Notes under the pieces: model-generated
Database searches by the model: none
Seen by the model: the letters and a program-made list of their open reading frames with translations, nothing else
Told to the model about the DNA's origin: nothing
From: Aequorivita aurantiaca
Lineage (GTDB): Bacteria; Bacteroidota; Bacteroidia; Flavobacteriales; Flavobacteriaceae
Assembly: GCF_030410135.1 (NCBI RefSeq)
Contig: NZ_JAUGQQ010000006.1
Location: forward strand, 124,001-188,000
Direction: 5' to 3'
DNA: 64,000 nt
Position numbers and translations under genes: made by a program
Shown: one piece after another, positions 1 to 64,000 of the stretch
Layout: the number at the start of each line of letters is the position of its first letter
Numbering within the stretch: the first letter of the stretch is position 1

Positions 1-154
1 ATGGATTTACTATTGCTGCACGGTGCGATCCCTCCCCTGAATAGAAATCAGTTTGGTTGCCGCCCCAAAGTTTCTTTTCATAAACCTGCTCCATGGCAGC
101 CTTGGTGGGCCAGGGGGTTTTTGCGTTTTTGGGTTTGTTTTGGTTTTTGGGCAC
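1..154 (-). CDS. class I SAM-dependent methyltransferase, N-terminal fragment cut by the window edge
   Basis: Reading the minus strand from a GTG at 152-154 gives 51 codons without a stop, running off the left edge. The peptide contains PWPTKAAMEQVYEKKLWGG followed by DFYSGEGSH, a pattern I recall from the N-terminus of small flavobacterial class I methyltransferases of unknown substrate. The AdoMet-binding Rossmann core would lie outside the window. A stop (TGA, 173-175) closes the frame upstream, so GTG 154 or ATG 94 must be the start. A TACCTTTG box at 174-181 (minus) fits a -7 promoter element and favours the GTG. The family call is from memory of sequence patterns, not from a search. Confidence 0.6.
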   Translation of the reverse strand, partial: MPKNQNKPKNAKTPWPTKAAMEQVYEKKLWGGNQTDFYSGEGSHRAAIVNP

Positions 155-507
155 GGTGATGGGTATGGTTTTTCAAAGGTATTAAAAGCACATAGGTTGT
201 GAATAGATGAATCTATGAAAGGTTCACTTATCTTTCTAACCGGTTACAGTTTGATTTGTTACGTTGTTCTTCGGGAGTTTTTTGGGTGTTGTTCGAGTGT
301 TGTTCGGGAAATGCGTGTTTTTTGCTAAGAATGCCCTAAGGATTGTGGGAGGACTGTGAGGGAATCCATAAAAAACTGAAACTCGGAACATTCAGAGGAT
401 TACGAAAATTAAACCCAAACTCGGGACAACCCTGCCTTAGACCTTAAGGAGACCTTAAGGAGCACCTTGGTGGACCCTAATAAGGATATTTGAGGAAATG
501 TTATTCT
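155..507. other. intergenic stretch without a gene
   Basis: No convincing reading frame on either strand. It contains a short direct duplication (ACCTTAAGGAG twice, about 440-462) and G/T-rich sequence near 260-310. It separates the methyltransferase start from the partial copy of that start at 508-563, so it may be debris of a duplication or insertion. Confidence 0.4.
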
Positions 508-563
508 TGAATAGAAATCAGTTTGGTTGCCAGCCATGGCTTATTTCTATGAACCTGCTCCAT
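508..563 (-). pseudogene. degenerate duplicate of the methyltransferase 5' end
   Basis: This 56-base stretch matches 38-94. The first 24 bases (508-531 against 38-61) are identical; the remainder is diverged but keeps the GAACCTGCTCCAT-like end that corresponds to MEQV in the intact copy. One base is missing relative to 38-94, so the reading frame is broken after the first few codons. Homology stops at the ATG on one side and about 19 codons in on the other. It looks like a relic of a duplicated or replaced gene start and not a functional gene. The plus-strand reading frame over this place (498-698) is therefore probably accidental. Confidence 0.6.
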
Positions 564-681
564 ATTGGTTTTAGATCGACTAAAATTTCTTTTTCATATA
601 AAATCAGTATCTTAGACAGTAGAAAACCAGAATGTTATCTTCAACATCTCATAGACCGGAAACAAAATAGTAAAGCCAAGA

Positions 682-1218
682 ATGAAACCAGCTTTTAAAA
701 TAATAACAATAATTCCAATACTTATATTGCTTAGTTATTTTACGTTGAATTGGAGTAATCCAAACGTTCGTGGTTTAAGCTTCAAAAGGGCTGGAACCGA
801 TTTCACTAAATCATTTAACCCAGAACGAATTAAAATGAATCTTCCCATAATTCCAGAGAACTGGACTAACTTATGTCCTTTGCAATGTAAAATTCAAACA
901 TGGGAAAACCCTATTTTAACTTTACCTTCCCATTCCGAAAAAATTGTCATCGCAACTTATGAAACTGCGGAACTTGAAAGTGAAACTGATAAATACATTT
1001 TAAAGAAAATTGGAGAAAACTATTATCAGGTAGTAATTGAATTTTCAAAAATTAAAAATAAATGGTACTGTACTTTGAGAGAAACTTCGCCAAAACCAAA
1101 TGAAGCGAATCGCACATATTTAACAAAAACTGATGATGGAAAGATTATTGAGGAAATGACTCTTGAACAGGCAACAGATACGCTAAGAAAATACGGAATT
1201 GAAAGATTGAATTACTGA
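682..1218 (+). CDS. hypothetical membrane-anchored protein
   Basis: A 178-residue protein I do not recognise. Residues about 5-22 form one hydrophobic helix (IITIIPILILLSYF) after a short basic N-terminus, with no lipobox cysteine and no clear signal peptidase I site, so a signal anchor with the rest outside the membrane is likely. The remainder is polar with mixed alpha/beta character. It contains two cysteines close together (NLCPLQCK, about residues 61-65) that could form a disulfide or metal site. It stands alone between a gene remnant and a tandem repeat array. Codon use is AT-rich like the rest of the accessory stretch. Confidence 0.55.
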   Translation: MKPAFKIITIIPILILLSYFTLNWSNPNVRGLSFKRAGTDFTKSFNPERIKMNLPIIPENWTNLCPLQCKIQTWENPILTLPSHSEKIVIATYETAELESETDKYILKKIGENYYQVVIEFSKIKNKWYCTLRETSPKPNEANRTYLTKTDDGKIIEEMTLEQATDTLRKYGIERLNY

Positions 1219-1322
1219 TGCTCCTTTCTATTTAATACTTTTATTTTCAGCACCTATCATTTGCTCCACAGCGACTTTCCAAAAAATAACAAATTCACCT
1301 ACTCACCTATTCACAAAAGCTC

Positions 1323-1378
1323 AGCCTAAAGCCTACGACCTACAGCTTACAGCCTACAGCCTAAAGCCTACAGCCCTA
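1323..1378. repeat. tandem heptanucleotide array, eight units
   Basis: Eight consecutive 7-base units of the form AGCCTAM (consensus AGCCTAC), with single-base changes in units 3, 4 and 8. It ends directly against the -33 promoter element of the 1479 gene. Its core TAGGC, on the complementary strand, is shared with the array at 19549-19583. Confidence 0.85.
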
Positions 1379-1408
1379 TTGCCCATTAAAAATTAAAAGT
1401 TATATTTG
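1378..1408 (+). promoter_or_regulatory. Bacteroidota-type promoter for the 1479 gene
   Basis: ATTG at 1378-1381, a 19-base spacer, then TATATTTG at 1401-1408, matching the TTTG / TAnnTTTG pattern of the primary sigma factor in this phylum. Transcription should begin near 1413, leaving a leader of about 65 bases before ATG 1479. The tandem 7-base array abuts the -33 element. Confidence 0.6.
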
Positions 1409-1478
1409 GTATTCTCCCCTAATTAATAACATTAAAGGTTTCTTTAATGGGTATAAAATATTTATAAAATCCCTAAAC

Positions 1479-3329
1479 ATGAAATTAGAAAAGATTCTTG
1501 CTAATTTAAATTCTTTCGAAAAAAACTCATTCCTTAAAATCATCGATGGAATTCTAGCAAATGATCCACAAAATATTAAAGAAATTGAAAAGATTTTAAG
1601 CGACTCCAGCAAGGATTTAAAGAATATGGATAACATCAATGTTGTCAGGGTCTTTAATTTGGTTCAAGATGAATTTTCGCAATGCATTGTAGAAGAATTT
1701 GTAAACACTACATCACAATTGGATATTTTATCTGATATAATTACAAAGGATGGTAACTCTATAATGAAACAAGATTGGTTTGCACGCCTTTATGAAAAGG
1801 AGTTAAGCAAACTAGATAAAAAACTCAAAGATTTTAAAAAGACAATTGAAAGTGGAAAAGGAGATGTTTCCGAACAAAGATTTCGTGATTATAAAATCTA
1901 TCGATCTTGTTTGTCCACAGCTTATAACAACGATAAGGATAATAATCAAGAACGTAAAATAACAACTGATGAATTATCAATAATATTAACTCTTTCCCAA
2001 CAGCTGGAACTGTCACAAGAGGAGATTAAGCTTATCAATTATTTGATTATTCCTATTCAAAAACAAGACATAGATATGGTAATAAATGACCTGAAAATAA
2101 TGGGTGTTATTTTTTACTCTAAAAAGACCAGCACTATTTATGTTGCGGATGAAGTAATTCGAATATTAAGAAAGATAAGAGGCAAGGAGGTTGCTGATAA
2201 ATTCTTTAGACGCGTACTTCGTTTATTACGCGAACCTCAAATTAATGCTATTTGTAGAAAGCATCAAATTGACTGGCGTTTACCGGTAGATGAAAAAATT
2301 AAAGCCATTATTCGTGACGGCATTAAATTTTCAAATGTCCTTACGGAAGATGTGCATAAAGATGGAACGAATGTCACCGATAAGAAAAAATTTATTAATG
2401 AATTATGTGATAAAGGATTAAATATAACGCCCGCCATAAAGGGAACCTTGATAGATGAAAAAGTAAATAACCTTATAAAATACTTTGATGAAATAGAAAG
2501 AGATGAAAAAGTAGGTATTTCCATCGATGGCTATGAAAAACTTTTAATTGAATTAGGGGAAGTGCTAAAAACACTAAATGAAAGGCTGCGTATTGAATTT
2601 GAATTGCAGGATGAGAAGGTTCTAAAAAGCAATTACCTTTTGGATTACAATATAAAACCCAGAGATGTTTTGGAAATAGTTACGGGAAAAGAGCTTGAGG
2701 AATTTTGCAAAATAAAAGGCATCAAAACACGAGGCGATATTATTCAAAATATTCTCGAAAATTATAAAGATGCCGAGAATTTATATTTGGAAAACTATGA
2801 AAATATCGGTTTCAGAAATTTTAATCTTTTAAAAGAAAATGGAATAACAATTAAGGAAGCTAATTTAGGAGTTAAGTTTGAAGAACTTACCAAAACAATA
2901 TTTGAACAATTGGGCTTTAATGTTGATGAACCTTTGCGAAAGAAATTAAATACCACAAAGGATAAGGCTGATATAATCCTAAATATTGGAAACAATGAAT
3001 TGATTATTGTTGAATGCAAAACCTTAAAGGAAAGCGGTTATAATAAATTCAGTTCCGTTTCACGACAGCTGAAGGCTTACAGTAAATGTGTGGAGAATAC
3101 AGATTATAAAGTGATAAAATCCTTACTCATTTCTCCAGATTTTTCTGATGAATTTATAAAAGATTGCGGATTGGAGTACGAATTGAATCTCTCTTTGATT
3201 ACTGCATCTTCATTGGTTAAAATATTAGAAGGATTTAAGAATTCTAAACACAAACAATTCCCACATAACTTGTTGATGCGCGATGTTTTGATACAAGAGG
3301 ATAGGGTTTTGAAAGCTATTGGAAAATAA
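1479..3329 (+). CDS. hypothetical protein with SAP-like segment and C-terminal PD-(D/E)XK nuclease domain
   Basis: 616 residues, predicted cytoplasmic, no signal peptide. Residues about 464-560 look like a restriction-endonuclease/Mrr-type fold: a helix with GVKFEELTKTIFEQLGF, then KADIILNI (Asp498) and ELIIVECKT (Glu512, Lys514), the D...ExK catalytic set. Residues about 390-428 (KELEEFCKIKGIKTRGDIIQNIL) resemble a SAP or Rho-N-like nucleic-acid-binding helix pair. The first 380 residues are mostly helical and unrecognised. The layout suggests a DNA- or RNA-cleaving enzyme, possibly defensive, but no methylase, ATPase or helicase partner is adjacent. ATG 1479 is the first start after the promoter at 1378-1408. 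Base composition is visibly AT-richer than the core genome to the right. Confidence 0.75.
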   Translation: MKLEKILANLNSFEKNSFLKIIDGILANDPQNIKEIEKILSDSSKDLKNMDNINVVRVFNLVQDEFSQCIVEEFVNTTSQLDILSDIITKDGNSIMKQDWFARLYEKELSKLDKKLKDFKKTIESGKGDVSEQRFRDYKIYRSCLSTAYNNDKDNNQERKITTDELSIILTLSQQLELSQEEIKLINYLIIPIQKQDIDMVINDLKIMGVIFYSKKTSTIYVADEVIRILRKIRGKEVADKFFRRVLRLLREPQINAICRKHQIDWRLPVDEKIKAIIRDGIKFSNVLTEDVHKDGTNVTDKKKFINELCDKGLNITPAIKGTLIDEKVNNLIKYFDEIERDEKVGISIDGYEKLLIELGEVLKTLNERLRIEFELQDEKVLKSNYLLDYNIKPRDVLEIVTGKELEEFCKIKGIKTRGDIIQNILENYKDAENLYLENYENIGFRNFNLLKENGITIKEANLGVKFEELTKTIFEQLGFNVDEPLRKKLNTTKDKADIILNIGNNELIIVECKTLKESGYNKFSSVSRQLKAYSKCVENTDYKVIKSLLISPDFSDEFIKDCGLEYELNLSLITASSLVKILEGFKNSKHKQFPHNLLMRDVLIQEDRVLKAIGK

Positions 3330-3434
3330 AAACTGGGGATAGAAAGTATGGGAATCTAGTTCCTTGCTTTTTGGGTTTTGAATTTTATTACATTTAAAAT
3401 ATTAAAAATAACAATGCTAGTATAATTGGAATAA

Positions 3435-3448
3435 ATACTATATAGTAT
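3435..3448. repeat. 14-base perfect palindrome
   Basis: ATACTATATAGTAT reads the same on both strands and lies between the 616-residue gene and the GTTGGCAGTA boundary of the cassette-like unit. Together with AACAATGCTAGTATAATTGG at 3410-3429 it could be the stem tip of a shorter or decayed partner of the hairpin at 4710-4842. That is an inference. Confidence 0.35.
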
Positions 3449-3458
3449 ATATCCGCAA

Positions 3459-3478
3459 GTTGGCAGTAATTTAAGGCG
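3459..3478. repeat. left boundary of cassette-like unit
   Basis: GTTGGCAGTA at 3459-3468 is the exact reverse complement of TACTGCCAAC at 4710-4719, which opens the hairpin element on the other side of the two genes at 3501 and 4128. The match brackets a 1.25 kb unit. In integron terms this would be the 3' half-site left by the preceding cassette. The core does not fit the classical GTTRRRY consensus. Confidence 0.5.
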
Positions 3479-3500
3479 TCCTCATTAAAATTATGTAATT

Positions 3501-4121
3501 ATGAAAAGAATTCGTCAAGTTCTAAAAGATTTGAATGTAAGTTTAGAAAGAGCCCAAGAATTTATTTACGACACAACGGGAGAAAATTTAGGCGATGCAA
3601 ATTCAAAAATTACTCAAGAAATAATCGATTTACTTACAGAAAAATTTCAGGTAGATAAATTGAAAAAAAGTGCTTCAGATAAAATAAGGGAAGAAAAAAA
3701 GTTATTATTGGAAGCAAATAGATTAGCTACAATTAAGGACATTGAGAATGCCAGAAATGGATATAATACTACTACATTTAAATTAAATTATTTCTTTCAG
3801 AAATTCCATCTAATTAAATCAAGGTCTAACGATGAATGGATTGAAAACTCGAAAGAGGTTGTTATTGATGCTTTTGAGAAGATGATTGATATACATAAGG
3901 ACAAAAGACTTCCAAAAGGTTATAAACCTGAAATGACACCATATTTAGACGAATTATTTGAAAATTATTCAATTATTAAAAAAGCTTTTCACGTCACCAA
4001 AAGTCTTAAAAGCGAGTTTTCAGATAGAACAAATAGAAGAACTGAAATTGAAAACGAAAATTTTACTTGGGGTGGTTTAAGTGGCGAAGAAGCATATATT
4101 GGATATTGGAATACAGAATGA
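3501..4121 (+). CDS. hypothetical protein with IF-2 N-terminal-like domain
   Basis: 206 residues. Residues about 1-68 closely resemble the conserved N-terminal module of Bacteroidota translation initiation factor IF-2: RIRQVLKDLNVSLERAQEFI, then NSKITQEIIDLL, then KFQVDKLKKSAS and a basic REEKK stretch. The GTPase part is absent. After a lysine/glutamate-rich helix come about 130 residues of unknown, mostly helical sequence ending in a short aromatic tail (EEAYIGYWNTE). No signal peptide or membrane segment. The gene lies 6 bases before the next one and both sit between matching inverted 10-mers, so they probably move as one unit. The IF-2 module suggests binding to a partner shared with IF-2; the function is unknown. 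Confidence 0.7.
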   Translation: MKRIRQVLKDLNVSLERAQEFIYDTTGENLGDANSKITQEIIDLLTEKFQVDKLKKSASDKIREEKKLLLEANRLATIKDIENARNGYNTTTFKLNYFFQKFHLIKSRSNDEWIENSKEVVIDAFEKMIDIHKDKRLPKGYKPEMTPYLDELFENYSIIKKAFHVTKSLKSEFSDRTNRRTEIENENFTWGGLSGEEAYIGYWNTE

Positions 4122-4127
4122 TAATTT

Positions 4128-4700
4128 ATGGATATAAATTTTAAAGAAATATTTTCCTATTTGGAGACCCAAAATGTTTTTTCAACTTCAATAATTGAAT
4201 GGTGGCTTTTAAAATATTCGGATTTTTATAAACAAACCTATGGCTTTGTTTATAGCCAACATCTTTTCAAAATGGACGATGGTTCAACTGTCCGACTTCC
4301 ACCATTTGGAAAACCGACCGACGAAGAAAAATTTATTGATTTATATCAGGCTCTCGATACAATTTCGGAATTGCACAGAAACGAAAAGTATTTTGACCTA
4401 CAAATGGTCGAATATCATAAAATCAAAGATTCTCAATCTGACTTAAAAAATTGGGTTGCGGCAAACGAAAATTTTGGTTCTGAAAAATATGTTTGTTTTT
4501 TGATTGATTACTTGGACTATGATGAGAATAATAAAGAAGAACATTTAAAAATATTTCTTCTTGAATCAACTGACCTTGAAATTTATATTGACCGACAAGA
4601 TTTTAAGAATACAATAGACTTTCTCGAAACCTTTAACGAACTTTATTGGGTTCAAGAAATTTTACCTGAAAACCTGAACAAAACGAAAATAGAAATGTAG
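4128..4700 (+). CDS. hypothetical protein, second gene of cassette-like unit
   Basis: 190 residues, acidic, predicted cytoplasmic, no family recognised. It is rich in aromatic residues (IIEWWLLKYSDFYKQTYGF near residue 22-40) and in charged residues. It has one cysteine (about residue 125, KYVCFLIDYLDYDE). The start is 6 bases after the stop of the IF-2-N-like gene, so the two are almost certainly co-transcribed. The stop is 10 bases before the attC-like hairpin, the position expected for the last gene of an integron-type cassette. Pairing with the upstream gene could mean a two-component system such as toxin/antitoxin or effector/immunity, but nothing in the sequence proves it. Confidence 0.6.
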   Translation: MDINFKEIFSYLETQNVFSTSIIEWWLLKYSDFYKQTYGFVYSQHLFKMDDGSTVRLPPFGKPTDEEKFIDLYQALDTISELHRNEKYFDLQMVEYHKIKDSQSDLKNWVAANENFGSEKYVCFLIDYLDYDENNKEEHLKIFLLESTDLEIYIDRQDFKNTIDFLETFNELYWVQEILPENLNKTKIEM

Positions 4701-4709
4701 GAAAAAAAC

Positions 4710-4842
4710 TACTGCCAACAATGGCTATAAGTAATTGCTTGTTCTCGTCTATTTCTGAAAATCCTGGCGGATTTTCAGTTTGGTGTGTACTTGCAAAGTT
4801 TCGTGTTAACCCACGCAACTACTCCTAGCCGAGACCGTTAGC
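4710..4842. repeat. 130-base attC-like imperfect palindrome
   Basis: The ends pair in register: GCCAAC (4714-4719) with GTTAGC (4837-4842, one G-T), GGCTA (4723-4727) with TAGCC (4826-4830), GTAATTGC (4731-4738) with GCAACTAC (4815-4822, one G-T). The centre carries a perfect stem CTGAAAATCC (4755-4764), loop TGGC, GGATTTTCAG (4769-4778). The right arm has a few extra bases, like the bulged strand of an attC site. It directly follows a short hypothetical gene, as in cassette arrays. A terminator is less likely: there is no T-run and the structure is very long. No integrase is in the window. Confidence 0.65.
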
Positions 4843-4902
4843 TAAAATCACAAAACAAAAATCCCGCTAACTCGAGGGTCCCACTCATGATTCTCAAACC
4901 AA

Positions 4903-4933
4903 ATTGCCATTCCCCAATTAAAAACTATATTTG
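4903..4933 (+). promoter_or_regulatory. Bacteroidota-type promoter for the 5015 gene
   Basis: ATTG at 4903-4906, 19-base spacer, TATATTTG at 4926-4933. The whole element resembles the promoter at 1378-1408, including the AATTAAAA stretch before the -7 box. Predicted start of transcription near 4938, about 77 bases before ATG 5015. Confidence 0.6.
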
Positions 4934-5014
4934 ATATTGCCGCCAATTAAAAAGTTCATCCATAAAGCTTTCAATGCTGTGCGGGTTTAAAAACTAACCA
5001 AAACCTATTAATCT

Positions 5015-7096
5015 ATGTTCTTCGCTAAAGGAAAATCAAAACTTCAAAAAACAAACTATTGCTATCTTTTAATTGGAGTGCTGTTAGCAACCCAAAGCTG
5101 TAAATCGCCAAGTGAGCAAACTTCCTCACAAGCAGATTTACCTGCGGAAGAAACATATACCGTAATTATCGCGGGGGTAAAGGTTGGGCATTTAAACGTT
5201 AGCCGTTCTGGCGATACGGTTGTTACCGATTACGACTATAAAGACAATGGCAGAGGCCCAACGATTAAGGAAACCATTGTGCTCAATAACAAAGGTTTCC
5301 CCGTGCAATGGGATATTGCCGGCAATACTACTTTTGGCAACGACATAAAAGAAAGTTATAAACTGGATGGGCAGCAAGCAACTTGGACGGATGCCACGGG
5401 AGAAGGTTCGGCAAAAATGGAGCGGCCTTCCTTTTATGTAAATCAATCCGGCAGCCCGTATTCCTTGCTTATGCAGGCTCGCGTGTTGCTGAATTCAAAA
5501 GATATGAGTGTTGAAGCGTTGCCAGCGGGGCGGTTACAGCTTGCGGAATTGGAGGCCCTTACAGCAACTTCAGACGCTGGCCCAGTGAATTTGAAAAGCT
5601 ATGCTTTATCTGGATTGGATCTAAACCCTTCCTATTTTGTTTTGGATGAAAAGAAGCAGTTTTTTGCGCTAATCACGCCGCGGGTTGTCATCATTCGCTC
5701 CGGTTTTGAGAACGAGGAAAAGGCAATGCGCCTGCTTGCGGAAAAATATTCGGCAGAGCGATATGAAGATTTGCAAAAGAAATTTGCGCATAAATACAAC
5801 AAGAATATCCGCATTCGCAATGTGAAAATATTCGATCCAAAAACGTTGGCGCTGACCGATTTAGCTTCGGTATTGATAAGCGACGATAAGATAGTAAGCA
5901 TTGATGCGGCTGACGTGACTGCTGGCGAAAATGAAATGAAAATAGATGGCGCTGGCGGAACTTTGGTGGCGGGACTTTATGATATGCACGGACATATGGG
6001 CGCGAATTCTGCGCTTTTGAATGTTGCCGCTGGAGTTACTTCGGTGCGCGATATGGGCAATAACAATGATGTGTTGGACAGTCTTATCCACAAAATAGAA
6101 TCGGGCGTTCTTGCCGGGCCACGCATTACCCGATTGGGTTTTATTGAAGGGAAAAGTCCGTTTAACAGTAACAATGGAATACTTGTAACGAGCGAGGAAG
6201 AAGCACTTGCGGCAGTTCAAACTTATGCCGATATGGGATTTCACGGAGTAAAACTGTACAATAGTATGACCGGGGCCTGGGCTCCCGCAATCGTTAAAAA
6301 AGCTCACGGATTGAATATGACCGTTATGGGTCACGTTCCTGCTTTTTCCAATGCGGACGATATGCTTATGGCTGGTTTTGACGAAATGACCCACATCAAT
6401 CAAACGATGTTGGGATGGGTTTTGGAGCCAGGGGAAGACACCCGAACTTTATTGCGATTAACGGCATTACAGCGTTTGCCTGAATTGGATTTAAACAGCG
6501 CACCAGTTCAAAAAACCTTGGATTTAATGGTGAAAAATAAAGTAGCAATGGACCCAACCTTGGCAATCCACGAGTTGTTATTGCTTTCGCGGAACGGGGA
6601 AACGCAGGCAGGAGTTTTGGATTACATCGAAAATATGCCCCCCAGCGAACAGCGCGATGCAAAAATGGCCATGGCGAGCATCGCAAATGAAACCGAAGAT
6701 AAAGCCTACCGGGGCGCGTATAATAAAATTGTGGAAGCCTTAAAAATGATGACGGAACGCGGCATTTTAATTGTGCCCGGCACCGATTTGGGCGGCGCAC
6801 TTACGCTACACAGGGAATTGGAACTTTACCAACAATTGGGATACACCCCAGCGGAATTATTAAAATTGGGCAGCTATGATATGGCGCAATATCTTGGGCA
6901 AAAGGACCGAGGTACTATTGAAGTAGGAATGCTTGCCGATTTCTTTTTAGTTCCAGGCGATCCAACGAAAGATTTAAAGGCAATCAAAAAGATTTCAATA
7001 GTTTCCCGCGGCGGGGTTATTTATTTTCCGAGTGAAATATATCCTGAGTTTGGGATTAAGCCATTTATGGAAAAGCCTGGGGTTAAAGAGAAATAA
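5015..7096 (+). CDS. amidohydrolase-family lipoprotein
   Basis: 693 residues. The N-terminus has a basic stretch, a hydrophobic helix and a lipobox ending at Cys (LLATQSCKS, about residue 29), so it is probably a lipoprotein. Residues about 45-270 are a beta-rich extension of unknown role. The amidohydrolase domain follows: the metal-site HxH in DMHGHMG (His325, His327), VTSVRDMG, GVKLYNS with a candidate bridging lysine, GHVPAFS, and PGTDLGG near residue 590 with the last metal-binding Asp. The C-terminal part GTIEVGMLADFFLVPGDP is the usual closing strand of the composite beta domain. The family includes imidazolonepropionase- and prolidase-like enzymes; the substrate cannot be told. Clearly more GC-rich than the genes to its left. 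Confidence 0.85.
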   Translation: MFFAKGKSKLQKTNYCYLLIGVLLATQSCKSPSEQTSSQADLPAEETYTVIIAGVKVGHLNVSRSGDTVVTDYDYKDNGRGPTIKETIVLNNKGFPVQWDIAGNTTFGNDIKESYKLDGQQATWTDATGEGSAKMERPSFYVNQSGSPYSLLMQARVLLNSKDMSVEALPAGRLQLAELEALTATSDAGPVNLKSYALSGLDLNPSYFVLDEKKQFFALITPRVVIIRSGFENEEKAMRLLAEKYSAERYEDLQKKFAHKYNKNIRIRNVKIFDPKTLALTDLASVLISDDKIVSIDAADVTAGENEMKIDGAGGTLVAGLYDMHGHMGANSALLNVAAGVTSVRDMGNNNDVLDSLIHKIESGVLAGPRITRLGFIEGKSPFNSNNGILVTSEEEALAAVQTYADMGFHGVKLYNSMTGAWAPAIVKKAHGLNMTVMGHVPAFSNADDMLMAGFDEMTHINQTMLGWVLEPGEDTRTLLRLTALQRLPELDLNSAPVQKTLDLMVKNKVAMDPTLAIHELLLLSRNGETQAGVLDYIENMPPSEQRDAKMAMASIANETEDKAYRGAYNKIVEALKMMTERGILIVPGTDLGGALTLHRELELYQQLGYTPAELLKLGSYDMAQYLGQKDRGTIEVGMLADFFLVPGDPTKDLKAIKKISIVSRGGVIYFPSEIYPEFGIKPFMEKPGVKEK

Positions 7097-7128
7097 ATAG
7101 TATTTTAAACTTAGTAAAAAGCTAAAAA

Positions 7129-7512
7129 ATGAAACTTTACACTTCACTTCCGAAAGGACTAAAACCTTTTTACGATATAGAGCTCGAAAATTACCGAAAG
7201 GAATTCTCTAGCGGAAATTTAAAAAAGGCTTGGAATCATTTGGAAAGAGCGCATATACTCGGTCAAAATTATCCATACGCCCACACCTTTGTGCATTGGA
7301 AAATGTTGCAATTTGGGTTTAAGATTAAAAGTGGAAAGGAAATCCTCGGACAAATTCCGCGCTTGATTTTTGGTGGTATTAAATCCTTTGTTGGGAAAAT
7401 TCCTGTCGGCAATCCTGGCGGCGCCAATGTTCCCCCTTTAAAATCCTTTCCGATAGAAAAAGAGTTGCAAGATATTTTTAAAAAAGCGGGAGTTAGGGCT
7501 AACCAAGTTTGA
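7129..7512 (+). CDS. DUF3703 family protein
   Basis: 127 residues, cytoplasmic. The pattern is that of DUF3703 proteins: PKGLKPFYDIELENYRKEF, NLKKAWNHLERAHILGQNYPYAHTFVHWKML, then a glycine/proline loop (GKIPVGNPGGANVPP) before a final helix. The paired His residues in the AHILGQ..HTFVHW region may bind a ligand. Function unknown. It begins 32 bases after the amidohydrolase stop and may share its transcript. Confidence 0.75.
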   Translation: MKLYTSLPKGLKPFYDIELENYRKEFSSGNLKKAWNHLERAHILGQNYPYAHTFVHWKMLQFGFKIKSGKEILGQIPRLIFGGIKSFVGKIPVGNPGGANVPPLKSFPIEKELQDIFKKAGVRANQV

Positions 7513-7548
7513 GACCTACCAAGTAAAACATAACTGCTATTTTAAAAT

Positions 7549-7959
7549 CTAAATCATTTGTTGCTTATCAAAATACCTTTTAAGCATCGGGATCTGCACG
7601 CAAAGCATCAACGCCAACAACAAAAAGGCATACACGGTAATTTTTGAAACCGTGAAAGCGGAAACTTCTTTAGAAATAGGGTTGTTTTCCATAAAATCTA
7701 ACGATAGGGCTGGCAAGTTTAAGGGTGCAGGTTGAAGCAAAAACCAAAGATATGCAGTGATGCCAAAAATGCCTACTCCAATAGCAACCCAAATATATTT
7801 TGGAATTAATGGACGGTAAACTATCGCTGAGGTGCGATGCGATGCGATTAATGCTGCCATTACATTATCTGTAAACTGGAGGGAAGGCTTTTCCAATGTT
7901 GACTTTTGCATCGCTTTTGCAATCAACTGTTCCAATTCCTTAGTTTCGTGCTCTTTCAT
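7549..7959 (-). CDS. putative anti-sigma factor / membrane protein paired with ECF sigma
   Basis: 136 residues with two membrane helices (about 47-69 and 107-125) after a soluble N-terminal region of about 45 residues (ETKELEQLIAKAMQKS). Its start lies 20 bases inside the end of the ECF sigma-factor gene, so the two are translationally coupled. That place and the topology (short cytoplasmic N-terminus, then membrane) are typical of anti-sigma factors. No zinc-binding HxxxCxxC motif is present, so it would not be a ZAS-type anti-sigma. The role is inferred from context. Confidence 0.55.
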   Translation of the reverse strand: MKEHETKELEQLIAKAMQKSTLEKPSLQFTDNVMAALIASHRTSAIVYRPLIPKYIWVAIGVGIFGITAYLWFLLQPAPLNLPALSLDFMENNPISKEVSAFTVSKITVYAFLLLALMLCVQIPMLKRYFDKQQMI

Positions 7960-8533
7960 AGCTTTGAATTATTTCGGGTTCCAACTTTTGTTTTAGAATG
8001 GTTGCAAGTCTTTTTCTGGCTCGGTGAATGTTCACCTTTACAGTATTGGGGGCAATATCCACAATTTTTGAAATCTCTTCCAAAGATAATTCATCAAAAT
8101 AGAATAGCGTTAGCAAAAAACTATCCTTGCCCGATAATTGGTGCAAACAGCTCTGTATGGTTTGTTGCTGCTCTGCGGTTTCCAAAGCTTCCAAAGCATT
8201 TTCAACACTTTTAAGTTGGTTTGCTCCAAAACTATCTTCTATGGAAACTTCAACATAGCGGTTTTTGCACTTTTTCAATCTGTCCAAACAGCTGTTATAA
8301 CCTACTTTATAGATCCAAGTGGACAGTTTGGATTCGCCCTTAAATTTCGGCAAGGCCTTGAAAATCTTTATAAAGGTGTCCTGCGAAACTTCCTCTGCCT
8401 CTTCGCGGTTTTTCAGCATTCGTATGGCCAGCGTAAACACCAAATCCTTATACCGGTCAATCAGCAAGGCAAATGCTTGGTGGTTTCCCCCAATTATTTC
8501 TTGGATGAGGTGCTTTTCCTGGTCAGTGGTCAT
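7940..8533 (-). CDS. ECF-type RNA polymerase sigma factor
   Basis: About 197 residues from ATG 8533 (the frame stays open to ATG 8599). Region 2: GGNHQAFALLIDRYKDLVFTLAIRMLKNREEAEEVSQDTFIKIFKALPKFKGESKLSTWIYKVGYNSCLDRLKK, the usual helix-rich core with the DTF motif and the STWIYKV promoter-melting helix. Region 4: LEEISKIVDIAPNTVKVNIHRARKRL, the helix-turn-helix for -35 recognition. I prefer the shorter start because the extra 22 residues (MLQIFIFEEDVTYLY...) are unlike family N-termini. It overlaps the downstream membrane protein, its probable regulator. Confidence 0.85.
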   Translation of the reverse strand: MTTDQEKHLIQEIIGGNHQAFALLIDRYKDLVFTLAIRMLKNREEAEEVSQDTFIKIFKALPKFKGESKLSTWIYKVGYNSCLDRLKKCKNRYVEVSIEDSFGANQLKSVENALEALETAEQQQTIQSCLHQLSGKDSFLLTLFYFDELSLEEISKIVDIAPNTVKVNIHRARKRLATILKQKLEPEIIQSYERARN

Positions 8534-8683
8534 TTGATGATTGGACGACGGATAGTACAGGTAGGTTACATCTTCCTCAAAAATAAATATTTGGAGCATG
8601 GTGTAACCTAAAAAGAAAAGCCGTCGTCATACCCTATGAACGCATTAAAAAAAATCAATCAATCACTTTAAAAACGAACAATC

Positions 8684-9031
8684 ATGGGAGCAGAATTTAT
8701 TGTTATGCCGCTATTAATCGCAGCCGTCTTCGGAATCTTTTACCTTCATTATTCCACCCGTAATAAAGAGCGAATGGCCCTTATTGAGAAAGGAGCCGAT
8801 GCCAGTATTTTTGTAAAGGGAAAAATGCGCACCGCCCCAATATGGAAAATACTCATTTTAAACTTGGCACTTATTTTAATTGGAATAGGGGTGGGCATTT
8901 TTATCGCATCATTATTACACTACAATATGGGCGTGGAAGAAGATGTAGCTTATCCCGGAACCATTTTCTTAATGTCAGGTATAGCCTTATTCGTTGGCTT
9001 TAATATGACCAAAAATTTAGACAATGATTAG
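8684..9031 (+). CDS. DUF6249-type small membrane protein
   Basis: 115 residues with three likely membrane helices: residues about 5-22, 50-72 and 85-104. The segment HYSTRNKERMALIEKGADASIF after the first helix is the hallmark I associate with DUF6249 proteins. It is divergent from the sigma/anti-sigma pair, separated by 150 bases, and is a candidate member of the same response, since such proteins often sit beside ECF sigma genes. No enzymatic motif is visible. Confidence 0.65.
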   Translation: MGAEFIVMPLLIAAVFGIFYLHYSTRNKERMALIEKGADASIFVKGKMRTAPIWKILILNLALILIGIGVGIFIASLLHYNMGVEEDVAYPGTIFLMSGIALFVGFNMTKNLDND

Positions 9032-9166
9032 GTAGATCCGTTGCTATCGCTACTTAATGTTGGTAAGCGTATCCTTGAAAAATGATGCGCTTTACCTTTT
9101 TAAAACCAACCCCTAATTTTCAAGGGTGAACCACCAAAAATGAATATTAATAAGCTATCACGAATT

Positions 9167-10921
9167 ATGAAAACAATAAAACACTCAACCCAACTTAGAG
9201 TAATTGCATTCTCTTTTATCTTTTTGTTGAGCACAATTGCTGCCATTTCACAAAACAAAACAAAGCAAATTGACGCGCTTTTGAATAAATATGCCGAATA
9301 CGGTCAGTTTAATGGCTCCGCTCTCATCGTCCAGCAGGAAAAGGTAATCTATAAAAACGGTTTGGGTATGGCAAATATGGAGTGGGATATGCCCAACGCG
9401 CCCGATACCAAACATCGCTTGGGAAGTATAACAAAACAATTCACCGCCATGCTTATTATGCAATTGGTGGCTGAAGGAAAACTGGATTTGCAGGCCCCGA
9501 TTTCCAACTATTTGCCGGATTATTCCAAAGTTAATGGCGGCAAAATCAACATCCATCAATTATTGACACATACTTCGGGAACGCCTAATTATACTTCCTT
9601 TCCCAACTATTTCGATGAAATGAGCCGCAATCCCTATACCCCGACCGAAATGCTGAAAATATTTGCAGATTCAACCCTAAACTTTATTCCCGGTCAGCGG
9701 TTTGAGTATAGCAATTCCGGGTATGTGCTATTGGGCGCAATTGTTGAAAAAATTTCGGGAAAGACTTATGAACAGGTTTTGCAGGAGAGAATCTTTAATC
9801 CATTGAACATGACCAACACAGGTTTCGACCACCACGGCAGCATCCTTAAAAAACGCGCTTCAGGTTATGAAATGAAAGCAGGCAAGCTGGAAAATTCGCC
9901 CTATCTCGATATGTCCACTCCCTATTCCGCCGGTTCGCTATATTCCACTGTGGAAGATCTTTTTATTTGGGATCAGGCCCTGTACACACAGAAATTGCTT
10001 CCCAAGAAATATATGGAAATGATATTTACCAAACACATTCCGGATGGGGATGAATTTTACGGCTATGGCTGGAACATTGCCAAACTTCCTGCGGGAAACA
10101 CCACAGATAGTATTCCGGTTTTCATTCACGGCGGCGGCATAAATGGTTTCAATACCGTTATTGTCCGTTTTCCCGAAGACAAATCCACAATTATTTTGCT
10201 GAACAATACCGGCAGGGGGCCTTTATATAAAATAGCGGTCGCCATCAACGGAATTTTGCGCGGCACTACTTACGAACAACCAAAACAATCATTGGCTACC
10301 ACCGTTTATTCCGAAATTATTGAAAAGGACTTAAAGTCGGGCCTAGCTTTTTATGAAAAGAATAAAGACTCAAATCAATTTTTTCTCAGTGAAAACGAAA
10401 TGAATCGTAGCGGTTATAATCTCCTGCAAGCGGGAAAAATAACAGAGGCGGAAGCAATTTTCAAACTAAACACTGAAGCATTTCCAAAATCGTATAATGT
10501 GTACGATAGTTATGGGGAGGCCTTAATGGCACAGGGAAAAACGGAAATGGCGATTGCCAATTATAAAAAATCAATTGAATTGAATCCAGCCAACCAACAC
10601 GGCATCGATATGCTGAAAAAATTGGGCGTGGCACCGGCAGAAATGGTAAAGGATGCAATTGTTCCGGAAGCTATTTTGGCAAGCTATACGGGCAATTATG
10701 AATTGAAACCCGGCTTCGTACTTACTGTTTCCCTAAACGGTAACCAGTTAACCGCGCAAGCTACCGGCCAACCTCCATTTGAGATATTTCCCAAATCGGA
10801 CACAGAGTTTTATGTGAAAGTGGTGCCCGCACAAATAACTTTTAATAAAAACAAATCCGGAGTCGTGGAAAGTCTGACCCTCTTTCAAGGGGGACAAGAG
10901 ATTGTCGGGAAAAGAATTTAA
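9167..10921 (+). CDS. serine hydrolase, beta-lactamase class C family, with TPR
   Basis: 584 residues from ATG 9167 (an in-frame ATG at 9140 adds nine residues). A signal peptide (residues about 1-29, ending IAAISQ) directs it to the periplasm. The class C beta-lactamase/D-aminopeptidase fold is shown by the catalytic SxxK (GSITKQF, Ser87), the YxN motif (YSNSGY) and the HGG motif (IHGGGINGF). After about residue 380 come two TPR-like repeats (LLQAGKITEAEAIFKLNTEAFP and EALMAQGKTEMAIANYKKSIELNP) and a C-terminal beta domain of the kind seen in other hydrolases of this group. Likely a peptidase or esterase and not a resistance enzyme. Confidence 0.85.
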   Translation: MKTIKHSTQLRVIAFSFIFLLSTIAAISQNKTKQIDALLNKYAEYGQFNGSALIVQQEKVIYKNGLGMANMEWDMPNAPDTKHRLGSITKQFTAMLIMQLVAEGKLDLQAPISNYLPDYSKVNGGKINIHQLLTHTSGTPNYTSFPNYFDEMSRNPYTPTEMLKIFADSTLNFIPGQRFEYSNSGYVLLGAIVEKISGKTYEQVLQERIFNPLNMTNTGFDHHGSILKKRASGYEMKAGKLENSPYLDMSTPYSAGSLYSTVEDLFIWDQALYTQKLLPKKYMEMIFTKHIPDGDEFYGYGWNIAKLPAGNTTDSIPVFIHGGGINGFNTVIVRFPEDKSTIILLNNTGRGPLYKIAVAINGILRGTTYEQPKQSLATTVYSEIIEKDLKSGLAFYEKNKDSNQFFLSENEMNRSGYNLLQAGKITEAEAIFKLNTEAFPKSYNVYDSYGEALMAQGKTEMAIANYKKSIELNPANQHGIDMLKKLGVAPAEMVKDAIVPEAILASYTGNYELKPGFVLTVSLNGNQLTAQATGQPPFEIFPKSDTEFYVKVVPAQITFNKNKSGVVESLTLFQGGQEIVGKRI

Positions 10922-11002
10922 ATTATCCAAACCTTGAAATTCTTGAATTTATTTTATAATTGACTCCGAATCACTACCTTAGTGCATACTGGACAGAGCA
11001 TT

Positions 11003-11500
11003 ATGAAATCCTTACAACTGTATTTTTCAGTATTAATTTTAAGTAGCCTGACGCTTTTTAGTAGTTGTCAGGCTACACTCGCACCAGCCTACGACCAAGC
11101 TATTGTCGAAAAAGTCACCGCAAGCAGCGATCTGGCAATGCGGTTTTTTGCTGAAGTTGACGGCGGGACATCCAATGAAAATTTTGCGGATCGCGAACCT
11201 ATTTATAATATATTGATCGGCTCGTTTGAATCATTAAAACTACAGGCAAAGGCCCGTCCGGTGCCGGATAATGTGGCGATCGATAAAATAAACGCACTAC
11301 TGCAAGCAAAAGGAAACAGTGCCGTAACGGGGGAATATCCCAGCGCTTTCGCCTTTGACCAAATAGCCGCCACCTTCAAAAAAATGAAGGAAACAGATAG
11401 GGAAAGAGGAATAAAACCGCTGGCTCTAGAAGCTTTTAAAGGCCAAGTCGAGATTTATCTGGACCAAGCAATAACATATGAAAGTTTTTTAAAACGATAG
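11003..11500 (+). CDS. hypothetical lipoprotein
   Basis: 165 residues from ATG 11003. Signal sequence with lipobox (LTLFSSCQ, Cys about residue 22). The mature part is helical and polar (YDQAIVEKVTASSDLAMRFFAEVDGG; FDQIAATFKKMKETDRERG). I do not recognise a family. It is followed within about 30 bases by another small unknown gene, and the pair probably forms one operon. Role unknown. Confidence 0.65.
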   Translation: MKSLQLYFSVLILSSLTLFSSCQATLAPAYDQAIVEKVTASSDLAMRFFAEVDGGTSNENFADREPIYNILIGSFESLKLQAKARPVPDNVAIDKINALLQAKGNSAVTGEYPSAFAFDQIAATFKKMKETDRERGIKPLALEAFKGQVEIYLDQAITYESFLKR

Positions 11501-11528
11501 AATTATCGCTGAAGATGTAACATCAATA

Positions 11529-11819
11529 GTGAAAGGCATAAAGGATATTGCTTCGGGTATCTTGGAAAAGGACATTGCCGTTGTCCGTGGCTTTAGCGAA
11601 CGGCAGGTGGAGGCCATTGCCAAACAAACGGTCATCATTCAAAAGGGAATAGCCAATGGCGATATTGATGAGGATTTGCGAGAGTTTTTTCTCGATGGTC
11701 TAGAAGCCATGGCTCTGAATTTTGTAAATACCCTAAAAGGCATTATGATGGTTACTCTCGAAAAACTGTGGAATGCCTTGGTCAATTTTCTGTATAAAGC
11801 TGTTGGGGTAGTGGTTTAA
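11529..11819 (+). CDS. hypothetical small helical protein
   Basis: 96 residues from a GTG at 11529. The frame is open back to 11493 but has no ATG, so the start is uncertain. Sequence is all-helical: GILEKDIAVVRGFSERQVEAIAKQ, a glycine-broken middle, and a hydrophobic C-terminal helix (LEKLWNALVNFLYKAVGVVV) that may touch a membrane. It follows the lipoprotein gene by 28 bases. No family recognised. Confidence 0.55.
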   Translation: MKGIKDIASGILEKDIAVVRGFSERQVEAIAKQTVIIQKGIANGDIDEDLREFFLDGLEAMALNFVNTLKGIMMVTLEKLWNALVNFLYKAVGVVV

Positions 11820-11961
11820 AAAAACATCCTCTAAATTTTGTTATGCAAGGTCAGGGCACCGGTTTCAATTTACCAACCTGAATTAACAACTCCCAAATCC
11901 TCGGTTCCCCAATTATAATTTCGTAATTTTACCGCTTCATTTTTTTCATTAAAATTCAAAC

Positions 11962-12534
11962 ATGACTAATATAATTCTCTTTGGCCCTCCCGGAGCGGGA
12001 AAAGGTACGCAAGCTAATTTTTTAAAGGAAAAATATAATTTGGTCCACATTTCCACCGGCGATGTTTTTCGATACAATATCAAAAATGAAACAGATTTGG
12101 GTAATCTCGCCAAATCATTCATGGCAAAGGGAAAATTGGTTCCAGATGAAATAACCATCGATATGCTGAGCAATGAGGTGGACAAAAATCCAAACGCCAA
12201 CGGATTTATTTTTGATGGTTTTCCGCGTACCGAGGCACAGGCAGAAGCGCTCGGGCATTTAATGGACGACAAGGATACGCAAATTGATGCAATGGTTGCC
12301 CTGGAAGTTGATGATGAAATATTGGTGAAGCGACTTTTAAAAAGAGGTGAAACCAGTGGAAGACCAGACGACGCCGATGAAAACATAATCAGAAATCGCA
12401 TAAAGGTGTATTATGACGAAACCGCAATCCTGAAAGGCTATTACGAAAAAAAGAATAAATATTACGGCGTCAACGGCGTCGGGAGTATTGAGGAGATTAC
12501 GGAGCGTTTGAGTGAAGTGATTGATTCTTTGTAA
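11962..12534 (+). CDS. adk: adenylate kinase
   Basis: 190 residues. Interconverts ATP + AMP and 2 ADP in the cytoplasm. P-loop GPPGAGKGT (residues 8-16), AMP-binding HISTGDVFR and DGFPRTEAQA, and the LID-side arginines KRGETSGRPDDADE...RNRIKVY. The LID is the short form without zinc cysteines, and the length fits the short bacterial type. It lies upstream of obg, an arrangement I recall as common in flavobacteria, but here a gene remnant separates the two. Confidence 0.97.
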   Translation: MTNIILFGPPGAGKGTQANFLKEKYNLVHISTGDVFRYNIKNETDLGNLAKSFMAKGKLVPDEITIDMLSNEVDKNPNANGFIFDGFPRTEAQAEALGHLMDDKDTQIDAMVALEVDDEILVKRLLKRGETSGRPDDADENIIRNRIKVYYDETAILKGYYEKKNKYYGVNGVGSIEEITERLSEVIDSL

Positions 12535-12558
12535 ATTGTTTATCGTTTAATTGTTGAA

Positions 12559-12684
12559 CTACTTGAAAGTCTTTCCCGAAGGTTAAATTTGATCAATGAG
12601 GATGCGTATCAAAAAATTCGTGAACATATTTCAATGATTTCAAATAAAATCAATGCCTTAAGAAATGCGCAATTAAAGAAGTAA
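12559..12684 (+). pseudogene. C-terminal remnant of a four-helix-bundle (23S rRNA intervening-sequence type) protein
   Basis: In frame with the end of adk, after its stop, the sequence encodes 41 residues ending LRNAQLKK then TAA: ESLSRRLNLINEDAYQKIR followed by MISNKINALRN. This resembles the last helix of S23-type four-helix-bundle proteins that are common in Bacteroidota. No start codon and no upstream helices exist between the adk stop (12534) and here, so it is a truncated relic. Family identification rests on the tail only. Confidence 0.5.
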
Positions 12685-12732
12685 ACCAACCAATTTAACA
12701 ATTCAACATTTACACAATTCAACAAACAAATA

Positions 12733-13731
12733 ATGACTGAAGGCAATTTTGTAGATTACGTAAAAGTACACGTCACTTCCGGCAAAGGCGGGCAGGGCAG
12801 CAAACATATGCGGCGGGAAAAATATATTCCCAAGGGCGGTCCCGATGGCGGCGATGGTGGCCGAGGTGGGCACGTTATTATTAAGGCCAACAAAAACCTT
12901 TGGACGCTTTATCATTTAAAATTCAAAAGACATTTCAAGGCCGAACACGGTGAGCACGGCAGCAAGCAAACAAGTACGGGCGCTGATGGTGCCGATGTGT
13001 ATATTGAAGTGCCGTTAGGCACAGTGGTCCGCGATAAGGAAACCGAGGAAATCCTATTTGAACTTACCGAAGATGGCGAGGAGCAAATTATAGCCAAAGG
13101 CGGCCGCGGCGGATTGGGAAATGCCCATTTCAAAACTGCGACAAACCAAACTCCTCGTTATTCGCAACCGGGAGAGGAAGGGATTGAGGCCGATATTATT
13201 CTCGAACTGAAAATTCTTGCCGATGTAGGTTTGGTAGGATTTCCGAATGCCGGTAAATCTACACTGCTTTCCGTAATTACCGCAGCAAAACCCAAGATTG
13301 CCAATTATGAATTCACCACTCTGAAACCAAACTTGGGCATTGTGAATTACCGCGATTATAAAACTTTTGTAGTTGCGGACATTCCCGGAATTATAGAAGG
13401 TGCCGCAGAAGGGAAAGGAATTGGGCACCGTTTTCTTCGCCATATTGAACGAAACTCTACTTTATTATTTTTAGTACCCGCCGATGCGCCGGATATTAAA
13501 GAACAGTACGATATTTTGGTGGATGAATTGCGTCGGTACAATCCACAGCTTTTGGACAAGGAACGTTTGGTGGCCATCAGTAAAAGCGATATGCTAGACG
13601 ACGAGTTAAAGGCTGAAATGAAAAAGATTCTCGACAAGCAATTTAAGGGGATTCCGTATTTGTTTATTTCTTCTGTAGCGCAACAAGGGTTGACGGAATT
13701 GAAGGATAAACTTTGGGCGATTTTGAATTAG
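12733..13731 (+). CDS. obgE: Obg-family GTPase
   Basis: 332 residues. Ribosome-associated GTPase needed for 50S maturation. The N-terminal Obg fold (residues about 1-158) shows the glycine-rich signature [20 protein letters not shown] and [11 protein letters not shown]. The G domain has G1 GFPNAGKST (about 169-177), G3 DIPGIIEGA, and G4 SKSD replacing the usual NKxD. The C-terminal OCT domain is missing, as is common in this phylum. Start is the ATG just after a CAACAAACAAATA leader. Downstream of adk. Confidence 0.96.
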
Positions 13732-13835
13732 TTATTGGTTGCCGCTTGGCAGTTGTATGTTATACATTTAAAAACTTTCAATTAATTTTTGTATGTCGTT
13801 TTTTTTCTATTCTTACAGTTATTAATAAAGATGTT

Positions 13836-14960
13836 ATGAAAAAAGGATTACTCCTAGTATTGCTATTTGTTTCCTTTGTTGGCTCTGGGCAGTGTCCAAC
13901 GGATGATTTTTATATAGCTACACAAAGTGAAATTGATGCGTTTGCTTCAAACTACCCCAATTGTACCAATTTGACATACTCTTTGAATATACGCGGTAAT
14001 GATATTGTTAACCTGCAAGGTCTATCACAAATAGAAGATGTGGGGGGAGGTTTAATAATAGATCTCACTAATATTGAGAATTTGCAGGGCCTGGAAAATA
14101 TTCACAATTTGAGTAGCAGCCTTATAATAACTTCAAATTATGCTTTGGAAAGTTTTGACGGTCTTCAAAACCTAGAAACTATTGCTGGTCAGTTTGCAGT
14201 AGCTTTCAATAGTCAAATAATTAATTTTACAGGTTTCGATTCACTAAATTCGGTTGGAACCGTTTCTGCTTTTGGAATGCATATAGCTAGCAATAATAAT
14301 TTAGTTTCTTTAGTAGGTCTTGAAAATCTTACCCAGATACATGGAAGTTTTCGTATAGATTGGAACGATTCTTTGGAAAGTTTAAATGGTTTGCAAAATC
14401 TGGATTCCGTTTATGGCTGGATAGGGATACGTGATAATGATGTGTTAGAAACATTAGAAGGTATAGAGAGTTTGGTATATTGTGATGAATATCTATCAAT
14501 TATCGAAAATGAATCTCTTAGTTCAATTTCATCTTTGACAAATTTAGATGTATCAGATCTTATTGGTGTAATCATCGAGGATAATCCATCTCTTTCATTT
14601 TGTGCTGTAAACCCCGTTTGTGATGCAATCTTTAGTCCTAATACAGCTATTACTATTAACAATAATCTTAATGGCTGCAACTCGGAAGCCGAAGTGGAAT
14701 CCCAATGCCAACTATCCATAACGGAAGAAGATTTCACCAAAAACCTCTCCGTATTTCCAAACCCGGTCTCCTCAATCCTAAACATTGAAACGTCAAACAC
14801 CATTTCCTTTGAAAGAGCAACCGTTTATTCAACACTAGGCAGACTAATTCTTCAAACTTCAGAAAAGCAAATCAACCTTGAATCCCTTTCCGCAGGCATC
14901 TATTTTGTGGAAGTGGTTACTGATAAAGGCACTGTTACGAAGAAAATTGTAAAACAATAA
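13836..14960 (+). CDS. T9SS-exported leucine-rich/receptor-L-type repeat protein
   Basis: 374 residues from ATG 13836; the frame is open back to 13713, inside obg, but the signal peptide MKKGLLLVLLFVSFVGSGQ fixes the start. The body is a series of degenerate repeats of about 22-25 residues with the pattern LxxLxGLENLxxIxGxLxIxxN, as in receptor L domains or beta-helical LRR-like proteins (residues about 45-290). The end (VFPNPVSSILNIET ... GIYFVEVVTDKGTVTKKIVKQ) is a type A type IX secretion sorting domain, so the protein is exported across the outer membrane. Likely a surface adhesin-like protein; ligand unknown. Confidence 0.85.
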   Translation: MKKGLLLVLLFVSFVGSGQCPTDDFYIATQSEIDAFASNYPNCTNLTYSLNIRGNDIVNLQGLSQIEDVGGGLIIDLTNIENLQGLENIHNLSSSLIITSNYALESFDGLQNLETIAGQFAVAFNSQIINFTGFDSLNSVGTVSAFGMHIASNNNLVSLVGLENLTQIHGSFRIDWNDSLESLNGLQNLDSVYGWIGIRDNDVLETLEGIESLVYCDEYLSIIENESLSSISSLTNLDVSDLIGVIIEDNPSLSFCAVNPVCDAIFSPNTAITINNNLNGCNSEAEVESQCQLSITEEDFTKNLSVFPNPVSSILNIETSNTISFERATVYSTLGRLILQTSEKQINLESLSAGIYFVEVVTDKGTVTKKIVKQ

Positions 14961-15281
14961 ACGGTTTCTTCTGCAACAACAAAATAACATGTCGCAGTTC
15001 GCAATGTTGTGGTCCCATTTCCTTTAAAAAATATTTCGCATTCTTTTTTCAACAAATCCTGAATTTCTAATTAAGTGATAATTAGCAAATCAGCCCTTCT
15101 ATTTATAGCTTGAAAATTTTCTTCACCTCAATATTTAGGCTTTCCAATACATAAATTTTGTCGTTCACATCATTTCAAAAAAAATAACTCGATGCCTCAT
15201 TTAATTTAGTGGTTGTAAAAAAGCCTGATCAGCATTTTCGCCAATTTAAAATGAAGTCATTAATCTTTAAAATTTTGAGTT
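14961..15281. other. 321-base intergenic region, no gene seen
   Basis: AT-rich, no convincing frame. The only structure noted is a 7-base stem CTAATTA (15067-15073) / TAATTAG (15079-15085) with a 5-base loop and no T-run after it. It must carry the end of the T9SS gene transcript and the promoter of the 15282 gene, but I cannot place either with confidence. Confidence 0.4.
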
Positions 15282-15830
15282 ATGAAAACAGTAGTAATTT
15301 CCTTGACATTAAGTTTGACGGTAGCGGTACTCAGTGCCCAAGAAGTAACAGTTTTGGATGAAACCAGATTGTATTACGCACCCCTAAATTCCACAGTTTC
15401 GCAAGAGGGCGACAGTTATGTTTATAAAATAAAGGAAAGCGAGAACAGACAGTTTGCAAAAGATCCCATTGGATTTATGAATGCAAACTTCGATATCAAA
15501 AACTTTATAAATTCCACCGATAAGAAGTATCACAGCTACTTAGTAACCTTTGTAAGTGAGCACGGTACCCTGGAAGCCGATTTTGATCGGGATGGTGATT
15601 TGGTGGAGACCCGGCAACAATTTAAAAATGTAGTATTGCCAGCTTACATCCGCAATGATGTTTACAGCACCTATCAAGGCTGGACGCTGGTTAAAACCAA
15701 GTACAATGCCCGAACCAAAGGAAATACGGTTGCAAATGGCACCTACAAGATTCAACTGGAAAAGGACAAGGAACGGCAGAATCTGAAAATCGCAGCACGT
15801 AGTACTGACGTGGGGGTAGCATTTGAATGA
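15282..15830 (+). CDS. hypothetical secreted protein
   Basis: 182 residues with a signal peptide (MKTVVISLTLSLTVAVLSAQ), so periplasmic. The mature part contains HGTLEADFDRDGDLVETRQQFKN, then LPAYIRNDVYSTYQGWTLVKTKY, which recalls the short PepSY-like repeat (a prolyl-helix then a strand reporting on a polypeptide), but the match is loose. It is followed by a strong hairpin terminator at 15857-15893, so it is monocistronic. Function unknown. Confidence 0.65.
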   Translation: MKTVVISLTLSLTVAVLSAQEVTVLDETRLYYAPLNSTVSQEGDSYVYKIKESENRQFAKDPIGFMNANFDIKNFINSTDKKYHSYLVTFVSEHGTLEADFDRDGDLVETRQQFKNVVLPAYIRNDVYSTYQGWTLVKTKYNARTKGNTVANGTYKIQLEKDKERQNLKIAARSTDVGVAFE

Positions 15831-15856
15831 ATAACCAAAAATATCGCGACTACAAG

Positions 15857-15893
15857 AAAACCGTCAGAAACTTAAACAGCTGATGGTTTTTTT
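15857..15893 (+). terminator. rho-independent terminator after the 15282 gene
   Basis: Stem AAAACCGTCAG (15857-15867) pairs with CTGATGGTTTT (15880-15890) with one G-T, 12-base loop, followed by a T-run ending at 15893. Confidence 0.8.
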
Positions 15894-16003
15894 ATAGTTC
15901 CGCCGGCCATTTATTTCAAAGTTTATCAAGACAGTGGAAATCATTTTTAAATATCTTTACGAATCAAAATCTTCATTTTCACACACCAATTAAATATTCA
16001 ATT

Positions 16004-16767
<764 letters not shown>

Positions 16768-16771
<4 letters not shown>

Positions 16772-17883
16772 AAAATAAATTCAACATAAAAAGGAAATAC
16801 ATAGACTTAAAGTTAGTATTGCTTTTAGCAGGGTTTTACGCGCTGTTTGATTTGGTCTTGATGGCAAAAACAGCCTATATGCTAGCTTTTGGAAGGCAGC
16901 GAATGTCTAGTTTTTCCTGGTCGCAATTTCTTGTGGACAACTTGCTTTTTGATTATATAATCGTGGTAAGTTTTATGACCCTTATCGCCATTAGCACCAA
17001 AAGGTTTCTTCGGAAAAACTATTCTTGGACCAAAATCATCTCCATCCACATTTTATTTTCGTTGTTGATTGGAATAGTAATTCGGCTCGTGGTGGACCTT
17101 TATGACATTATGATTGGCAAGGCAACCTTCACCGAATATGACTTTGAAAAGAGCCTCTATGGTTTTATGTATGTTATAGATCTTAACTTCCTTATTTATT
17201 TCGCAATGGTATTTATTATTTATACCTACTATTATGTAAAGGAAGTAAAGAAGGCGGAAAAGAAACAAGGCAAGCTGGAGGCCCAACTGGTAAATACACG
17301 AATGAAGATGCTGTCTTCGCAATTGCAGCCACACTTTTTGTTCAACACTTTAAATTCCATAGCGGTACTAACAGATATCGATGCCAAAAAAGCAAAAGAC
17401 ACCATTGCCGATCTCAGTGATTTTTTACGGGAAATTCTATACGATAATGACAGTAACCGAATTCCGTTGGAAAAGGAATTGCGCATTTTGGAATTCTATC
17501 TCAATATCATAAAAATCAGGTTTTCGGACCATCTTAGAATCGCTAAGGAAATAGATTATTCCCTGCAATCAAAATTGGTCCCTGCACTCCTGCTGCAGCC
17601 AATACTCGAAAACTCCATAAAACATGGCTATGACTTTAACCATACTGATTTGGAGATTCACGTTAAAATTTATGCCGAAGGAAAAACCTTAATTATAAAA
17701 GTCGAAAATAACGGCGCTCCTGCTACCGTCTCACACGGTCTGCTTTTAAAACGCGGAATGGGATTGTCAAATATTAATGACCGTTTGGGAAATCTATACG
17801 GGAACGATTATTTTTTCGAAGTGAGAAATAAAGCCAATGGAAAGGGTGTAGAAACGATGATAAAAATACCTATCGAAAATTGA
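16768..17883 (+). CDS. LytS/YehU-type sensor histidine kinase
   Basis: 371 residues. Four membrane helices in the first 165 residues (for example LVLLLAGFYALFDLVLM and LNFLIYFAMVFIIYTYYYV), then a short coiled linker (KEVKKAEKKQGKLEAQLVNTR), then the His_kinase domain with the phospho-acceptor His189 in QPHFLFNTLNSI. The ATPase part carries the N box (LENSIKHGYDF) and the G box (GMGLSNINDRL). No periplasmic sensor domain of any size, so the stimulus is probably sensed in the membrane. Partner is the overlapping LytTR regulator. Confidence 0.93.
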
Positions 17884-18003
17884 AACAATCCTTAAAACCA
17901 CAGTTTAATCAATCCATTTTCCCTTGTTTCGTCCTTCAACTTTAACCTTTTCTAAAATCCATGTTGTGTGATTTTACGTATTTTTAAGGAAAAGAAAAGC
18001 GTG

Positions 18004-18528
18004 ATGAAAATTATAACCCTTCTTATAATTTCCCTGTTTTTGGCATCCTGTGGCGCTACCGTTACTGTAGATTATGACAAGAATGCGGACTTTACAATCT
18101 ATAATTCCTATAATTTTTTTCCAACTATAGATTCCGGCCTAAACCAATTGGACAACGCACGAATTATACAAATTACCGATAGTATAATGCAGCAGCGCGG
18201 ATTCGTTAAAAATGAAAGCCCGCAGCTTTTTATAAATTTTTATGCCCGTGAGCACATCACTCCATCACAAAGTACCCTCGGTTTTGGTGTAGGTAGCGGC
18301 GGCGGAAATGTTGGGGTAGGCGTTAGCGGGGGCATTCCGGTGGGTGGCAATGTCCTAAACCAACGATTGACTTTCGATTTTATTGATGCCAAAAAAGATG
18401 CCCTGATATGGCAAGCCGTGGCCGAGGGTGAAATGAAAGAGCGCGCCACACCTCAACAGAAGGAGGCTTATTATATTTCAGTTATTGAAAAAATTCTGTC
18501 CCAATATCCACCGAAAAATAAGGAATAG
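18004..18528 (+). CDS. DUF4136 domain lipoprotein
   Basis: 174 residues from ATG 18004. Lipoprotein signal ending LASCGAT (Cys about 16). The mature protein has the DUF4136 layout: TVDYDKNADFTIYNSYNFFP, RIIQITDSIMQQRGF, then a glycine-rich strand region (GFGVGSGGGNVGVGVSGG) and DAKKDALIWQAVAEGEMKERATPQQKE. Periplasmic, function unknown. The stop overlaps the start of the next gene (TAGTG). Confidence 0.8.
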   Translation: MKIITLLIISLFLASCGATVTVDYDKNADFTIYNSYNFFPTIDSGLNQLDNARIIQITDSIMQQRGFVKNESPQLFINFYAREHITPSQSTLGFGVGSGGGNVGVGVSGGIPVGGNVLNQRLTFDFIDAKKDALIWQAVAEGEMKERATPQQKEAYYISVIEKILSQYPPKNKE

Positions 18529-19499
18529 TGGGCAGTAGCAGTAAGCGGTTTATTTTCTTTCTTTTTTGTCTTCTTCCGTTTGTTGCGGTTGCTCAAAACA
18601 ATTATCAACAGGCCGAGACTTTTTTTAAGGAAGAAAAATTCAGCAAGGCAAAACCGATTTTTGAAAACCATTTAAAGCAATATCCAAAGGATAAAAAAAC
18701 ACTTGAATATTTAGGTGATATTGCGGCTTATAGCTCAAATTGGGACACTGCAATTTCTTATTACTCGCGGCTTGTAAATTTTGAAGAAACCAATGCCAAT
18801 TACCATTTTAAATACGGCGGCGCAATGGGGATGAAGGCAATGTCAATCAGTAGAATTCGTGCCGTTGCTTATATTGGCGATATAAAAGACGCTCTGGAAC
18901 AAGCGGCAAAATTGGATTCCAAACACATCGAAGCGCGCTGGGCATTGATTGAATTTTACATTCAGTTGCCGGGCATTTTGGGGGGAAGCGAAAGCAAGGC
19001 ACTCGATTACGCCAAGGAATTGGGAACAATTTCAAAAGTGGACGGTTATCTTGCAAACGGTTATATAGCTGAATATTCCGATAGACCCAAGGATGCGGAA
19101 CGTTATTACATAAAGGCAATTGAGGTAGGCGGTTCGCCCCACACGTATGAAAAACTTTCGAGTCTTTATGAAAAGAACAATCAGCCGAAGGAAGCTTTGG
19201 AAACTACTTCAAAATCATTGAAAATCCACAAGCGCAACCAACTCAATTACCAAATAGGGAAAATTTCTGCACAATATAATTTGGAGCCGCAATATGGCAT
19301 TGAATGTCTCAGTGTGTATTTGGCCAATTACACGATAAAAGATGGCGTGCCAAAGGACTGGGCTTATTTCCGTTTGGCACAGATATATAAAAATCTAGGC
19401 AAAAAGGAAATCGCGCTCACATGGATTAACAAAGCCCTATTGGATCGGCCCAATTTTAATGAAGCCTTACAAGAAAAATCGCTAATTCTAGCGTTGTAA
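18528..19499 (+). CDS. tetratricopeptide repeat protein, periplasmic
   Basis: 323 residues from a GTG at 18528 that overlaps the stop of the DUF4136 gene. Signal peptide RFIFFLFCLLPFVAVAQ. TPR-like helix pairs through most of the chain: NYQQAETFFKEEKFSKAKPIF, YLGDIAAYSSNWDTAISYYSRL, PKDAERYYIKAIEVGG, QPKEALETTSKSLKIH, and a final one before LNEAL. Probably a protein-interaction scaffold. Overlap with the DUF4136 gene indicates co-translation. Confidence 0.8.
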   Translation: MGSSSKRFIFFLFCLLPFVAVAQNNYQQAETFFKEEKFSKAKPIFENHLKQYPKDKKTLEYLGDIAAYSSNWDTAISYYSRLVNFEETNANYHFKYGGAMGMKAMSISRIRAVAYIGDIKDALEQAAKLDSKHIEARWALIEFYIQLPGILGGSESKALDYAKELGTISKVDGYLANGYIAEYSDRPKDAERYYIKAIEVGGSPHTYEKLSSLYEKNNQPKEALETTSKSLKIHKRNQLNYQIGKISAQYNLEPQYGIECLSVYLANYTIKDGVPKDWAYFRLAQIYKNLGKKEIALTWINKALLDRPNFNEALQEKSLILAL

Positions 19500-19548
19500 T
19501 TCTAAACAATGAAATTATAATTCAGAGTTAGAAAAAGTATCTTTGCTT

Positions 19549-19583
19549 ATAGGCAATAGGCAATAGGCAATAGGCAATAGGCG
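19549..19583. repeat. tandem heptanucleotide array, five units
   Basis: Five units of ATAGGCA, the last ending in G. It lies 46 bases before the mpl start, possibly within its 5' untranslated region, since a TATCTTTG box sits at 19538-19545. Confidence 0.85.
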
Positions 19584-19629
19584 ATTAGCTATAACCATAT
19601 ACTTTTAAACTCATAAACTTTAAAAAAAA

Positions 19630-20985
19630 ATGAGAATTCACTTTATAGCCATAGGCGGGAGCGCGATGCACAATCTAGCATTGGCATTACACCAAAAAGG
19701 AGATACCGTAACCGGAAGCGACGATGAGGTTTTTGAACCCTCAAAAAGCAGGTTGAAAAGTAAAGGTTTATTACCCGAAAAAGAAGGTTGGTTTCCTGAA
19801 AAATTGAATTCAGAAATTGATGCCGTAATCCTTGGAATGCACGCAAAAGCCGATAATCCCGAACTTTTAAAAGCGAAGGAACTCGGCTTAAAAATCTACA
19901 GCTATCCAGAATTTCTTTATGAGCAATCCAAAACCAAAACTCGTGTGGTCATTGGCGGTTCCCATGGAAAAACGACTATAACCTCCATGATTCTTCACGT
20001 TATGAACTATAACGGAAAAAATGTTGATTATATGGTTGGCGCCCAATTGGAAGGATTTGATACGATGGTAAAAATTACCGAGACGAGTGATTTTATGGTT
20101 ATTGAAGGTGACGAATATCTTTCTTCGCCAATTGATAGAAGACCGAAATTCCATCTTTACAAACCTAATATTGCTTTATTGAGTGGAATAGCTTGGGACC
20201 ACATAAACGTTTTCCCAACCTATGAAAATTATGTGCAGCAGTTTGAAATATTTCTGAATGAAATAACCAATGGCGGTGCTATTATTTACAACGAAGAAGA
20301 CACTGAGGTAAAACGCGTTGTGGAAGCCGCAACAAAACCCATTAAAAAATATCCTTACCAAACTCCTGAATATTCTGTTGAAAATGGCATTACGCTTTTG
20401 GAAACCCCCGAGGGGCCAATGCCTGTTGAAATTTTCGGAAAACATAATTTGAATAATCTTGAAGGCGCACGTTGGATTTGCCAATTAATGGGCGTAGATG
20501 CTGATGATTTTTACGAAGCTATTGCAACCTTTAAAGGCGCCAGCAAGCGACTTGAAAAAATAGCGGAAACAAGAACTGCGGTAGCGTTTAAGGATTATGC
20601 ACATTCGCCAAGTAAGGTAAAGGCAACCACTGAAGCCGTAAAAAACCAATATCCCGATAGAAAACTTATTGCCTGTTTGGAGCTGCACACTTATAGCAGT
20701 CTGAATCCAGAATTTTTAAAAGAATACAAAGGCACGCTCGAAGCCGCAGACAGTGCAGTAGTTTTCTACTCTCCACATGCGGTGATGATAAAACAACTTG
20801 AAGAAATAAAAGGTGAACAAATTGAAGAGGCGTTTGAGCGACATGATTTAGTGGTTTTCACCAATCCCGCGGATTTTAAAACCTATCTTTTTTCGCAGGA
20901 TTATGATAATACTTGTTTGCTATTAATGAGCAGCGGAAATTATGGAGGTTTGGATTTTGGGGAGGTGAAGGGGTATTTGAAATAA
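19630..20985 (+). CDS. mpl: UDP-N-acetylmuramate:L-alanyl-gamma-D-glutamyl-meso-diaminopimelate ligase
   Basis: 451 residues. Recycles the cell-wall tripeptide by joining it to UDP-MurNAc with ATP. Mur-ligase layout: N-terminal Rossmann part (MRIHFIAIGGSAMHNLALALHQKGDTVTGSDDEVFEP), ATP loop GGSHGKTTI (about 108-116), DFMVIEGDEYLSS with the Mg-binding Glu, HINVFPTYENY, and the C-terminal domain with DYAHSPSKV (the DxAHxP motif). Length and the SAMHNLA start fit Mpl and not MurC. Monocistronic. Confidence 0.9.
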   Translation: MRIHFIAIGGSAMHNLALALHQKGDTVTGSDDEVFEPSKSRLKSKGLLPEKEGWFPEKLNSEIDAVILGMHAKADNPELLKAKELGLKIYSYPEFLYEQSKTKTRVVIGGSHGKTTITSMILHVMNYNGKNVDYMVGAQLEGFDTMVKITETSDFMVIEGDEYLSSPIDRRPKFHLYKPNIALLSGIAWDHINVFPTYENYVQQFEIFLNEITNGGAIIYNEEDTEVKRVVEAATKPIKKYPYQTPEYSVENGITLLETPEGPMPVEIFGKHNLNNLEGARWICQLMGVDADDFYEAIATFKGASKRLEKIAETRTAVAFKDYAHSPSKVKATTEAVKNQYPDRKLIACLELHTYSSLNPEFLKEYKGTLEAADSAVVFYSPHAVMIKQLEEIKGEQIEEAFERHDLVVFTNPADFKTYLFSQDYDNTCLLLMSSGNYGGLDFGEVKGYLK

Positions 20986-21032
20986 ATTAATGGTTTAGTG
21001 CGTTACATAAAAACAACACTAAACCAATAACT

Positions 21033-21692
21033 ATGAAATTTACCCTATCAATTCTACTTTTATTCTCTGTTTTATTTATTTCCTGTAACAATGATGACGA
21101 TGCTCCACAAGAAGAGCAAGAACTTTCCGAACCAAATTTTTATGCTTTAACAGTTGGTAATTCTTGGCGTTATGAATATTTCCGAAGAATTAATCGAACT
21201 GATCAATTTGAAAGTTCGAACGCTTTTGATGATGTTTCTATTATTGGAACAACTGAAGTAAATGGCAATATTTATTTCCTTTTTGAAACTACTACAACGG
21301 GAAATGATAATACCAATGTTTTTGTTCCTGATAATGGAACTGTGGTAACCAAACTAAGGGATTCTGCGGGATATTTAATTGATGAAAATGGCTTAAAATA
21401 TTTTTCATATTCAAATTTAAATCAAGAATATTTAATTAGAGACGCTCCTGCCGAAGCAAAAATATATGGAGTATTGGCTAATATTGATACAAATGTGCAA
21501 GTAGGGGCTGGAAATTTTGTGTGTTCAGTTAATGAACATTTTGCCAAATTTGAAGATGGAAGTGTATCACTAGGAAGAGATTTCTATTCATATTCAGAAG
21601 ATATTGGACAGATAAAATCAACTTGTTCATTTGTCTCAGATTCTTTGCCCTTTGCTGAAAGAAGGTTGGTTTCCTATACTATTGCCGAATAA
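21033..21692 (+). CDS. hypothetical lipoprotein
   Basis: 219 residues. Signal MKFTLSILLLFSVLFISCNN gives a lipoprotein with acidic residues following (NDDDAPQEEQEL), typical of flavobacterial surface or outer-membrane lipoproteins. The mature part begins PNFYALTVGNSWRYEYF, a start I have seen in several unknown Bacteroidota lipoproteins, and is predicted beta-rich. No enzymatic motif. A terminator follows at 21718-21746, inside the convergent gene. Confidence 0.7.
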   Translation: MKFTLSILLLFSVLFISCNNDDDAPQEEQELSEPNFYALTVGNSWRYEYFRRINRTDQFESSNAFDDVSIIGTTEVNGNIYFLFETTTTGNDNTNVFVPDNGTVVTKLRDSAGYLIDENGLKYFSYSNLNQEYLIRDAPAEAKIYGVLANIDTNVQVGAGNFVCSVNEHFAKFEDGSVSLGRDFYSYSEDIGQIKSTCSFVSDSLPFAERRLVSYTIAE

Positions 21693-21694
21693 TT

Positions 21695-22291
21695 TTATTC
21701 ATATATCATATTAATAAATCCCGAAACATCCTTTCGGGATTTTTTTATTAATTCCTGTTTCGCATTCTCAAAATCCTGAGGAATCTTATCCTGTGAAAGT
21801 TTAAACTTCCCTTCCCAATTAGTGATTTCAATCTCAAAAGCTTGAATGTAATTTATCAATCGCTCCATTCGCGTATCGTCTTTTTTCAGTTCAAATTTTT
21901 GTGCTTCACCTTCCAAAAACTCGGTCATATCAACCATTGTTTGTTTTGCTGCTTCCGGATCATTTATGAGTTTTACTTTTCCGGTGATGTGAACGATAAT
22001 ATAATTCCATGTTGGTAAGTGGGGAGTTGTATAAACACTTGGGGAAATATAAGTGTCCGGCCCTTTAAAAACTAAAGTAACTTCATCACCATCAATCAGG
22101 GTTTCCATTTGCGGATTGCTTCGGTCAATATGCGCGACCAATTTTTTGCTTGTTTCGTTGTAAATAATTGGAATATGCGTTACAAACGGTTTTCCATCTT
22201 TTGCTGACAATAGCATTCCCAACGGAAAATGCTTGATTACTGAAATCATTTTTACAATTTCGTGCGATTGATGGTGTGGTGGTGGATACAT
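21695..22291 (-). CDS. FMN-binding negative transcriptional regulator-like protein (PaiB family)
   Basis: 198 residues. Begins MYPPPHHQSHE, the usual PaiB start, then FPLGMLLSAKDGKPFVTHIPIIYNE and KLVAHIDRSNPQME, the split-barrel FMN-binding fold. TPHLPTWNYIIVHITGKVKLI and the C-terminal DDTRMERLINYIQAFEIEI are also family features. Despite the family name there is no DNA-binding domain, and many members are probably flavin-dependent reductases. Convergent with the 21033 lipoprotein, whose terminator lies in its last codons. Confidence 0.85.
   Translation of the reverse strand: MYPPPHHQSHEIVKMISVIKHFPLGMLLSAKDGKPFVTHIPIIYNETSKKLVAHIDRSNPQMETLIDGDEVTLVFKGPDTYISPSVYTTPHLPTWNYIIVHITGKVKLINDPEAAKQTMVDMTEFLEGEAQKFELKKDDTRMERLINYIQAFEIEITNWEGKFKLSQDKIPQDFENAKQELIKKSRKDVSGFINMIYE
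21718..21746 (+). terminator. rho-independent terminator embedded in the end of the PaiB-like gene
   Basis: Stem ATCCCGAAA (21718-21726), 5-base loop, TTTCGGGAT (21732-21740), then TTTTTT. It ends the 21033 transcript while the same bases encode the C-terminal region of the convergent flavoprotein. Confidence 0.85.
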
Positions 22292-22413
22292 TTTGATTTT
22301 AAATTGTCGATATACGACTCTTGATTGCTTAATCTACGAATATATTATAGAATATATCAAAGATGGCTGAGTGATTCCGATATTTCATCGGGATTGTATC
22401 GAAGCCAATAGTT

Positions 22414-23904
22414 TTAAGCTTTGGAAGTGAGTGATTTTATAAAAACAAAACCAAATCCCAAAAAAAGCATCAAGTGAAACGGGAACAGTCCGAAATCGCC
22501 ACCTTGGTCACCCACTATAAATGCGCTGTACATACCGAAGGCAAAATAGAGCATCAAAATTCCTTCAAAAATAACATTGGGAGAAATGTTTTTGGTGAGA
22601 TATTTATTGCCTTTCCAGCCTTCCTTTAAACTACCGATATTGAATTTTGGGGTACGAATAAATTCACTCTTTTTCCCGAAATGACCTTCCAATACGGCAA
22701 TAGAATTGTGCAATGAAAAACCCATCGCTACCGAAAAGAAGGTAAAAAACATCGCTGAATATTTCAAAAAATGTTTAAAACCGCCACCATAAACAGCTTT
22801 ATAAGTAAACCAATAACATATAAAAAATATGAGCGTACTTAAAACGAAAAAGCTCATCACATAAAAATAAACCTTCAAATGCTCATATTCATTTTTGATG
22901 TAAAGCATTGGAATGCTTAATATGGCCACTACCAAAATGTTCAAAAACATCGTGCTGTTCAGCAAATGCAAAAAGCTGTGTATTTTGGTTTTGAAAGAAA
23001 TATCGCGACTTTTAAGAACGCGCAACGCCATTTTTTGAAAATTCTCCGCACCGCCTTTATTCCATCGAAATTGTTGAGAACGTGCCGCACTGATAACGAC
23101 AGGAAGTTCCGCGGGAGTTTCCACCGCTTCCAAATATTTGAATTTCCAGTTTTTTAATTGGGCCCGATAACTCAGATCCAAATCTTCGGTTAGGGTATCA
23201 CCTTCCCAATTCCCGGCATCGATTATACACTCTTTTCGCCAAACGCCTGCCGTGCCATTGAAATTTATGAAATGTCCCATACTGTTTCTGCCCACTTGTT
23301 CGAGAGTAAAATGCGCATCGAGCGCAAAAGCCTGAACTCGCGTAAGTATGGAATAGTCTCGGTTTAAATGCCCCCAGCGGGTTTGTACAACCCCAATATT
23401 TATATCCTTAAAATAAGGAATGGTACTTCTCAACCAATTTTTCTTCGGAAGAAAATCTGCATCAAAAATTGCGATATATTCGCCCTTTGCCGTTTTCAGG
23501 CCTTCCTTTAACGCACCAGCTTTAAAACCATCACGGTTTTTTCGGGCAATATGCTGAATGTCTAAACCTGTTTTTTGCAGTTCAAAAATATGATTCGCCG
23601 TTTCGCTGAAAGATTCGTCAGTGCTGTCGTCCAGCACTTGTATTTCCAATTTATCTTTTGGATAATCAATCTCGGCAATATTATCCAACAGGCGCTTCAT
23701 AACATACAGTTCGTTATAAACGGGAAGCTGGATGGTTACGAAGGGAATTTCTTCAGAATTTGAAAAATCAAAAATGGGTGCCGATTTATGGTTTTTTCGA
23801 GCTCGCAGATAGTTGAAAAGCAAGTTCAACTGTGCCAAAGCGTACATAAAAATGAGGAGCAGGGCAATGGAGTAAATTACAATGATTATTGATTCAAGAA
23901 TCAT
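22414..23904 (-). CDS. cellulose-synthase-like family 2 glycosyltransferase
   Basis: 496 residues, inner membrane. One N-terminal helix (SIIIVIYSIALLLIFMYALAQL), a GT-A domain, then about four C-terminal helices. GT2 processive-type motifs: LPVYNELYVMKRLLDNI, VLDDSTDES (first Asp), IFDADFLP (DxD), EDLDLSYRAQLKNW (catalytic Asp) and QQFRW (QxxRW). It polymerises or transfers sugars using nucleotide-sugar donors; the product is unknown. It overlaps the next glycosyltransferase by 4 bases, so they are co-translated. Confidence 0.88.
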   Translation of the reverse strand: MILESIIIVIYSIALLLIFMYALAQLNLLFNYLRARKNHKSAPIFDFSNSEEIPFVTIQLPVYNELYVMKRLLDNIAEIDYPKDKLEIQVLDDSTDESFSETANHIFELQKTGLDIQHIARKNRDGFKAGALKEGLKTAKGEYIAIFDADFLPKKNWLRSTIPYFKDINIGVVQTRWGHLNRDYSILTRVQAFALDAHFTLEQVGRNSMGHFINFNGTAGVWRKECIIDAGNWEGDTLTEDLDLSYRAQLKNWKFKYLEAVETPAELPVVISAARSQQFRWNKGGAENFQKMALRVLKSRDISFKTKIHSFLHLLNSTMFLNILVVAILSIPMLYIKNEYEHLKVYFYVMSFFVLSTLIFFICYWFTYKAVYGGGFKHFLKYSAMFFTFFSVAMGFSLHNSIAVLEGHFGKKSEFIRTPKFNIGSLKEGWKGNKYLTKNISPNVIFEGILMLYFAFGMYSAFIVGDQGGDFGLFPFHLMLFLGFGFVFIKSLTSKA

Positions 23905-24602
23905 TTTTTGAAACTGTATTTAAAGATCCACGTCAGGATTTTTACGCCCGCAAATATAGCACCTTTTACGGTACCCGATACCTTTGAAATACCTATGCGG
24001 TTTCTATAATTTACTGCCACTTCTGTATATGAATATTTTTTTTTCAACACCTTTAGTTGCATTTCAACCGTCCATCCATAGGTTTTATCTTCCATATTTA
24101 AATCGAGCAATTTCTCATATTTTATGGCGCGAAATGGTCCCAAATCTGTAAATTTTGAATTGAAAAAAAGCTTCATCAATTTGGTTGCCAAAGAATTGCC
24201 GAAGCGTTGGGGAAAGGTCATAGCACCGGTTTCCCGCAATTCCTTCACTCGCGAACCCACTACAAAATCTATGTTTTCGTTAAGAATGGGCGCAATTATT
24301 TTTGTCAATTCCGAAGGATAATCGCTATAATCGCCGTCAAGAAACACTACAATAGCCGGTCGCTGTGCCGAGTCGAGATGTGAAATATATTCCATTCCTT
24401 TTAAACAGGCGTTTCCATAGCCCGGCTTCGGCTGAAATAAAACTGTGGCACCGGCTTGTTTGGCGACAGTCGCAGTGGTGTCTGTAGAATTATTGTTCAC
24501 GACAATTATTTCCGAAACTACATCGGGAATATCGGCAATTACTTTCCCAATGGACGCTTCTTCATTATAGGCGGGGATGATTACTTTAATATTTTCAGAC
24601 AT
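23901..24602 (-). CDS. family 2 glycosyltransferase, dolichol-phosphate-mannose-synthase-like
   Basis: 233 residues. GT-A motifs: IIPAYNEEASIGKVIADI, VNNNSTDTT, GYGNACLKGMEYI, FLDGDYSDYP (DxD) and FGNSLATKLMKLFF. The C-terminal TYGWTVEMQLKVLKKKYSYTEVAVNYRNRIGISKVSGT matches the DPM1/polyprenyl-phosphate glycosyltransferase subgroup. A single hydrophobic segment near the end may attach it to the membrane. First gene of a two-gene operon with the cellulose-synthase-like enzyme, probably supplying one surface-glycan pathway. Confidence 0.88.
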   Translation of the reverse strand: MSENIKVIIPAYNEEASIGKVIADIPDVVSEIIVVNNNSTDTTATVAKQAGATVLFQPKPGYGNACLKGMEYISHLDSAQRPAIVVFLDGDYSDYPSELTKIIAPILNENIDFVVGSRVKELRETGAMTFPQRFGNSLATKLMKLFFNSKFTDLGPFRAIKYEKLLDLNMEDKTYGWTVEMQLKVLKKKYSYTEVAVNYRNRIGISKVSGTVKGAIFAGVKILTWIFKYSFKK

Positions 24603-24689
24603 TAAAATCGGGCGAATTAAGAACTGCGAATTTCAACAAAATAAACTTTAAATTGTAACTCTTTAAGAATCAAAAAAACAAAAGTTACC

Positions 24690-25067
24690 GTGGAAAACTT
24701 CTGGCTGCATTTGGGGAATTTGCTGTTTATCGTCTTTCATACGGGACTTATATTCTTTAATTTATTCGGCTGGGTTTATAGGAAGACCCAAAAATTACAT
24801 CTTTTCACCCTGTCAATTACTCTTTTTTCGTGGGTAATTTTGGGGATTTGGAAAGGGTTTGGGTATTGCTTTCTCACCGATTGGCATTACGAAATCTTGC
24901 GCCAATTGGGAAAAACCGACCTGCCCAATAGCTACATATCCTATTTATCGGAAACGTTTACGGGGTGGCGGCCGGAAGCACAATTGGTTGAAGTATTGAC
25001 CTTGGTTTTCACACTATTGGCTTTGCTTATTTCTGTTTGGGTGAATTTTTTTAAAAGAAAACAATAA
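24690..25067 (+). CDS. DUF2784 family membrane protein
   Basis: 125 residues from a GTG at 24690. Three membrane helices (about 8-30, 37-55, 98-117). The sequence matches the DUF2784 pattern, with FHTGLIFFNLFGWVYRKTQKLHL and GFGYCFLTDWHYEILRQLG including the conserved C, DWH and YE residues. Function unknown. It sits between the glycosyltransferase pair and the arsenosugar-type cluster, facing the opposite way from both. Confidence 0.75.
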   Translation: MENFWLHLGNLLFIVFHTGLIFFNLFGWVYRKTQKLHLFTLSITLFSWVILGIWKGFGYCFLTDWHYEILRQLGKTDLPNSYISYLSETFTGWRPEAQLVEVLTLVFTLLALLISVWVNFFKRKQ

Positions 25068-25103
25068 TTCCGCACCCGGGAAAAATAAGCAATCAGCATT
25101 TTG

Positions 25104-26690
25104 TTATTCATTCACATAATTCATCAAGTCCACATCATTTCCCAAGAGAATTTCGTTGGAATCGATTCGTTTTTGTAGCGGACCGTTTTCAAGTTTTAAA
25201 ACCCCGCGCGGACAAACTGCCGAACAAATGCCACAACCCACACAGCTGGCTCGCACAATATTCTCACCCTTTTGCGCATAGGCGCGCACATCAATTCCCA
25301 TTTCGCAATAAGTGGAACAATTGCCGCAACTAATGCACTGGCCGCCATTGGTGGTAATTCTAAAACGCGAAAAAAGCCGTTGCTGAAACCCAAGTATGGC
25401 AGCCATTGGACAGCCAAAACGGCACCAAACACGACTTCCAAAAATTGGGTAAAATCCAACTCCGATTACTCCACTAAAAACTGCGCCAATTAAAAAACCA
25501 TAGCTTTGTCGAAGAGTTTCCGCATTAAAAAGAAATAGTTTCGTTGCCGCAAAATAGTGCAAGCCTATCAATGACATTATAATTACAAAATAACCAATGG
25601 CCGCCAATTGGGCATCTTTCTGTAATGCCTCTCTTTTAAAAATAAATGTACCGGAAAAAACTAGGGTCAGAATTACCGCCACGCAGATTAGAAACACATC
25701 TTTTGTCAACCAATATTTTGAACTATCGTCCCCCAAATAGCTATGTACTACTGCGGTGGTCATTAAAACCACAAACACCAGGACACTGTGCACTACCCAG
25801 CGTTCAACTTTCCAGGCTATCAATCTTTTATCGGATAAATGTCGAAAAGGGTCGCCAGCAGTTTCTGCCAGTCCACCACAGCCGCACACCCAAGAGCAGT
25901 ACCAACGTTTTCCATATTTGTAGGTTAATATGGGTGTTATTATTAAAATGGATACAACTCCAAAAATCAATAGTGCCACCCCAATATCTCCTGCCGAAAT
26001 GAACTGATCTACGCGGTACTGTTCAAAATTATAATAATTGAGTGGCCAAATATTTTTTAAATCGTAATAGGGTAGTGAAAGGCTGTCATTATTCAGTCGG
26101 AACATAAGTTCAGGAATCAAAAAGGCAAAACCCAGCTGAAAAAACATTACTGAATAAGTTCGAAGTTTTTCATACTTATTATGGCAGTATTTCAATATGA
26201 ATTTTATGCCGAAGGCTAGAATGGCCAGCGTATAAAGTGTTCCGTAAACAAACCATTGGCTCGCGGGACCGCCATTTAAAAATCTACTCAGTGGGTCAAA
26301 GAGTGCAACAAGGTCCGTGTTATCGCCATTGTTCCCCAAGCCCAAATACTGCGGAAACCAATATAGCAACACATAGAATAACGTAAGCGAAATGCCGAGA
26401 ATCCACGCCCAAAAGCCTTTAGATGTGAGCGATTTAAAATAAACCCCATCATTTTTAATGCCTTCGTGTTTGTGCGCGTAGGCCGCGATGGAAAACCACA
26501 CCGTTCCTGCGCCAATCGCCACCAATGAGGCGGTAAGCCAAAGGGATTTATTCGGAAAATTTACATTTAACAATGCCAATAAAAGCAGGGCCAAACCAAA
26601 TAGCCCGATGGCAGATGCGAGCTTTTGTTGCGTATTTATGGTTTTTGGCGGCTCGCCCGTAAGCGACATGTTTCTTTGAATTGTACTCAT
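25104..26690 (-). CDS. polytopic membrane protein with 4Fe-4S ferredoxin domain
   Basis: 528 residues. About ten membrane helices, with a cytoplasmic loop WYCSWVCGCGGLAE at about residue 265 and a second CRFGCPMAA loop, the arrangement of NapH/NosR/CcoG-type electron-transfer proteins. The C-terminus has two 4Fe-4S motifs: CISCGNCSTYCEMG and CVGCGICSAVCPRG. Likely passes electrons across or along the membrane. It is 3 bases from the FAD oxidoreductase, which is probably its partner, and both lie at the end of the arsenosugar-type cluster. The direct role there is inferred from position. Confidence 0.85.
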   Translation of the reverse strand: MSTIQRNMSLTGEPPKTINTQQKLASAIGLFGLALLLLALLNVNFPNKSLWLTASLVAIGAGTVWFSIAAYAHKHEGIKNDGVYFKSLTSKGFWAWILGISLTLFYVLLYWFPQYLGLGNNGDNTDLVALFDPLSRFLNGGPASQWFVYGTLYTLAILAFGIKFILKYCHNKYEKLRTYSVMFFQLGFAFLIPELMFRLNNDSLSLPYYDLKNIWPLNYYNFEQYRVDQFISAGDIGVALLIFGVVSILIITPILTYKYGKRWYCSWVCGCGGLAETAGDPFRHLSDKRLIAWKVERWVVHSVLVFVVLMTTAVVHSYLGDDSSKYWLTKDVFLICVAVILTLVFSGTFIFKREALQKDAQLAAIGYFVIIMSLIGLHYFAATKLFLFNAETLRQSYGFLIGAVFSGVIGVGFYPIFGSRVWCRFGCPMAAILGFQQRLFSRFRITTNGGQCISCGNCSTYCEMGIDVRAYAQKGENIVRASCVGCGICSAVCPRGVLKLENGPLQKRIDSNEILLGNDVDLMNYVNE

Positions 26691-26693
26691 AGC

Positions 26694-27995
26694 CTAAGCG
26701 TTTTCGAATTGATGGATAAATTGGTTTTGAATTTCCGATTCATATTTTTTATAAAACTCGGGGTCAAAATTGGCTTGTTTTAAATTCTGAATTACGAAAT
26801 CCGCGCTTCTTTTTTCATTTAACCATCGGTCAAAAACCTCGTGCCTCATCCGTATTCCGAAGGTGTTAATGCCAAGAAATTGATTGTTTTCTTTATGATA
26901 TGAAATTGTAACGCAGCGTAGGTCTTTTGTGCATTCCCAATGGAATTGCGCTTCATATTCTTTTCTTTTTTTATCCGAAAAAACCCAGCCGTAGGTTTGG
27001 TATTCAATATCAAAAAACTTGGCGCTGTTAAACCAATTTCCCGGATTGTATTCGAAAGGATTGCCGCAGATTGTTTGCGCTACCGTTTCGCCCATCATTC
27101 TACCGGTGTACCAAACCGCTTCCACTGGCGGCCGTTGGCCAATGGGTTCCCGTTGCTGCGCGCAGTCGCCTATGGCATATACATTTTCAACATTTGTTTC
27201 GAGGTGTCGATTAACCAAAATGCCTTTTCCGGTTTCAATTTTTGACTTTTCCAAAAAGGAAATTTGAGGTGTAACCCCGGTGGTAATACCCACGACACAA
27301 CAGGGAATTTCTTCACCGGCTTTTGTTATTACCGCTTTCACGTTGCCGTGGGCATCACCCACAATTTTTTCGAGTTCTGTAGTAAGGCGTAAATCCACCC
27401 CGTGGGAAATTATGTGTTGGGAAATCATTTCCGCTTCGGGTTTTGGAAGTACGGCTGCCCAGAAAGCGGGTTCGCGAACCAGCATAGTTACTTCAATATC
27501 GCGGGTGCGCAGCATTTCGGCCATTTCTACACCTATTAAACCTCCGCCCACAATTACGGCACGCGGACATTCTTTGTTGTTTGGCGCATTTTTTTCCAGC
27601 TTTTCCAAATCCTGTTTGGTTACCAAGCCTTGCACGCCATTTAATTCCTGTCCTTCCCAACCAAAAGTGTTGGTTACAGAACCAGTTGCAATTATCAATT
27701 TGTTATAATTGATGCTGCCACCGTCTTTAAAATGAAGGGTTTTATTGCGTGTATCCACGGTTTCAACATAGGCTTTTATGAGTTCAATTCGGTTCTTTTT
27801 CCAAAAACTGGCTTCGTAGGGTTCAATATCGCGCCATCTCATATGCCCCATATAAACGTACATTAATGCTGTTCGGGAGAAAAAATGATCTGCTTCGGCT
27901 GAAATTATGGTTATCTTTTTATCGGAACGTTTTCGAATGTGGCGCGCGGCCGTAACTCCGGCAATTCCGTTTCCTATAATTACGACGTGCTCCAT
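26694..27995 (-). CDS. FAD/NAD(P)-dependent oxidoreductase
   Basis: 433 residues, cytoplasmic. FAD-binding GxGxxG near the start (IIGNGIAGVTAARHIRKRS), second dinucleotide fold VIVGGGLIGVEMAEML (about 148-163) for NAD(P)H, and the C-terminal FAD contact NVYAIGDCAQQ. Two-domain layout as in nitrite reductase NirB-type and ferredoxin reductases. The C-terminal domain is extended and contains RCVTISYH. The start is ATG 27995. With the Fe-S membrane protein 3 bases downstream it likely forms a redox pair. Confidence 0.88.
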   Translation of the reverse strand: MEHVVIIGNGIAGVTAARHIRKRSDKKITIISAEADHFFSRTALMYVYMGHMRWRDIEPYEASFWKKNRIELIKAYVETVDTRNKTLHFKDGGSINYNKLIIATGSVTNTFGWEGQELNGVQGLVTKQDLEKLEKNAPNNKECPRAVIVGGGLIGVEMAEMLRTRDIEVTMLVREPAFWAAVLPKPEAEMISQHIISHGVDLRLTTELEKIVGDAHGNVKAVITKAGEEIPCCVVGITTGVTPQISFLEKSKIETGKGILVNRHLETNVENVYAIGDCAQQREPIGQRPPVEAVWYTGRMMGETVAQTICGNPFEYNPGNWFNSAKFFDIEYQTYGWVFSDKKRKEYEAQFHWECTKDLRCVTISYHKENNQFLGINTFGIRMRHEVFDRWLNEKRSADFVIQNLKQANFDPEFYKKYESEIQNQFIHQFENA

Positions 27996-28151
27996 ACTTT
28001 TCCGAGTTGAATTTTTTCAGTGGTTTATAAATTTAAGCATTACCAAAGTGACAGGTTAAAAACGGGTAATAATATTTCCCTAAATTCTGAAATGCGCCTC
28101 ACAAGTGTATATTCTGCATTCCATTAATAATCGTGAGCCTGCAATACCCGT

Positions 28152-28871
28152 TTAACTTTGCGGGGATGTTTTTATATGTTTTGAATAGTATTTCTTCAAA
28201 CTTTCGGCGTCGGCACCCAACCACCTTTTTATATAGATTGTCCAAAAATGGTACTGTAAATTCCAAATTCCATTTTGTCTATAAAGTCGCGCTGAGGTTA
28301 TTAGGCATTGTTGGATAACCACGAATTTTTTGCGACTGTAAAGTTCATTGATTAAAATGTTGTCTTCATAAATCGCATAGTCTTCATCAAAACCGCCAAT
28401 TTCTTCAAACAGATTTTTTGTTATAAACTGGCTCTGATCTCCACCCCGGCAGGCTCGCCAGGTAAATTGTGTGAGCCAGCCCGCAAGCCGAAGCCACCAA
28501 TGGTTGCTATCAAATTTCATTCTGAAACACCCTGCGGGATTTCCTTTGTTTACTTCGGAAATTATAAAAAAGTCAAAATTTTTCGGTGGAAATGAATCGG
28601 CATGCAGAAAGTAAAGAATTTCGCCGGAAGCCTTGCGCGCGCCGGCGTTCATCTGTTTTGCACGACCTTTATCACTTTGAATCAGAGAAATGGAAGTTAA
28701 AAAATTGCGGGGTTTGAAGCTGGCAACACTATTTTGGGAGCCATCCGTACTACCGCCATCCACAACAATCAATTCGGTTTTATGCGTTCCCGAAAGGTTT
28801 TCCGAAAGGTAATGAATTAACCTGCCAATATTTTCAGCCTCGTTCAAAACCGGGATGATGATTGATAGCAT
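28152..28871 (-). CDS. TIGR04283-type arsenosugar biosynthesis glycosyltransferase
   Basis: 239 residues. GT2 start MLSIIIPVLNEAENIGRLIHYL, IVVDGGSTDGS, then SDKGRAKQMNAGARKASGEILYFLHADSFPP, which is the TIGR04283 pattern (KGRAxQMNxGA and LHADT/S). The later GGDQSQFITKNLFEEIGGFDE is also conserved. Thought to transfer a sugar in arsenosugar formation. It is separated from the FAD oxidoreductase by 156 bases without a gene. Confidence 0.88.
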   Translation of the reverse strand: MLSIIIPVLNEAENIGRLIHYLSENLSGTHKTELIVVDGGSTDGSQNSVASFKPRNFLTSISLIQSDKGRAKQMNAGARKASGEILYFLHADSFPPKNFDFFIISEVNKGNPAGCFRMKFDSNHWWLRLAGWLTQFTWRACRGGDQSQFITKNLFEEIGGFDEDYAIYEDNILINELYSRKKFVVIQQCLITSARLYRQNGIWNLQYHFWTIYIKRWLGADAESLKKYYSKHIKTSPQS

Positions 28872-28950
28872 TGAGTTTTTTTCGTTTTTCGGGATAATAA
28901 TTTAAATGAAAATCCAAAATTGTACGCTTGTAAATTCTTATTTGTGGGCG

Positions 28951-29754
28951 TTATTTTTGGTCGTTAAGATTCCAATCATAATTTTTGTAGCTTAAAGTGG
29001 CGTTGGGATTTATTTTCACTTTTGAATAGTTGTTGATGAAGCCAATTACATCCTGTTTCCCGTTAATTTTATAATCCTTCGCATACCAATCAAATATGGA
29101 TGAAACCTTTGGATTGTTGGAGGATATGTCGTTTTTATCGCTGTTGATAAATTCTTTCGTAACGTGATCTAATTGTTCGTTGATTTTTGCTGCGGTATAG
29201 GCTTCATCCAACAGTTTTGGGCAAGAAATGGAAGCACAGTTTATGGCAAAGTGAATGCGCGGCTCATTCATTTTTCGAAGAATTCCATTTTCAATTCCTC
29301 CAAGCGAAAGCATTTTATCGCCTACCGCCACGCGACCCTTGGTCCAAGCGCCGTCAATATCCTTTATGCTTTTTAGGGGATAATTTTCAACAATTAATTT
29401 TACGGTTGCGGCATTGTAAAGGTTGATATAATATGCCAGCAATTCCTGCACGCTCCAATCATTCGACGGATTTTTTTCAGAAAGCATTTTTAAATAGGCG
29501 TCCAATTTGGCTTCGTCTTTTTTAAAACCTTTGTAATTCACATTCCCTTCATCCTTTACATATTTTTTCAATAAGCCATCCCATTGCGAGTGGTCAATAT
29601 TAACTTTGGAATTTGCGGTGGTAGAGGTTAATCCATTCTCGACTTTTTTTGTGGGTTGCCCTTGGCTGGTGATACCCGCCGCGGAAAGTAGGTTGCAACT
29701 TTGAAATGAAATTGACAGAAACAGGATAAAAGCAAGATTGAAGATGGTTTTCAT
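28951..29754 (-). CDS. DUF547 domain protein, secreted
   Basis: 267 residues. Signal sequence with a lipobox-like LSISFQSCNLL, so a lipoprotein. The DUF547 core runs from WDGLLKKYVKDEGNVNYKGFKKDEAKLDAYL through WSVQELLAYYINLYNAATVKLIVENYPLKSI to RIHFAINCASISCPKLLDEAYTA, including the conserved N-C-A-S-x-S-C-P motif whose cysteine and nearby histidine suggest a papain-like catalytic site. The family often accompanies arsenosugar genes. Substrate unknown. Confidence 0.85.
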   Translation of the reverse strand: MKTIFNLAFILFLSISFQSCNLLSAAGITSQGQPTKKVENGLTSTTANSKVNIDHSQWDGLLKKYVKDEGNVNYKGFKKDEAKLDAYLKMLSEKNPSNDWSVQELLAYYINLYNAATVKLIVENYPLKSIKDIDGAWTKGRVAVGDKMLSLGGIENGILRKMNEPRIHFAINCASISCPKLLDEAYTAAKINEQLDHVTKEFINSDKNDISSNNPKVSSIFDWYAKDYKINGKQDVIGFINNYSKVKINPNATLSYKNYDWNLNDQK

Positions 29755-29778
29755 TTTTTGTTATTTTAGGTACAATAA

Positions 29779-30675
29779 TTACGAATTATTGGTGCGTTTG
29801 GTTTTGATGGGGTACAATTCCTGCGAGAGAAATCCGGAAGGAAATTGTTCATCGCCATCAAAACCCAGCTCAATATCGCGGCCATCATGCGGAATGTGAT
29901 TTGTTTTAAAAACATAATCCCAAAGGCTTAAACTAATCCCGAAGTTTACTCCGTAATGGGCGTGATTCGGCAAAACTTTGGCGTGATGCCAAATATGCAT
30001 TTTTGGATTGTTGAAAATGTACTTCAAAATTCCGTAATCCCAGCCCAAATTGGCGTGGTTTAAATGGCCAATGGCAAGAGCGGTAAAATGTACAATTGCC
30101 ACAGCTTCCACATTAAACCCACCAATAATCGCAAGAGGTATATACAGTAAAGATTTATAAACCACTGGTTCCATCCAGTGGTAACGCAGGTGAGCGGCGT
30201 AACCCATTTCCTTTACGGAATGATGTAGCTTATGAAAATTCCATAGAAAAGGGGAGTAGTGCAGCAATCTATGCGTGTTCCATTGTACAAAATCGGTAAC
30301 CAGAAAGAAAATCAATAGTCCGAAGCCAAAGGGCAACGCATCTAAATTGAGAAGCTGAAAATCCAAAAGCTTTAATCCTATCAATCCCAGAATATCGTTG
30401 AATACTTCCGCTGTTGCGTTTGAGAGGAAAATGAGGACGATTAAATTCAGCAGAAAAAAATTGAAGAACATATAAAAAGTGTCCAGCCAAAAATCTTTCC
30501 GAAAAATCTTTTGATCCTTTCGCCATGGAAATATCACTTCCAAAGCCCAAACAATCAATGATACCAATATTAAGCCGTAAAAATAGTTTTCCCAATGGAA
30601 GTGTGTAATCTCAGTCCACAGATAGTTGAAGTAGCCGTGATAGGAATTTTTAAGTATTTCAAGATATTTTTCCAA
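29779..30675 (-). CDS. sterol desaturase/fatty acid hydroxylase family membrane protein
   Basis: 298 residues, four membrane helices. The di-iron histidine clusters are present in order: HRLLH (about 132), HKLHH (about 147), then a lone H in HLRYHWME, and HIWHH / HAHYG near residue 228-242. These fit an integral-membrane di-iron oxygenase that hydroxylates or desaturates a lipid. In this neighbourhood it could act on a lipid precursor of arsenolipids, which is only an inference. Confidence 0.85.
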   Translation of the reverse strand: MEKYLEILKNSYHGYFNYLWTEITHFHWENYFYGLILVSLIVWALEVIFPWRKDQKIFRKDFWLDTFYMFFNFFLLNLIVLIFLSNATAEVFNDILGLIGLKLLDFQLLNLDALPFGFGLLIFFLVTDFVQWNTHRLLHYSPFLWNFHKLHHSVKEMGYAAHLRYHWMEPVVYKSLLYIPLAIIGGFNVEAVAIVHFTALAIGHLNHANLGWDYGILKYIFNNPKMHIWHHAKVLPNHAHYGVNFGISLSLWDYVFKTNHIPHDGRDIELGFDGDEQFPSGFLSQELYPIKTKRTNNS

Positions 30676-30705
30676 GTTTTTTTGGTCGTAAATAAGGCGG
30701 AATGT

Positions 30706-31524
30706 TTACAACTGTTTGATCAACTCTGTGAATAGAATTATCATTGACGGCTCTGCCTTTGCGGCCATGGCAATTATTTCTTGAATATTAACTGGTTGCA
30801 GATTGTCGGGATCGCATTCATCAGTAAGAATGGAAACAGCCGCCACAGGCAATCCCAAATGGTTCGCAACAATAACCTCTGGTACGGTGCTCATTCCCAC
30901 AGCATCGGCACCAATTATTTTTAGATAGCGATATTCGGCGCGGGTTTCCAATTGTGGCCCGACAACGCTGGCATATACGCCTTTATGGAGTTTTATGTTA
31001 TTGTCGGAAGCAAGTTGCTCCATCTTTCGGTTCATTTCCAAGTTATAGGGGGCGCTCATGTCCACAAAGCGTTCGCCCATTTTTTCTACGCCGCGAAAGG
31101 CCAGGGGAGAGTCGCCTTGTAGATTTATGTGATCGTCAATGAGCATAATCTCGCCCTTTTTAAAATTGAGATTAATGGCTCCGGCGGCGTTGCTGACCAA
31201 TAAATGCTTGATTCCCAATTGATGCATAACCCGAACCGGAAAAGTTACATCGCGAAGGGAATAGCCTTCATAAATATGGAAGCGGCCTTGCATCAACACT
31301 ACTTTTTTTCCGGCCAAGGTGCCATATATCAACTTTCCTTTGTGAAATTCAACGGTTGCTGTGGGAAAATTGGGAATGTGGTTATAGCTTACTTCGGCTT
31401 CAATAGCCACGCTATCGATCAATTTTCCGAGTCCAGTTCCTAAAATAATTCCCACGTCGGGTTTGTCAAATCCTCGGTGTTTTAAATAATCCGTGGCTTC
31501 TTCTATGTATTTTATAGAGCTCAT
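30706..31524 (-). CDS. purine nucleoside phosphorylase
   Basis: 272 residues, cytoplasmic. Trimeric PNP-type signatures: GIILGTGLGKLIDSV (phosphate loop), MQGRFHIYEGYS, VRVMHQLGIKHLLVSNAAGAIN, and the purine-binding TRAEYRYLKIIGADAVGMSTVPEV. It splits inosine/guanosine, or here may release adenine from a 5'-arseno-adenosine intermediate, as proposed for nucleosidases in arsenosugar pathways. It overlaps no neighbour but is only 3 bases from the next gene, so it is in the same operon. Confidence 0.9.
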   Translation of the reverse strand: MSSIKYIEEATDYLKHRGFDKPDVGIILGTGLGKLIDSVAIEAEVSYNHIPNFPTATVEFHKGKLIYGTLAGKKVVLMQGRFHIYEGYSLRDVTFPVRVMHQLGIKHLLVSNAAGAINLNFKKGEIMLIDDHINLQGDSPLAFRGVEKMGERFVDMSAPYNLEMNRKMEQLASDNNIKLHKGVYASVVGPQLETRAEYRYLKIIGADAVGMSTVPEVIVANHLGLPVAAVSILTDECDPDNLQPVNIQEIIAMAAKAEPSMIILFTELIKQL

Positions 31525-31527
31525 ATT

Positions 31528-32223
31528 TTATAAAAAGTTTTTGTCCAAATATGGGGGTAGAAATTGTTGAAACGCATCGTTATCTTTAATATCCCCATAA
31601 TAATCCACATCATTTCGTTCTTCCAATAACACAAATTTCTTTGTTTCCAAATCCTTGAGCGTTTCTTCCAAGACGGTGCTCGTACCCCATTTTTTATTTT
31701 CGAAAATATTGGGGATGAAATCTTTCATTCCCAATAAATAATAGCCTCCATCCGTCGCGGGGCCGATTACCACTTGCTCGGTTTGCAAAGTATTATAGGC
31801 GTTTTCCAAATCGTTTTGGCTTAAATCGAACATATCGCTGCCAATAATAATTGCTTTTGTATAACCCAGAGCGAAGATTTCAGAAAAGGCATTTTTCATT
31901 TTCTCCCCCAACTCATTTCCAGTTTGCAACCTTTTTCTGAAATGTTGGGGATTCCAAATGTCATTCACAGCAATATTTTCTGAATAATAAACAAATTTGT
32001 CAACGCTTAAATTTTCGGTAATTTTCACCGTGTGATTTAAAAGAAACTTATAGATTTCCAACGCACTTTCGTCGCCAACAGATTTTGCAAGCCGGGTTTT
32101 CACTTTGCCCAGCTCGGGGTTTCGGGTGAAAATAATTAGTGCCTTTTTGGAGGTTGGAAAGTGAAAATCATTGGCTGTGGTATTTTCATCGTCATTGGTG
32201 TTATTGGAGGAAAGTATGCCCAT
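31528..32223 (-). CDS. TIGR04282-type arsenosugar biosynthesis glycosyltransferase (DUF2064)
   Basis: 231 residues. FTRNPELGKVKTRLAKSVGDESALEIYKFLL is the DUF2064 N-terminal signature with the conserved PxxGxxKTRL. It is followed by GNELGEKMKNAFSEIF, IIIGSDMFDLS (the acidic nucleotide-sugar site), VIGPATDGGYYLLGM and NKKWGTSTVLEETL. Nucleotidyl- or glycosyltransferase fold. It is a known companion of ArsS and the TIGR04283 enzyme. Confidence 0.9.
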   Translation of the reverse strand: MGILSSNNTNDDENTTANDFHFPTSKKALIIFTRNPELGKVKTRLAKSVGDESALEIYKFLLNHTVKITENLSVDKFVYYSENIAVNDIWNPQHFRKRLQTGNELGEKMKNAFSEIFALGYTKAIIIGSDMFDLSQNDLENAYNTLQTEQVVIGPATDGGYYLLGMKDFIPNIFENKKWGTSTVLEETLKDLETKKFVLLEERNDVDYYGDIKDNDAFQQFLPPYLDKNFL

Positions 32224-32250
32224 TTCTCAAAAATTAAAAGCGTTTATCTT

Positions 32251-32751
32251 TCAATAAACGAGATTACCGGCCTGCAGATATTTGCTCCAATGTTGGGAGA
32301 AAGCGTGCACGTTTTCAGTTTCAATTCCTGTGGAATCAATTACCGGATACCCCTTGTTTATCCATTCAAAGATACCGCCATAAAGATTTTTTACGGTTGT
32401 AAATCCAGCTTTTTTTAATGCCTCACCGATTTTTTCCGAACGGATGCCAACGGAGCAATAAACAATCACAGTCGCTCCTTTATCCAAATATTGAAGATTT
32501 TTATCATTTGTAGAAAAATGATTATAACCCACGTTTTTGGCAGATTTTAGATGACTTACACTATATTCATCCGGCTCCCGGGGATCGAGAATCATAACGA
32601 CACTATTCATTTGAAGCATTCGCAATTCACCCACAGAAATATACGGGATGCTTTGATTATTGTATTGTTTCAATAATTTGTCCATCGGTTTTTGAGCCCA
32701 TATAAAAGCCGAAAAAAACAAGCATATAAAAAGTGTGCGATTTATTTTCAT
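32251..32751 (-). CDS. rhodanese-like protein, periplasmic, in arsenosugar-type cluster
   Basis: 166 residues from ATG 32751; the frame is open to 32814, but the longer version would overlap arsS and hide the signal peptide MKINRTLFICLFFSAFIWAQ. Rhodanese core: MILDPREPDEYSVSHLKSAKNVGYNHFS, and active-site Cys in VIVYCSVGIRSEKIGEAL, then GGIFEWINKGYPV. Likely binds persulfide or arsenic-like thiophiles in the periplasm. Confidence 0.85.
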   Translation of the reverse strand: MKINRTLFICLFFSAFIWAQKPMDKLLKQYNNQSIPYISVGELRMLQMNSVVMILDPREPDEYSVSHLKSAKNVGYNHFSTNDKNLQYLDKGATVIVYCSVGIRSEKIGEALKKAGFTTVKNLYGGIFEWINKGYPVIDSTGIETENVHAFSQHWSKYLQAGNLVY

Positions 32752-32776
32752 GGAATGATTTAAAGACAAAGGGTCG

Positions 32777-33853
32777 TTATTTGGCCACAGCGCCTTGGCA
32801 GCTACTTCCGGCACCTGCGGTACAGCCGTAACAATGTTGGCTGATAATAATATTTCTGTCGTTCAGAATATCTTCGTTGTATTCTGAAATGTGCTGAATT
32901 TTGCTCGCAACCTTTAATTCCAACATTTGGTTGAAATCACAATCGTATAAATATCCGTCCCAGCTAACCGAGATGGTATTGCGGCACATTACACTTTTTA
33001 CTGCGGCGGGGTTATAGGCTTCCACCAATGAATACATATAATCTTCATAATTTTCTGAAGCGATCAAATAATCCAAAAACCTAGATATGGGAAGGTTTGT
33101 AATAGCGAAAAGATTGTGGAAATGAATGCCGAAATCTTCCAATAAAGCTTTTTTAAAATCCTTTTCCATACTGGTTTGATCGCCCGGCAAAAATGCGCCA
33201 CTTGGGTTATAGACCAAATCCAGCCGTAGAGTAGAACCAAGCATTCCATAACCCACAGCGTTAAGCTCTTGCAATGCCTTTATGGATAAATCAAAAACGC
33301 CTGCACCTCTTTGTTTGTCCGTTTTACCGCGTGTCCAATGGGGCATACTACTCACAACATGTACATTATGTTTTTTGAAAAAGTCAGGTAAGTCGTAATA
33401 TTTTTTGTTAGCGCGTATAATCGTGAGATTGCTACGCACAATAAAATCTTTGATGCCAGCCTTGCTGGCTTCTTCCACAAACCAACGAAAATTTGGGTTC
33501 ATTTCGGGCGCACCTCCCGTTAAGTCCAATGTGTGCGCACCGGTATTTTTGATTACTTCCAAACACTGCAGCATTGTTTCCCGCGTCATTATTTCCTTTC
33601 GGTCTGGGCCGGCATCTACGTGGCAGTGTTCGCAAACCTGGTTGCACATATAGCCCACATTAATTTGAAGTATTTCCAATTTAGTGGGGCGTAAAGGAAA
33701 ATGGCCTGTCTCGTTTATTTTTTCGGAAAACGTTGGAAGTTCACCATTGGCAAAAACACCGTTGGACAGTTTTTCAAGCTGTTTATTTGCAAAGGCATAT
33801 TCGCTGTGGCGTTTATGAAGGGATTGTTGTTGTTTCTTTTTTTCTTTTAGCAT
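32777..33853 (-). CDS. arsS: arsenosugar biosynthesis radical SAM protein ArsS
   Basis: 358 residues. Radical SAM core with the 4Fe-4S cysteines in CNQVCEHCHVDAGP (Cys70, Cys74, Cys77; CxxxCxxC), then HTLDLTGGAPEMNPNF and DFIVRSNLTII. The C-terminal tail ends in QHCYGCTAGAGSSCQGAVAK, the cysteine-rich ArsS extension; some relatives have selenocysteine in this family, here all cysteines. In the pathway it is proposed to attach the adenosyl moiety to the arsenic. Immediately upstream of the rhodanese. Confidence 0.93.
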   Translation of the reverse strand: MLKEKKKQQQSLHKRHSEYAFANKQLEKLSNGVFANGELPTFSEKINETGHFPLRPTKLEILQINVGYMCNQVCEHCHVDAGPDRKEIMTRETMLQCLEVIKNTGAHTLDLTGGAPEMNPNFRWFVEEASKAGIKDFIVRSNLTIIRANKKYYDLPDFFKKHNVHVVSSMPHWTRGKTDKQRGAGVFDLSIKALQELNAVGYGMLGSTLRLDLVYNPSGAFLPGDQTSMEKDFKKALLEDFGIHFHNLFAITNLPISRFLDYLIASENYEDYMYSLVEAYNPAAVKSVMCRNTISVSWDGYLYDCDFNQMLELKVASKIQHISEYNEDILNDRNIIISQHCYGCTAGAGSSCQGAVAK

Positions 33854-33911
33854 AGAAATTTTTCCAAATTCATTTTTTTTGAGTGAAAAGACAACAATAT
33901 TGGATAGTAAA

Positions 33912-34250
33912 TTACATTTCCAATTTGTTCACTTTGTTCATCATCATTACCCCATGCACCAAGGTGGCACCGCCCTTGATGGCTGCTCCAACGTGCACGG
34001 CTTCCATCATTTCTTCCTTGGTTATTCCACGTTGCAAACCGTCTTGAGAATAGGCATCAATGCAATAGGGGCACATTTCTGTATGGGCGACAGCCAAGGC
34101 GATCAATGATTTTTCGCGGGCGGAAAGTGCACCTTCTTCGAAGACTTTTCCGTAGTATTCAAAAAATTTTTCGCCCAATTCCTTGCTCCATTCGGTAATA
34201 TTTCCAAATTTTTTGAGATCGGCTGGATCGTAATAGTTGTTTGCGGCCAT
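33912..34250 (-). CDS. arsenosugar biosynthesis-associated peroxidase-like protein
   Basis: 112 residues from ATG 34250; the longer frame to 34328 starts in AT-rich leader sequence and lacks family-like residues. AhpD/carboxymuconolactone decarboxylase fold: REKSLIALAVAHTEMCPYCIDAYSQDGLQRGITKEEMMEAVHVGAAIKGGATLVHG. The CPYC pair and following His form the AhpD-like redox site. It opens the arsenosugar-type gene run (first gene on the minus strand). Confidence 0.88.
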   Translation of the reverse strand: MAANNYYDPADLKKFGNITEWSKELGEKFFEYYGKVFEEGALSAREKSLIALAVAHTEMCPYCIDAYSQDGLQRGITKEEMMEAVHVGAAIKGGATLVHGVMMMNKVNKLEM

Positions 34251-34360
34251 ATTTTCTTTATTAATAACTACGAAATTTTGACAATTATGGTTTTCGTTGA
34301 AGGTAAATATAGGCAACCGGGACTTCAAAAGAAGAAAAAATTCTTTAAAAGTTTAAGGAA

Positions 34361-35113
34361 TTAATTGAAAGAATAAACAAAGCCGCTTTTCAAATTATAT
34401 TGAGAGTTGGGAATTCCTATCGCGGGAGTCTCGTCATAACTGAAGGTATAGGTTGTATTGAAGGCGAAATTGGTGAATAAATCAATGACCAACGATGTTT
34501 GGCTGGTGAATCGGTAATCGCCAAAATCTGCGAATCTTGGCTGGAAATAGGTTGTACTTACCACGGCAACCGTTTTTGTTGGGTAAAGACTGAAAGACAG
34601 ATAGGAAGAGCTTCTAAAATCTTTTTGAATTGGGGTAATGCCGTCACTTAATTCTTCGTATTCGTACATGATATGGCTTCCGAAGTAAAATTTATATTTT
34701 TCTGACGTGGTCAATTTAAATCGCGGTCCGGTTCCCAAAAGGTAGCGTAATTCAATTTTTGAAACTTTATTGTATTGCGCCTGTGTAAAAACTTCCCAAG
34801 CAATCCGCGGGTGAAAACGATAATTATAGCGAAGGTGTGTAATGCCCGCATTCTCAAATTTGTTCCCTTCAATGTTTTGTAGCTCGATATCGTTTTTAAG
34901 TAATACTAAGTGCTTAAGCATTTTGTATTGAACGTGCACCGTGCTGCTAAAACCGAAATAATCGTTCAAATCGCGCTTTAAAGAAAAATCCAGACTTGCG
35001 GCTCCGGAAAAGCCCGAAGAATCCGTCACTTTTCGAAGTGATTCCGCGTTTAGAATTTGAGATTTTGCCGTAAGTGTAAAGCCTATAAATAGTAGTGCTA
35101 CTAAATACTTCAT
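34361..35113 (-). CDS. DUF481 family outer-membrane protein
   Basis: 250 residues. Signal peptide MKYLVALLFIGFTLTAKSQ. The mature chain is a series of alternating amphipathic strands with aromatic ends (FGFSSTVHVQYKML, ITHLRYNYRFHPRIAWEVFTQAQYN, FKLTTSEKYKFYFGSHIMYEYEEL) ending in GFVYSFN with a terminal aromatic-Asn, typical of an outer-membrane beta-barrel. DUF481 proteins resemble YdiY; function unknown. Confidence 0.8.
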   Translation of the reverse strand: MKYLVALLFIGFTLTAKSQILNAESLRKVTDSSGFSGAASLDFSLKRDLNDYFGFSSTVHVQYKMLKHLVLLKNDIELQNIEGNKFENAGITHLRYNYRFHPRIAWEVFTQAQYNKVSKIELRYLLGTGPRFKLTTSEKYKFYFGSHIMYEYEELSDGITPIQKDFRSSSYLSFSLYPTKTVAVVSTTYFQPRFADFGDYRFTSQTSLVIDLFTNFAFNTTYTFSYDETPAIGIPNSQYNLKSGFVYSFN

Positions 35114-35176
35114 ATCAATGGGATAGCATATTTATAATTAACTCTAAAATTTAAAAATGAATCTTAAGAAAGAAAA

Positions 35177-36082
35177 CTATATGCCCCAGTTTTCAATCTG
35201 TTCCTCGGTCCAGAGATTTGGGAAAAATTTACGCTGTTGGTGTTTTGGATGAAGGTATTTTTTCCACTCGGAGCCACCCGTGGCGGTCTTGTTTTCCCCT
35301 TTACTGTCCAGGAAATGTTGGGCAGTATCCAAATGCACCAGTGGCCAAGCCACGTTATAAAAATGGTCGAATTGTTGTAGTTTTTCCTTTAATTCCTCGG
35401 AAGGGTTCTTCATTTGGGCAACCCGTTCTTCCAATGTTTTTCCCATAACATTTTGGGCAAGTGCCTTAAAATCGGCTTCGTATTTTTCAATGAATAATCG
35501 TAAGGTAAGGGTTGTCTTGCCGGTGTTCCGATTCAGCCCGGCATCTTTCCAGTAAATGTGCTTGAAATAATCATCCACCGTTGGGTTTTGTGGTAAGCGC
35601 TCCCTCCCTTCCGTATTAATTAGGTTTTCCAATCGTGTACTGTAAAGCTCCAATATTCTGAACTGTGCGCTTTGAAAACCACTGGCAGGGGTAAGGGTGG
35701 AGCGGAAAGTGCTGTAATCATCATAGCTCATTCCGTCTTTCATTATATCGAAGGAGGTGATGAGCATTCGCGTGTACCTTTTAAGACGGTCCAGCTTGGT
35801 CAACCATACTTCCTCCGGAAGATTTTCGCCCTCGGAAAGTTGCTTTATTTCGTGAATCATCATTTTAAGGGTGAGTTCGGTGACTTGGTGATACATCACA
35901 AATATTTCTTCGTCCTTAAAATCGGTCCTTGTTTTTTGGAGGGAAAGCAGAGTGTCCACTTGTATATAATCCCAATACGTGATGGGTTTTGCCTGCAGCA
36001 ATCCCTTTAAATAGGTTTCGGGGTTTTCGCCCAATGCAGTATATTTTTCTTCGAGTGCTTTTATTAATTCGCTATTTATCAT
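35177..36082 (-). CDS. tryptophan 2,3-dioxygenase family protein
   Basis: 301 residues, cytoplasmic heme enzyme that opens the indole ring of tryptophan to N-formylkynurenine. Family features: ITYWDYIQVDTLLSLQ, FVMYHQVTELTLKMMIHEI with the substrate-side His, FRSTLTPASGFQSAQFRILE, and ATGGSEWKKYL near the end, where the heme-ligand and GTGG-like loop are expected. The chain is close to the family length. It is about 10 kb from the trp biosynthetic operon. The terminator at 36186-36223 separates it from ppiD. Confidence 0.85.
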   Translation of the reverse strand: MINSELIKALEEKYTALGENPETYLKGLLQAKPITYWDYIQVDTLLSLQKTRTDFKDEEIFVMYHQVTELTLKMMIHEIKQLSEGENLPEEVWLTKLDRLKRYTRMLITSFDIMKDGMSYDDYSTFRSTLTPASGFQSAQFRILELYSTRLENLINTEGRERLPQNPTVDDYFKHIYWKDAGLNRNTGKTTLTLRLFIEKYEADFKALAQNVMGKTLEERVAQMKNPSEELKEKLQQFDHFYNVAWPLVHLDTAQHFLDSKGENKTATGGSEWKKYLHPKHQQRKFFPNLWTEEQIENWGI

Positions 36083-36185
36083 TCTTTTTTATATTAAAAA
36101 GAGGAATTCTTGTATAATTTTAATTGTACCTAAAAATAAGGGTTATTTTCTGTTATTTGAAATATTCGGCGGTGAGTTTAAAAGA

Positions 36186-36223
36186 AAAAGCCTTGCGACA
36201 ATATTTTGCTGCAAGGCTTTTTT
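36186..36223 (-). terminator. rho-independent terminator after the PpiD-like gene
   Basis: Perfect 12-base stem AAAAAGCCTTGC (36186-36197) / GCAAGGCTTTTT (36212-36223), 14-base loop. On the minus strand it is followed by CTTTT. It lies between the stop of the 36247 gene and the start of tryptophan dioxygenase. Confidence 0.85.
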
Positions 36224-36246
36224 CTATTCAAATATTTTAGCTTTTA

Positions 36247-38361
36247 TTAATAGAAATTAGCACGATTGTCCTCAATTTCAGCTTTCTTTTTAAGAGCATT
36301 ATAAACTTGGGTCTGCGCAGCCGGAGCGGCTTTCGAGTTCATTTGGTTTGCATAGTTAACGTATGAATCCATCTTTGGAGCAGGGTTGAAGGCAGTAACC
36401 TTCACTTTATAAACTCCGTTTTTACCTTCAATCAATGAGGTTGTTTGACCAGGTTTAGTTCCAAAAGCCGTTCCTACCACCTTTGGTTCGTTAGTTGCAG
36501 CAACCATTGGGTTTGCCATTGTCACGCCCGTTGCAGTTTGAACTACCACATTCTGGCTTGCGGCGACTTCTTCAAGAGATGTGCCTTTTATTGACTCCAT
36601 TATTTTTTTGGCTTTTTTCTGGTTTCGCAAGATAGGAGTTACGGTTGCTGAGGCATCTTCAACGGTCATTAGACCCTTTGGATTTTTGCGGGTAAGTTGG
36701 GCAATTACATATCCATTGGGTACACTGAAACGTTTCGTGTCTCCCACTTCTGTGTCCTCATTAAAGGCCCAATTTACAATGGTTCGGTTTTCGCCAACGC
36801 CGGGAATATTGGAATCCATATTACCTAATTTATTGACGGGTTTCACCTCTAGATTTTGAGCTTTGGCCAATTCTGTAAAATCACCTTTATTCACGGCTAC
36901 TTCAAATTTGGAAGCGTCGGAAAAAACTTCATTTGTTGTTTTGTCTGAGGCCTCAATATTTTTTACAACTGTTGCAAGTTGAATGGCTGGTTTGGCGCCG
37001 GATTGCTTACCAACTTCAACAATGTGAAATCCAAAATCGGTTTCTACTAGGCCAACTGTTCCGGTTGGGTTGTTGAAGATAAAATTGTCAAATGGAGGAA
37101 CCATTCTTCCTGGAGTGGAATTTCCTAAGTCGCCGCCATTATCCTTGGAACTGTCATCGGAGAATTGTGAGGCAAGTTCAGCAAATTTTGATTTGTCCTT
37201 TTTCACAACCGTCAAAATACTGTCTGCCAGTTTTTGAGCTTCTTCTTTAGTTCTTGTAATTGTTTCTGGCGCGCGCATGGTACCAACGTAGCGTATTAAA
37301 ATGTGTTTTGACGCTGCGGAGTCTGGCATTTTCTTGGTATCCAAAACCTTGGAAAGATAAAGGGCGTTGTCAACCTTATAAGGTCCATAGATATCGCCTT
37401 TATTTAAATTGATGAGTGTATCGGCAACTGTTGGGGGAAGATCACTTTTAAACATCCAACGATCGTAATAGGGCACGTCCGAATTGTTGTTTACATACTC
37501 CTCGTAATTCTTTGTATTTCTGAAACCAGCGATAGTGTCGTTTGATTTTGTGTCCTGGTTAAACTCCATTTTGTCATTTAACATACTTGCAATGGTAGTT
37601 TTGGCTTCTTCAGTATCGGTCTCAGAAGGTTCTTCTGCGAATAGTACGTATTGAATATCGGCCTGTGGCTCCACCTGAAAATCATTGGGATGGTCCGCGA
37701 TATATTTTTTGATTTCCTCATTTGAAACTTTTACTTCCTCATCGGCAATTTTGGTGTACGGCACCACGACATATTGAAAGTTCAAGTTGTCATTTTGAAA
37801 ATGGTATTCCTGTTCCCCCTCGGCAACTGTTGCGCGAAGCCCACCTTTAATCATATTGTAATAAGTGGTTTGAAGAACGCCCGCGGCAATGTCTTCCTCA
37901 AAATTTAGCCATTGTTTGTACATTTCTGGCGAAGAAGCTTTGATGCTGGCAATGTATTCTTGGATTTTTCCTTCATCAACCTGTCCGGCTTCGTTAAGGA
38001 AAGTTGGGTTGTTGGCCAATTGGGTTTTCAAAGCATTGTCCAATTGCGCTTTTTCAACGCTTAGGCCCACTTTTTCTATTTGTTCGTTCATTATTACCCT
38101 TCGCAGTTCACGGTCCCACACCATGTTCATAGCCTGGGTTGTATTTGCGTTTGGCCCCATGCTGCGCTGCGTAGCCTCCACTTCCTCCATAAAACCTTGT
38201 CTGGAAATATCCTCACCGTTTATAACAGCAATGGTATCCTGGCCTTTTGGGCCGCTGCTGCCTTTGGTCAATACATCACTTAAAATAAAGGCAAAAAGCG
38301 CCAATGCAATAATAAGGATAAGGAATATCCCGCGTTTTCTGATACTGTTTAAAATTGCCAT
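36247..38361 (-). CDS. peptidylprolyl isomerase, PpiD/SurA-like
   Basis: 704 residues. One N-terminal membrane helix (GIFLILIIALALFAFILSDVL) anchors it to the inner membrane, the rest is periplasmic. SurA_N-like region (about 40-230), then a parvulin PPIC domain near residues 345-455 (KHILIRY, AEEAQKLADSIL, FAELASQFSDDSSKDNGGDLGNSTPGRMVPPFDNFIF, DFGFHIVEV). A degenerate second parvulin domain may follow. The length (about 700) is typical of flavobacterial PpiD. It folds outer-membrane proteins and ends the LptC/CNNM gene run. Confidence 0.9.
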   Translation of the reverse strand: MAILNSIRKRGIFLILIIALALFAFILSDVLTKGSSGPKGQDTIAVINGEDISRQGFMEEVEATQRSMGPNANTTQAMNMVWDRELRRVIMNEQIEKVGLSVEKAQLDNALKTQLANNPTFLNEAGQVDEGKIQEYIASIKASSPEMYKQWLNFEEDIAAGVLQTTYYNMIKGGLRATVAEGEQEYHFQNDNLNFQYVVVPYTKIADEEVKVSNEEIKKYIADHPNDFQVEPQADIQYVLFAEEPSETDTEEAKTTIASMLNDKMEFNQDTKSNDTIAGFRNTKNYEEYVNNNSDVPYYDRWMFKSDLPPTVADTLINLNKGDIYGPYKVDNALYLSKVLDTKKMPDSAASKHILIRYVGTMRAPETITRTKEEAQKLADSILTVVKKDKSKFAELASQFSDDSSKDNGGDLGNSTPGRMVPPFDNFIFNNPTGTVGLVETDFGFHIVEVGKQSGAKPAIQLATVVKNIEASDKTTNEVFSDASKFEVAVNKGDFTELAKAQNLEVKPVNKLGNMDSNIPGVGENRTIVNWAFNEDTEVGDTKRFSVPNGYVIAQLTRKNPKGLMTVEDASATVTPILRNQKKAKKIMESIKGTSLEEVAASQNVVVQTATGVTMANPMVAATNEPKVVGTAFGTKPGQTTSLIEGKNGVYKVKVTAFNPAPKMDSYVNYANQMNSKAAPAAQTQVYNALKKKAEIEDNRANFY

Positions 38362-38555
38362 TTGATGTTCAAATTTATTTCCCTTTATTTCTGATTTGTC
38401 AGATTAGGGGGCTTTTGGTTGTGAATTCCTTTTATCCCTTAATGTTAATCAAGGTTTTAGAGGATTTGTTTTTTAGATTATTTAGGTGGCGAAAATACCA
38501 TTTTCCATGCATTAATAAAAAAGTAAATTGAAAAAATTGCGGAAATGTTCGAAAT

Positions 38556-39809
38556 CTAATCTTCGGGTAATATTTTGACTTCCACGAGCTCGATTTTAGT
38601 ATTGGAGACTTCCAAAATGGTGAAGATAAATTTATCAATTTCAACGGTTTCGCCCTTTTCCGGAATTTCTTCGGTATAATTTACAATAAGGCCGCCTAGG
38701 GTTTCATAATTCTCACTTTCCTCAAAATCCAGTTTGTAATTTTCATTCAGATAATCTACTTCCAACCGTGCGGAAAATTTGTAGTGGTCCTCGCCAAGGG
38801 CTTCCTCAATAAGGGCCACACTGTCGTGCTCATCTTGAATTTCTCCGAAAAGTTCTTCAATAATATCCTCAACGGTAATTATTCCGCTGGTCCCGCCGTA
38901 TTCGTCAATAACCACCGCAAGGCTTTTTCTTTTTTTACTAAGAATTCCCAGCACATCCTTAATGAGCATTGTTTCGGGCACGAAAACTACGGGCATCAAA
39001 ACTTTTTTGAGATTTGCAGGTTTTTTAAAGAGCTCGAAGGAATGCACATAGCCCAAGATGTCGTCTATGTTTTCTTTATATATCAAGATTTTTGAAAGTC
39101 CGGTATCGGTAAAAATTTTGGCCAGTTCCTTTGGGGTGGTGTTAATATCCACGGCCACAATTTCCGTTCGCGGTATCATGGCTTCGCGTGATTTTACTTC
39201 GGAAAAATCGAGCGCATTTTGGAAAATTTGTATCTCGGAATCCATTTCCTCCTTTGTTTCTGCAATGTCCATTTGTTCAGAAATATAATTGCCGAGCTCC
39301 AATTTACTGAATGTTAGTTGCACAGTGTCTCCTTCAGTTTTGAAGATGAACTTTAGAACCAAATCTGAAATCCAAATTACAAACTCAGAGATGAGGGAAA
39401 AAAGGACATAGAAGAAATAGGCAGGGACGGCAAAAACTTTAACAAGGTTGTTCGCATAGATTTGGAAGAAAACCTTGGGAAGAAATTCCGCCGTCAACAA
39501 AATTACTATCGTTGAAATAACGGTCTGCACCACTAATCCGCCGACCCCGGCAATGGGTATATATTCCATCAAAAGATCGCCCATAAAAAATCCGTAGATA
39601 ACCAGCGCAATGTTATTGCCCACCAGCATGGTGGCAATAAATTTTGAGGGCCGCCTTGTTATTTTTTTTAGTATTCCAGCTAAGAAGTTATTTTGCTTCT
39701 TTTCAATCTCAATATGGATTTTATTGGAGGATACGTATGCGATCTCCATACCTGAGAAAAAGGCCGAGAGGATAAGCATTGTTACTATAATTAGGATACT
39801 GTAATCCAC
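38556..39809 (-). CDS. CNNM/CorC-HlyC family transporter-like protein with CBS domains
   Basis: 417 residues. DUF21/CNNM membrane domain (about 1-160, four helices: ILIIVTMLILSAFFSGMEIAYVSS, SKFIATMLVGNNIALVIYGFF), then two CBS domains (MIPRTEIVAVDINTTPKELAKIF, DILGYVHSFELF, DVLGILSKKRKSLAVVIDEYGGTSGIITVEDIIEELFGEI) and a C-terminal CorC_HlyC domain (VDYLNENYKLDFEESENYETLGGLIV). Probably Mg or divalent-cation related. GldE is another flavobacterial member of this family, but this gene sits beside lptC and I do not call it gldE. Confidence 0.9.
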   Translation of the reverse strand: MDYSILIIVTMLILSAFFSGMEIAYVSSNKIHIEIEKKQNNFLAGILKKITRRPSKFIATMLVGNNIALVIYGFFMGDLLMEYIPIAGVGGLVVQTVISTIVILLTAEFLPKVFFQIYANNLVKVFAVPAYFFYVLFSLISEFVIWISDLVLKFIFKTEGDTVQLTFSKLELGNYISEQMDIAETKEEMDSEIQIFQNALDFSEVKSREAMIPRTEIVAVDINTTPKELAKIFTDTGLSKILIYKENIDDILGYVHSFELFKKPANLKKVLMPVVFVPETMLIKDVLGILSKKRKSLAVVIDEYGGTSGIITVEDIIEELFGEIQDEHDSVALIEEALGEDHYKFSARLEVDYLNENYKLDFEESENYETLGGLIVNYTEEIPEKGETVEIDKFIFTILEVSNTKIELVEVKILPED

Positions 39810-39865
39810 AGTTTCAAGAATAAATTAATGCGGTCGCACGCTTCATTTAGAACAATCTTGTGGAG

Positions 39866-40066
39866 CTATTGTTTGTTCCTCGATTCCATTTTTTTTCGGA
39901 AATTCCTTTTAAAGAAAAACATAAAAATGGCAACTACCACAAAAAATATGAAAAGGTAAGCACGGTTGCGCTGGGTGCTCCAATTTATAAAAGCTTCGTA
40001 TGCAAAGAACGCAGCGATTATTAGATATGCATATTCAAAAAAACGATAAACTTTATTTAGCATCAT
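39866..40066 (-). CDS. hypothetical small membrane protein
   Basis: About 66 residues from ATG 40066; the frame is open to 40084. The ATGATG start overlaps the last codons and stop of lptC (GATGATGCTAAATAA), a clear sign of translational coupling. Two hydrophobic helices (YAYLIIAAFFAYEAF and AYLFIFFVVVAIFMFFF) followed by a basic tail (KRNFRKKMESRNKQ). No family recognised, but its place between lptC and the CNNM gene suggests a conserved envelope role. Confidence 0.7.
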   Translation of the reverse strand: MMLNKVYRFFEYAYLIIAAFFAYEAFINWSTQRNRAYLFIFFVVVAIFMFFFKRNFRKKMESRNKQ

Positions 40067-40613
40067 CAATTTTGGTTTTGTCAACTAGTTGGACTCCTTG
40101 GTTTTTTCTGGAGAGAAAGGTAGTGAAATCTTCACTACTGTCAAATCCCACGGCGCCGTCATTATAGGAGCCGTCCTTAAATTTTATTTGATAGGGTTGG
40201 TCGGTAAACACCCATTTATTTTTTTGGTCCCAAAATAATTGATTGGCTTTGAGAACCACACTGTCTGCGGTTATTACCACCACATTATTGCGAAGGTCAA
40301 CCAAACCCGTATTGTCGAATTGTATGGCATAATCTGCGGTTACGGTATTTTTTTTTCCATTTTCGTCCCAAAAACGCACTTCAATGCCGGCGGGAAATTC
40401 TTTATATGGAAATTCCAAATTTGAGAAATCCAATAATTTTTCCGCTAAAAGATTGGTCACCAATTTTCCTGAATCGGTATATTTAAAATTGATATTGTTT
40501 CCTTCGGCAATGGGAGCGCCATCGGAGAGGCTTAATCGTTTAACGTTTTGGTAATTGCCTTCACATGCAAAAAGCGTGGCGGCCAATAGCAAGACCATCA
40601 CGCTTTTATACAT
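40053..40613 (-). CDS. lptC: LPS export ABC transporter periplasmic protein LptC
   Basis: 186 residues from ATG 40613. Lipoprotein signal MYKSVMVLLLAATLFACEGN. LptC beta-jellyroll features: FKYTDSGKLVTNLLAEKLLDFS, FPAGIEVRFWDENGKKNTVTADYAIQ, and the Bacteroidota-typical NTGLVDLRNNVVVITADSVVLKANQLFWDQKNKWVFTDQ. The protein bridges LPS from the inner-membrane LptBFG to the LptA bridge. Overlaps the following small membrane protein by 14 bases. Confidence 0.9.
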   Translation of the reverse strand: MYKSVMVLLLAATLFACEGNYQNVKRLSLSDGAPIAEGNNINFKYTDSGKLVTNLLAEKLLDFSNLEFPYKEFPAGIEVRFWDENGKKNTVTADYAIQFDNTGLVDLRNNVVVITADSVVLKANQLFWDQKNKWVFTDQPYQIKFKDGSYNDGAVGFDSSEDFTTFLSRKNQGVQLVDKTKIDDAK

Positions 40614-40633
40614 ATTTATGGAGGTGTGCATTC

Positions 40634-41998
40634 TTATAGATTAGGAACCCTTACGCTTCCGCCAACCCAACAGCTAAAAGTTACTGTTTTTCCTGCCATA
40701 CCTTCACTGAAGATATCGCTGGCCTGTGGTGCACGCTGACGATAACTGCTTGCGGCGGCTTTTGCATTTCCTGAAATGGTGCCATCCACGCGTGCTGCTT
40801 TATCCATCATGTCTGCAGCTAGCCAATACATAGCTCTTTTTTCAAAAACAGTAGTACCACAGTTGTTAGCGCTATCCGCATACATTGCGCCTATTTTGTA
40901 ATAAGCGATTCCCGCTGAGGGTTTTGCCTCAAGCATCTTGTTGTAATAGGTCCGTGCAGTTCCGAAACTTCCTTTTTTACGGTAGTTTTCTGCAATGCTA
41001 TAATAAATACGGGCTTTTTTAGAGTTGTCCTTTTCCAATTCAGCAGCTTGGTTAAAATATTCCAACGCTGCAGAGGCCTTTCCTTCAGCTTCAGCTTGTT
41101 TTCCTAAAAGGTAAGCAGAAGTAGAACTTGGCTCCAACTCATGCAATCTTACTGCAAGTTTATTGGATAGTGAGCTTTCGCAGTCCTTGGCGTCCAACCT
41201 ATTGCTGGCATTTTTCAACCATTCAATGTCATTCTTTTTCTGTTCGTAGTCTTTTTCATAAAGTGGAATAAGGTTTGGACAGTCTGCCAATTGACCGAGT
41301 TTTCCATTAACGCTTCCTTCAACCGTTGCGTATACCCCTAAGTTATTTTCATAAACATCCTTAGCTCTTTGTTCCTTATCGGTTAGAGCTGTGCCGGCTT
41401 CTTCCTTATCCAACATTGGAGTAAGTTTTGATGCAAGACTGTTCTTTTCAGTATCTATTTTGCTGATCACAACATCATATAGATCGAATATTTCCTGGAT
41501 ATCCTTTTGGCCTTCGTTAAAAAGATCGACTGCCAAGGAGAAGTATGCGTAAAGGCTTTTTCCGCTGGTAAAGTTTTCCGGATCTTTTTTAAATGCCTCG
41601 TCAAAAGCTTTGAACTGTTCTGCCTTTGTGCCAACATTATTGTCATACTTTAATTGAGCGATACTGGAAAGGACCTCGCCTTCCTTGGTTTGTTCTGGAA
41701 AATGTTGCAACCTTAACTGATAGGCCTGAATAAGATCGTTAATTTTACTTTTATCGCCTTTTTCGTCTACGAAATATTCATACATTTTAATGCCATATTG
41801 ATAAATGGCCAGGTTATAATTGGGACAGTCCTTTACTAAATTTTCATAATGGGGAAGAGCTGCTTCGTAGTTTTTTATCTTCGCCTGCTCAGTAAAATAG
41901 GACATTAAAATTGTACAGTCGTCTGGAGCTTGTGCAATGGATTTTGCAGAAACTGAAAGCAGGGCAATGGTAAATAATAAAATGAACTTTGTTTTCAT
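40634..41998 (-). CDS. tetratricopeptide repeat protein, secreted
   Basis: 454 residues from ATG 41998 (the frame is open to 42025). Signal peptide MKTKFILLFTIALLSVSAKSIAQ, so periplasmic or outer-membrane attached. Helical throughout with TPR repeats (NYEAALPHYENLVKDCPNYNLAIYQYGIKMYEY; GKASAALEYFNQAAELEKDNSKKARIYYSIAENYRKKGSFGTARTYYNKMLEAKPSAGIAYYKIGAMYADSA). It precedes lptC in one run of genes with the outer-membrane protein and coaX, an order I recall from other flavobacteria. Confidence 0.85.
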   Translation of the reverse strand: MKTKFILLFTIALLSVSAKSIAQAPDDCTILMSYFTEQAKIKNYEAALPHYENLVKDCPNYNLAIYQYGIKMYEYFVDEKGDKSKINDLIQAYQLRLQHFPEQTKEGEVLSSIAQLKYDNNVGTKAEQFKAFDEAFKKDPENFTSGKSLYAYFSLAVDLFNEGQKDIQEIFDLYDVVISKIDTEKNSLASKLTPMLDKEEAGTALTDKEQRAKDVYENNLGVYATVEGSVNGKLGQLADCPNLIPLYEKDYEQKKNDIEWLKNASNRLDAKDCESSLSNKLAVRLHELEPSSTSAYLLGKQAEAEGKASAALEYFNQAAELEKDNSKKARIYYSIAENYRKKGSFGTARTYYNKMLEAKPSAGIAYYKIGAMYADSANNCGTTVFEKRAMYWLAADMMDKAARVDGTISGNAKAAASSYRQRAPQASDIFSEGMAGKTVTFSCWVGGSVRVPNL

Positions 41999-42017
41999 GG
42001 TTTTGCTATTAGTAATA

Positions 42018-43259
42018 TTAATCATATAATCTTTTTTCGAACCAGCGGTCGTTTAATGAAAAACTAATAAATGTGTTGAAGAAGGTTTCCTTGATCAATC
42101 CATAGTCCGTTGTTCCTCGACTTCCTACTTCAAATCCTAAATTCATGTTTGAGAATAAGCGTCCGATTGGTAACCCAACTCCAAAAGATATGCCAAACTC
42201 ATTGACGTGGTGTCCGTCAAAGCTTAGGCCAGTTTGTTCAAATCTTCCACCTGCCCTGTAAACAACCCTTTTATAATATTCTCCGAAGGAATTATAATTG
42301 GGAATATAAAAACCTCCCAAATAAAATTTGGAAGCATTTTTATAGGTCACATTTTCACTGATGTATGAACGATTGGTAAAATTACTTGTTTTTTCGTTCA
42401 CATATTCTAATCCGATTCCCCAATATTTGGGTTTACTTAAGCCAATGCCAATAGTAACCTGTGCGGGATAGGAAAAATCGGTATCGGGAACGGAAATTTC
42501 TCTTTCATCCACATCAAAAATTCCCGCCGGAATAATGGAAACACTCCCCACTCTCCGCAAATTTTCGGAATTGATATTTGTGCCAGGCGTGAAGGTGAGG
42601 GTTCCTGAAAGTTCAAGGTTTTCGTCAATCATCCGTTTGTACATTGCACCAAGATTAAAAGTGAAGCCTGACAGATTGGATCTGTTCACCTCTCGAGTGC
42701 CGTATTGAAGTTCTGATTTTTGGGTTACGGCGGTGTTTTCAATCTTTCCGAAATTATACCCAGCGTCCACACCGAGGCTTAATTCCGGCGTAACTTGATA
42801 TCCAAGTGAAATATATGCTTTGTTTAGACCACCATTTCCAGAATATTGGGTTATACCGTCGGGTACTTCGGAATAAAAATCATATCCCACCGATGTGTAC
42901 GGAATAACTCCAAAACCCATTCCGAATTTGCCCATTGGAATACCCATTGCCACATAATCCAGTGTTGAAGTAGAGGTATTTTGGCTTTCGGTTGCGTTTT
43001 TTTGTTTTAGGATTTGGTGACTTCCTCCAACGGAAAAGTTAATCAAGCGCAATCCTGCATAACTCGCAGGATTTTGAAGATTCAAATGAATACTGTCCGA
43101 GAAGACACCCAGCCCTCCCATAGCCCTGTTTTCCACAGTGCCGCGGAATTTTAATGAGCCAATACCGTAAAATGAATATGGTGAAGTGGTTCCTTCTTGT
43201 GCAAGGGCGATACTGGTTATAAGTAAAAATAACCCAATTGCTATTTTTTTAAACATCAA
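42018..43259 (-). CDS. putative outer-membrane beta-barrel protein
   Basis: 413 residues. Signal peptide MMFKKIAIGLFLLITSIALAQ. The mature sequence starts GTTSPYSFYGIGSLKFRGTVENRAMGGLGV and continues with many amphipathic strands (GYQVTPELSLGVDAGYNFG, TIGIGLSKPKYWGIGLEYVNEKTS) ending in a terminal barrel segment. The SFYGIG...MGG start is the OmpP1/FadL- or PorV-like pattern seen in Bacteroidota outer-membrane proteins. Precise function not determined. It overlaps coaX by 4 bases. Confidence 0.8.
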   Translation of the reverse strand: MMFKKIAIGLFLLITSIALAQEGTTSPYSFYGIGSLKFRGTVENRAMGGLGVFSDSIHLNLQNPASYAGLRLINFSVGGSHQILKQKNATESQNTSTSTLDYVAMGIPMGKFGMGFGVIPYTSVGYDFYSEVPDGITQYSGNGGLNKAYISLGYQVTPELSLGVDAGYNFGKIENTAVTQKSELQYGTREVNRSNLSGFTFNLGAMYKRMIDENLELSGTLTFTPGTNINSENLRRVGSVSIIPAGIFDVDEREISVPDTDFSYPAQVTIGIGLSKPKYWGIGLEYVNEKTSNFTNRSYISENVTYKNASKFYLGGFYIPNYNSFGEYYKRVVYRAGGRFEQTGLSFDGHHVNEFGISFGVGLPIGRLFSNMNLGFEVGSRGTTDYGLIKETFFNTFISFSLNDRWFEKRLYD

Positions 43260-43981
43260 TGTTTGTTATATTCTAAAATATGGTTCAATCCCTCCAATAA
43301 AAAATTTGAGTTGGCAAAGATGTCATTTTTTAAACTATCTCGCAAAAAATGTGCGTCCCCACCTGTTAAAATAACTGTTAAATTGTCGTAATCTTTTTTA
43401 TATTCATTTATATAACCCTCAATTTCATACAATATTCCGTTTACCACGCCAGAATGTATAGCGCTAGCCGTATCATTGCCCAAATATGAATCTGGAGATT
43501 TTGTTTTCAGCAACGGTAATTTTTCAGTAAACGTATGGAGGGCTTTATACCGCAAAGAAATTCCGGGGGAAATGGCTCCTCCGAAATATTCGTTCTTTGA
43601 ATTTATAAAATCATAGGTAATGCAAGTGCCGGCGTCAATTATCAAAACATTTTTCTGCGGAAATTGATCCGCGGCCGCACTCACTAACGCTATCCTATCA
43701 ATACCCAAAGTTAGTGGGGTTGCATATTTATTGACGAAGGAAACTGGCGTCTGATGATTTAATAGAAGAACCTCGAATTGATTTCGTACCTCCTCAAACT
43801 GCCCCTCTAAAAGATTGGATACAGCGGAAATAATACAATTCTTAATAGGAAAAACTTTAGAAATTTCCTGAATGGCTAAAGAAAAGTCATTTTTGGAACA
43901 GGTGGTTTTTTGCGTTAAGTTTCCATCGTTAAATACTCCAAGCTTTATGAGGGTATTTCCAACATCAATGGCAAGATTCAT
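43256..43981 (-). CDS. coaX: type III pantothenate kinase
   Basis: 241 residues, cytoplasmic; phosphorylates pantothenate at the start of CoA synthesis. ASKHA-fold motifs: MNLAIDVGNTLIKLGVFND (phosphate 1), VLIIDAGTCITYDFIN, FGGAISPGISLRYKALHTFTEKLP and VILTGGDAHFLRDSL. LGIDRIALVSAAADQFP is also typical. Overlaps the outer-membrane protein gene by 4 bases. First gene of this run. Confidence 0.93.
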   Translation of the reverse strand: MNLAIDVGNTLIKLGVFNDGNLTQKTTCSKNDFSLAIQEISKVFPIKNCIISAVSNLLEGQFEEVRNQFEVLLLNHQTPVSFVNKYATPLTLGIDRIALVSAAADQFPQKNVLIIDAGTCITYDFINSKNEYFGGAISPGISLRYKALHTFTEKLPLLKTKSPDSYLGNDTASAIHSGVVNGILYEIEGYINEYKKDYDNLTVILTGGDAHFLRDSLKNDIFANSNFLLEGLNHILEYNKH

Positions 43982-44083
43982 TTTTTTTAAATAAGGCCAT
44001 AAAAATACAATTCCACTAAGTAACTATTTGTTAAGGCACTATTAAATTGAAAAAAGATATCTTTTTATTTTTTAAATTATTGT

Positions 44084-44113
44084 TTTGCAAAAACGAAAAT
44101 AGCTTTATATTTG
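44084..44113 (+). promoter_or_regulatory. Bacteroidota-type promoter for tRNA-Phe
   Basis: TTTG at 44084-44087, an 18-base spacer and TATATTTG at 44106-44113, a full match to the phylum consensus. The tRNA begins 14 bases after the -7 box. Confidence 0.75.
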
Positions 44114-44126
44114 CCCACTCAATAAT

Positions 44127-44199
<73 letters not shown>

Positions 44200-44200
44200 C

Positions 44201-44231
44201 AAAAGCCCGGAACTTCTGTTTCGGGCTTTTT
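44201..44231 (+). terminator. rho-independent terminator after tRNA-Phe
   Basis: Stem AAAAGCCCG (44201-44209) / CGGGCTTTT (44222-44230), followed by one more T. The A- and T-runs on both sides let it act in both directions, also for the convergent GHMP kinase gene ending at 44236. Confidence 0.85.
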
Positions 44232-44235
44232 GTTT

Positions 44236-45153
44236 CTATAAAAGTGGCGTTTTCTGCTTCACCATTTCAGAAAAGGAAATAATAGTGCCGAATCCTTTAT
44301 TTCGAAAATAATCCATTTCACTTTCAGCTCCAGTAGCCAAAACAAAATCGCCGCCCCACGCACCGAGACTTTTCACGATGCCATTAAAGTTGGGAAACAA
44401 GCGTTGTTTAACCGATTCCATTTTAATGATTTCAGAAATAACCTTCTCGTGACTTTCCATCAAATTCTCAAAATCCTTCAAGGTACGGCACTGTAACAAC
44501 TTTTTCGATATATCTGAAATGTTCTCAATATCCTTTGGCCTTACGGATGCATTTCTATAACGTTCAATCCCTTCCTTACTGTCCTGTTTTTTATTTAAAT
44601 GCACGAAAAATAACGAATCTGTAAAGTCCCACGGGAGATGGACTTTTCTGAATTCGGGCCTTTTATTTTTCAATTCGTACAAAATAGGGGCATCACTTTG
44701 CGCGGCGGCAATATCATAACCACTTCCGCCAAAACTATTTTTTAAAAGATCAAAGGGATTAACCGCAGCCCATTGCGCAATGTTATTTATTAGTGTGGAA
44801 GAAGTGCCCAGACCCCAAATTCGCGGGAAATCCAATTTGGTTTTAATATTAATTCCGTCACTTTTTATAAGAAAATCTGGATTCAAATTTCGTGCTTCCC
44901 GAAGTATTTTTGAGAGTGTATTTGAAATTTCAGCTTGGCCTGTTTGGTTTTCAAAATTCTTTAAATCGAAAAATTCTTCAAACCATACTTCACCTTTTTC
45001 ATCAAAACTTTGCCAATGAATTCTCTCTTTTTCAGAATTCTCTACCTCCAATGATTGCCCATATTTTGTAGGAAAGGCTAAAGCACTGGCTCCATCGAGC
45101 ACCACATATTCTCCGGTGAGCAATAATTTTCCGTTGCTGTGGAACTTCCGCAT
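44236..45153 (-). CDS. GYDIA-family GHMP kinase (mevalonate-pathway kinase)
   Basis: 305 residues, cytoplasmic. GHMP-kinase layout with the family-naming motif SGYDIAAA near residue 145. GKLLLTGEYVVLDGASALAFPTKYGQ at the N-terminus and the ATP loop WGLGTSSTLINNIAQWAA are also seen, with LGAWGGDFVLATG near the C-terminus. It probably phosphorylates mevalonate or phosphomevalonate. Only 1 base separates it from the HMG-CoA reductase gene, so they form an operon. Confidence 0.88.
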   Translation of the reverse strand: MRKFHSNGKLLLTGEYVVLDGASALAFPTKYGQSLEVENSEKERIHWQSFDEKGEVWFEEFFDLKNFENQTGQAEISNTLSKILREARNLNPDFLIKSDGINIKTKLDFPRIWGLGTSSTLINNIAQWAAVNPFDLLKNSFGGSGYDIAAAQSDAPILYELKNKRPEFRKVHLPWDFTDSLFFVHLNKKQDSKEGIERYRNASVRPKDIENISDISKKLLQCRTLKDFENLMESHEKVISEIIKMESVKQRLFPNFNGIVKSLGAWGGDFVLATGAESEMDYFRNKGFGTIISFSEMVKQKTPLL

Positions 45154-45154
45154 T

Positions 45155-46468
45155 TTATTTTCTGAGATTTTTCAAGAAGGAAGTAACCGAATTATGTGAA
45201 ACAGCATTTTCTTTATAGTAGTCCAACGCTTTTTCCTTTTCCTGTTTTGTCGCTTGCAATTGGTTCAAAATATTCATCAAGTGCATTTTCATATGGCCTT
45301 TTTGAATGCCGGTTGTAATTAATGAGCGTACTGCGGCAAAGTTTTGTGCCAACCCTGCAACCGCTAAAATCTTCATTAATTCTTTTGCATCGGGCTTTTG
45401 AAGAATCTCAAAAGCTAGTTTCGTCAATGGATGTAGCGAAGTTAAACCCCCAACGGTGCCCACCGCCAAAGGCAATTCAATCCAAAATGTGAAAATATCA
45501 TTCTCGATTTTTGCATGTGTTAAGCTTCCGTAATAACTATTTCTGGCCGCATAAGCGTGCACACAAGCTTCCACGGCACGAAAATCGTTGCCCGTTGCCA
45601 AGACAACGGCATCCACTCCGTTCATAATTCCTTTATTGTGCGTAACAGCGCGTCGTGTTTCGGTTTTGGCAATTTCAATAGCACGAACAAATTTTTCGGC
45701 AAATTGTTTTCCGTCGTAATTTTTGGAAGTAAGTTCATCAATCTTGCAGCTCACTTCCGCTCGAACCAAACATTCGGGAACGTAGTTTGAAAGTATGCTC
45801 ATCACCACTTCTGGAAACACTTCGTCCTTTTGGAACGCCTCAAACCTCCTGGCTTCCTCCTCAAAGGTTTGCGCCATTCGTTCCAAACAACTGTTTATGA
45901 AATTGGCGCCCATGGCATCCAAAGTTTCAAAGGTGGCATGGATATAAAAATAACCCTCCAAAATATGCGATTTGTCAACCAATGAAAGTTCCAAAAGTCC
46001 GCCCCCTCGGGATTTCATGTTTTTTTCAATCGATTGTATGCTCTCGATTAGTTTCGGTTTTACAATTTCAAAGAACGCCTCAATACTTTTTTCATTTCCA
46101 TAGAAATTGAAATGAATCTGACCATTTTTTTCTGTGGAAATCACTTCCGCTTTAAACCCACCGCGTTCCAACCAAAATTTTGCAGCATTGCTGGCGGCTG
46201 CTACCACTGAGCTTTCCTCGGTGACCATTGGCAAGGCATAAAATTTACCGTTAATTAAAAAATTGGGTGCAATCGCAAATGGCAAATAATAGTTTGATAA
46301 GGTATTCTCAATAAAATCGTCGTGAAGCTGCTGCAATTGGTCATCTTCATTCCAATACTTTTTTAAATTTTGAGCGGAACTAGGGTTGTTGGACAGATAA
46401 TTTTCTGCCAGCCATTCAATTTTTTCGAGTTTAGATTTTTTTGAAAATCCGGAAACGGGTTGTTTCAT
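45155..46468 (-). CDS. mvaA: hydroxymethylglutaryl-CoA reductase, degradative-type (class II)
   Basis: 437 residues, cytoplasmic. Class II motifs: the Glu-rich TEESSVVAAASNAAKFW, DAMGANFINSCLE (DAMGxN motif), NKGIMNGVDAVVLATGNDFRAVEA with the catalytic Lys/Asp set, and LPLAVGTVGGLTSLHPLTKLA. In flavobacteria this type works in the biosynthetic mevalonate pathway for isoprenoids despite its name. First gene of a two-gene operon with the GYDIA kinase. Confidence 0.92.
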   Translation of the reverse strand: MKQPVSGFSKKSKLEKIEWLAENYLSNNPSSAQNLKKYWNEDDQLQQLHDDFIENTLSNYYLPFAIAPNFLINGKFYALPMVTEESSVVAAASNAAKFWLERGGFKAEVISTEKNGQIHFNFYGNEKSIEAFFEIVKPKLIESIQSIEKNMKSRGGGLLELSLVDKSHILEGYFYIHATFETLDAMGANFINSCLERMAQTFEEEARRFEAFQKDEVFPEVVMSILSNYVPECLVRAEVSCKIDELTSKNYDGKQFAEKFVRAIEIAKTETRRAVTHNKGIMNGVDAVVLATGNDFRAVEACVHAYAARNSYYGSLTHAKIENDIFTFWIELPLAVGTVGGLTSLHPLTKLAFEILQKPDAKELMKILAVAGLAQNFAAVRSLITTGIQKGHMKMHLMNILNQLQATKQEKEKALDYYKENAVSHNSVTSFLKNLRK

Positions 46469-46538
46469 CTAAATTTGCTATCGTTGAAGTAGCAAAGATA
46501 CGGCTTAGTAATTTTTTATGTCGTTATACCATAAAAAA

Positions 46539-46576
46539 GAAAGGTATTTAGAAATTAAACGTTCCAAATACCTTTC
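46539..46576 (-). terminator. terminator at the end of the trp operon
   Basis: Perfect 11-base stem GAAAGGTATTT (46539-46549) / AAATACCTTTC (46566-46576), 16-base loop. On the minus strand it is followed by TTTTTT. It lies after the small 42-codon gene that follows trpA and separates the trp transcript from mvaA. Confidence 0.85.
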
Positions 46577-46633
46577 AAAATTAACTTAAAACGAAATTAC
46601 GATTTAAGTGTCTATAAAATCTCGGTGGACTTT

Positions 46634-46762
46634 TTACTTTTTATTCTGCTGTTTTTTGATGGTTTTTTTATCAATATCAACCTTGTTGGTTTGTTGATTG
46701 ACATTTCCGGTAGGATTGGTTGGATTTTTTTGCTCGGTTTTTCTTTCAAATTTCTTTTCCAT
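46634..46762 (-). CDS. small lysine/asparagine-rich protein downstream of trpA
   Basis: 42 codons from ATG 46762 to TAA 46634-46636. The product is very hydrophilic (MEKKFERKTEQKNPTNPTGN and KTIKKQQNKK near the end) with no hydrophobic segment, so probably disordered and cytoplasmic. It starts 81 bases after the trpA stop and ends 58 bases before a terminator on the same strand, so it is the likely last cistron of the trp transcript. A 70-codon frame in another register covers the same place but has worse composition. Existence as a real protein is unproven. Confidence 0.5.
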   Translation of the reverse strand: MEKKFERKTEQKNPTNPTGNVNQQTNKVDIDKKTIKKQQNKK

Positions 46763-46842
46763 GGTTTCAGATTTTCTAGATTTAAAACTCGAAAGTACCC
46801 ATTCTTCAAGAAAAATTCTGCCAAAAGAATATTAAAGCTAGG

Positions 46843-47610
46843 TTAAACCTTTCGTATGGATTTTATAAAGGTTGAAATTCCATTCAAGCCATTTTCTGAA
46901 AGCATTTTTATAAAAGCACTACCAATAATTGCTCCACTGGTATATTTTGTTGCTTGCTGAAAAGTTTCTGCATTGTTTATTCCGAAACCAACAATTAATT
47001 TATTTTTCAGCGAAAGCGAAGCAATGTTTTGAAAATAATTTGTTTGCTCCGAGCCAAAATCCGAAGAATTGCCAGTAACACTGGCGCTGCTAACCATATA
47101 AATAAAACCTTCGGAAGCCGAATCTATTTCTCGAATGCGTGCTTCAGAAGTTTGGGGCGTGATTAAAAAGATATTCAGCAAACCGTATTTTTTGAAGATT
47201 TCGGCATAATGTTCCTGAAATTCCGCCAAAGGCAGATCGGGAAGAATTAAGCCGTCAATCCCAACTTCTGCACATTTTTTACAGAAATTTTCAACGCCAA
47301 ATTGAAGCACGGGATTAAAATACCCCATAATAACCAAAGGAATTGAAACTGTTTTCCGAATATCTTTCAGTTGATGAAAAAGTATTTCGGTAGTCATTCC
47401 ATTTTTCAGAGCTTGGGTTCCGCTAGCCTGAATAGTTGGTCCATCGGCCAAGGGATCGCTGAAAGGCAAACCAATCTCAACCATATCAACCCCATTTTTT
47501 TCCAATTGCTGAAGAATTTCAACAGTATCGTCAAGTTTTGGATAACCTGCGGTAAAATAGATTGAAAGCAATTTTTTGTTTTCCGAAAGTTTTCTATTGA
47601 TTTTATTCAT
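46843..47610 (-). CDS. trpA: tryptophan synthase alpha subunit
   Basis: 255 residues from ATG 47610; the longer frame to 47658 would overlap trpB by 47 bases. Cleaves indole-3-glycerol phosphate to indole. YFTAGYPKLDDTVEILQQLEKNGVDMVEIGLPFSDPLADGPTIQASGTQALKNG holds the catalytic Glu and Asp; GYFNPVLQFG and VSSASVTGNSSDFG follow, with the phosphate loop VGFGINNAETF. The start is one base after the trpB stop. Confidence 0.95.
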   Translation of the reverse strand: MNKINRKLSENKKLLSIYFTAGYPKLDDTVEILQQLEKNGVDMVEIGLPFSDPLADGPTIQASGTQALKNGMTTEILFHQLKDIRKTVSIPLVIMGYFNPVLQFGVENFCKKCAEVGIDGLILPDLPLAEFQEHYAEIFKKYGLLNIFLITPQTSEARIREIDSASEGFIYMVSSASVTGNSSDFGSEQTNYFQNIASLSLKNKLIVGFGINNAETFQQATKYTSGAIIGSAFIKMLSENGLNGISTFIKSIRKV

Positions 47611-47611
47611 C

Positions 47612-48793
47612 TTATAAATTAAAGTGCTTAATGTAAGTTTCCAAATCCTTATCCCCACGACCGCTCAAATTCACCACGATCACTTCGTCTTTTTTAAATT
47701 TTCGACTTTCAAAAACCGCCAACGCGTGGCTGCTTTCAATTGCGGGAATAATACCTTCCAATTTGCAAAGTTGCATTCCAGCTTCCATCGCCTCATCATC
47801 GGTTATTGAAATAAATTCGCCCCGACCACTCGCAAAAAGATTGGCGTGCATTGGGCCAACGCCCGGATAATCCAAACCTGCGGAAATAGAGTAAGGTTCC
47901 GTGATTTGGCCGTCCGCAGTTTGCATTAACAGCGTTTTGCTACCATGAATAATCCCGACTTTTCCCAAAGCTGAAGTTGCTGCACTTTCACCGCTATTGA
48001 TTCCTTTTCCGGCGGCTTCAACGGCAATAATTCCAACCTCAGGTTTGTCCAAATAATGATAAAAAGCACCGGCGGCATTGCTTCCTCCGCCAACACAGGC
48101 CACCACAAAATTTGGATTTTCCCGACCTTCTTTTTCGGTTAATTGCTTTTTTATTTCTTCCGAAATCACACTTTGAAACCGCGCAACCATATCGGGATAC
48201 GGATGCGGACCAACCACGCTACCTATAATATAATGTGTATCCACCGGATTGTTTATCCAATCGCGAATGGCTTCATTCGTTGCATCTTTCAAAGTTTTGC
48301 TACCGCTTGTGGCGGTAACCACTTTCGCACCCAGCATTTTCATACGGGCTACGTTCGGCGCTTGGCGTTTTATGTCAATTTCACCCATAAAAACGATACA
48401 TTCCAAACCCATCAAGGCACAAACGGTGGCGGTTGCAACACCGTGTTGGCCGGCGCCTGTTTCAGCGATAATTCGGGTTTTACCTAATCGTTGCGCCATT
48501 AAAATTTGACCGATTGTATTATTCACTTTGTGAGCGCCGGTGTGGCAAAGATCTTCCCGTTTTAAATAAATTTTAGTATTGTATTTTTCCGAAAGCCGTT
48601 TTGCAAAATAAAGCGGCGTTGGCCGTCCCACATAATCCTTCAGCAATTGTCGGAATTCTTTTTGAAAGGATTCCTCAGCCATTATTATTAAATAATTCTG
48701 TCGTAATTCCTCCACATTTGGGTAAAGCATTTCTGGAATGTATGCGCCGCCAAACTCACCGTAATAGCCTTTTTCGTTTACATTATAATTCAT
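47612..48793 (-). CDS. trpB: tryptophan synthase beta chain
   Basis: 393 residues, PLP enzyme that joins indole and serine. [19 protein letters not shown] at the start, [20 protein letters not shown] with the PLP-binding Lys, [20 protein letters not shown], and the phosphate-cup [16 protein letters not shown]. Standard TrpB1 length. The start is preceded by a short 7-base tandem array at 48802-48829, in the gap to trpF. Confidence 0.97.
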
Positions 48794-48801
48794 TTTTCTG
48801 T

Positions 48802-48829
48802 ATTGAGTATTGAGTAATAAGTATTGAGT
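48802..48829. repeat. tandem heptanucleotide array in the trpF-trpB gap, four units
   Basis: Units ATTGAGT, ATTGAGT, AATAAGT, ATTGAGT. Same repeat unit as the long array between trpD and trpC. It occupies most of the 68-base gap upstream of trpB. Confidence 0.85.
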
Positions 48830-48861
48830 CTTGTTTCCTATTTCTTGGCTCGTGATTCTTT

Positions 48862-49500
48862 TTATTCGTGGTTCAAAGCGTTTATAAATTTTTTCAATTT
48901 CGAAAAATCTTTCATTCCCGGTTCAATTTCGAATTTGCTATTTACATCAATCGCATAAATAGGAAGGTTTGTTTTTAATATTTCTTTTAAATTATCAATT
49001 TCGTCTATGCCTATGCCACCGCTTAAAATGAAGGGAGTTTTGTATTTGTAATTTTTTAAAATCTCCCAATTAAAGGTTTTTCCGTTTCCGCCGTGATGAT
49101 CACCTTTGGTATCGAACAGAAAAGCATCAACTTTTTTTACAAAATCACGCGTTTTGGAAAAATCGAAAGAGTCGTCAACAGAAAAGACTTTCCAAACTTC
49201 ATAGCCATCCCAAAATTTTAAGCGTAAATACATATTTAGGGTTAGCACAAATTCCTTGGTTTCATTACCGTGAAGCTGAATAACATCCAAATTGTATTTT
49301 TTAAAAGTCTCGAGAATTTCGGCTATTGTGGCATCCACGAAAACGCCAACTTTCTTTATTCCGAGGGGTAGCGCAGGAATCTCGCTATCAAAATATCTCG
49401 GACTTTTTCCATAAAAAATGAAACCCAAATAATCTGGCTGAAGTTTTGCGACTTCGGCGATGTTGTGTTTCATTCCGCAGATTTTCAGCATGGTTTTCAT
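48862..49500 (-). CDS. trpF: phosphoribosylanthranilate isomerase
   Basis: 212 residues. [33 protein letters not shown] gives the catalytic Cys of the KICG motif. [30 protein letters not shown] and [24 protein letters not shown] hold the catalytic Asp and GG loop; [13 protein letters not shown] and [15 protein letters not shown] (NSxxE) complete it. It overlaps the trpC stop by four bases. An in-frame ATG at 49491 would shorten it by three residues. Confidence 0.95.
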
Positions 49501-50279
49501 CTCAATTTTTCAATAAATTGCTTTGCCGTTTCGCCGGGATTTTCGGTTTTCATAAAATTTTCACCAATTAAAAATCCTTCGAAACCATAAGTTCTCAACT
49601 CTTTTATAGTTTCCACATCGCTGATTCCGCTTTCGGAAATCTTCACAAAATCAGATGGAATTTCTTTGGAAAGTTTTTTGCTGATTTCAATATTTACCTT
49701 GAAATTTTTCAGATTTCGGTTGTTTACGCCGATCATATCGACGTTCGGTAAAAGCGATTTTTGAAGTTCTTCCAAATTGTGGACTTCCAGCAAAACATCC
49801 AATTTCAAGCTTTTGGCCAAATGCGAAAATTGTTTCAATTCTTCTGCCGAAAGGCAAGCCGCAATCAATAAAATTGCATCGGCGCCATAGGCTTTTGCCT
49901 CATAGATTTGATAGGGATCAATGATGAATTCCTTCCGAAGTATTGGGATGGAAATCGTGTTTTCAGCAACCAAAAGATCTTCCAATGAGCCTCCAAAAAA
50001 GTTGGAATCCGTTAAAACTGAAATTCCTTTTGCGCCAGCCTTTTCATAGCCCGAAACAACTTCGGGTAACAGAACTTTGTCGTTTATAACCGATTTGCTG
50101 GGCGAGCGGCGTTTGTGTTCCGCAATAATTCCGGTTGTTGAAATTCGCAACGCTTCTGCCAACGATTTGGTTTCTTTTGCAAAAAGTGGAAATTTTTCCA
50201 ACAATCGCGTGGGAATTGCTTCTTTTTTTGCGGCAACTTCCTTTAGTTTATAAGCGGTTATGTTATCTAAAATTGTCAT
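49497..50279 (-). CDS. trpC: indole-3-glycerol phosphate synthase
   Basis: 260 residues, TIM barrel. IIAEHKRRSPSKSVIND carries the catalytic Glu/Lys and the KxxSPS motif, GISVLTDSNFFGGSLEDL and PILRKEFIIDPYQIYEAKAYGADAILLIAA follow with the second catalytic Lys, then LLEVHNLEEL, IGVNNRNL and SESGI. Translation start overlaps nothing upstream: a 7-base tandem array of 133 bases sits between it and trpD. Confidence 0.96.
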   Translation of the reverse strand: MTILDNITAYKLKEVAAKKEAIPTRLLEKFPLFAKETKSLAEALRISTTGIIAEHKRRSPSKSVINDKVLLPEVVSGYEKAGAKGISVLTDSNFFGGSLEDLLVAENTISIPILRKEFIIDPYQIYEAKAYGADAILLIAACLSAEELKQFSHLAKSLKLDVLLEVHNLEELQKSLLPNVDMIGVNNRNLKNFKVNIEISKKLSKEIPSDFVKISESGISDVETIKELRTYGFEGFLIGENFMKTENPGETAKQFIEKLR

Positions 50280-50286
50280 TTTTAAA

Positions 50287-50419
50287 ATTGAGTATTGAGT
50301 ATTGAGTATTGAGTATTGAGTATTGAGTATTGAGTATTGAGTTTTGAGTATTGAGTATTGAGTATTGAGTATTGAGTATTGAGTTTTGAGTTTTGAGTAA
50401 TGAGTATTGAGTATTAAGT
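50287..50419. repeat. tandem heptanucleotide array between trpD and trpC, about 19 units
   Basis: About 19 consecutive 7-base units, mostly ATTGAGT with scattered TTTTGAGT-like and ATTAAGT variants. It fills the 166-base gap between trpD (ends 50447) and trpC (starts 50279). 7 is not a multiple of 3, so copy number changes would not read through as protein repeats. Confidence 0.9.
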
Positions 50420-50446
50420 CGTTGCTCTTGGCTCTTTATTCTTAAT

Positions 50447-51439
50447 TCATTTCGATAGTACCTGTAATTTCTTTAATGAGTTAAATGCTTTTCCGGATTT
50501 CAACGATTCCTTTGCTTTTTCAAAACCTTCTTTAATGGTGCAATTTTCAACTACTGAAATTGCCATTCCAGCATTTGCGCAAACTACATTGTTTTGCGAC
50601 TCAGTGCCTTTTCCGTTTAAAATATTTAGAAATATTTCCGCAGAATCTTTCACCGTGTCCCCTCCAAATATCGCTGATTCATCAATTTGCTTCACCCCGA
50701 AATCATTTGCATTCAAAATATTCTCTAAATTTTTAGAAATCACTTTCACCGGTCCGGTCAACGAAATTTCATCGTAGCCATCCATCGCGTGCAAAACGGC
50801 GTAATTTTTTTCACTTTTTTGATAGAGATAACCGTGCATACGCGCCAATTCCAAATTAAAAACGCCAACCAATTGATTCTTTGGAAATGCAGGATTAACC
50901 ATTGGTCCAAGCATATTGAAAAAAGTTTTTACGCCCAATTCCTTTCTAATTGGTGCTACATTTTTCATTACAGGGTGGAAGAGGGGGGCGTGCAAAACAC
51001 AAATTCCAGCTTCGTCCAAACTACGTTTTAAAAAATCTTTTTCATTGCTGAATTTTATGCCCAAGGCTTCCATAACATTGCTACTTCCGCTCACCGAAGA
51101 AACTCCGTAATTACCGTGTTTTGTGACTTTTATTCCTGCACCAGCAGTAACAAAAGATGCTAAAGTTGAAATATTAAAAGTATTCTTTCCATCGCCGCCC
51201 GTGCCGCATAAATCTATAGTGTTGTATTCACTAAAATCTACCGCCAAACACAGGTCTAATAACGCATCGCGGAAGCCTTCCAACTCTTCCAAACTTACGT
51301 TTCGCATCATATATACAGTCAAAAAAGCAGCAATCTGGCTTTGGTTGTATTTTCCTTCGGAAATGTTTACCAAAACAGTTCTTGCCTCATCTTTGCTGAG
51401 TTGCTCATGGTTTATTAATCTGTTTAAAATATGTTTCAT
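50447..51439 (-). CDS. trpD: anthranilate phosphoribosyltransferase
   Basis: 330 residues. Family motifs: LVNISEGKYNQSQIAAFLTVYMMRN, DLCGTGGDGKNTFNISTLASFVTAGAGIKVTKHGNYGVSSVSGSSNVMEALG (PRPP and anthranilate sites), FHPVMKNVAPIRKELGVKTFFNMLGPMVNP, and HAMDGYDEISLTG near residue 220. Third gene of the operon; it is followed by the long tandem repeat array. Confidence 0.96.
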   Translation of the reverse strand: MKHILNRLINHEQLSKDEARTVLVNISEGKYNQSQIAAFLTVYMMRNVSLEELEGFRDALLDLCLAVDFSEYNTIDLCGTGGDGKNTFNISTLASFVTAGAGIKVTKHGNYGVSSVSGSSNVMEALGIKFSNEKDFLKRSLDEAGICVLHAPLFHPVMKNVAPIRKELGVKTFFNMLGPMVNPAFPKNQLVGVFNLELARMHGYLYQKSEKNYAVLHAMDGYDEISLTGPVKVISKNLENILNANDFGVKQIDESAIFGGDTVKDSAEIFLNILNGKGTESQNNVVCANAGMAISVVENCTIKEGFEKAKESLKSGKAFNSLKKLQVLSK

Positions 51440-51547
51440 TTCTAAGTTTAGGAGTTTATGGGTTTAGTTTAAATCACTGCAAACTGCCACTGAACACTTT
51501 TTTATCGCAAAAGCGCAGAAACGCTAAATGTTAATGGACATTGAATA

Positions 51548-51568
51548 TTGTTCCCCCTTGGGGGTTAT
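51548..51568. repeat. GC-rich palindromic element at the trpG stop codon
   Basis: CCCCC TTG GGGG core (about 51554-51565) followed by TTATGGGGCC. On the minus strand this reads GGCCCCATAA then CCCCCAAGGGGG, so the trpG codons for its last Ala-Pro and the stop (GCC CCA TAA) lie inside the element. Closely related to the copy at 52221-52245. Confidence 0.75.
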
Positions 51569-52203
51569 GGGGCCTCCACCCAATTTTTAATAATCTGTTT
51601 TCCCATTGGAGTAAGCACACTTTCGGGATGAAACTGTACTCCGCAAACATCGTGAAACTTGTGGCGGACTGACATAATCTGCCCATTTTCATCCACCGAA
51701 GTTATTTCCAAAACCTCCGGAAAATCTTCTTTTGAAACCACCCAACTGTGGTAGCGGCCTATTTCAAATTCTTTTTCAATTCCTTTAAAAAGCGGTTCGT
51801 TTTCTGAAATTATGGTTGCCTTTGTTGCAACTCCGTGAAAAACTTTACTTAGGTTTTCCAATTTCCCCCCGAAAACTTCCCCGATTGCTTGTTGCCCCAA
51901 ACACACGCCGAGAATTGGTTTTGAGGTTGCGTATTTTTGAATTACTTCTTTCAGCAAACCCGCTTCGTCGGGAATTCCGGGACCTGGGGAAAGTAGAATT
52001 TTATCGTAATTTTCTACTTCTTCCAAGTGAAATTTATCGTTTCTTCTAACTGTAACTTCACAATCCAATTCCTCTAAATAGTGAACCAGATTGTACACAA
52101 AACTGTCATAATTGTCTATTACTAAAATTTTCAGCCCCACCCCAACCCTCCCCGAAGGGGAGGGAGTATGTTTCGGGTTTTTATTTATTTTTTCTTTTTT
52201 CAT
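51565..52203 (-). CDS. trpG: anthranilate synthase component II (glutamine amidotransferase)
   Basis: 212 residues in the longest form. Class I amidotransferase: IDNYDSFVYNLVHYLEEL, LSPGPGIPDEAGLL, catalytic Cys in PILGVCLGQQAIGEVFGG, and the His-x-Glu pair in CGVQFHPESVLTP. Residues about 12-24 (HTPSPSGRVGVGL) are encoded by a palindromic repeat at 52138-52167 and are not part of the family. A GTG at 52140 (V22) is a possible original start giving a normal N-terminus. The C-terminal Ala-Pro-stop also comes from a repeat copy. Confidence 0.93.
   Translation of the reverse strand: MKKEKINKNPKHTPSPSGRVGVGLKILVIDNYDSFVYNLVHYLEELDCEVTVRRNDKFHLEEVENYDKILLSPGPGIPDEAGLLKEVIQKYATSKPILGVCLGQQAIGEVFGGKLENLSKVFHGVATKATIISENEPLFKGIEKEFEIGRYHSWVVSKEDFPEVLEITSVDENGQIMSVRHKFHDVCGVQFHPESVLTPMGKQIIKNWVEAP
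52138..52167. repeat. GC-rich palindromic element inside the 5' end of trpG
   Basis: Perfect palindrome CCCTCCCC (52146-52153) GAA GGGGAGGG (52157-52164) with flanking CCCCAA. It is read in frame as TPSPSGRVGVG at the N-terminus of TrpG, an insertion absent from the family pattern. Confidence 0.85.
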
Positions 52204-52220
52204 TATATATTGAGATTAAA

Positions 52221-52245
52221 TTCCCCCTTCGGGGGTTAGGGGGCC
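52221..52245. repeat. GC-rich palindromic element at the trpE stop codon
   Basis: CCCCC (52223-52227) TTC GGGGG (52231-52235) then TTAGGGGGCC. On the minus strand: GCC CCC TAA, so the last Ala and Pro codons and the stop of trpE lie in the element. Confidence 0.85.
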
Positions 52246-53669
52246 ATTGTTTCAGCTAATTCCAACGCCTTTGTAAGTGCGCCAAGTTTATTATAAACTT
52301 CCTGTAATTCTTTTTCCTCATTGCTTTCCGAAACCACGCCAGCGCCCGCTTGATAATGCAGCGTATGGTTTTTGCTCAAAAAGGAACGGATGATTATTGC
52401 GTGATTATAATTTCCACTGAAATCCATAAAACCAATTGCGCCTCCGTAAAATTCCCGACTTCTATTTTCATATTTTTCGAGCAGTTGCAAGGCTTTATGT
52501 TTTGGTGCGCCGCTCAAAGTTCCTGCGGGAAATGTATCTGCAACAATCTGCATTGTTGAAATTTTTGGATTTTTTGTAGCTGTAACTTTGCTGACCAAAT
52601 GAATTACGTGCGAAAAAAACTGCACTTCGCGATACGTTTCCACTTTCACATTTGTGCCATGCCGACTTAAATCGTTTCGCGCCAAGTCTACAAGCATCAC
52701 GTGTTCGCTATTTTCTTTTTTGTCTTCGAAAAGTATTTTGGCGAGCTCGGCATCCTGCTCATCGTTTCCGGTGCGTTTGAAGGTCCCTGCGATTGGATGG
52801 ATTTCTGCTGTATTTCCTTTTACGACCAATTGCGCTTCGGGCGAACTTCCGAAGATTTTAAAATTTCCGTAATCAAAATAAAAAAGATACGGTGAAGGAT
52901 TTATGCTACGCAAAGCCCTGTAAACGTTGAATTCATCGCCGGTAAATTGCTGTGAAAACCGCTTGCTTGGCACAATTTGAAAAACATCGCCGCGCTGGCA
53001 ATGCTCTTTGCACTTTCGAACCAAAGCTTTAAAATCCTCATCTTTTAAATTTGTGGTTCGGTCGCCATTTCTTTTGAAAGGATATTCGGCAAAGCTTTTT
53101 GACTTTAAAATCTGCTCAATCTGCGGAATATTGTTTTCTTCTTCAAAGCAGTGCGCAAAAATATACGCTTCGTTATTGAAATGATTTATGGCAATTATAT
53201 TTTGATAAACTGCATAAAACAAATCGGGCATTTCAAGATTTTCTTCTTTTTTTGAAAGCGAAATGTCTTCAAAATAACGCACGGCATCAAAAGCCATAAA
53301 GCCGAAAAGCCCATTGTTTATGAATTTGAAATTGTTTTCTTCCGAAGTAAAAGATGCGGCAAATTCGTCTAAAATTTTTGGAACATTGTGTGAACATCCC
53401 CCTATATCCCCCTTCGAAGGGGGACTTTTTAAATTGATAATTGAATTTTTCCCATCCGGAAATTGCTGAAAAATCATTTCATTTTCAACTTTTATAGAGG
53501 CAATTGGGTTAAAGCAAATGTAGCTGAAACTATTGTCGTTGGCGTGATAGTCGCTACTTTCCAAAAGCAGGCTATTCGAGAATTTATCGCGTAAACGCAA
53601 ATATACCGAAACCGGTGTGAGCGTGTCTGCCAATAATTTTTTTGAGTATGTTTTTAAAATGTATTTCAT
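52236..53669 (-). CDS. trpE: anthranilate synthase component I
   Basis: 477 residues from ATG 53669; the frame is open to 53714, but that part overlaps the attenuator hairpin. Chorismate-to-anthranilate enzyme. LYFDYGNFKIFGSSPEAQLVVKG, IHPIAGTFKRTGNDEQDAELAK, HVMLVDLARNDLSRHG, FPAGTLSGAPKHKALQLLEKYE and FYGGAIGFMDFSGNYNHAIIIRS are the chorismate- and Mg-binding motifs. The N-terminal LLESSDYHANDNSFSYICFNP holds the Trp feedback LLES-like motif. Near residue 90 a repeat adds SPPSKGDIGGC. Confidence 0.96.
   Translation of the reverse strand: MKYILKTYSKKLLADTLTPVSVYLRLRDKFSNSLLLESSDYHANDNSFSYICFNPIASIKVENEMIFQQFPDGKNSIINLKSPPSKGDIGGCSHNVPKILDEFAASFTSEENNFKFINNGLFGFMAFDAVRYFEDISLSKKEENLEMPDLFYAVYQNIIAINHFNNEAYIFAHCFEEENNIPQIEQILKSKSFAEYPFKRNGDRTTNLKDEDFKALVRKCKEHCQRGDVFQIVPSKRFSQQFTGDEFNVYRALRSINPSPYLFYFDYGNFKIFGSSPEAQLVVKGNTAEIHPIAGTFKRTGNDEQDAELAKILFEDKKENSEHVMLVDLARNDLSRHGTNVKVETYREVQFFSHVIHLVSKVTATKNPKISTMQIVADTFPAGTLSGAPKHKALQLLEKYENRSREFYGGAIGFMDFSGNYNHAIIIRSFLSKNHTLHYQAGAGVVSESNEEKELQEVYNKLGALTKALELAETMAP
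53397..53428. repeat. GC-rich palindromic element inserted in frame inside trpE
   Basis: Core ATCCCCCTTCGAAGGGGGAC (about 53409-53428) preceded by ATCCCCCTAT. Read on the minus strand as KSPPSKGDIGGCS, between NSIINL and HNVPKIL of TrpE. The inserted residues are absent from the family pattern but keep the frame. Confidence 0.8.
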
Positions 53670-53691
53670 TTTGTCAAAATATGCGAATAAA

Positions 53692-53721
53692 AAAAGGCTT
53701 GTCGTGATTGACAAGCCTTTT
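53692..53721 (-). terminator. trp attenuator terminator
   Basis: Perfect 12-base stem AAAAGGCTTGTC (53692-53703) / GACAAGCCTTTT (53710-53721) with a 6-base loop. On the minus strand it is followed by TTTTATTCG, 23 bases before the trpE start and 30 bases after the leader peptide stop. The location inside the leader makes it an attenuator and not an end-of-gene terminator. Confidence 0.88.
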
Positions 53722-53750
53722 CGTATATTATTATACCATAGGTGTTCCGC

Positions 53751-53807
53751 TCACGAGGTTTGCCGTAAGTTTTTCCACCACCAAGTATTTTGTGTAAATC
53801 TGTTCAT
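53751..53807 (-). CDS. trpL: trp leader peptide with three consecutive Trp codons
   Basis: 18-codon frame on the minus strand from ATG 53807 to TGA 53751: MNRFTQNTWWWKNLRQTS. Three adjacent Trp codons (TGG TGG TGG, 53775-53783) lie before the attenuator terminator at 53692-53721, as in classical ribosome-mediated attenuation. Its stop region could pair with the terminator: CAAACCT after the Trp codons is complementary (6 of 7) to AGGCTTG of the terminator's first arm, and TCGTGA is complementary to TCACGA in its loop and second arm. A ribosome stalled at Trp codons would leave these free; one at the stop codon would cover them. Too short for standard gene finders. Confidence 0.85.
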   Translation of the reverse strand: MNRFTQNTWWWKNLRQTS

Positions 53808-53818
53808 TGTATCGGGTT

Positions 53819-53845
53819 CAAATATAGAATTTTTTTGAACACAAA
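53819..53845 (-). promoter_or_regulatory. putative trp operon promoter
   Basis: On the minus strand TATATTTG (53826-53819) is a full -7 match. TTTG lies at 53845-53842 with a spacer of only 15 bases, shorter than the usual 18-20, so the -33 assignment is weak. Transcription would start near 53813, giving a very short leader before the leader-peptide ATG at 53807. Confidence 0.5.
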
Positions 53846-53937
53846 TTTTATTTACTGAAACTTTTTGGGAATAATATCGTCTAACAACGTACGTTGTTGA
53901 TGGAGTTTAAAATTTTGCCTATTAATTTTCAATGCAT

Positions 53938-54483
53938 ATGAAGTTGTTTTTTATTATTCTTCCTTTACTGATTCTTCAAAGTTGTTCCGATATAAAACCG
54001 GAAGTGACTTCTGAAATTGCGATGACATCGTTTTATCAAAACCAGGAAGAAATTCCCAATTCAAAAAAGGTGGTTGCCGTTGATTTTGCGGAATTGGATC
54101 AACAATATCTTCAAAATAAGAATGATTCCATTTACATCATAAATTTTTGGGCAACTTGGTGCAAACCTTGTGTGAAAGAGCTTCCGGCATTTGAGAAAAT
54201 TGCTTCCGATTATACAAATAAAAAAGTGAAAGTACTTTTGGTAAGCCTTGATTTTCTCGATAAAATTGAATCACAGGTTATTCCTTTTATCCAAAAGAAT
54301 GCTATTCAATCTGAAGTGGTTTTGCTCGATGATCCCGATGCAAATACTTGGATTCCGAAGGTTTCAACAGATTGGAGCGGGGCGATTCCCGCAACGATTA
54401 TTTATAAAAAACACAATCGAAAATTTTACGAGCAATCCTTTACTTTTAACGAACTTGAAACTGAACTAAAAACATTTCTATAA
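53938..54483 (+). CDS. TlpA-like thioredoxin-fold lipoprotein
   Basis: 181 residues from ATG 53938 (the frame begins at 53932). Lipoprotein signal MKLFFIILPLLILQSCSD. Thioredoxin/TlpA domain: IYIINFWATWCKPCVKELPAFEKIASDY with the CxxC active site, VLLVSLDFLDK and IPATIIYKK (cis-Pro). Periplasmic thiol-disulfide reductant, e.g. for cytochrome or envelope proteins. Co-oriented with the next redoxin gene 10 bases downstream. Confidence 0.88.
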   Translation: MKLFFIILPLLILQSCSDIKPEVTSEIAMTSFYQNQEEIPNSKKVVAVDFAELDQQYLQNKNDSIYIINFWATWCKPCVKELPAFEKIASDYTNKKVKVLLVSLDFLDKIESQVIPFIQKNAIQSEVVLLDDPDANTWIPKVSTDWSGAIPATIIYKKHNRKFYEQSFTFNELETELKTFL

Positions 54484-54493
54484 AAATTAAATT

Positions 54494-55177
54494 ATGAGAA
54501 AACGACTTTCAACCCTAACATTTGCGACCTTTTCATTAATCGCTTTCAATAGCTGCAAAAACGATACGACCGATAAAAGCGCGGAATTGGCCGTAAATGA
54601 AATTACCCAGCCGGAATTTACAGAAATTGAAGCAGAATCGTTTGGATATTCTGTGGGCGATGAGACGACCGATTTTAAATTGAAAGACGTAAACGGCAAA
54701 ATGGTTTCGCTTTCCGATTACTCGGACGCAAAGGGTTTTATAGTAATTTTTACCTGCAATACTTGTCCTTTCGCCGTTGCAAGCGAGCAGCGAATGGTTG
54801 ACTTGGATAAGGAATTTAAGGCGAAAGGTTTTCCGGTTATCGCCATAAATCCAAATAACCCGAAAGTACAGCCTGATGATACGTATGAATTGATGCAGCA
54901 AAAAGCAAAAGAGGCCGGTTTTACTTTTCCGTATCTATTTGACGAAAGCCAAACAATTTATGCAAAATACGGAGCGACTAAAACCCCTCACGTATATCTT
55001 TTAAAGAAGGAAGGCGATAAAAACATTGTGAAATATATTGGAGCCATAGACGATAACGTTCGCAACGCGGCGGAAGTAAAGGACCGATTTTTGGCAAATG
55101 CCATATATGAAATTTTAGACGGAAAGGAAGTTACCGTGAAAGAAACTAAGGCAATCGGTTGCTCTGTGAAGCAGTAA
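54494..55177 (+). CDS. redoxin-domain (AhpC/TSA-like) lipoprotein
   Basis: 227 residues. Lipoprotein signal with SLIAFNSCKND. Redoxin fold: FGYSVGDETTDFKLKDVNGKMVSLSDYSDAKGFIVIFTCNTCPFAVASEQRM, where CNTC is the active-site CxxC followed by PFA. FPVIAINPNNP, FPYLFDESQTIYAKYGATKTPHVYLL and YIGAIDDNVRNA follow. This is the thioredoxin-like family of Bacteroidota periplasmic redoxins; substrate unknown. Terminator 25 bases after its stop. Confidence 0.88.
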   Translation: MRKRLSTLTFATFSLIAFNSCKNDTTDKSAELAVNEITQPEFTEIEAESFGYSVGDETTDFKLKDVNGKMVSLSDYSDAKGFIVIFTCNTCPFAVASEQRMVDLDKEFKAKGFPVIAINPNNPKVQPDDTYELMQQKAKEAGFTFPYLFDESQTIYAKYGATKTPHVYLLKKEGDKNIVKYIGAIDDNVRNAAEVKDRFLANAIYEILDGKEVTVKETKAIGCSVKQ

Positions 55178-55201
55178 TAAATTATAGCATAAATGATTGG
55201 G

Positions 55202-55229
55202 AGCCCTGTTGTTATAGCAGGGCTTTTTC
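55202..55229 (+). terminator. rho-independent terminator after the redoxin gene
   Basis: Stem AGCCCTG (55202-55208) / CAGGGCT (55218-55224), 9-base loop, then TTTTT. Confidence 0.8.
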
Positions 55230-55303
55230 ATTTTAACAAAACAATTTTACATTTTTCTTCTTGCCTTATTTTCCTTTTCATCGACAGAGGCCAAATTATA
55301 TAT

Positions 55304-55426
55304 TTTCCAGATCCATTCCCTTCAAAGGTCGAAAGCATCGATGTTTCATCTTTGCAGGCTGGAGGTTATTTTGTGAAACTGAACACAACTCACGGCAGCA
55401 CATATTCAAAGTTTATAAAAGAATAG
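55304..55426 (+). pseudogene. orphan type IX secretion C-terminal sorting tail
   Basis: The frame ending at TAG 55424-55426 reads SKVESIDVSSLQAGGYFVKL then a GSTYSKFIKE ending, the pattern of a type A T9SS sorting domain (GxYFVKL ... TxKFIKE). No start codon or cargo domain precedes it: the same frame upstream runs into the terminator at 55202-55229. It is the tail of a lost exported protein and not an active gene. Gap 55178-55528 holds nothing else but two terminators. Confidence 0.7.
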
Positions 55427-55444
55427 TTTATTTTTTGAACTATT

Positions 55445-55483
55445 AAAAGCCGAAAACAGTTTTTATTGTTTTCGGCTTTTTTA
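55445..55483 (+). terminator. strong rho-independent terminator
   Basis: 14-base perfect stem AAAAGCCGAAAACA (55445-55458) / TGTTTTCGGCTTTT (55467-55480), 8-base loop, followed by TT and T-rich sequence. It is probably the original terminator of the gene whose tail is the T9SS remnant at 55304-55426. Confidence 0.88.
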
Positions 55484-55528
55484 TTTTTATACGCATTGCA
55501 TTTACTATTTTTACAAAAAATTTGAATT

Positions 55529-55843
55529 ATGGCAGATTTAACCCAAAAACAGTGGAGCGAACAGTTGGAAAATGATAGCAACGCAATAGTTATCGATGTT
55601 CGCACAGATGAGGAATTTGAGGAAGGCTATATTCCCGGTGCCCAACAAATAGATATTTATAACGGAGCTGAATTTCTGCAGCGCGCCAAAGAACTGGATC
55701 CACAAAAAAATTATTATGTGTACTGTCGCTCTGGCGGTAGAAGCGCGCAGGCTTGCTTGCTGCTGAATTCCGTGGGTGTAAAAAACACCTACAACCTGAA
55801 TGGCGGCATTACGGATTGGGAAGGGGAAATAATCAATGAATGA
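55529..55843 (+). CDS. rhodanese-like protein, cytoplasmic
   Basis: 104 residues, no signal peptide. Single rhodanese domain: IVIDVRTDEEFEEGYIPGAQQIDIYNG, active-site Cys in YYVYCRSGGRSAQACLLL and GGITDWEGEIINE. It transfers sulfane sulfur or acts as a persulfide carrier. It overlaps the next, exported rhodanese gene by 4 bases in the open frame, so both are one transcription unit. Confidence 0.88.
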   Translation: MADLTQKQWSEQLENDSNAIVIDVRTDEEFEEGYIPGAQQIDIYNGAEFLQRAKELDPQKNYYVYCRSGGRSAQACLLLNSVGVKNTYNLNGGITDWEGEIINE

Positions 55844-55851
55844 ATTTTGAC

Positions 55852-56247
55852 ATGAAATTACTATCAGCACAGCACGTATTTATGTTCACACTTTTCCTTG
55901 CGTTCTTTCCATTGGACGTCATGGCGCAGGAAATCCAACTTTTAGATTCACAAGAATTCCAGACTGCAATGGAAACAAAGCGGGATATTCAATTGTTAGA
56001 TGTTCGAACCCCAGAAGAATTTGCCAATGGACATCTGAAAAATGCATTGAATATTGATATTTCACAAACTACTTTTATCACAGAGGCGGAAAAGTTGGAT
56101 TTGGAAAAACCTATTTATCTATATTGCCAAAGTGGAAAAAGAAGCGCCAGGGCCGCTATAATTTTAAAAGATATTGGCTTTAAGGAAATATATGATATGG
56201 AAGGTGGATTTTCCAATTGGGATGCCAATGGGTTTGAAAAGGAGTGA
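55852..56247 (+). CDS. rhodanese-like protein, periplasmic
   Basis: 131 residues from ATG 55852 (open frame starts 55840, inside the preceding gene). Signal peptide KLLSAQHVFMFTLFLAFFPLDVMAQ. Rhodanese core: IQLLDVRTPEEFANGHLKNALNIDIS, active Cys in YLYCQSGKRSARAAIILKDIGF, and GGFSNWDANGF. Together with the cytoplasmic copy it makes an inside/outside pair, next to thioredoxin-fold lipoproteins. Confidence 0.88.
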   Translation: MKLLSAQHVFMFTLFLAFFPLDVMAQEIQLLDSQEFQTAMETKRDIQLLDVRTPEEFANGHLKNALNIDISQTTFITEAEKLDLEKPIYLYCQSGKRSARAAIILKDIGFKEIYDMEGGFSNWDANGFEKE

Positions 56248-56364
56248 TTTCCTTAATTCTCTTAACGAATTCATTTCTACTTCGTTAAACTCTCGCTAAA
56301 TTTCGATTCTCACTGTCTTTAAGCCATATCGGCGTCGTATCTTCAATATTGAAATTCGAGCAAT

Positions 56365-56751
56365 ATGGAAAGAAGAAACGAAAATATTAGAGCCCAGCTA
56401 CGAAAATTGATCGTGGCAAGTTGCCAATTTGAGCAACGACCATCAAAGGCATTTCGAAAATTCCATAAACTATATCTTCAGTTTTTCTTTGGCGCCATGG
56501 ATATAAATATTGATTATCAGACCCAGGTGATCTCCATTTGGAATTCGAGACCCATGACCACAAATCCCGTCAGACTTTTTGATATAAACGATGCGATTTC
56601 AGATAGAATTTATTATACGAATTTGGAAGAAACACTTTTTGGTGCTATCGAAGAGGGACCTCTCCAAGATTGTTTTTATGAAAAAATTCTTATGGATTAC
56701 GCGCATTATTCCGAAAAGGATGATGACGGCGATGGAGCTTGGAGTGCCTAA
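56365..56751 (+). CDS. hypothetical protein
   Basis: 128 residues, cytoplasmic. The N-terminus is basic and helical (MERRNENIRAQLRKLIVASC), then ASC..EQRPSKAFRKFHKLYLQFFFGAMDIN, and an acidic tail (YSEKDDDGDGAWSA). No family recognised. No clear promoter or partner; codon use looks like the neighbouring core genes. Confidence 0.55.
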   Translation: MERRNENIRAQLRKLIVASCQFEQRPSKAFRKFHKLYLQFFFGAMDINIDYQTQVISIWNSRPMTTNPVRLFDINDAISDRIYYTNLEETLFGAIEEGPLQDCFYEKILMDYAHYSEKDDDGDGAWSA

Positions 56752-56871
56752 ATTGTCCCATTATTAAATAATTTTTCTCAAACATTAACGCTTTTAAATC
56801 CTAAAATCTACACGCATAACTTCGAAATAGATTTAGCCATTCAAATAAATTTTTTCACAAGGAAAATCCTG

Positions 56872-56879
56872 TAAATTTG
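56872..56879 (+). promoter_or_regulatory. putative -7 promoter box of ctlX
   Basis: TAAATTTG matches TAnnTTTG. A -33 TTTG is not obvious (only a T-run at about 56849-56855). If used, transcription begins near 56885, after the TTG at 56877, which would exclude that codon as the ctlX start. Confidence 0.4.
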
Positions 56880-56900
56880 CAGTCTAAAAATTTTCTCCCA

Positions 56901-57833
56901 TTGGCAAAGCAAATCACAGATACCATTGTAATGATTCGTCCCGTTGCGTTCAGAATGAATGAGCAAACGGCAGTAAATAATTTTTTTCAGGAAGATATCG
57001 CATTGAAAAATGCAGAAATCAATGTCAAGGCCCAATTTGAATTTGATGCTTTTGTTGAAAAGTTACGTGCCGTAGGGGTTAACGTAATTGTCGAACATGA
57101 TGATCTGCGAATGGATACCCCAGATTCCATTTTTCCGAACAATTGGATCAGCTTTCACGAAAATGGCGACATTGCCCTCTATCCTATGTTTGCCGAAAAC
57201 CGCCGCCGTGAAAGGCGTGAAGAGGTTTTGATTCGTTTAGAAAAGGAGGGTTTCCTGATCAACAACGTTATAGATTATACGCCTGCTGAAGATGAGGGTA
57301 TTTTTTTGGAAGGCACCGGCAGCCTTTTGCTTGATCGCGTAAATAGAAAAGCTTACTGTGCACTTTCGCCCAGGGCCGATGAAGAATTGTTGATTGAATT
57401 TTGTGAAGATTTTGAATACCTCCCGATTATTTTCACAGCAAACCAAACCGTTGATGGCAAGCGAATGCCTATTTACCACACCAACGTAATGATGTGCCTT
57501 GCGGAGGATTTTTGTGTCATTTGCCTCGATACTATTGATGATTCCGCCGAAAAGAAAAATGTAGTACAGCATTTAAAAAAGGACGGAAAGGAAATCATTC
57601 GGATTACCGAAGCCCAAATGCACCATTTTGCCGGAAACATGCTTCAGGTGCAGGGTATGGATAAAAAATATTTGGTTATGAGTCAGGCGGCGCATAAAAG
57701 TTTAAATGCGGAGCAGGTTCAAGCAATTGAAAAGTATTGCGAAATTTTAAGCAGCGATTTGGCGACGATTGAAACCTGCGGCGGCGGCAGTGCACGTTGC
57801 ATGATGGCGGAAGTTTTTCTTCCGAAGGAATAA
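56901..57833 (+). CDS. ctlX: citrulline-utilisation-type hydrolase CtlX (amidinotransferase fold)
   Basis: 310 residues from TTG 56901. Start choice: the frame is open to TTG 56877 but a likely -7 promoter box (56872-56879) overlaps that; ATG 56931 would cut the conserved TDTIVMIRPVAFRMNEQTAVNN. Features of the arginine-deiminase-like pentein fold: DSIFPNNWISFHENGDIALYPMFAENRRRERR, GIFLEGTGSLLLDRVNRKAYCALSPRADEEL, PIYHTNVMMCLAEDF with the catalytic His, and the catalytic Cys293 in ETCGGGSARCMMAEVF. Hydrolyses a guanidino or ureido compound. Confidence 0.85.
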   Translation: MAKQITDTIVMIRPVAFRMNEQTAVNNFFQEDIALKNAEINVKAQFEFDAFVEKLRAVGVNVIVEHDDLRMDTPDSIFPNNWISFHENGDIALYPMFAENRRRERREEVLIRLEKEGFLINNVIDYTPAEDEGIFLEGTGSLLLDRVNRKAYCALSPRADEELLIEFCEDFEYLPIIFTANQTVDGKRMPIYHTNVMMCLAEDFCVICLDTIDDSAEKKNVVQHLKKDGKEIIRITEAQMHHFAGNMLQVQGMDKKYLVMSQAAHKSLNAEQVQAIEKYCEILSSDLATIETCGGGSARCMMAEVFLPKE

Positions 57834-57836
57834 TTA

Positions 57837-59270
57837 TTAGGAAACTGCTTCTGCCTTATTAATGTTGCGTATCATTCCGCCGAAAATGAAATAATGAAAG
57901 GGTAGCATCAAATACCAATACAATCTACCCCATATACCTTTTGGTCGAAAAGTCGCCGTTTGTACTAATTCATTTTTATCGTTGATACAGAATTCCAGCC
58001 ACGCCTCACCGGGCAACTTCATTTCCGCGAATAATAGCAACCGTTTGCTCTCCCTATCCGCATACAGTACCCGCCAAAAATCCAGCACATCGCCGGTATA
58101 AATCTCTTTGGCATGTGTGCGTCCACGGCGAAGGCCAACACCTCCCACTAGCCTATCCATAAAGCCGCGCATTTTCCAAAGTGAGTTTCCGTAATACCAA
58201 CCACGCGCACCGCCAATGGTCCAAATATTGTCCAAAACTCTTTCCGGGTCTGAGGTTTTTAGAATTTTTTCATCTTTCAAACATCCATATTTCGGCACTT
58301 GAATGTATTCTTTTAAATTGGTCAACCTGCCCGCCACCAAGGAATCTTTCCAACTTGAAATGACAAGATTTTGTTCAATCTTTTGAAAGGCTTTTTCTAT
58401 CGATTCGTCATAAGAAATGGGTTGAATATTTAAAATTTCCTGCAGTTTATTGTCTCGCGCCACTACTTCCATTTTCATACTATCTACAAGGTTTACCGCC
58501 AATTTATAAGAAGTTGAAGTAACAAAATAAAGCCAATAGGAAGATAGCCGGGGCGACATAACCGGCACGGGAATAATCCAAAGTTTGAGCCCTCTAATTT
58601 CGGAATATTTCTCAAGCATTCCTTTGTAGGTTAAAATATCTGGGCCACCAATGTCAAAGGATTGATTGAAGCATTTTTCATTGCCCAAAACGCCCGATAG
58701 AAAGGCAATAACATCGCGGATTGCAATAGGCTGTATTTTTGTTTTCAACCATTTTGGGGCAATCATTATGGGTAGTTTTTCGCATAAATCCCTTATAATT
58801 TCGAAGGAAGAACTCCCGCTTCCCACAACAATTCCGGCGCGCAAAACAGTTAAGTGATAATTGCCTTTGTATAAAATTTCCTCCACTTTCTTTCGGGAAG
58901 AAAGGTGTTTGGAAAGCTGTTCCTCATTCACAATTCCGCTTAAATAAATAACTTGTTTCACCGACGTTCCGGCCATATATTTATTAAAATTCTCAGCAGA
59001 TTGTGCTTCAATTTCATCGAAATTATTCGAAGAGCCGCTCATGGAATGGATCAAATAATACGCGGCATCTATGTTAGTCGGAAAATTTTCAAGGTTCACT
59101 TCTTCCGCAAAATCTACTTCAACCACGCTAACTTTTTTCGTGGTTTCGGGATCGAGCGGAAGTCGGTTTTTATCGCGGACTGCACATATTACGTCGTGCC
59201 CATTTTCAAGCAATTGCGGGAGCAAGCGCATCCCGATATATCCATTTGCACCGGTGAGAAGAATTTTCAA
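57837..59270 (-). CDS. SDR-family oxidoreductase with DUF2867 domain
   Basis: 477 residues. Rossmann nucleotide loop LLTGANGYIGMRLLPQL (about residues 3-19), VEVDFAEE and AAYYLIHSM, NmrA/SDR-like. The C-terminal part (about 320-470) is DUF2867: IWTIGGARGWYYGNSLWKMRGFMDRLVGGVGLRRGRTHAKEIYTGDVLDFWRVLYADRE, AEMKLPGEAWLEFCIN and PKGIWGRLYWYLMLPFHYFIFGGMIRNI, ending in a membrane-associated helix. Two-domain layout is standard for this family. Convergent with ctlX (3 bases between stops). Confidence 0.88.
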   Translation of the reverse strand: MKILLTGANGYIGMRLLPQLLENGHDVICAVRDKNRLPLDPETTKKVSVVEVDFAEEVNLENFPTNIDAAYYLIHSMSGSSNNFDEIEAQSAENFNKYMAGTSVKQVIYLSGIVNEEQLSKHLSSRKKVEEILYKGNYHLTVLRAGIVVGSGSSSFEIIRDLCEKLPIMIAPKWLKTKIQPIAIRDVIAFLSGVLGNEKCFNQSFDIGGPDILTYKGMLEKYSEIRGLKLWIIPVPVMSPRLSSYWLYFVTSTSYKLAVNLVDSMKMEVVARDNKLQEILNIQPISYDESIEKAFQKIEQNLVISSWKDSLVAGRLTNLKEYIQVPKYGCLKDEKILKTSDPERVLDNIWTIGGARGWYYGNSLWKMRGFMDRLVGGVGLRRGRTHAKEIYTGDVLDFWRVLYADRESKRLLLFAEMKLPGEAWLEFCINDKNELVQTATFRPKGIWGRLYWYLMLPFHYFIFGGMIRNINKAEAVS

Positions 59271-59395
59271 TATTGAAATTTTGTTTAAAGGTAATCTACA
59301 AGGATTTAAACAGAAGTTAAAAAGTCGTTAAGTTATGCGCACTCTTATTTATCAAAACGGTATCTTTAAAACATCAACCAAAAGACCAAAGTTTT

Positions 59396-59602
59396 ATGAA
59401 AATCCTAAAAATCGTTTTGCTGATAGTTGGCGTTGTTTTGATTGTCTTCGGACTTTATAATGCCTTTGTTCCACAACAAATATTGGATATTGGCCCCTTG
59501 GAAGTGAACGCCAAAGAAGGCTTAAGCAACCAAACTTTAGGAATGATTGGCATAGGGGTTTTGGCGTTAATAGCCGGTGCCCTTCTTAAAAACCGCCGTT
59601 AA
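59396..59602 (+). CDS. hypothetical small membrane protein
   Basis: 68 residues, two membrane helices (ILKIVLLIVGVVLIVFGLYNAF and GMIGIGVLALIAGALL), short basic C-terminus (KNRR). No family recognised. Its stop overlaps the stop of the convergent marC gene by four bases. Confidence 0.7.
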   Translation: MKILKIVLLIVGVVLIVFGLYNAFVPQQILDIGPLEVNAKEGLSNQTLGMIGIGVLALIAGALLKNRR

Positions 59603-60228
59603 TTTAAAAGGCTCAAAATTGAAATAACTGCAGTACTGATATATTCCACCCCAATTGAGATTACTATAAATCCCACAATCCTCGAAATTGCATTTATTCC
59701 CGATGCTCCCAAAAATTTACTAATGTAATGCGAGCTTCTCAAAATGAGAAATGTTGCCAAACCCACCGCCAAAACTGCGAGCACAACAAAAAATATATCG
59801 TTCCATTTTTGGTATTCCTGATTAAAGGTTATCAATAATGAAATTGAACCCGGACCGGCCAACATTGGGATTGCCAATGGTGTCAATGAAAATTTTTCGC
59901 GTTTGTCCAAATCTTTTTGAACACGTTTGTTTTTCATCCCTTTGTGTTTCGAAAAAGTTCCGGTTAAAAGTGCGAAGCCTGAGGTTACGATAATCATTCC
60001 GCCGGCAATTCGAAGTGCATTAAGGCTTATTCCGAAAAATTTCAGCAAATAGGTACCGGCGAAAAAGGAAATAATCAAAATAACCACCACGTTTATCGTG
60101 GTTAAAAGTGAAGTTTTATTTCTTTCTGAAATACTTTCATCGCTCGTCAATCCTACGAAAACTGGCACCGTTCCCAACGGATTAATTACCGAGAAAAGTG
60201 CCGCAAATACATATAAAAAAATGTCCAT
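59599..60228 (-). CDS. MarC family inner-membrane protein
   Basis: 209 residues, six predicted helices. FAALFSVINPLGTVPVFVGLTSDESISER and the inner-loop GISLNALRIAGGMIIVTSGFALL and LAIPMLAGPGSISLLITF are MarC signatures. Role in the cell is unclear despite the name (multiple antibiotic resistance); it is not an efflux pump in the tested cases I recall. Confidence 0.9.
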   Translation of the reverse strand: MDIFLYVFAALFSVINPLGTVPVFVGLTSDESISERNKTSLLTTINVVVILIISFFAGTYLLKFFGISLNALRIAGGMIIVTSGFALLTGTFSKHKGMKNKRVQKDLDKREKFSLTPLAIPMLAGPGSISLLITFNQEYQKWNDIFFVVLAVLAVGLATFLILRSSHYISKFLGASGINAISRIVGFIVISIGVEYISTAVISILSLLN

Positions 60229-60316
60229 TGTTTTTGTGGCAAAGGACGTTTGGTTTTGGGATTTTAAGATTACTAAAGTGTTACCATAACATTACAAAAT
60301 ACACACACGGTTTGAT

Positions 60317-60748
60317 TCAAAAATCTTCCGGCCGTTGGGGCGTAACGGTATTTTTTGCCTCCATCAATTTTTTCATAAAATTGTGGACCGATTTGTCTTT
60401 TACCTTCGCTTCAATTTTTACAAAATAATCGTCTTTATAAATAGAATATTCCTCAGCCTGGCCTTTATAAATCACTAATTTATAATAAGGAATTATTAGT
60501 GCATATGAATTTAAATTACTTCGAAAACCCAAAATAATACCTTTTGGCCGCATCTCGATATTGCAGAGATTTCGATTGTTGTCCAAATTCATCAAATTGC
60601 TGATTTGAGCGCTTGCTTCAGTTAAAATTAATTTTGGAGAACCTATGCCACGCATTTTTAAGCGCTCTTTAATTGTGAAAGGTTTTCCTAGTTCAGCGTC
60701 TATTTTTCGGGTTGTTTCTTTATCGTTATAGGAAACGTGAAGTAGCAT
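60317..60748 (-). CDS. hypothetical protein
   Basis: 143 residues, cytoplasmic. Beta-rich middle (SNLNSYALIIPYYKLVIYKGQAEEYSIYKDDYFVKIEAKVKDKS) that suggests a PH-like or membrane-binding domain, with a helix at each end (KERLKMRGIG; VHNFMKKLMEAKN). No family recognised. It is divergent from argS; the annotated start is near the argS promoter region. Confidence 0.6.
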   Translation of the reverse strand: MLLHVSYNDKETTRKIDAELGKPFTIKERLKMRGIGSPKLILTEASAQISNLMNLDNNRNLCNIEMRPKGIILGFRSNLNSYALIIPYYKLVIYKGQAEEYSIYKDDYFVKIEAKVKDKSVHNFMKKLMEAKNTVTPQRPEDF

Positions 60749-60849
60749 TTTTTTCCTTTAAAGATAAGCCATTCACAAATACTTCAAATTTAAAAACGTG
60801 TATATTTGTCGTCCAAAAATTGTGCGATACCACACCTTATTCCGTTATT

Positions 60850-62625
60850 ATGTCATTATCTAACACTATTGAGACCCAAATTAAAACCGCAGTTCAAAAA
60901 CTGTATGGCGCAAATCTCGAATCGGTAGAATTGCAACCAACCCGTAAGGATTTTGAGGGCGATGTTACCGCTGTTGTTTTCCCAATGCTTCGCGTTGTAA
61001 AAGGAAATCCGGTGCAGATTGGCGAAGCGATTGGAAATTATTTGGTGAAGAATGTTTTGGAAATTGAAAAATTCAATGTGGTCCAAGGTTTTTTGAATAT
61101 CGTTTTGAGTGATTCCTATTATTTGGATTTCTTTAATTCGGTCGAGGATTTTTCTTCCTTCGGAAAAGTTCCGCAGGGAACGAAGGCGCTAATGGTTGAA
61201 TACTCTTCGCCAAACACAAACAAGCCATTGCATTTGGGCCACGTTCGAAATGTTTTGCTGGGCTATTCAGTGTCGGAAATTGAAAAAGCTGCCGGAAAAA
61301 AAGTGTACAAAACCCAAATAATCAACGATCGCGGAATCCATATTTGTAAAAGTATGCTTGCCTGGGAAAAATTCGGAAATGGCGAAACGCCGGATGCGGC
61401 CGATTTGAAAGGTGATAAATTGGTGGGCAATTATTACGTAAAATTCGATAAGGAATACAAAAAGCAGATTGAAGAATTAAAGGCCGAAGGAAAAACCGAG
61501 GAGGAAGCAAAAGTGCAAGCGCCACTGATTAATGAAGCGCAGGAAATGCTGCGTAAATGGGAAGCCGGCGATGAAGAAACCGTTTCCCTTTGGAACAAAA
61601 TGAACGGCTGGGTTTACAAAGGTTTTGAAGAAACGTATAAATCCATCGGCGTTGATTTCGACTTTTATTATTACGAAAGTGACACTTATTTATTGGGGAA
61701 GGATATCATTGAAGAAGGGATTAAGAAAGATGTTTTCTTTATGAAAGACGACGGCTCCGTTTGGTGCGATTTAACGGAAGATGGCCTCGATGAAAAACTT
61801 GTTTTACGAAGCGATGGCACGGCCGTTTATATGACGCAGGATATTGGCACTGCGGTACAGCGCGTAAAGGATCATCCCGATGTGGGTGGCATGATTTACA
61901 CCGTGGGCAACGAGCAGGATTACCATTTTAAAGTGCTGTTTTTGATACTAAAAAAACTGGGCTACACTTGGGCCGAAAACCTTTTTCATTTGAGTTATGG
62001 AATGGTGGATTTACCTTCCGGGAAAATGAAAAGCCGTGAAGGAACCGTTGTTGACGCCGATGATTTGATCGCGCAAATGACCGATACCGCCCGAACAATT
62101 TCCGAAGAACTTGGAAAGATTGACGATTTTTCGCAAGATGAAAAAGAATCACTTTACAGAATGATCGGGTTGGGTGCTTTAAAATATTATATATTGAAAG
62201 TTGACCCTAAAAAAAGGATTCTTTTCAACCCTGAGGAGAGTGTCGATTTTCAGGGAAATACTGGGCCTTTTATTCAATATACCTATGCGCGCATCCAATC
62301 TATTCTTCGAAAGGCTGGTGAAATCTCGACTGCGCTTGACCTTGCTTCTTTCAAAATACACCCAAAAGAAAAGGAGCTCATAAAAATAATTCAGCAATAT
62401 CCCGACACCATCCAATTGGCGGCAGAAAATTACAGCCCCGCGCTCATTGCAAATTATACCTATGATTTAGTGAAGGAATTCAACAGTTTTTATCAAAACG
62501 TTCCCATTTTGGCTACAGATAATGAAACTGAAAAAGCGTTTCGCGTAAAGCTTTCTGAAGCAGTTGCAGAAATTATTAAAAGTGCCTTTAAACTTTTGGG
62601 CATCGATGTCCCGGAACGGATGTAG
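60850..62625 (+). CDS. argS: arginyl-tRNA synthetase
   Basis: 591 residues from ATG 60850; the frame is open to 60712 but that part is leader sequence with a TATATTTG promoter box at 60801-60808. Class Ia synthetase. HIGH-type motif SSPNTNKPLHLGHVRNVLLGYS (about residues 118-139), the KMSKS-like loop MKSREGTVVDADDL, Arg-tRNA Add-1 domain at the N-terminus (NTIETQIKTAVQKLYGANLESVEL) and the DALR-type anticodon domain at the end. Length is typical. Confidence 0.96.
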   Translation: MSLSNTIETQIKTAVQKLYGANLESVELQPTRKDFEGDVTAVVFPMLRVVKGNPVQIGEAIGNYLVKNVLEIEKFNVVQGFLNIVLSDSYYLDFFNSVEDFSSFGKVPQGTKALMVEYSSPNTNKPLHLGHVRNVLLGYSVSEIEKAAGKKVYKTQIINDRGIHICKSMLAWEKFGNGETPDAADLKGDKLVGNYYVKFDKEYKKQIEELKAEGKTEEEAKVQAPLINEAQEMLRKWEAGDEETVSLWNKMNGWVYKGFEETYKSIGVDFDFYYYESDTYLLGKDIIEEGIKKDVFFMKDDGSVWCDLTEDGLDEKLVLRSDGTAVYMTQDIGTAVQRVKDHPDVGGMIYTVGNEQDYHFKVLFLILKKLGYTWAENLFHLSYGMVDLPSGKMKSREGTVVDADDLIAQMTDTARTISEELGKIDDFSQDEKESLYRMIGLGALKYYILKVDPKKRILFNPEESVDFQGNTGPFIQYTYARIQSILRKAGEISTALDLASFKIHPKEKELIKIIQQYPDTIQLAAENYSPALIANYTYDLVKEFNSFYQNVPILATDNETEKAFRVKLSEAVAEIIKSAFKLLGIDVPERM

Positions 62626-62635
62626 TTTTTAGTGA

Positions 62636-64000
62636 TTATTTTCCGTAAAGCATTTTTCCGGCTTCTTCATATTTATCTCCTGCCGTCCATTGCGGATTTG
62701 CCGGGTCATTCGCTATAAGCCTTCCAGCCAAAACATAACTTTGGAAAAATTTTAGCAGATAATCATAATCCAAAGTATCGGCTTCATCGCCGGGTTGGTG
62801 GTAATATTTGGTAACATCGCCATCAAAGGAAGTGAAGCCCAATGAAAATGTGGGAGCTGGAATTCCCTTTTGCGCGAAAACTACATTATCGCTTCTGTCA
62901 AATAAATTTTGATCCGGCGCCGAATCATCAATTGCCTTTAAGCCGAAGGAATTCGCTGCTTTCTTTATGTTTTCGGCAGCTGTAGTGCGCCCCAGTCCAA
63001 TTATTGAAATAACGGACATATCATTATATCCCGCATTGTCACTATTGAAACAATAGACCATTTTCTTAAGCGGCAATACGGGATTTTCAACGTAAAATTG
63101 ACTTCCGAGCAATCCTTTTTCCTCGCCGGTAAAAAGTATAAATAACGCCGAACGCTTTGTGGGGAATTTTGCCAGATTTTCTGCCATGCTTAAAACAGTG
63201 GTGGTTCCTACCGCGTTATCCCGCGCTCCGTTATATATAACATCGCCGGTTTCATCGGGTTTGCCGATTCCTACGTGATCGTAATGTGCGGAATAAATTA
63301 TGAATTCATTTTTTAGCGTTGGATCGGTCCCTTCCACCATTCCAATTACATTTTGGGATAGGATCGTTTTCTTTTCCTGACCGTCCATTTTTAATTTTGC
63401 AATCAATTTATCCTTCGCCTCAAAGGCCTTCGCTTGAATGTGATTCTCGTCGTGAACCCAGAGGTAGGCTAGTTCTTTTTTAACTGTTATAATACTTTGA
63501 TCATTAGCTAATTCAAGCCGTTCACTGTTGAAACTATGGTCCACATAGCCCCACGTGGTTTCGTCAATATCCACAAGTTCTATTATTGCAACTGCTCCAT
63601 GCTGTTTTGCCAATTGCTCTTTTTGCGCAATTAAGTTATATGCGGCGCCGGCATCTGTTGCATTTGGGCCGCCGGACTTTATTACTATAATTTTTTCAGT
63701 AACGTTTTTATTTTTATAATCATTTTCAAGGCCATATCCTAAATACACAGCCTCACCCGTAAAGTCCATTTTTGATGGTTTGATAGCAACTTTTTTCTTT
63801 AACTCCTTGCCATCAACGGACAAAAGAAGCCTTTGGATTGGGCTAACTTGGTTCAACTTTACCATTTGAAAATAGCTATCTGTATTTGAACCTTTCATAA
63901 CACTTTGAGTTACCGGTTTTACACCGTAACTTCTTAAGGTATTGGCAAGATAGGACGCTGCAATTTTGTTTTCCGGCGTACCTGTTTGACGTCCTTTTAA
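62636..64000 (-). CDS. M28-family metallopeptidase, N-terminus outside the window
   Basis: About 455 codons to the right edge. The frame has no stop at 63899-64000 and reads LKGRQTGTPENKIAASYLAN just before the edge, the start pattern of secreted M28 peptidases, so ATG 63898 is internal. M28 zinc sites: SAHYDHVGIG, NGARDNAVGTTTVLSMAENLA, FTGEEKGLLGS (catalytic Glu), CFNSDNAGYND and the final His in KYYHQPGDEADTLDYDY. A PA-like protease-associated segment precedes these (KNVTEKIIVIKSGGPNATDAGAAYNLIAQKEQLAKQHGAVAIIELVD). Secreted aminopeptidase expected. Convergent with argS. Confidence 0.9.
   Translation of the reverse strand, partial: LKGRQTGTPENKIAASYLANTLRSYGVKPVTQSVMKGSNTDSYFQMVKLNQVSPIQRLLLSVDGKELKKKVAIKPSKMDFTGEAVYLGYGLENDYKNKNVTEKIIVIKSGGPNATDAGAAYNLIAQKEQLAKQHGAVAIIELVDIDETTWGYVDHSFNSERLELANDQSIITVKKELAYLWVHDENHIQAKAFEAKDKLIAKLKMDGQEKKTILSQNVIGMVEGTDPTLKNEFIIYSAHYDHVGIGKPDETGDVIYNGARDNAVGTTTVLSMAENLAKFPTKRSALFILFTGEEKGLLGSQFYVENPVLPLKKMVYCFNSDNAGYNDMSVISIIGLGRTTAAENIKKAANSFGLKAIDDSAPDQNLFDRSDNVVFAQKGIPAPTFSLGFTSFDGDVTKYYHQPGDEADTLDYDYLLKFFQSYVLAGRLIANDPANPQWTAGDKYEEAGKMLYGK

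Follow-up and report, generated by a model that had tools for sequence, protein, structure and literature searches.

A two-gene unit of Aequorivita aurantiaca, very probably a cassette from an integron-like gene-capture system of Bacteroidota with another recombinase

We analyzed a 64,000-nucleotide stretch of the Aequorivita aurantiaca genome (the window) and found that it contains, at 3459..4836 of the forward strand, a cassette of two genes with matching ends and its own 3' hairpin, which together read as one movable unit. We are highly confident that it belongs, as a gene cassette, to an integron-like capture system found in Bacteroidota, one that employs a different recombinase from that of integrons. 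An integron-like reading had been offered in a first-pass annotation made from the letters of the window alone, and it gains support here from the rule by which cassette ends match, from the existence of arrays, from an attI site and from the divergence of sequences at junctions. The cassette, its landing pad and the amidohydrolase gene described below lie on the forward strand.

The window cassette and its landing pad

The cassette starts with an R' box, GTTGGCAGTA (3459..3468), whose exact reverse complement is the R'' box TACTGCCAAC (4710..4719) that opens the attC-like site. These inverted 10-mers had been pointed out before and are as described; when extended, the two arms reach 14 nt with 93% complementarity (3459-3472 and 4706-4719). 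We add to that description that the two 10-mers pair within one cassette, and that the GTTAGC at 4837..4842, previously counted with the hairpin, is the core of whatever comes after the cassette, R'/R'' pairing within one site being rare. The crossover point would lie inside the GTT of the R' box at the cassette start.

Neither gene has a recognized family. Gene 1 (3501..4121, 206 aa) gave sub-threshold Pfam matches and weak PADLOC matches, with nothing above cut-off, and gene 2 (4128..4700, 190 aa) matched no Pfam family above cut-off. Homologues of gene 2 occur in 4 other genomes of the 199 in the family, none of them with a site within 1.5 kb on either side; we dropped the idea that gene 2 is a mobile cassette elsewhere, as 0/4 homologues lie in a cassette.

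The attC-like imperfect hairpin runs from AAC to GTT at 4717..4839 and is the single match in the window both to covariance model R1 (E 7.6e-18) and to a structural detector. Its R1 score of 95.9 bits ranks 11 of 53 hits, the window copy being one of the 36 rows from which the model was built and so having helped its own score. The long imperfect palindrome earlier described at 4710-4842 is real. It has a perfect 10-bp central stem with a 4-base loop (4755..4778, pairing 4755-4764 with 4769-4778), L arms of 16 nt each and the closing GTTAGC. The 5' L arm, GGCTATAAGTAATTGC (4723..4738), carries A at arm positions 7 and 12, which gives G.T wobbles on the bottom strand, and the 3' L arm, GCAACTACTCCTAGCC (4815..4830), carries an additional mismatch at its position 6. 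Folding z-scores were -2.88 for the hairpin as top-strand DNA and -2.58 as RNA. Between AAC and GTT the bottom strand folds at -21.0 kcal/mol versus -16.9 for the top strand, and the hairpin is probably read as a folded bottom strand. No Rfam family was found at the hairpin sites scanned (the window, L053, L112 and L116).

Against the possibility that the hairpin is unique, raised in the first-pass annotation, it recurs in its own genome, in the family and in the phylum. Among the 23 own-genome matches listed, 7 have E < 1e-11, and the nearest copies share 88-89% identity over 132-149 bases; homologues at 88-93% identity exist in many genomes. Matches were found in 153/199 family genomes (E <= 0.01 per genome; some weak), and model R1 at E 1e-4 gave hits in 73/198 genomes of the phylum, in a scan with strict filters that scored at most 17 candidates per genome.

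Directly to the left of the cassette, and forming its left boundary, which was not part of the earlier description, lies an attI-like site (3420..3458) with the inverted repeat ATACTATATAGTATAT and no adjoining recombinase gene. It is identical at 29/39 positions to the attI of the genome's own recombinase (contig C44), and no other ungapped match to that attI in the window is better. The genus sample holds nine such copies including this one, of which six are followed by GTT, and no recombinase motif was seen in the 1.6 kb upstream of the nine. Two further copies found by pattern are alike and both then run into GTT; a match on contig C11 of the same genome was dropped because GTT does not follow. 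Ahead of the window site is a leader that contains TTTTATTACATTTAAAATATTAA (3374..3419) and has counterparts in relatives G211 (85-89% identity) and G199 (76-78%), both of which have TACATTTG at the place of the window's TACATTTA. Read against the promoter consensus, the leader is possibly a promoter. The motif TAnnTTTG stands upstream of 6/9 attI copies without a recombinase, and the window leader has no exact TAnnTTTG; at locus L145, one of the nine, and at the attI of the own recombinase, the motif is part of the last codons of the recombinase. At L145 (G218:C16), the decayed 3' end of a recombinase precedes the attI-like site, which suggests that some pads are remains of platforms; the attI-like pads without a recombinase may be what is left of dead platforms.

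To the right, an amidohydrolase gene (5015..7096, PF01979) forms a conserved flank outside the cassette, and it is present in 8/8 relatives whose locus was fetched. Between them the locus varies. An attI-like site lies upstream of the amidohydrolase in 3/8 relatives, one of the three broken, and was not found in the locus stretches of the other 5/8; the distance from site to amidohydrolase is about 6-29 kb in relatives versus 1.6 kb in the window. In G211, the pad is followed by a 550-aa gene, a hairpin site (E 1.4e-9) and further genes, and the first unit behind the attI-like site no longer matches at its ends. The relatives examined are not colinear here, an outcome that the first-pass annotation had left to be settled; they differ over about 1430-4900 as a block, and a search among them for an exact empty site of this cassette found none. 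On this comparison, the landing pad that holds the cassette is variable and in part decayed.

Several other elements of the window were noted in passing. A repeat with AATAGAAATCAGTTTGGTTGCC at 1-187 and 498-563 is found again in relatives, where its place within this locus shifts. Beside the pad, 1479-3329 encodes a 616-aa protein with weak similarity to Mrr and Cas4-like proteins, possibly a defence gene, of which one of the eight relatives (L208) has a diverged copy. Farther away are a tRNA (44127-44199) and, on the minus strand, a Bacteroidete tryptophan leader RNA (RF01692, 53710-53827).

The state of the pad raises the question of whether the system is real and the window unit itself a fossil, that is, a decayed pad with one frozen cassette. 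We regard this as possible rather than probable. There is a single cassette, with the recombinase elsewhere; the L arm has its extra mismatch, the leader has no exact TAnnTTTG, and the like pad in G218 retains a decayed recombinase end. Speaking against a fossil, the cassette ends match at 10/10 positions, both reading frames are open and the R1 score ranks 11th of the 53 hits, with the copy's own place in the model counted in.

Arrays, matching ends and strand bias

We searched for further sites with the structural detector, whose pattern is AAC, spacer and a 16-nt arm, then the opposite arm, spacer and GTT. It was run on the window and on 40 stretches, from 25 genomes, chosen for having site or recombinase hits in or near them. 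The detector found 229 distinct sites in these chosen stretches versus 0 in 651,174 shuffled bases. Arrays of the hairpin, for which the first-pass annotation had advised a search, do exist in other genomes and in the A. aurantiaca genome itself, where the 7.3-kb contig C12 is a run of hairpin-bearing units.

Neighboring sites less than 6 kb apart formed 192 pairs. In 131/192 of them, the two ends of the enclosed cassette complemented each other at six or all seven of the variable positions, whereas R' and R'' within one site, that is, across a junction, agreed at no fewer than six of the seven in only 12/229, and shuffled ends matched in 3.6%. Because a cassette's own ends match and ends across a junction do not, the 10-base box belongs to the cassette and not to the site, as would be expected of units that excise as circles. 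The 61/192 pairs with unmatched ends may reflect missed intervening sites or decay.

The 128 end-matched units have a median length of 773 nt, and the longest open reading frame (ORF) runs along the array direction in 114/128. A cargo set of 113 ORFs, made up of the two genes of the window cassette and 111 ORFs drawn from the 128 end-matched units, contained 76 Pfam families. Among the 25 commonest, cation efflux occurs in 6 ORFs and the others, including restriction-modification and toxin families, in 1-2 ORFs each, and PADLOC identified Septu-type and restriction genes. Within the G221 array, L200 4763-5734 carries a transposase-like ORF that we read as IS110 family; elements of an IS110-like kind that target attC are found in integrons.

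The hairpin arms are asymmetric between strands. Mismatches in the arms of the top strand were A.C in 478 cases, C.A in 25, G.T or T.G in 2 and others in 32, with the A.C mismatches located at arm positions 7/8 and 12/13. An A.C or C.A on the top strand is a T.G or G.T wobble on the bottom strand, and the bottom strand folds better in 189/201 sites. Two arm pairs are nearly fixed as G.T, in 32/36 and 36/36 of a set of 36 differing sites, and in the same set both sides of the pair change in 11/16 arm pairs. Arm pairing overall was 98.6%, a figure that is partly circular, since paired arms are what the detector looks for; which wobbles occur is free of this circularity. The sites combine R and L boxes with a better bottom-strand fold, as integron sites do. 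Their core is another matter: GTTRRRY fits in only 18/229 sites, in keeping with the mismatch noted in the first-pass annotation.

Recombinase platforms and junctions

The recombinase had been reported as missing from the window, and the genome's own copy (391 aa) indeed lies on another contig, C44. A tyrosine recombinase near an array, which had been suggested as something to look for, was also found: it is XerA-like and heads the arrays. In 17/17 platforms, picked by eye from two hit lists, every site found was downstream of the recombinase and in the same direction. A less biased test used a named scan by protein only, which gave 80 recombinase loci. Model R1 produced 52 hits in 16 of these, and 50/52, in 15 loci, were downstream of and co-oriented with the recombinase. 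Only at L237 88-1687 did hits, two in number, lie upstream of the recombinase and point the opposite way. R1-hit loci include Winogradskyella, Seonamhaeicola, Algibacter, Flavobacterium, Zunongwangia, Algoriphagus, Aquiflexum and Rufibacter, together with metagenome-assembled genomes labelled Sphingobacteriales and Bacteroidales. There was no R1 hit at 64/80 loci, many of which are cut by contig ends or hold other recombinases, and none in the 35 protein-scan loci titled as other phyla; unlike R1, the detector had a single hit there, next to a recombinase of an acidobacterium (L289). In 8/30 fetched recombinase loci, the contig stops less than 1 kb past the matched stretch, as expected if arrays break assemblies.

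In 12/17 platforms, the first cassette starts 29-138 bp past the recombinase stop, and in these 12 the cassette start matches the cassette's own end at 9-10 of 10 bases; in the other 5/17, the first cassette start is 817-2752 bp away. By its position and ending, the site that closes with GTT just behind the recombinase gene would be the attI, the entry point of the array. A short inverted repeat may stand straight before the first cassette, e.g., TATATAGTTACTAGTAACTATATAcatac followed by GTT. This repeat beat its shuffles (at most 1 of 300) in 5/11 distinct platforms tested, and we dropped it as a general mark of attI since it exceeded shuffles in only these five. Behind the genome's own recombinase gene on C44 come AATAAACACTATATGGTGTTTATTCGAAT and then GTTACACCAC, and 136 bp separate its stop codon from the end of the contig.

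Junctions that swap at the core had been suggested as something to look for, and junctions do differ from the GTT onward, both in the first-cassette starts of the platforms and between the relatives G206 and G221. G206 and G221 are 98.3% identical over 2285 bp of recombinase and attI, are identical through CCAATT and the GTT that follows it, and have no colinear similarity beyond. In G159, two identical copies of recombinase and attI have different first cassettes. The module of recombinase and attI shared by G206 and G221 (L199 6220-8493, L200 8977-11260) also starts abruptly, just behind an R''-like box, which may mean that the platform itself moves or that the preceding units share a hairpin.

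The 17 aligned recombinases are 305-396 aa long, and H-x-L-R-H, H and Y are invariant in their C-terminal parts. Four were scanned whole. PF00589 fits all four, and their best NCBIfam family was NF040815 (XerA-like), at 196-228 bits against a cut-off of 220, which 2/4 pass; against the integron integrase family TIGR02249 (cut-off 265 bits), they scored 191-206 bits. No family genome (0/199) had a TIGR02249 match over cut-off, and many of the sub-threshold matches listed lie beside arrays. Structural relatives of the recombinase profile in the PDB were XerA (228 and 221 bits), IntI4 (207 bits, in two pieces) and XerD (160 bits), and an AlphaFold2 model of a Winogradskyella protein (mean pLDDT 83.8, pTM 0.55) had XerA and IntI4 as its first Foldseek matches. 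Passages of PMC9668308 on the integrase name an additional domain near patch III as defining for IntI. No such domain appears in these recombinases by profile A1: IntI4 (2a3v) has 65 residues (180-244) between its two aligned pieces versus 22 profile positions. Among phage records, the best match had 38% identity over 69% of the query (best 15 of 85 records).

A tree was built that took in 53/80 protein-scan loci and left out 3/4 other recombinases of the own genome. When it was left free, the two IntI used lay outside. A single clade of the 56 Bacteroidota recombinases was neither established nor rejected (AU test, p 0.567), and the same holds for one clade that includes the two IntI (p 0.441).

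Could this then be a canonical integron, with IntI and attC, that has been overlooked in the phylum? The layout is the same, with a recombinase, attI, co-oriented cassettes, R/L hairpins and a bottom-strand bias; the AU test does not reject a clade with IntI, and IntI4 is among the top folds. We nevertheless consider it unlikely. We rejected it on the TIGR02249 result and the core motif, and the XerA-like family assignment, the short stretch where IntI4 has 65 residues and the place of IntI in the free tree point the same way. In integrons, the integrase gene is divergent from the array, whereas here the recombinase is co-directional with it in 17/17 platforms. With no IntI over cut-off and GTTRRRY in so few cores, the system very likely works like an integron without being a canonical one, and by these comparisons Bacteroidota most likely have a distinct integron-like lineage.

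If the hairpins were just terminators of transcription, or REP/MITE-like repeats lying by chance behind genes, one would also see numerous stable stems after genes, some about 90% alike between genomes. This explanation is very improbable. We rejected it on the cassette-specific 10-mer rule and on the G.T asymmetry, which favors the bottom strand where a terminator would favor the transcribed top strand; it is also at odds with placement downstream of one recombinase type, the exact G206/G221 junction and the lack of an Rfam family at the sites scanned.

Proposed mechanism and comparison with known systems

For the integron-like capture system that we prefer, we propose that the XerA-like tyrosine recombinase would recognize two partners, the attI behind its own gene, which ends in GTT, and the cassette hairpin in the form of a folded single-stranded bottom strand, on which the two near-fixed G.T wobbles and the unpaired spacer would mark strand and polarity. 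A circular cassette would be inserted by exchanging strands with attI at GTT. Excision would be an exchange between neighboring hairpins, through which the two matching 10-base ends of the cassette would be rejoined. The window cassette would have entered at an attI-like site without a recombinase, either served in trans or with its recombinase lost later.

Integrons share the general layout, namely a platform headed by a recombinase, an attI, cassettes in tandem that carry hairpin sites, and a bottom-strand bias, and integron cassettes have complementary ends as well. The system described here differs from them in its XerA-like recombinase without the IntI-specific stretch, in a core that reads GTT(G/A), with 10-base ends particular to each cassette, where integrons have GTTRRRY, in two nearly fixed G.T wobbles, in a recombinase gene co-directional with the array and in attI-like sites that lack a recombinase. 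The part of the IntegronFinder 2.0 paper on Bacteroidetes gives only In0 as known earlier and one complete integron (Salinibacter), and a review, where it lists phyla with integrons, includes Bacteroidota. Our literature search, which covered titles and the openings of abstracts with most subscription papers outside it, returned no account of such arrays; within that literature the system was not found described as integron-like, and it appears widespread in Bacteroidota.

Three described elements resemble parts of the system. The first is rAID, defined by a predicted tyrosine recombinase, co-oriented short genes and conserved intergenic motifs (PMC12247911), all of which are also present here. 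Its cargo consists of orphan immunity genes, unlike that of our cassettes, and has a GC content under 41% (PMC12247911); the passages of that paper on rAID do not mention integron, hairpin or cassette. The rAID recombinase groups with those of Flavobacteriaceae with weak support (88/51). A tblastn search of plasmids led to an array on a Parabacteroides distasonis plasmid (L294 5725-11906), with a recombinase and annotated immunity genes, which from its annotation we read as a rAID system. Its cassettes have matching ends of 8-11 nt in 6/6 cases versus runs of 3-5 nt in 42/43 other pairs, where 3 nt are built into the pattern. This array shares the end rule with our system, whereas its hairpins are about 40 nt long, its core is ATTA and not GTT, and its cargo is immunity genes.

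The second is the recombinase that adjoins tet(X3) (tpnF, TnpF) on Acinetobacter and related plasmids, with 53.8% identity over 61% of the query. In FJ012881 (L290 6708-6904), an attI-like inverted repeat comes after this recombinase, with GTTATGTGCC next and tet(X3) immediately behind, so tet(X3) would be the first unit of a captured platform; no hairpin of the Bacteroidota cassette kind was detected behind tet(X3). The third is aph(3')-IVb of Riemerella anatipestifer, which has a 27-bp leader and a 140-bp hairpin tail and inserts without homology (PMC13148043). The parts of that paper on the element liken the tail to attC and leave the mechanism open; they describe a single gene and report no recombinase, attI, array or end rule.

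Whether all of these belong together is a question on which we are evenly divided. The proposal is that Bacteroidota have an integron-like lineage of their own, in which a XerA-like recombinase family carries out single-strand hairpin recombination without the added domain of IntI, with G.T wobbles in place of the strand marks used by IntI, that rAID, the tet(X)-recombinase unit and the Riemerella capture are pieces of it, and that dispersed attI pads let one recombinase feed many sites. With an integron-like system of this kind, Bacteroidota would have a general route of gene capture, the need for the extra IntI domain in hairpin recombination could be tested directly, and rAID arrays, the recombinase beside tet(X) and homology-free capture in Riemerella would be tied together.
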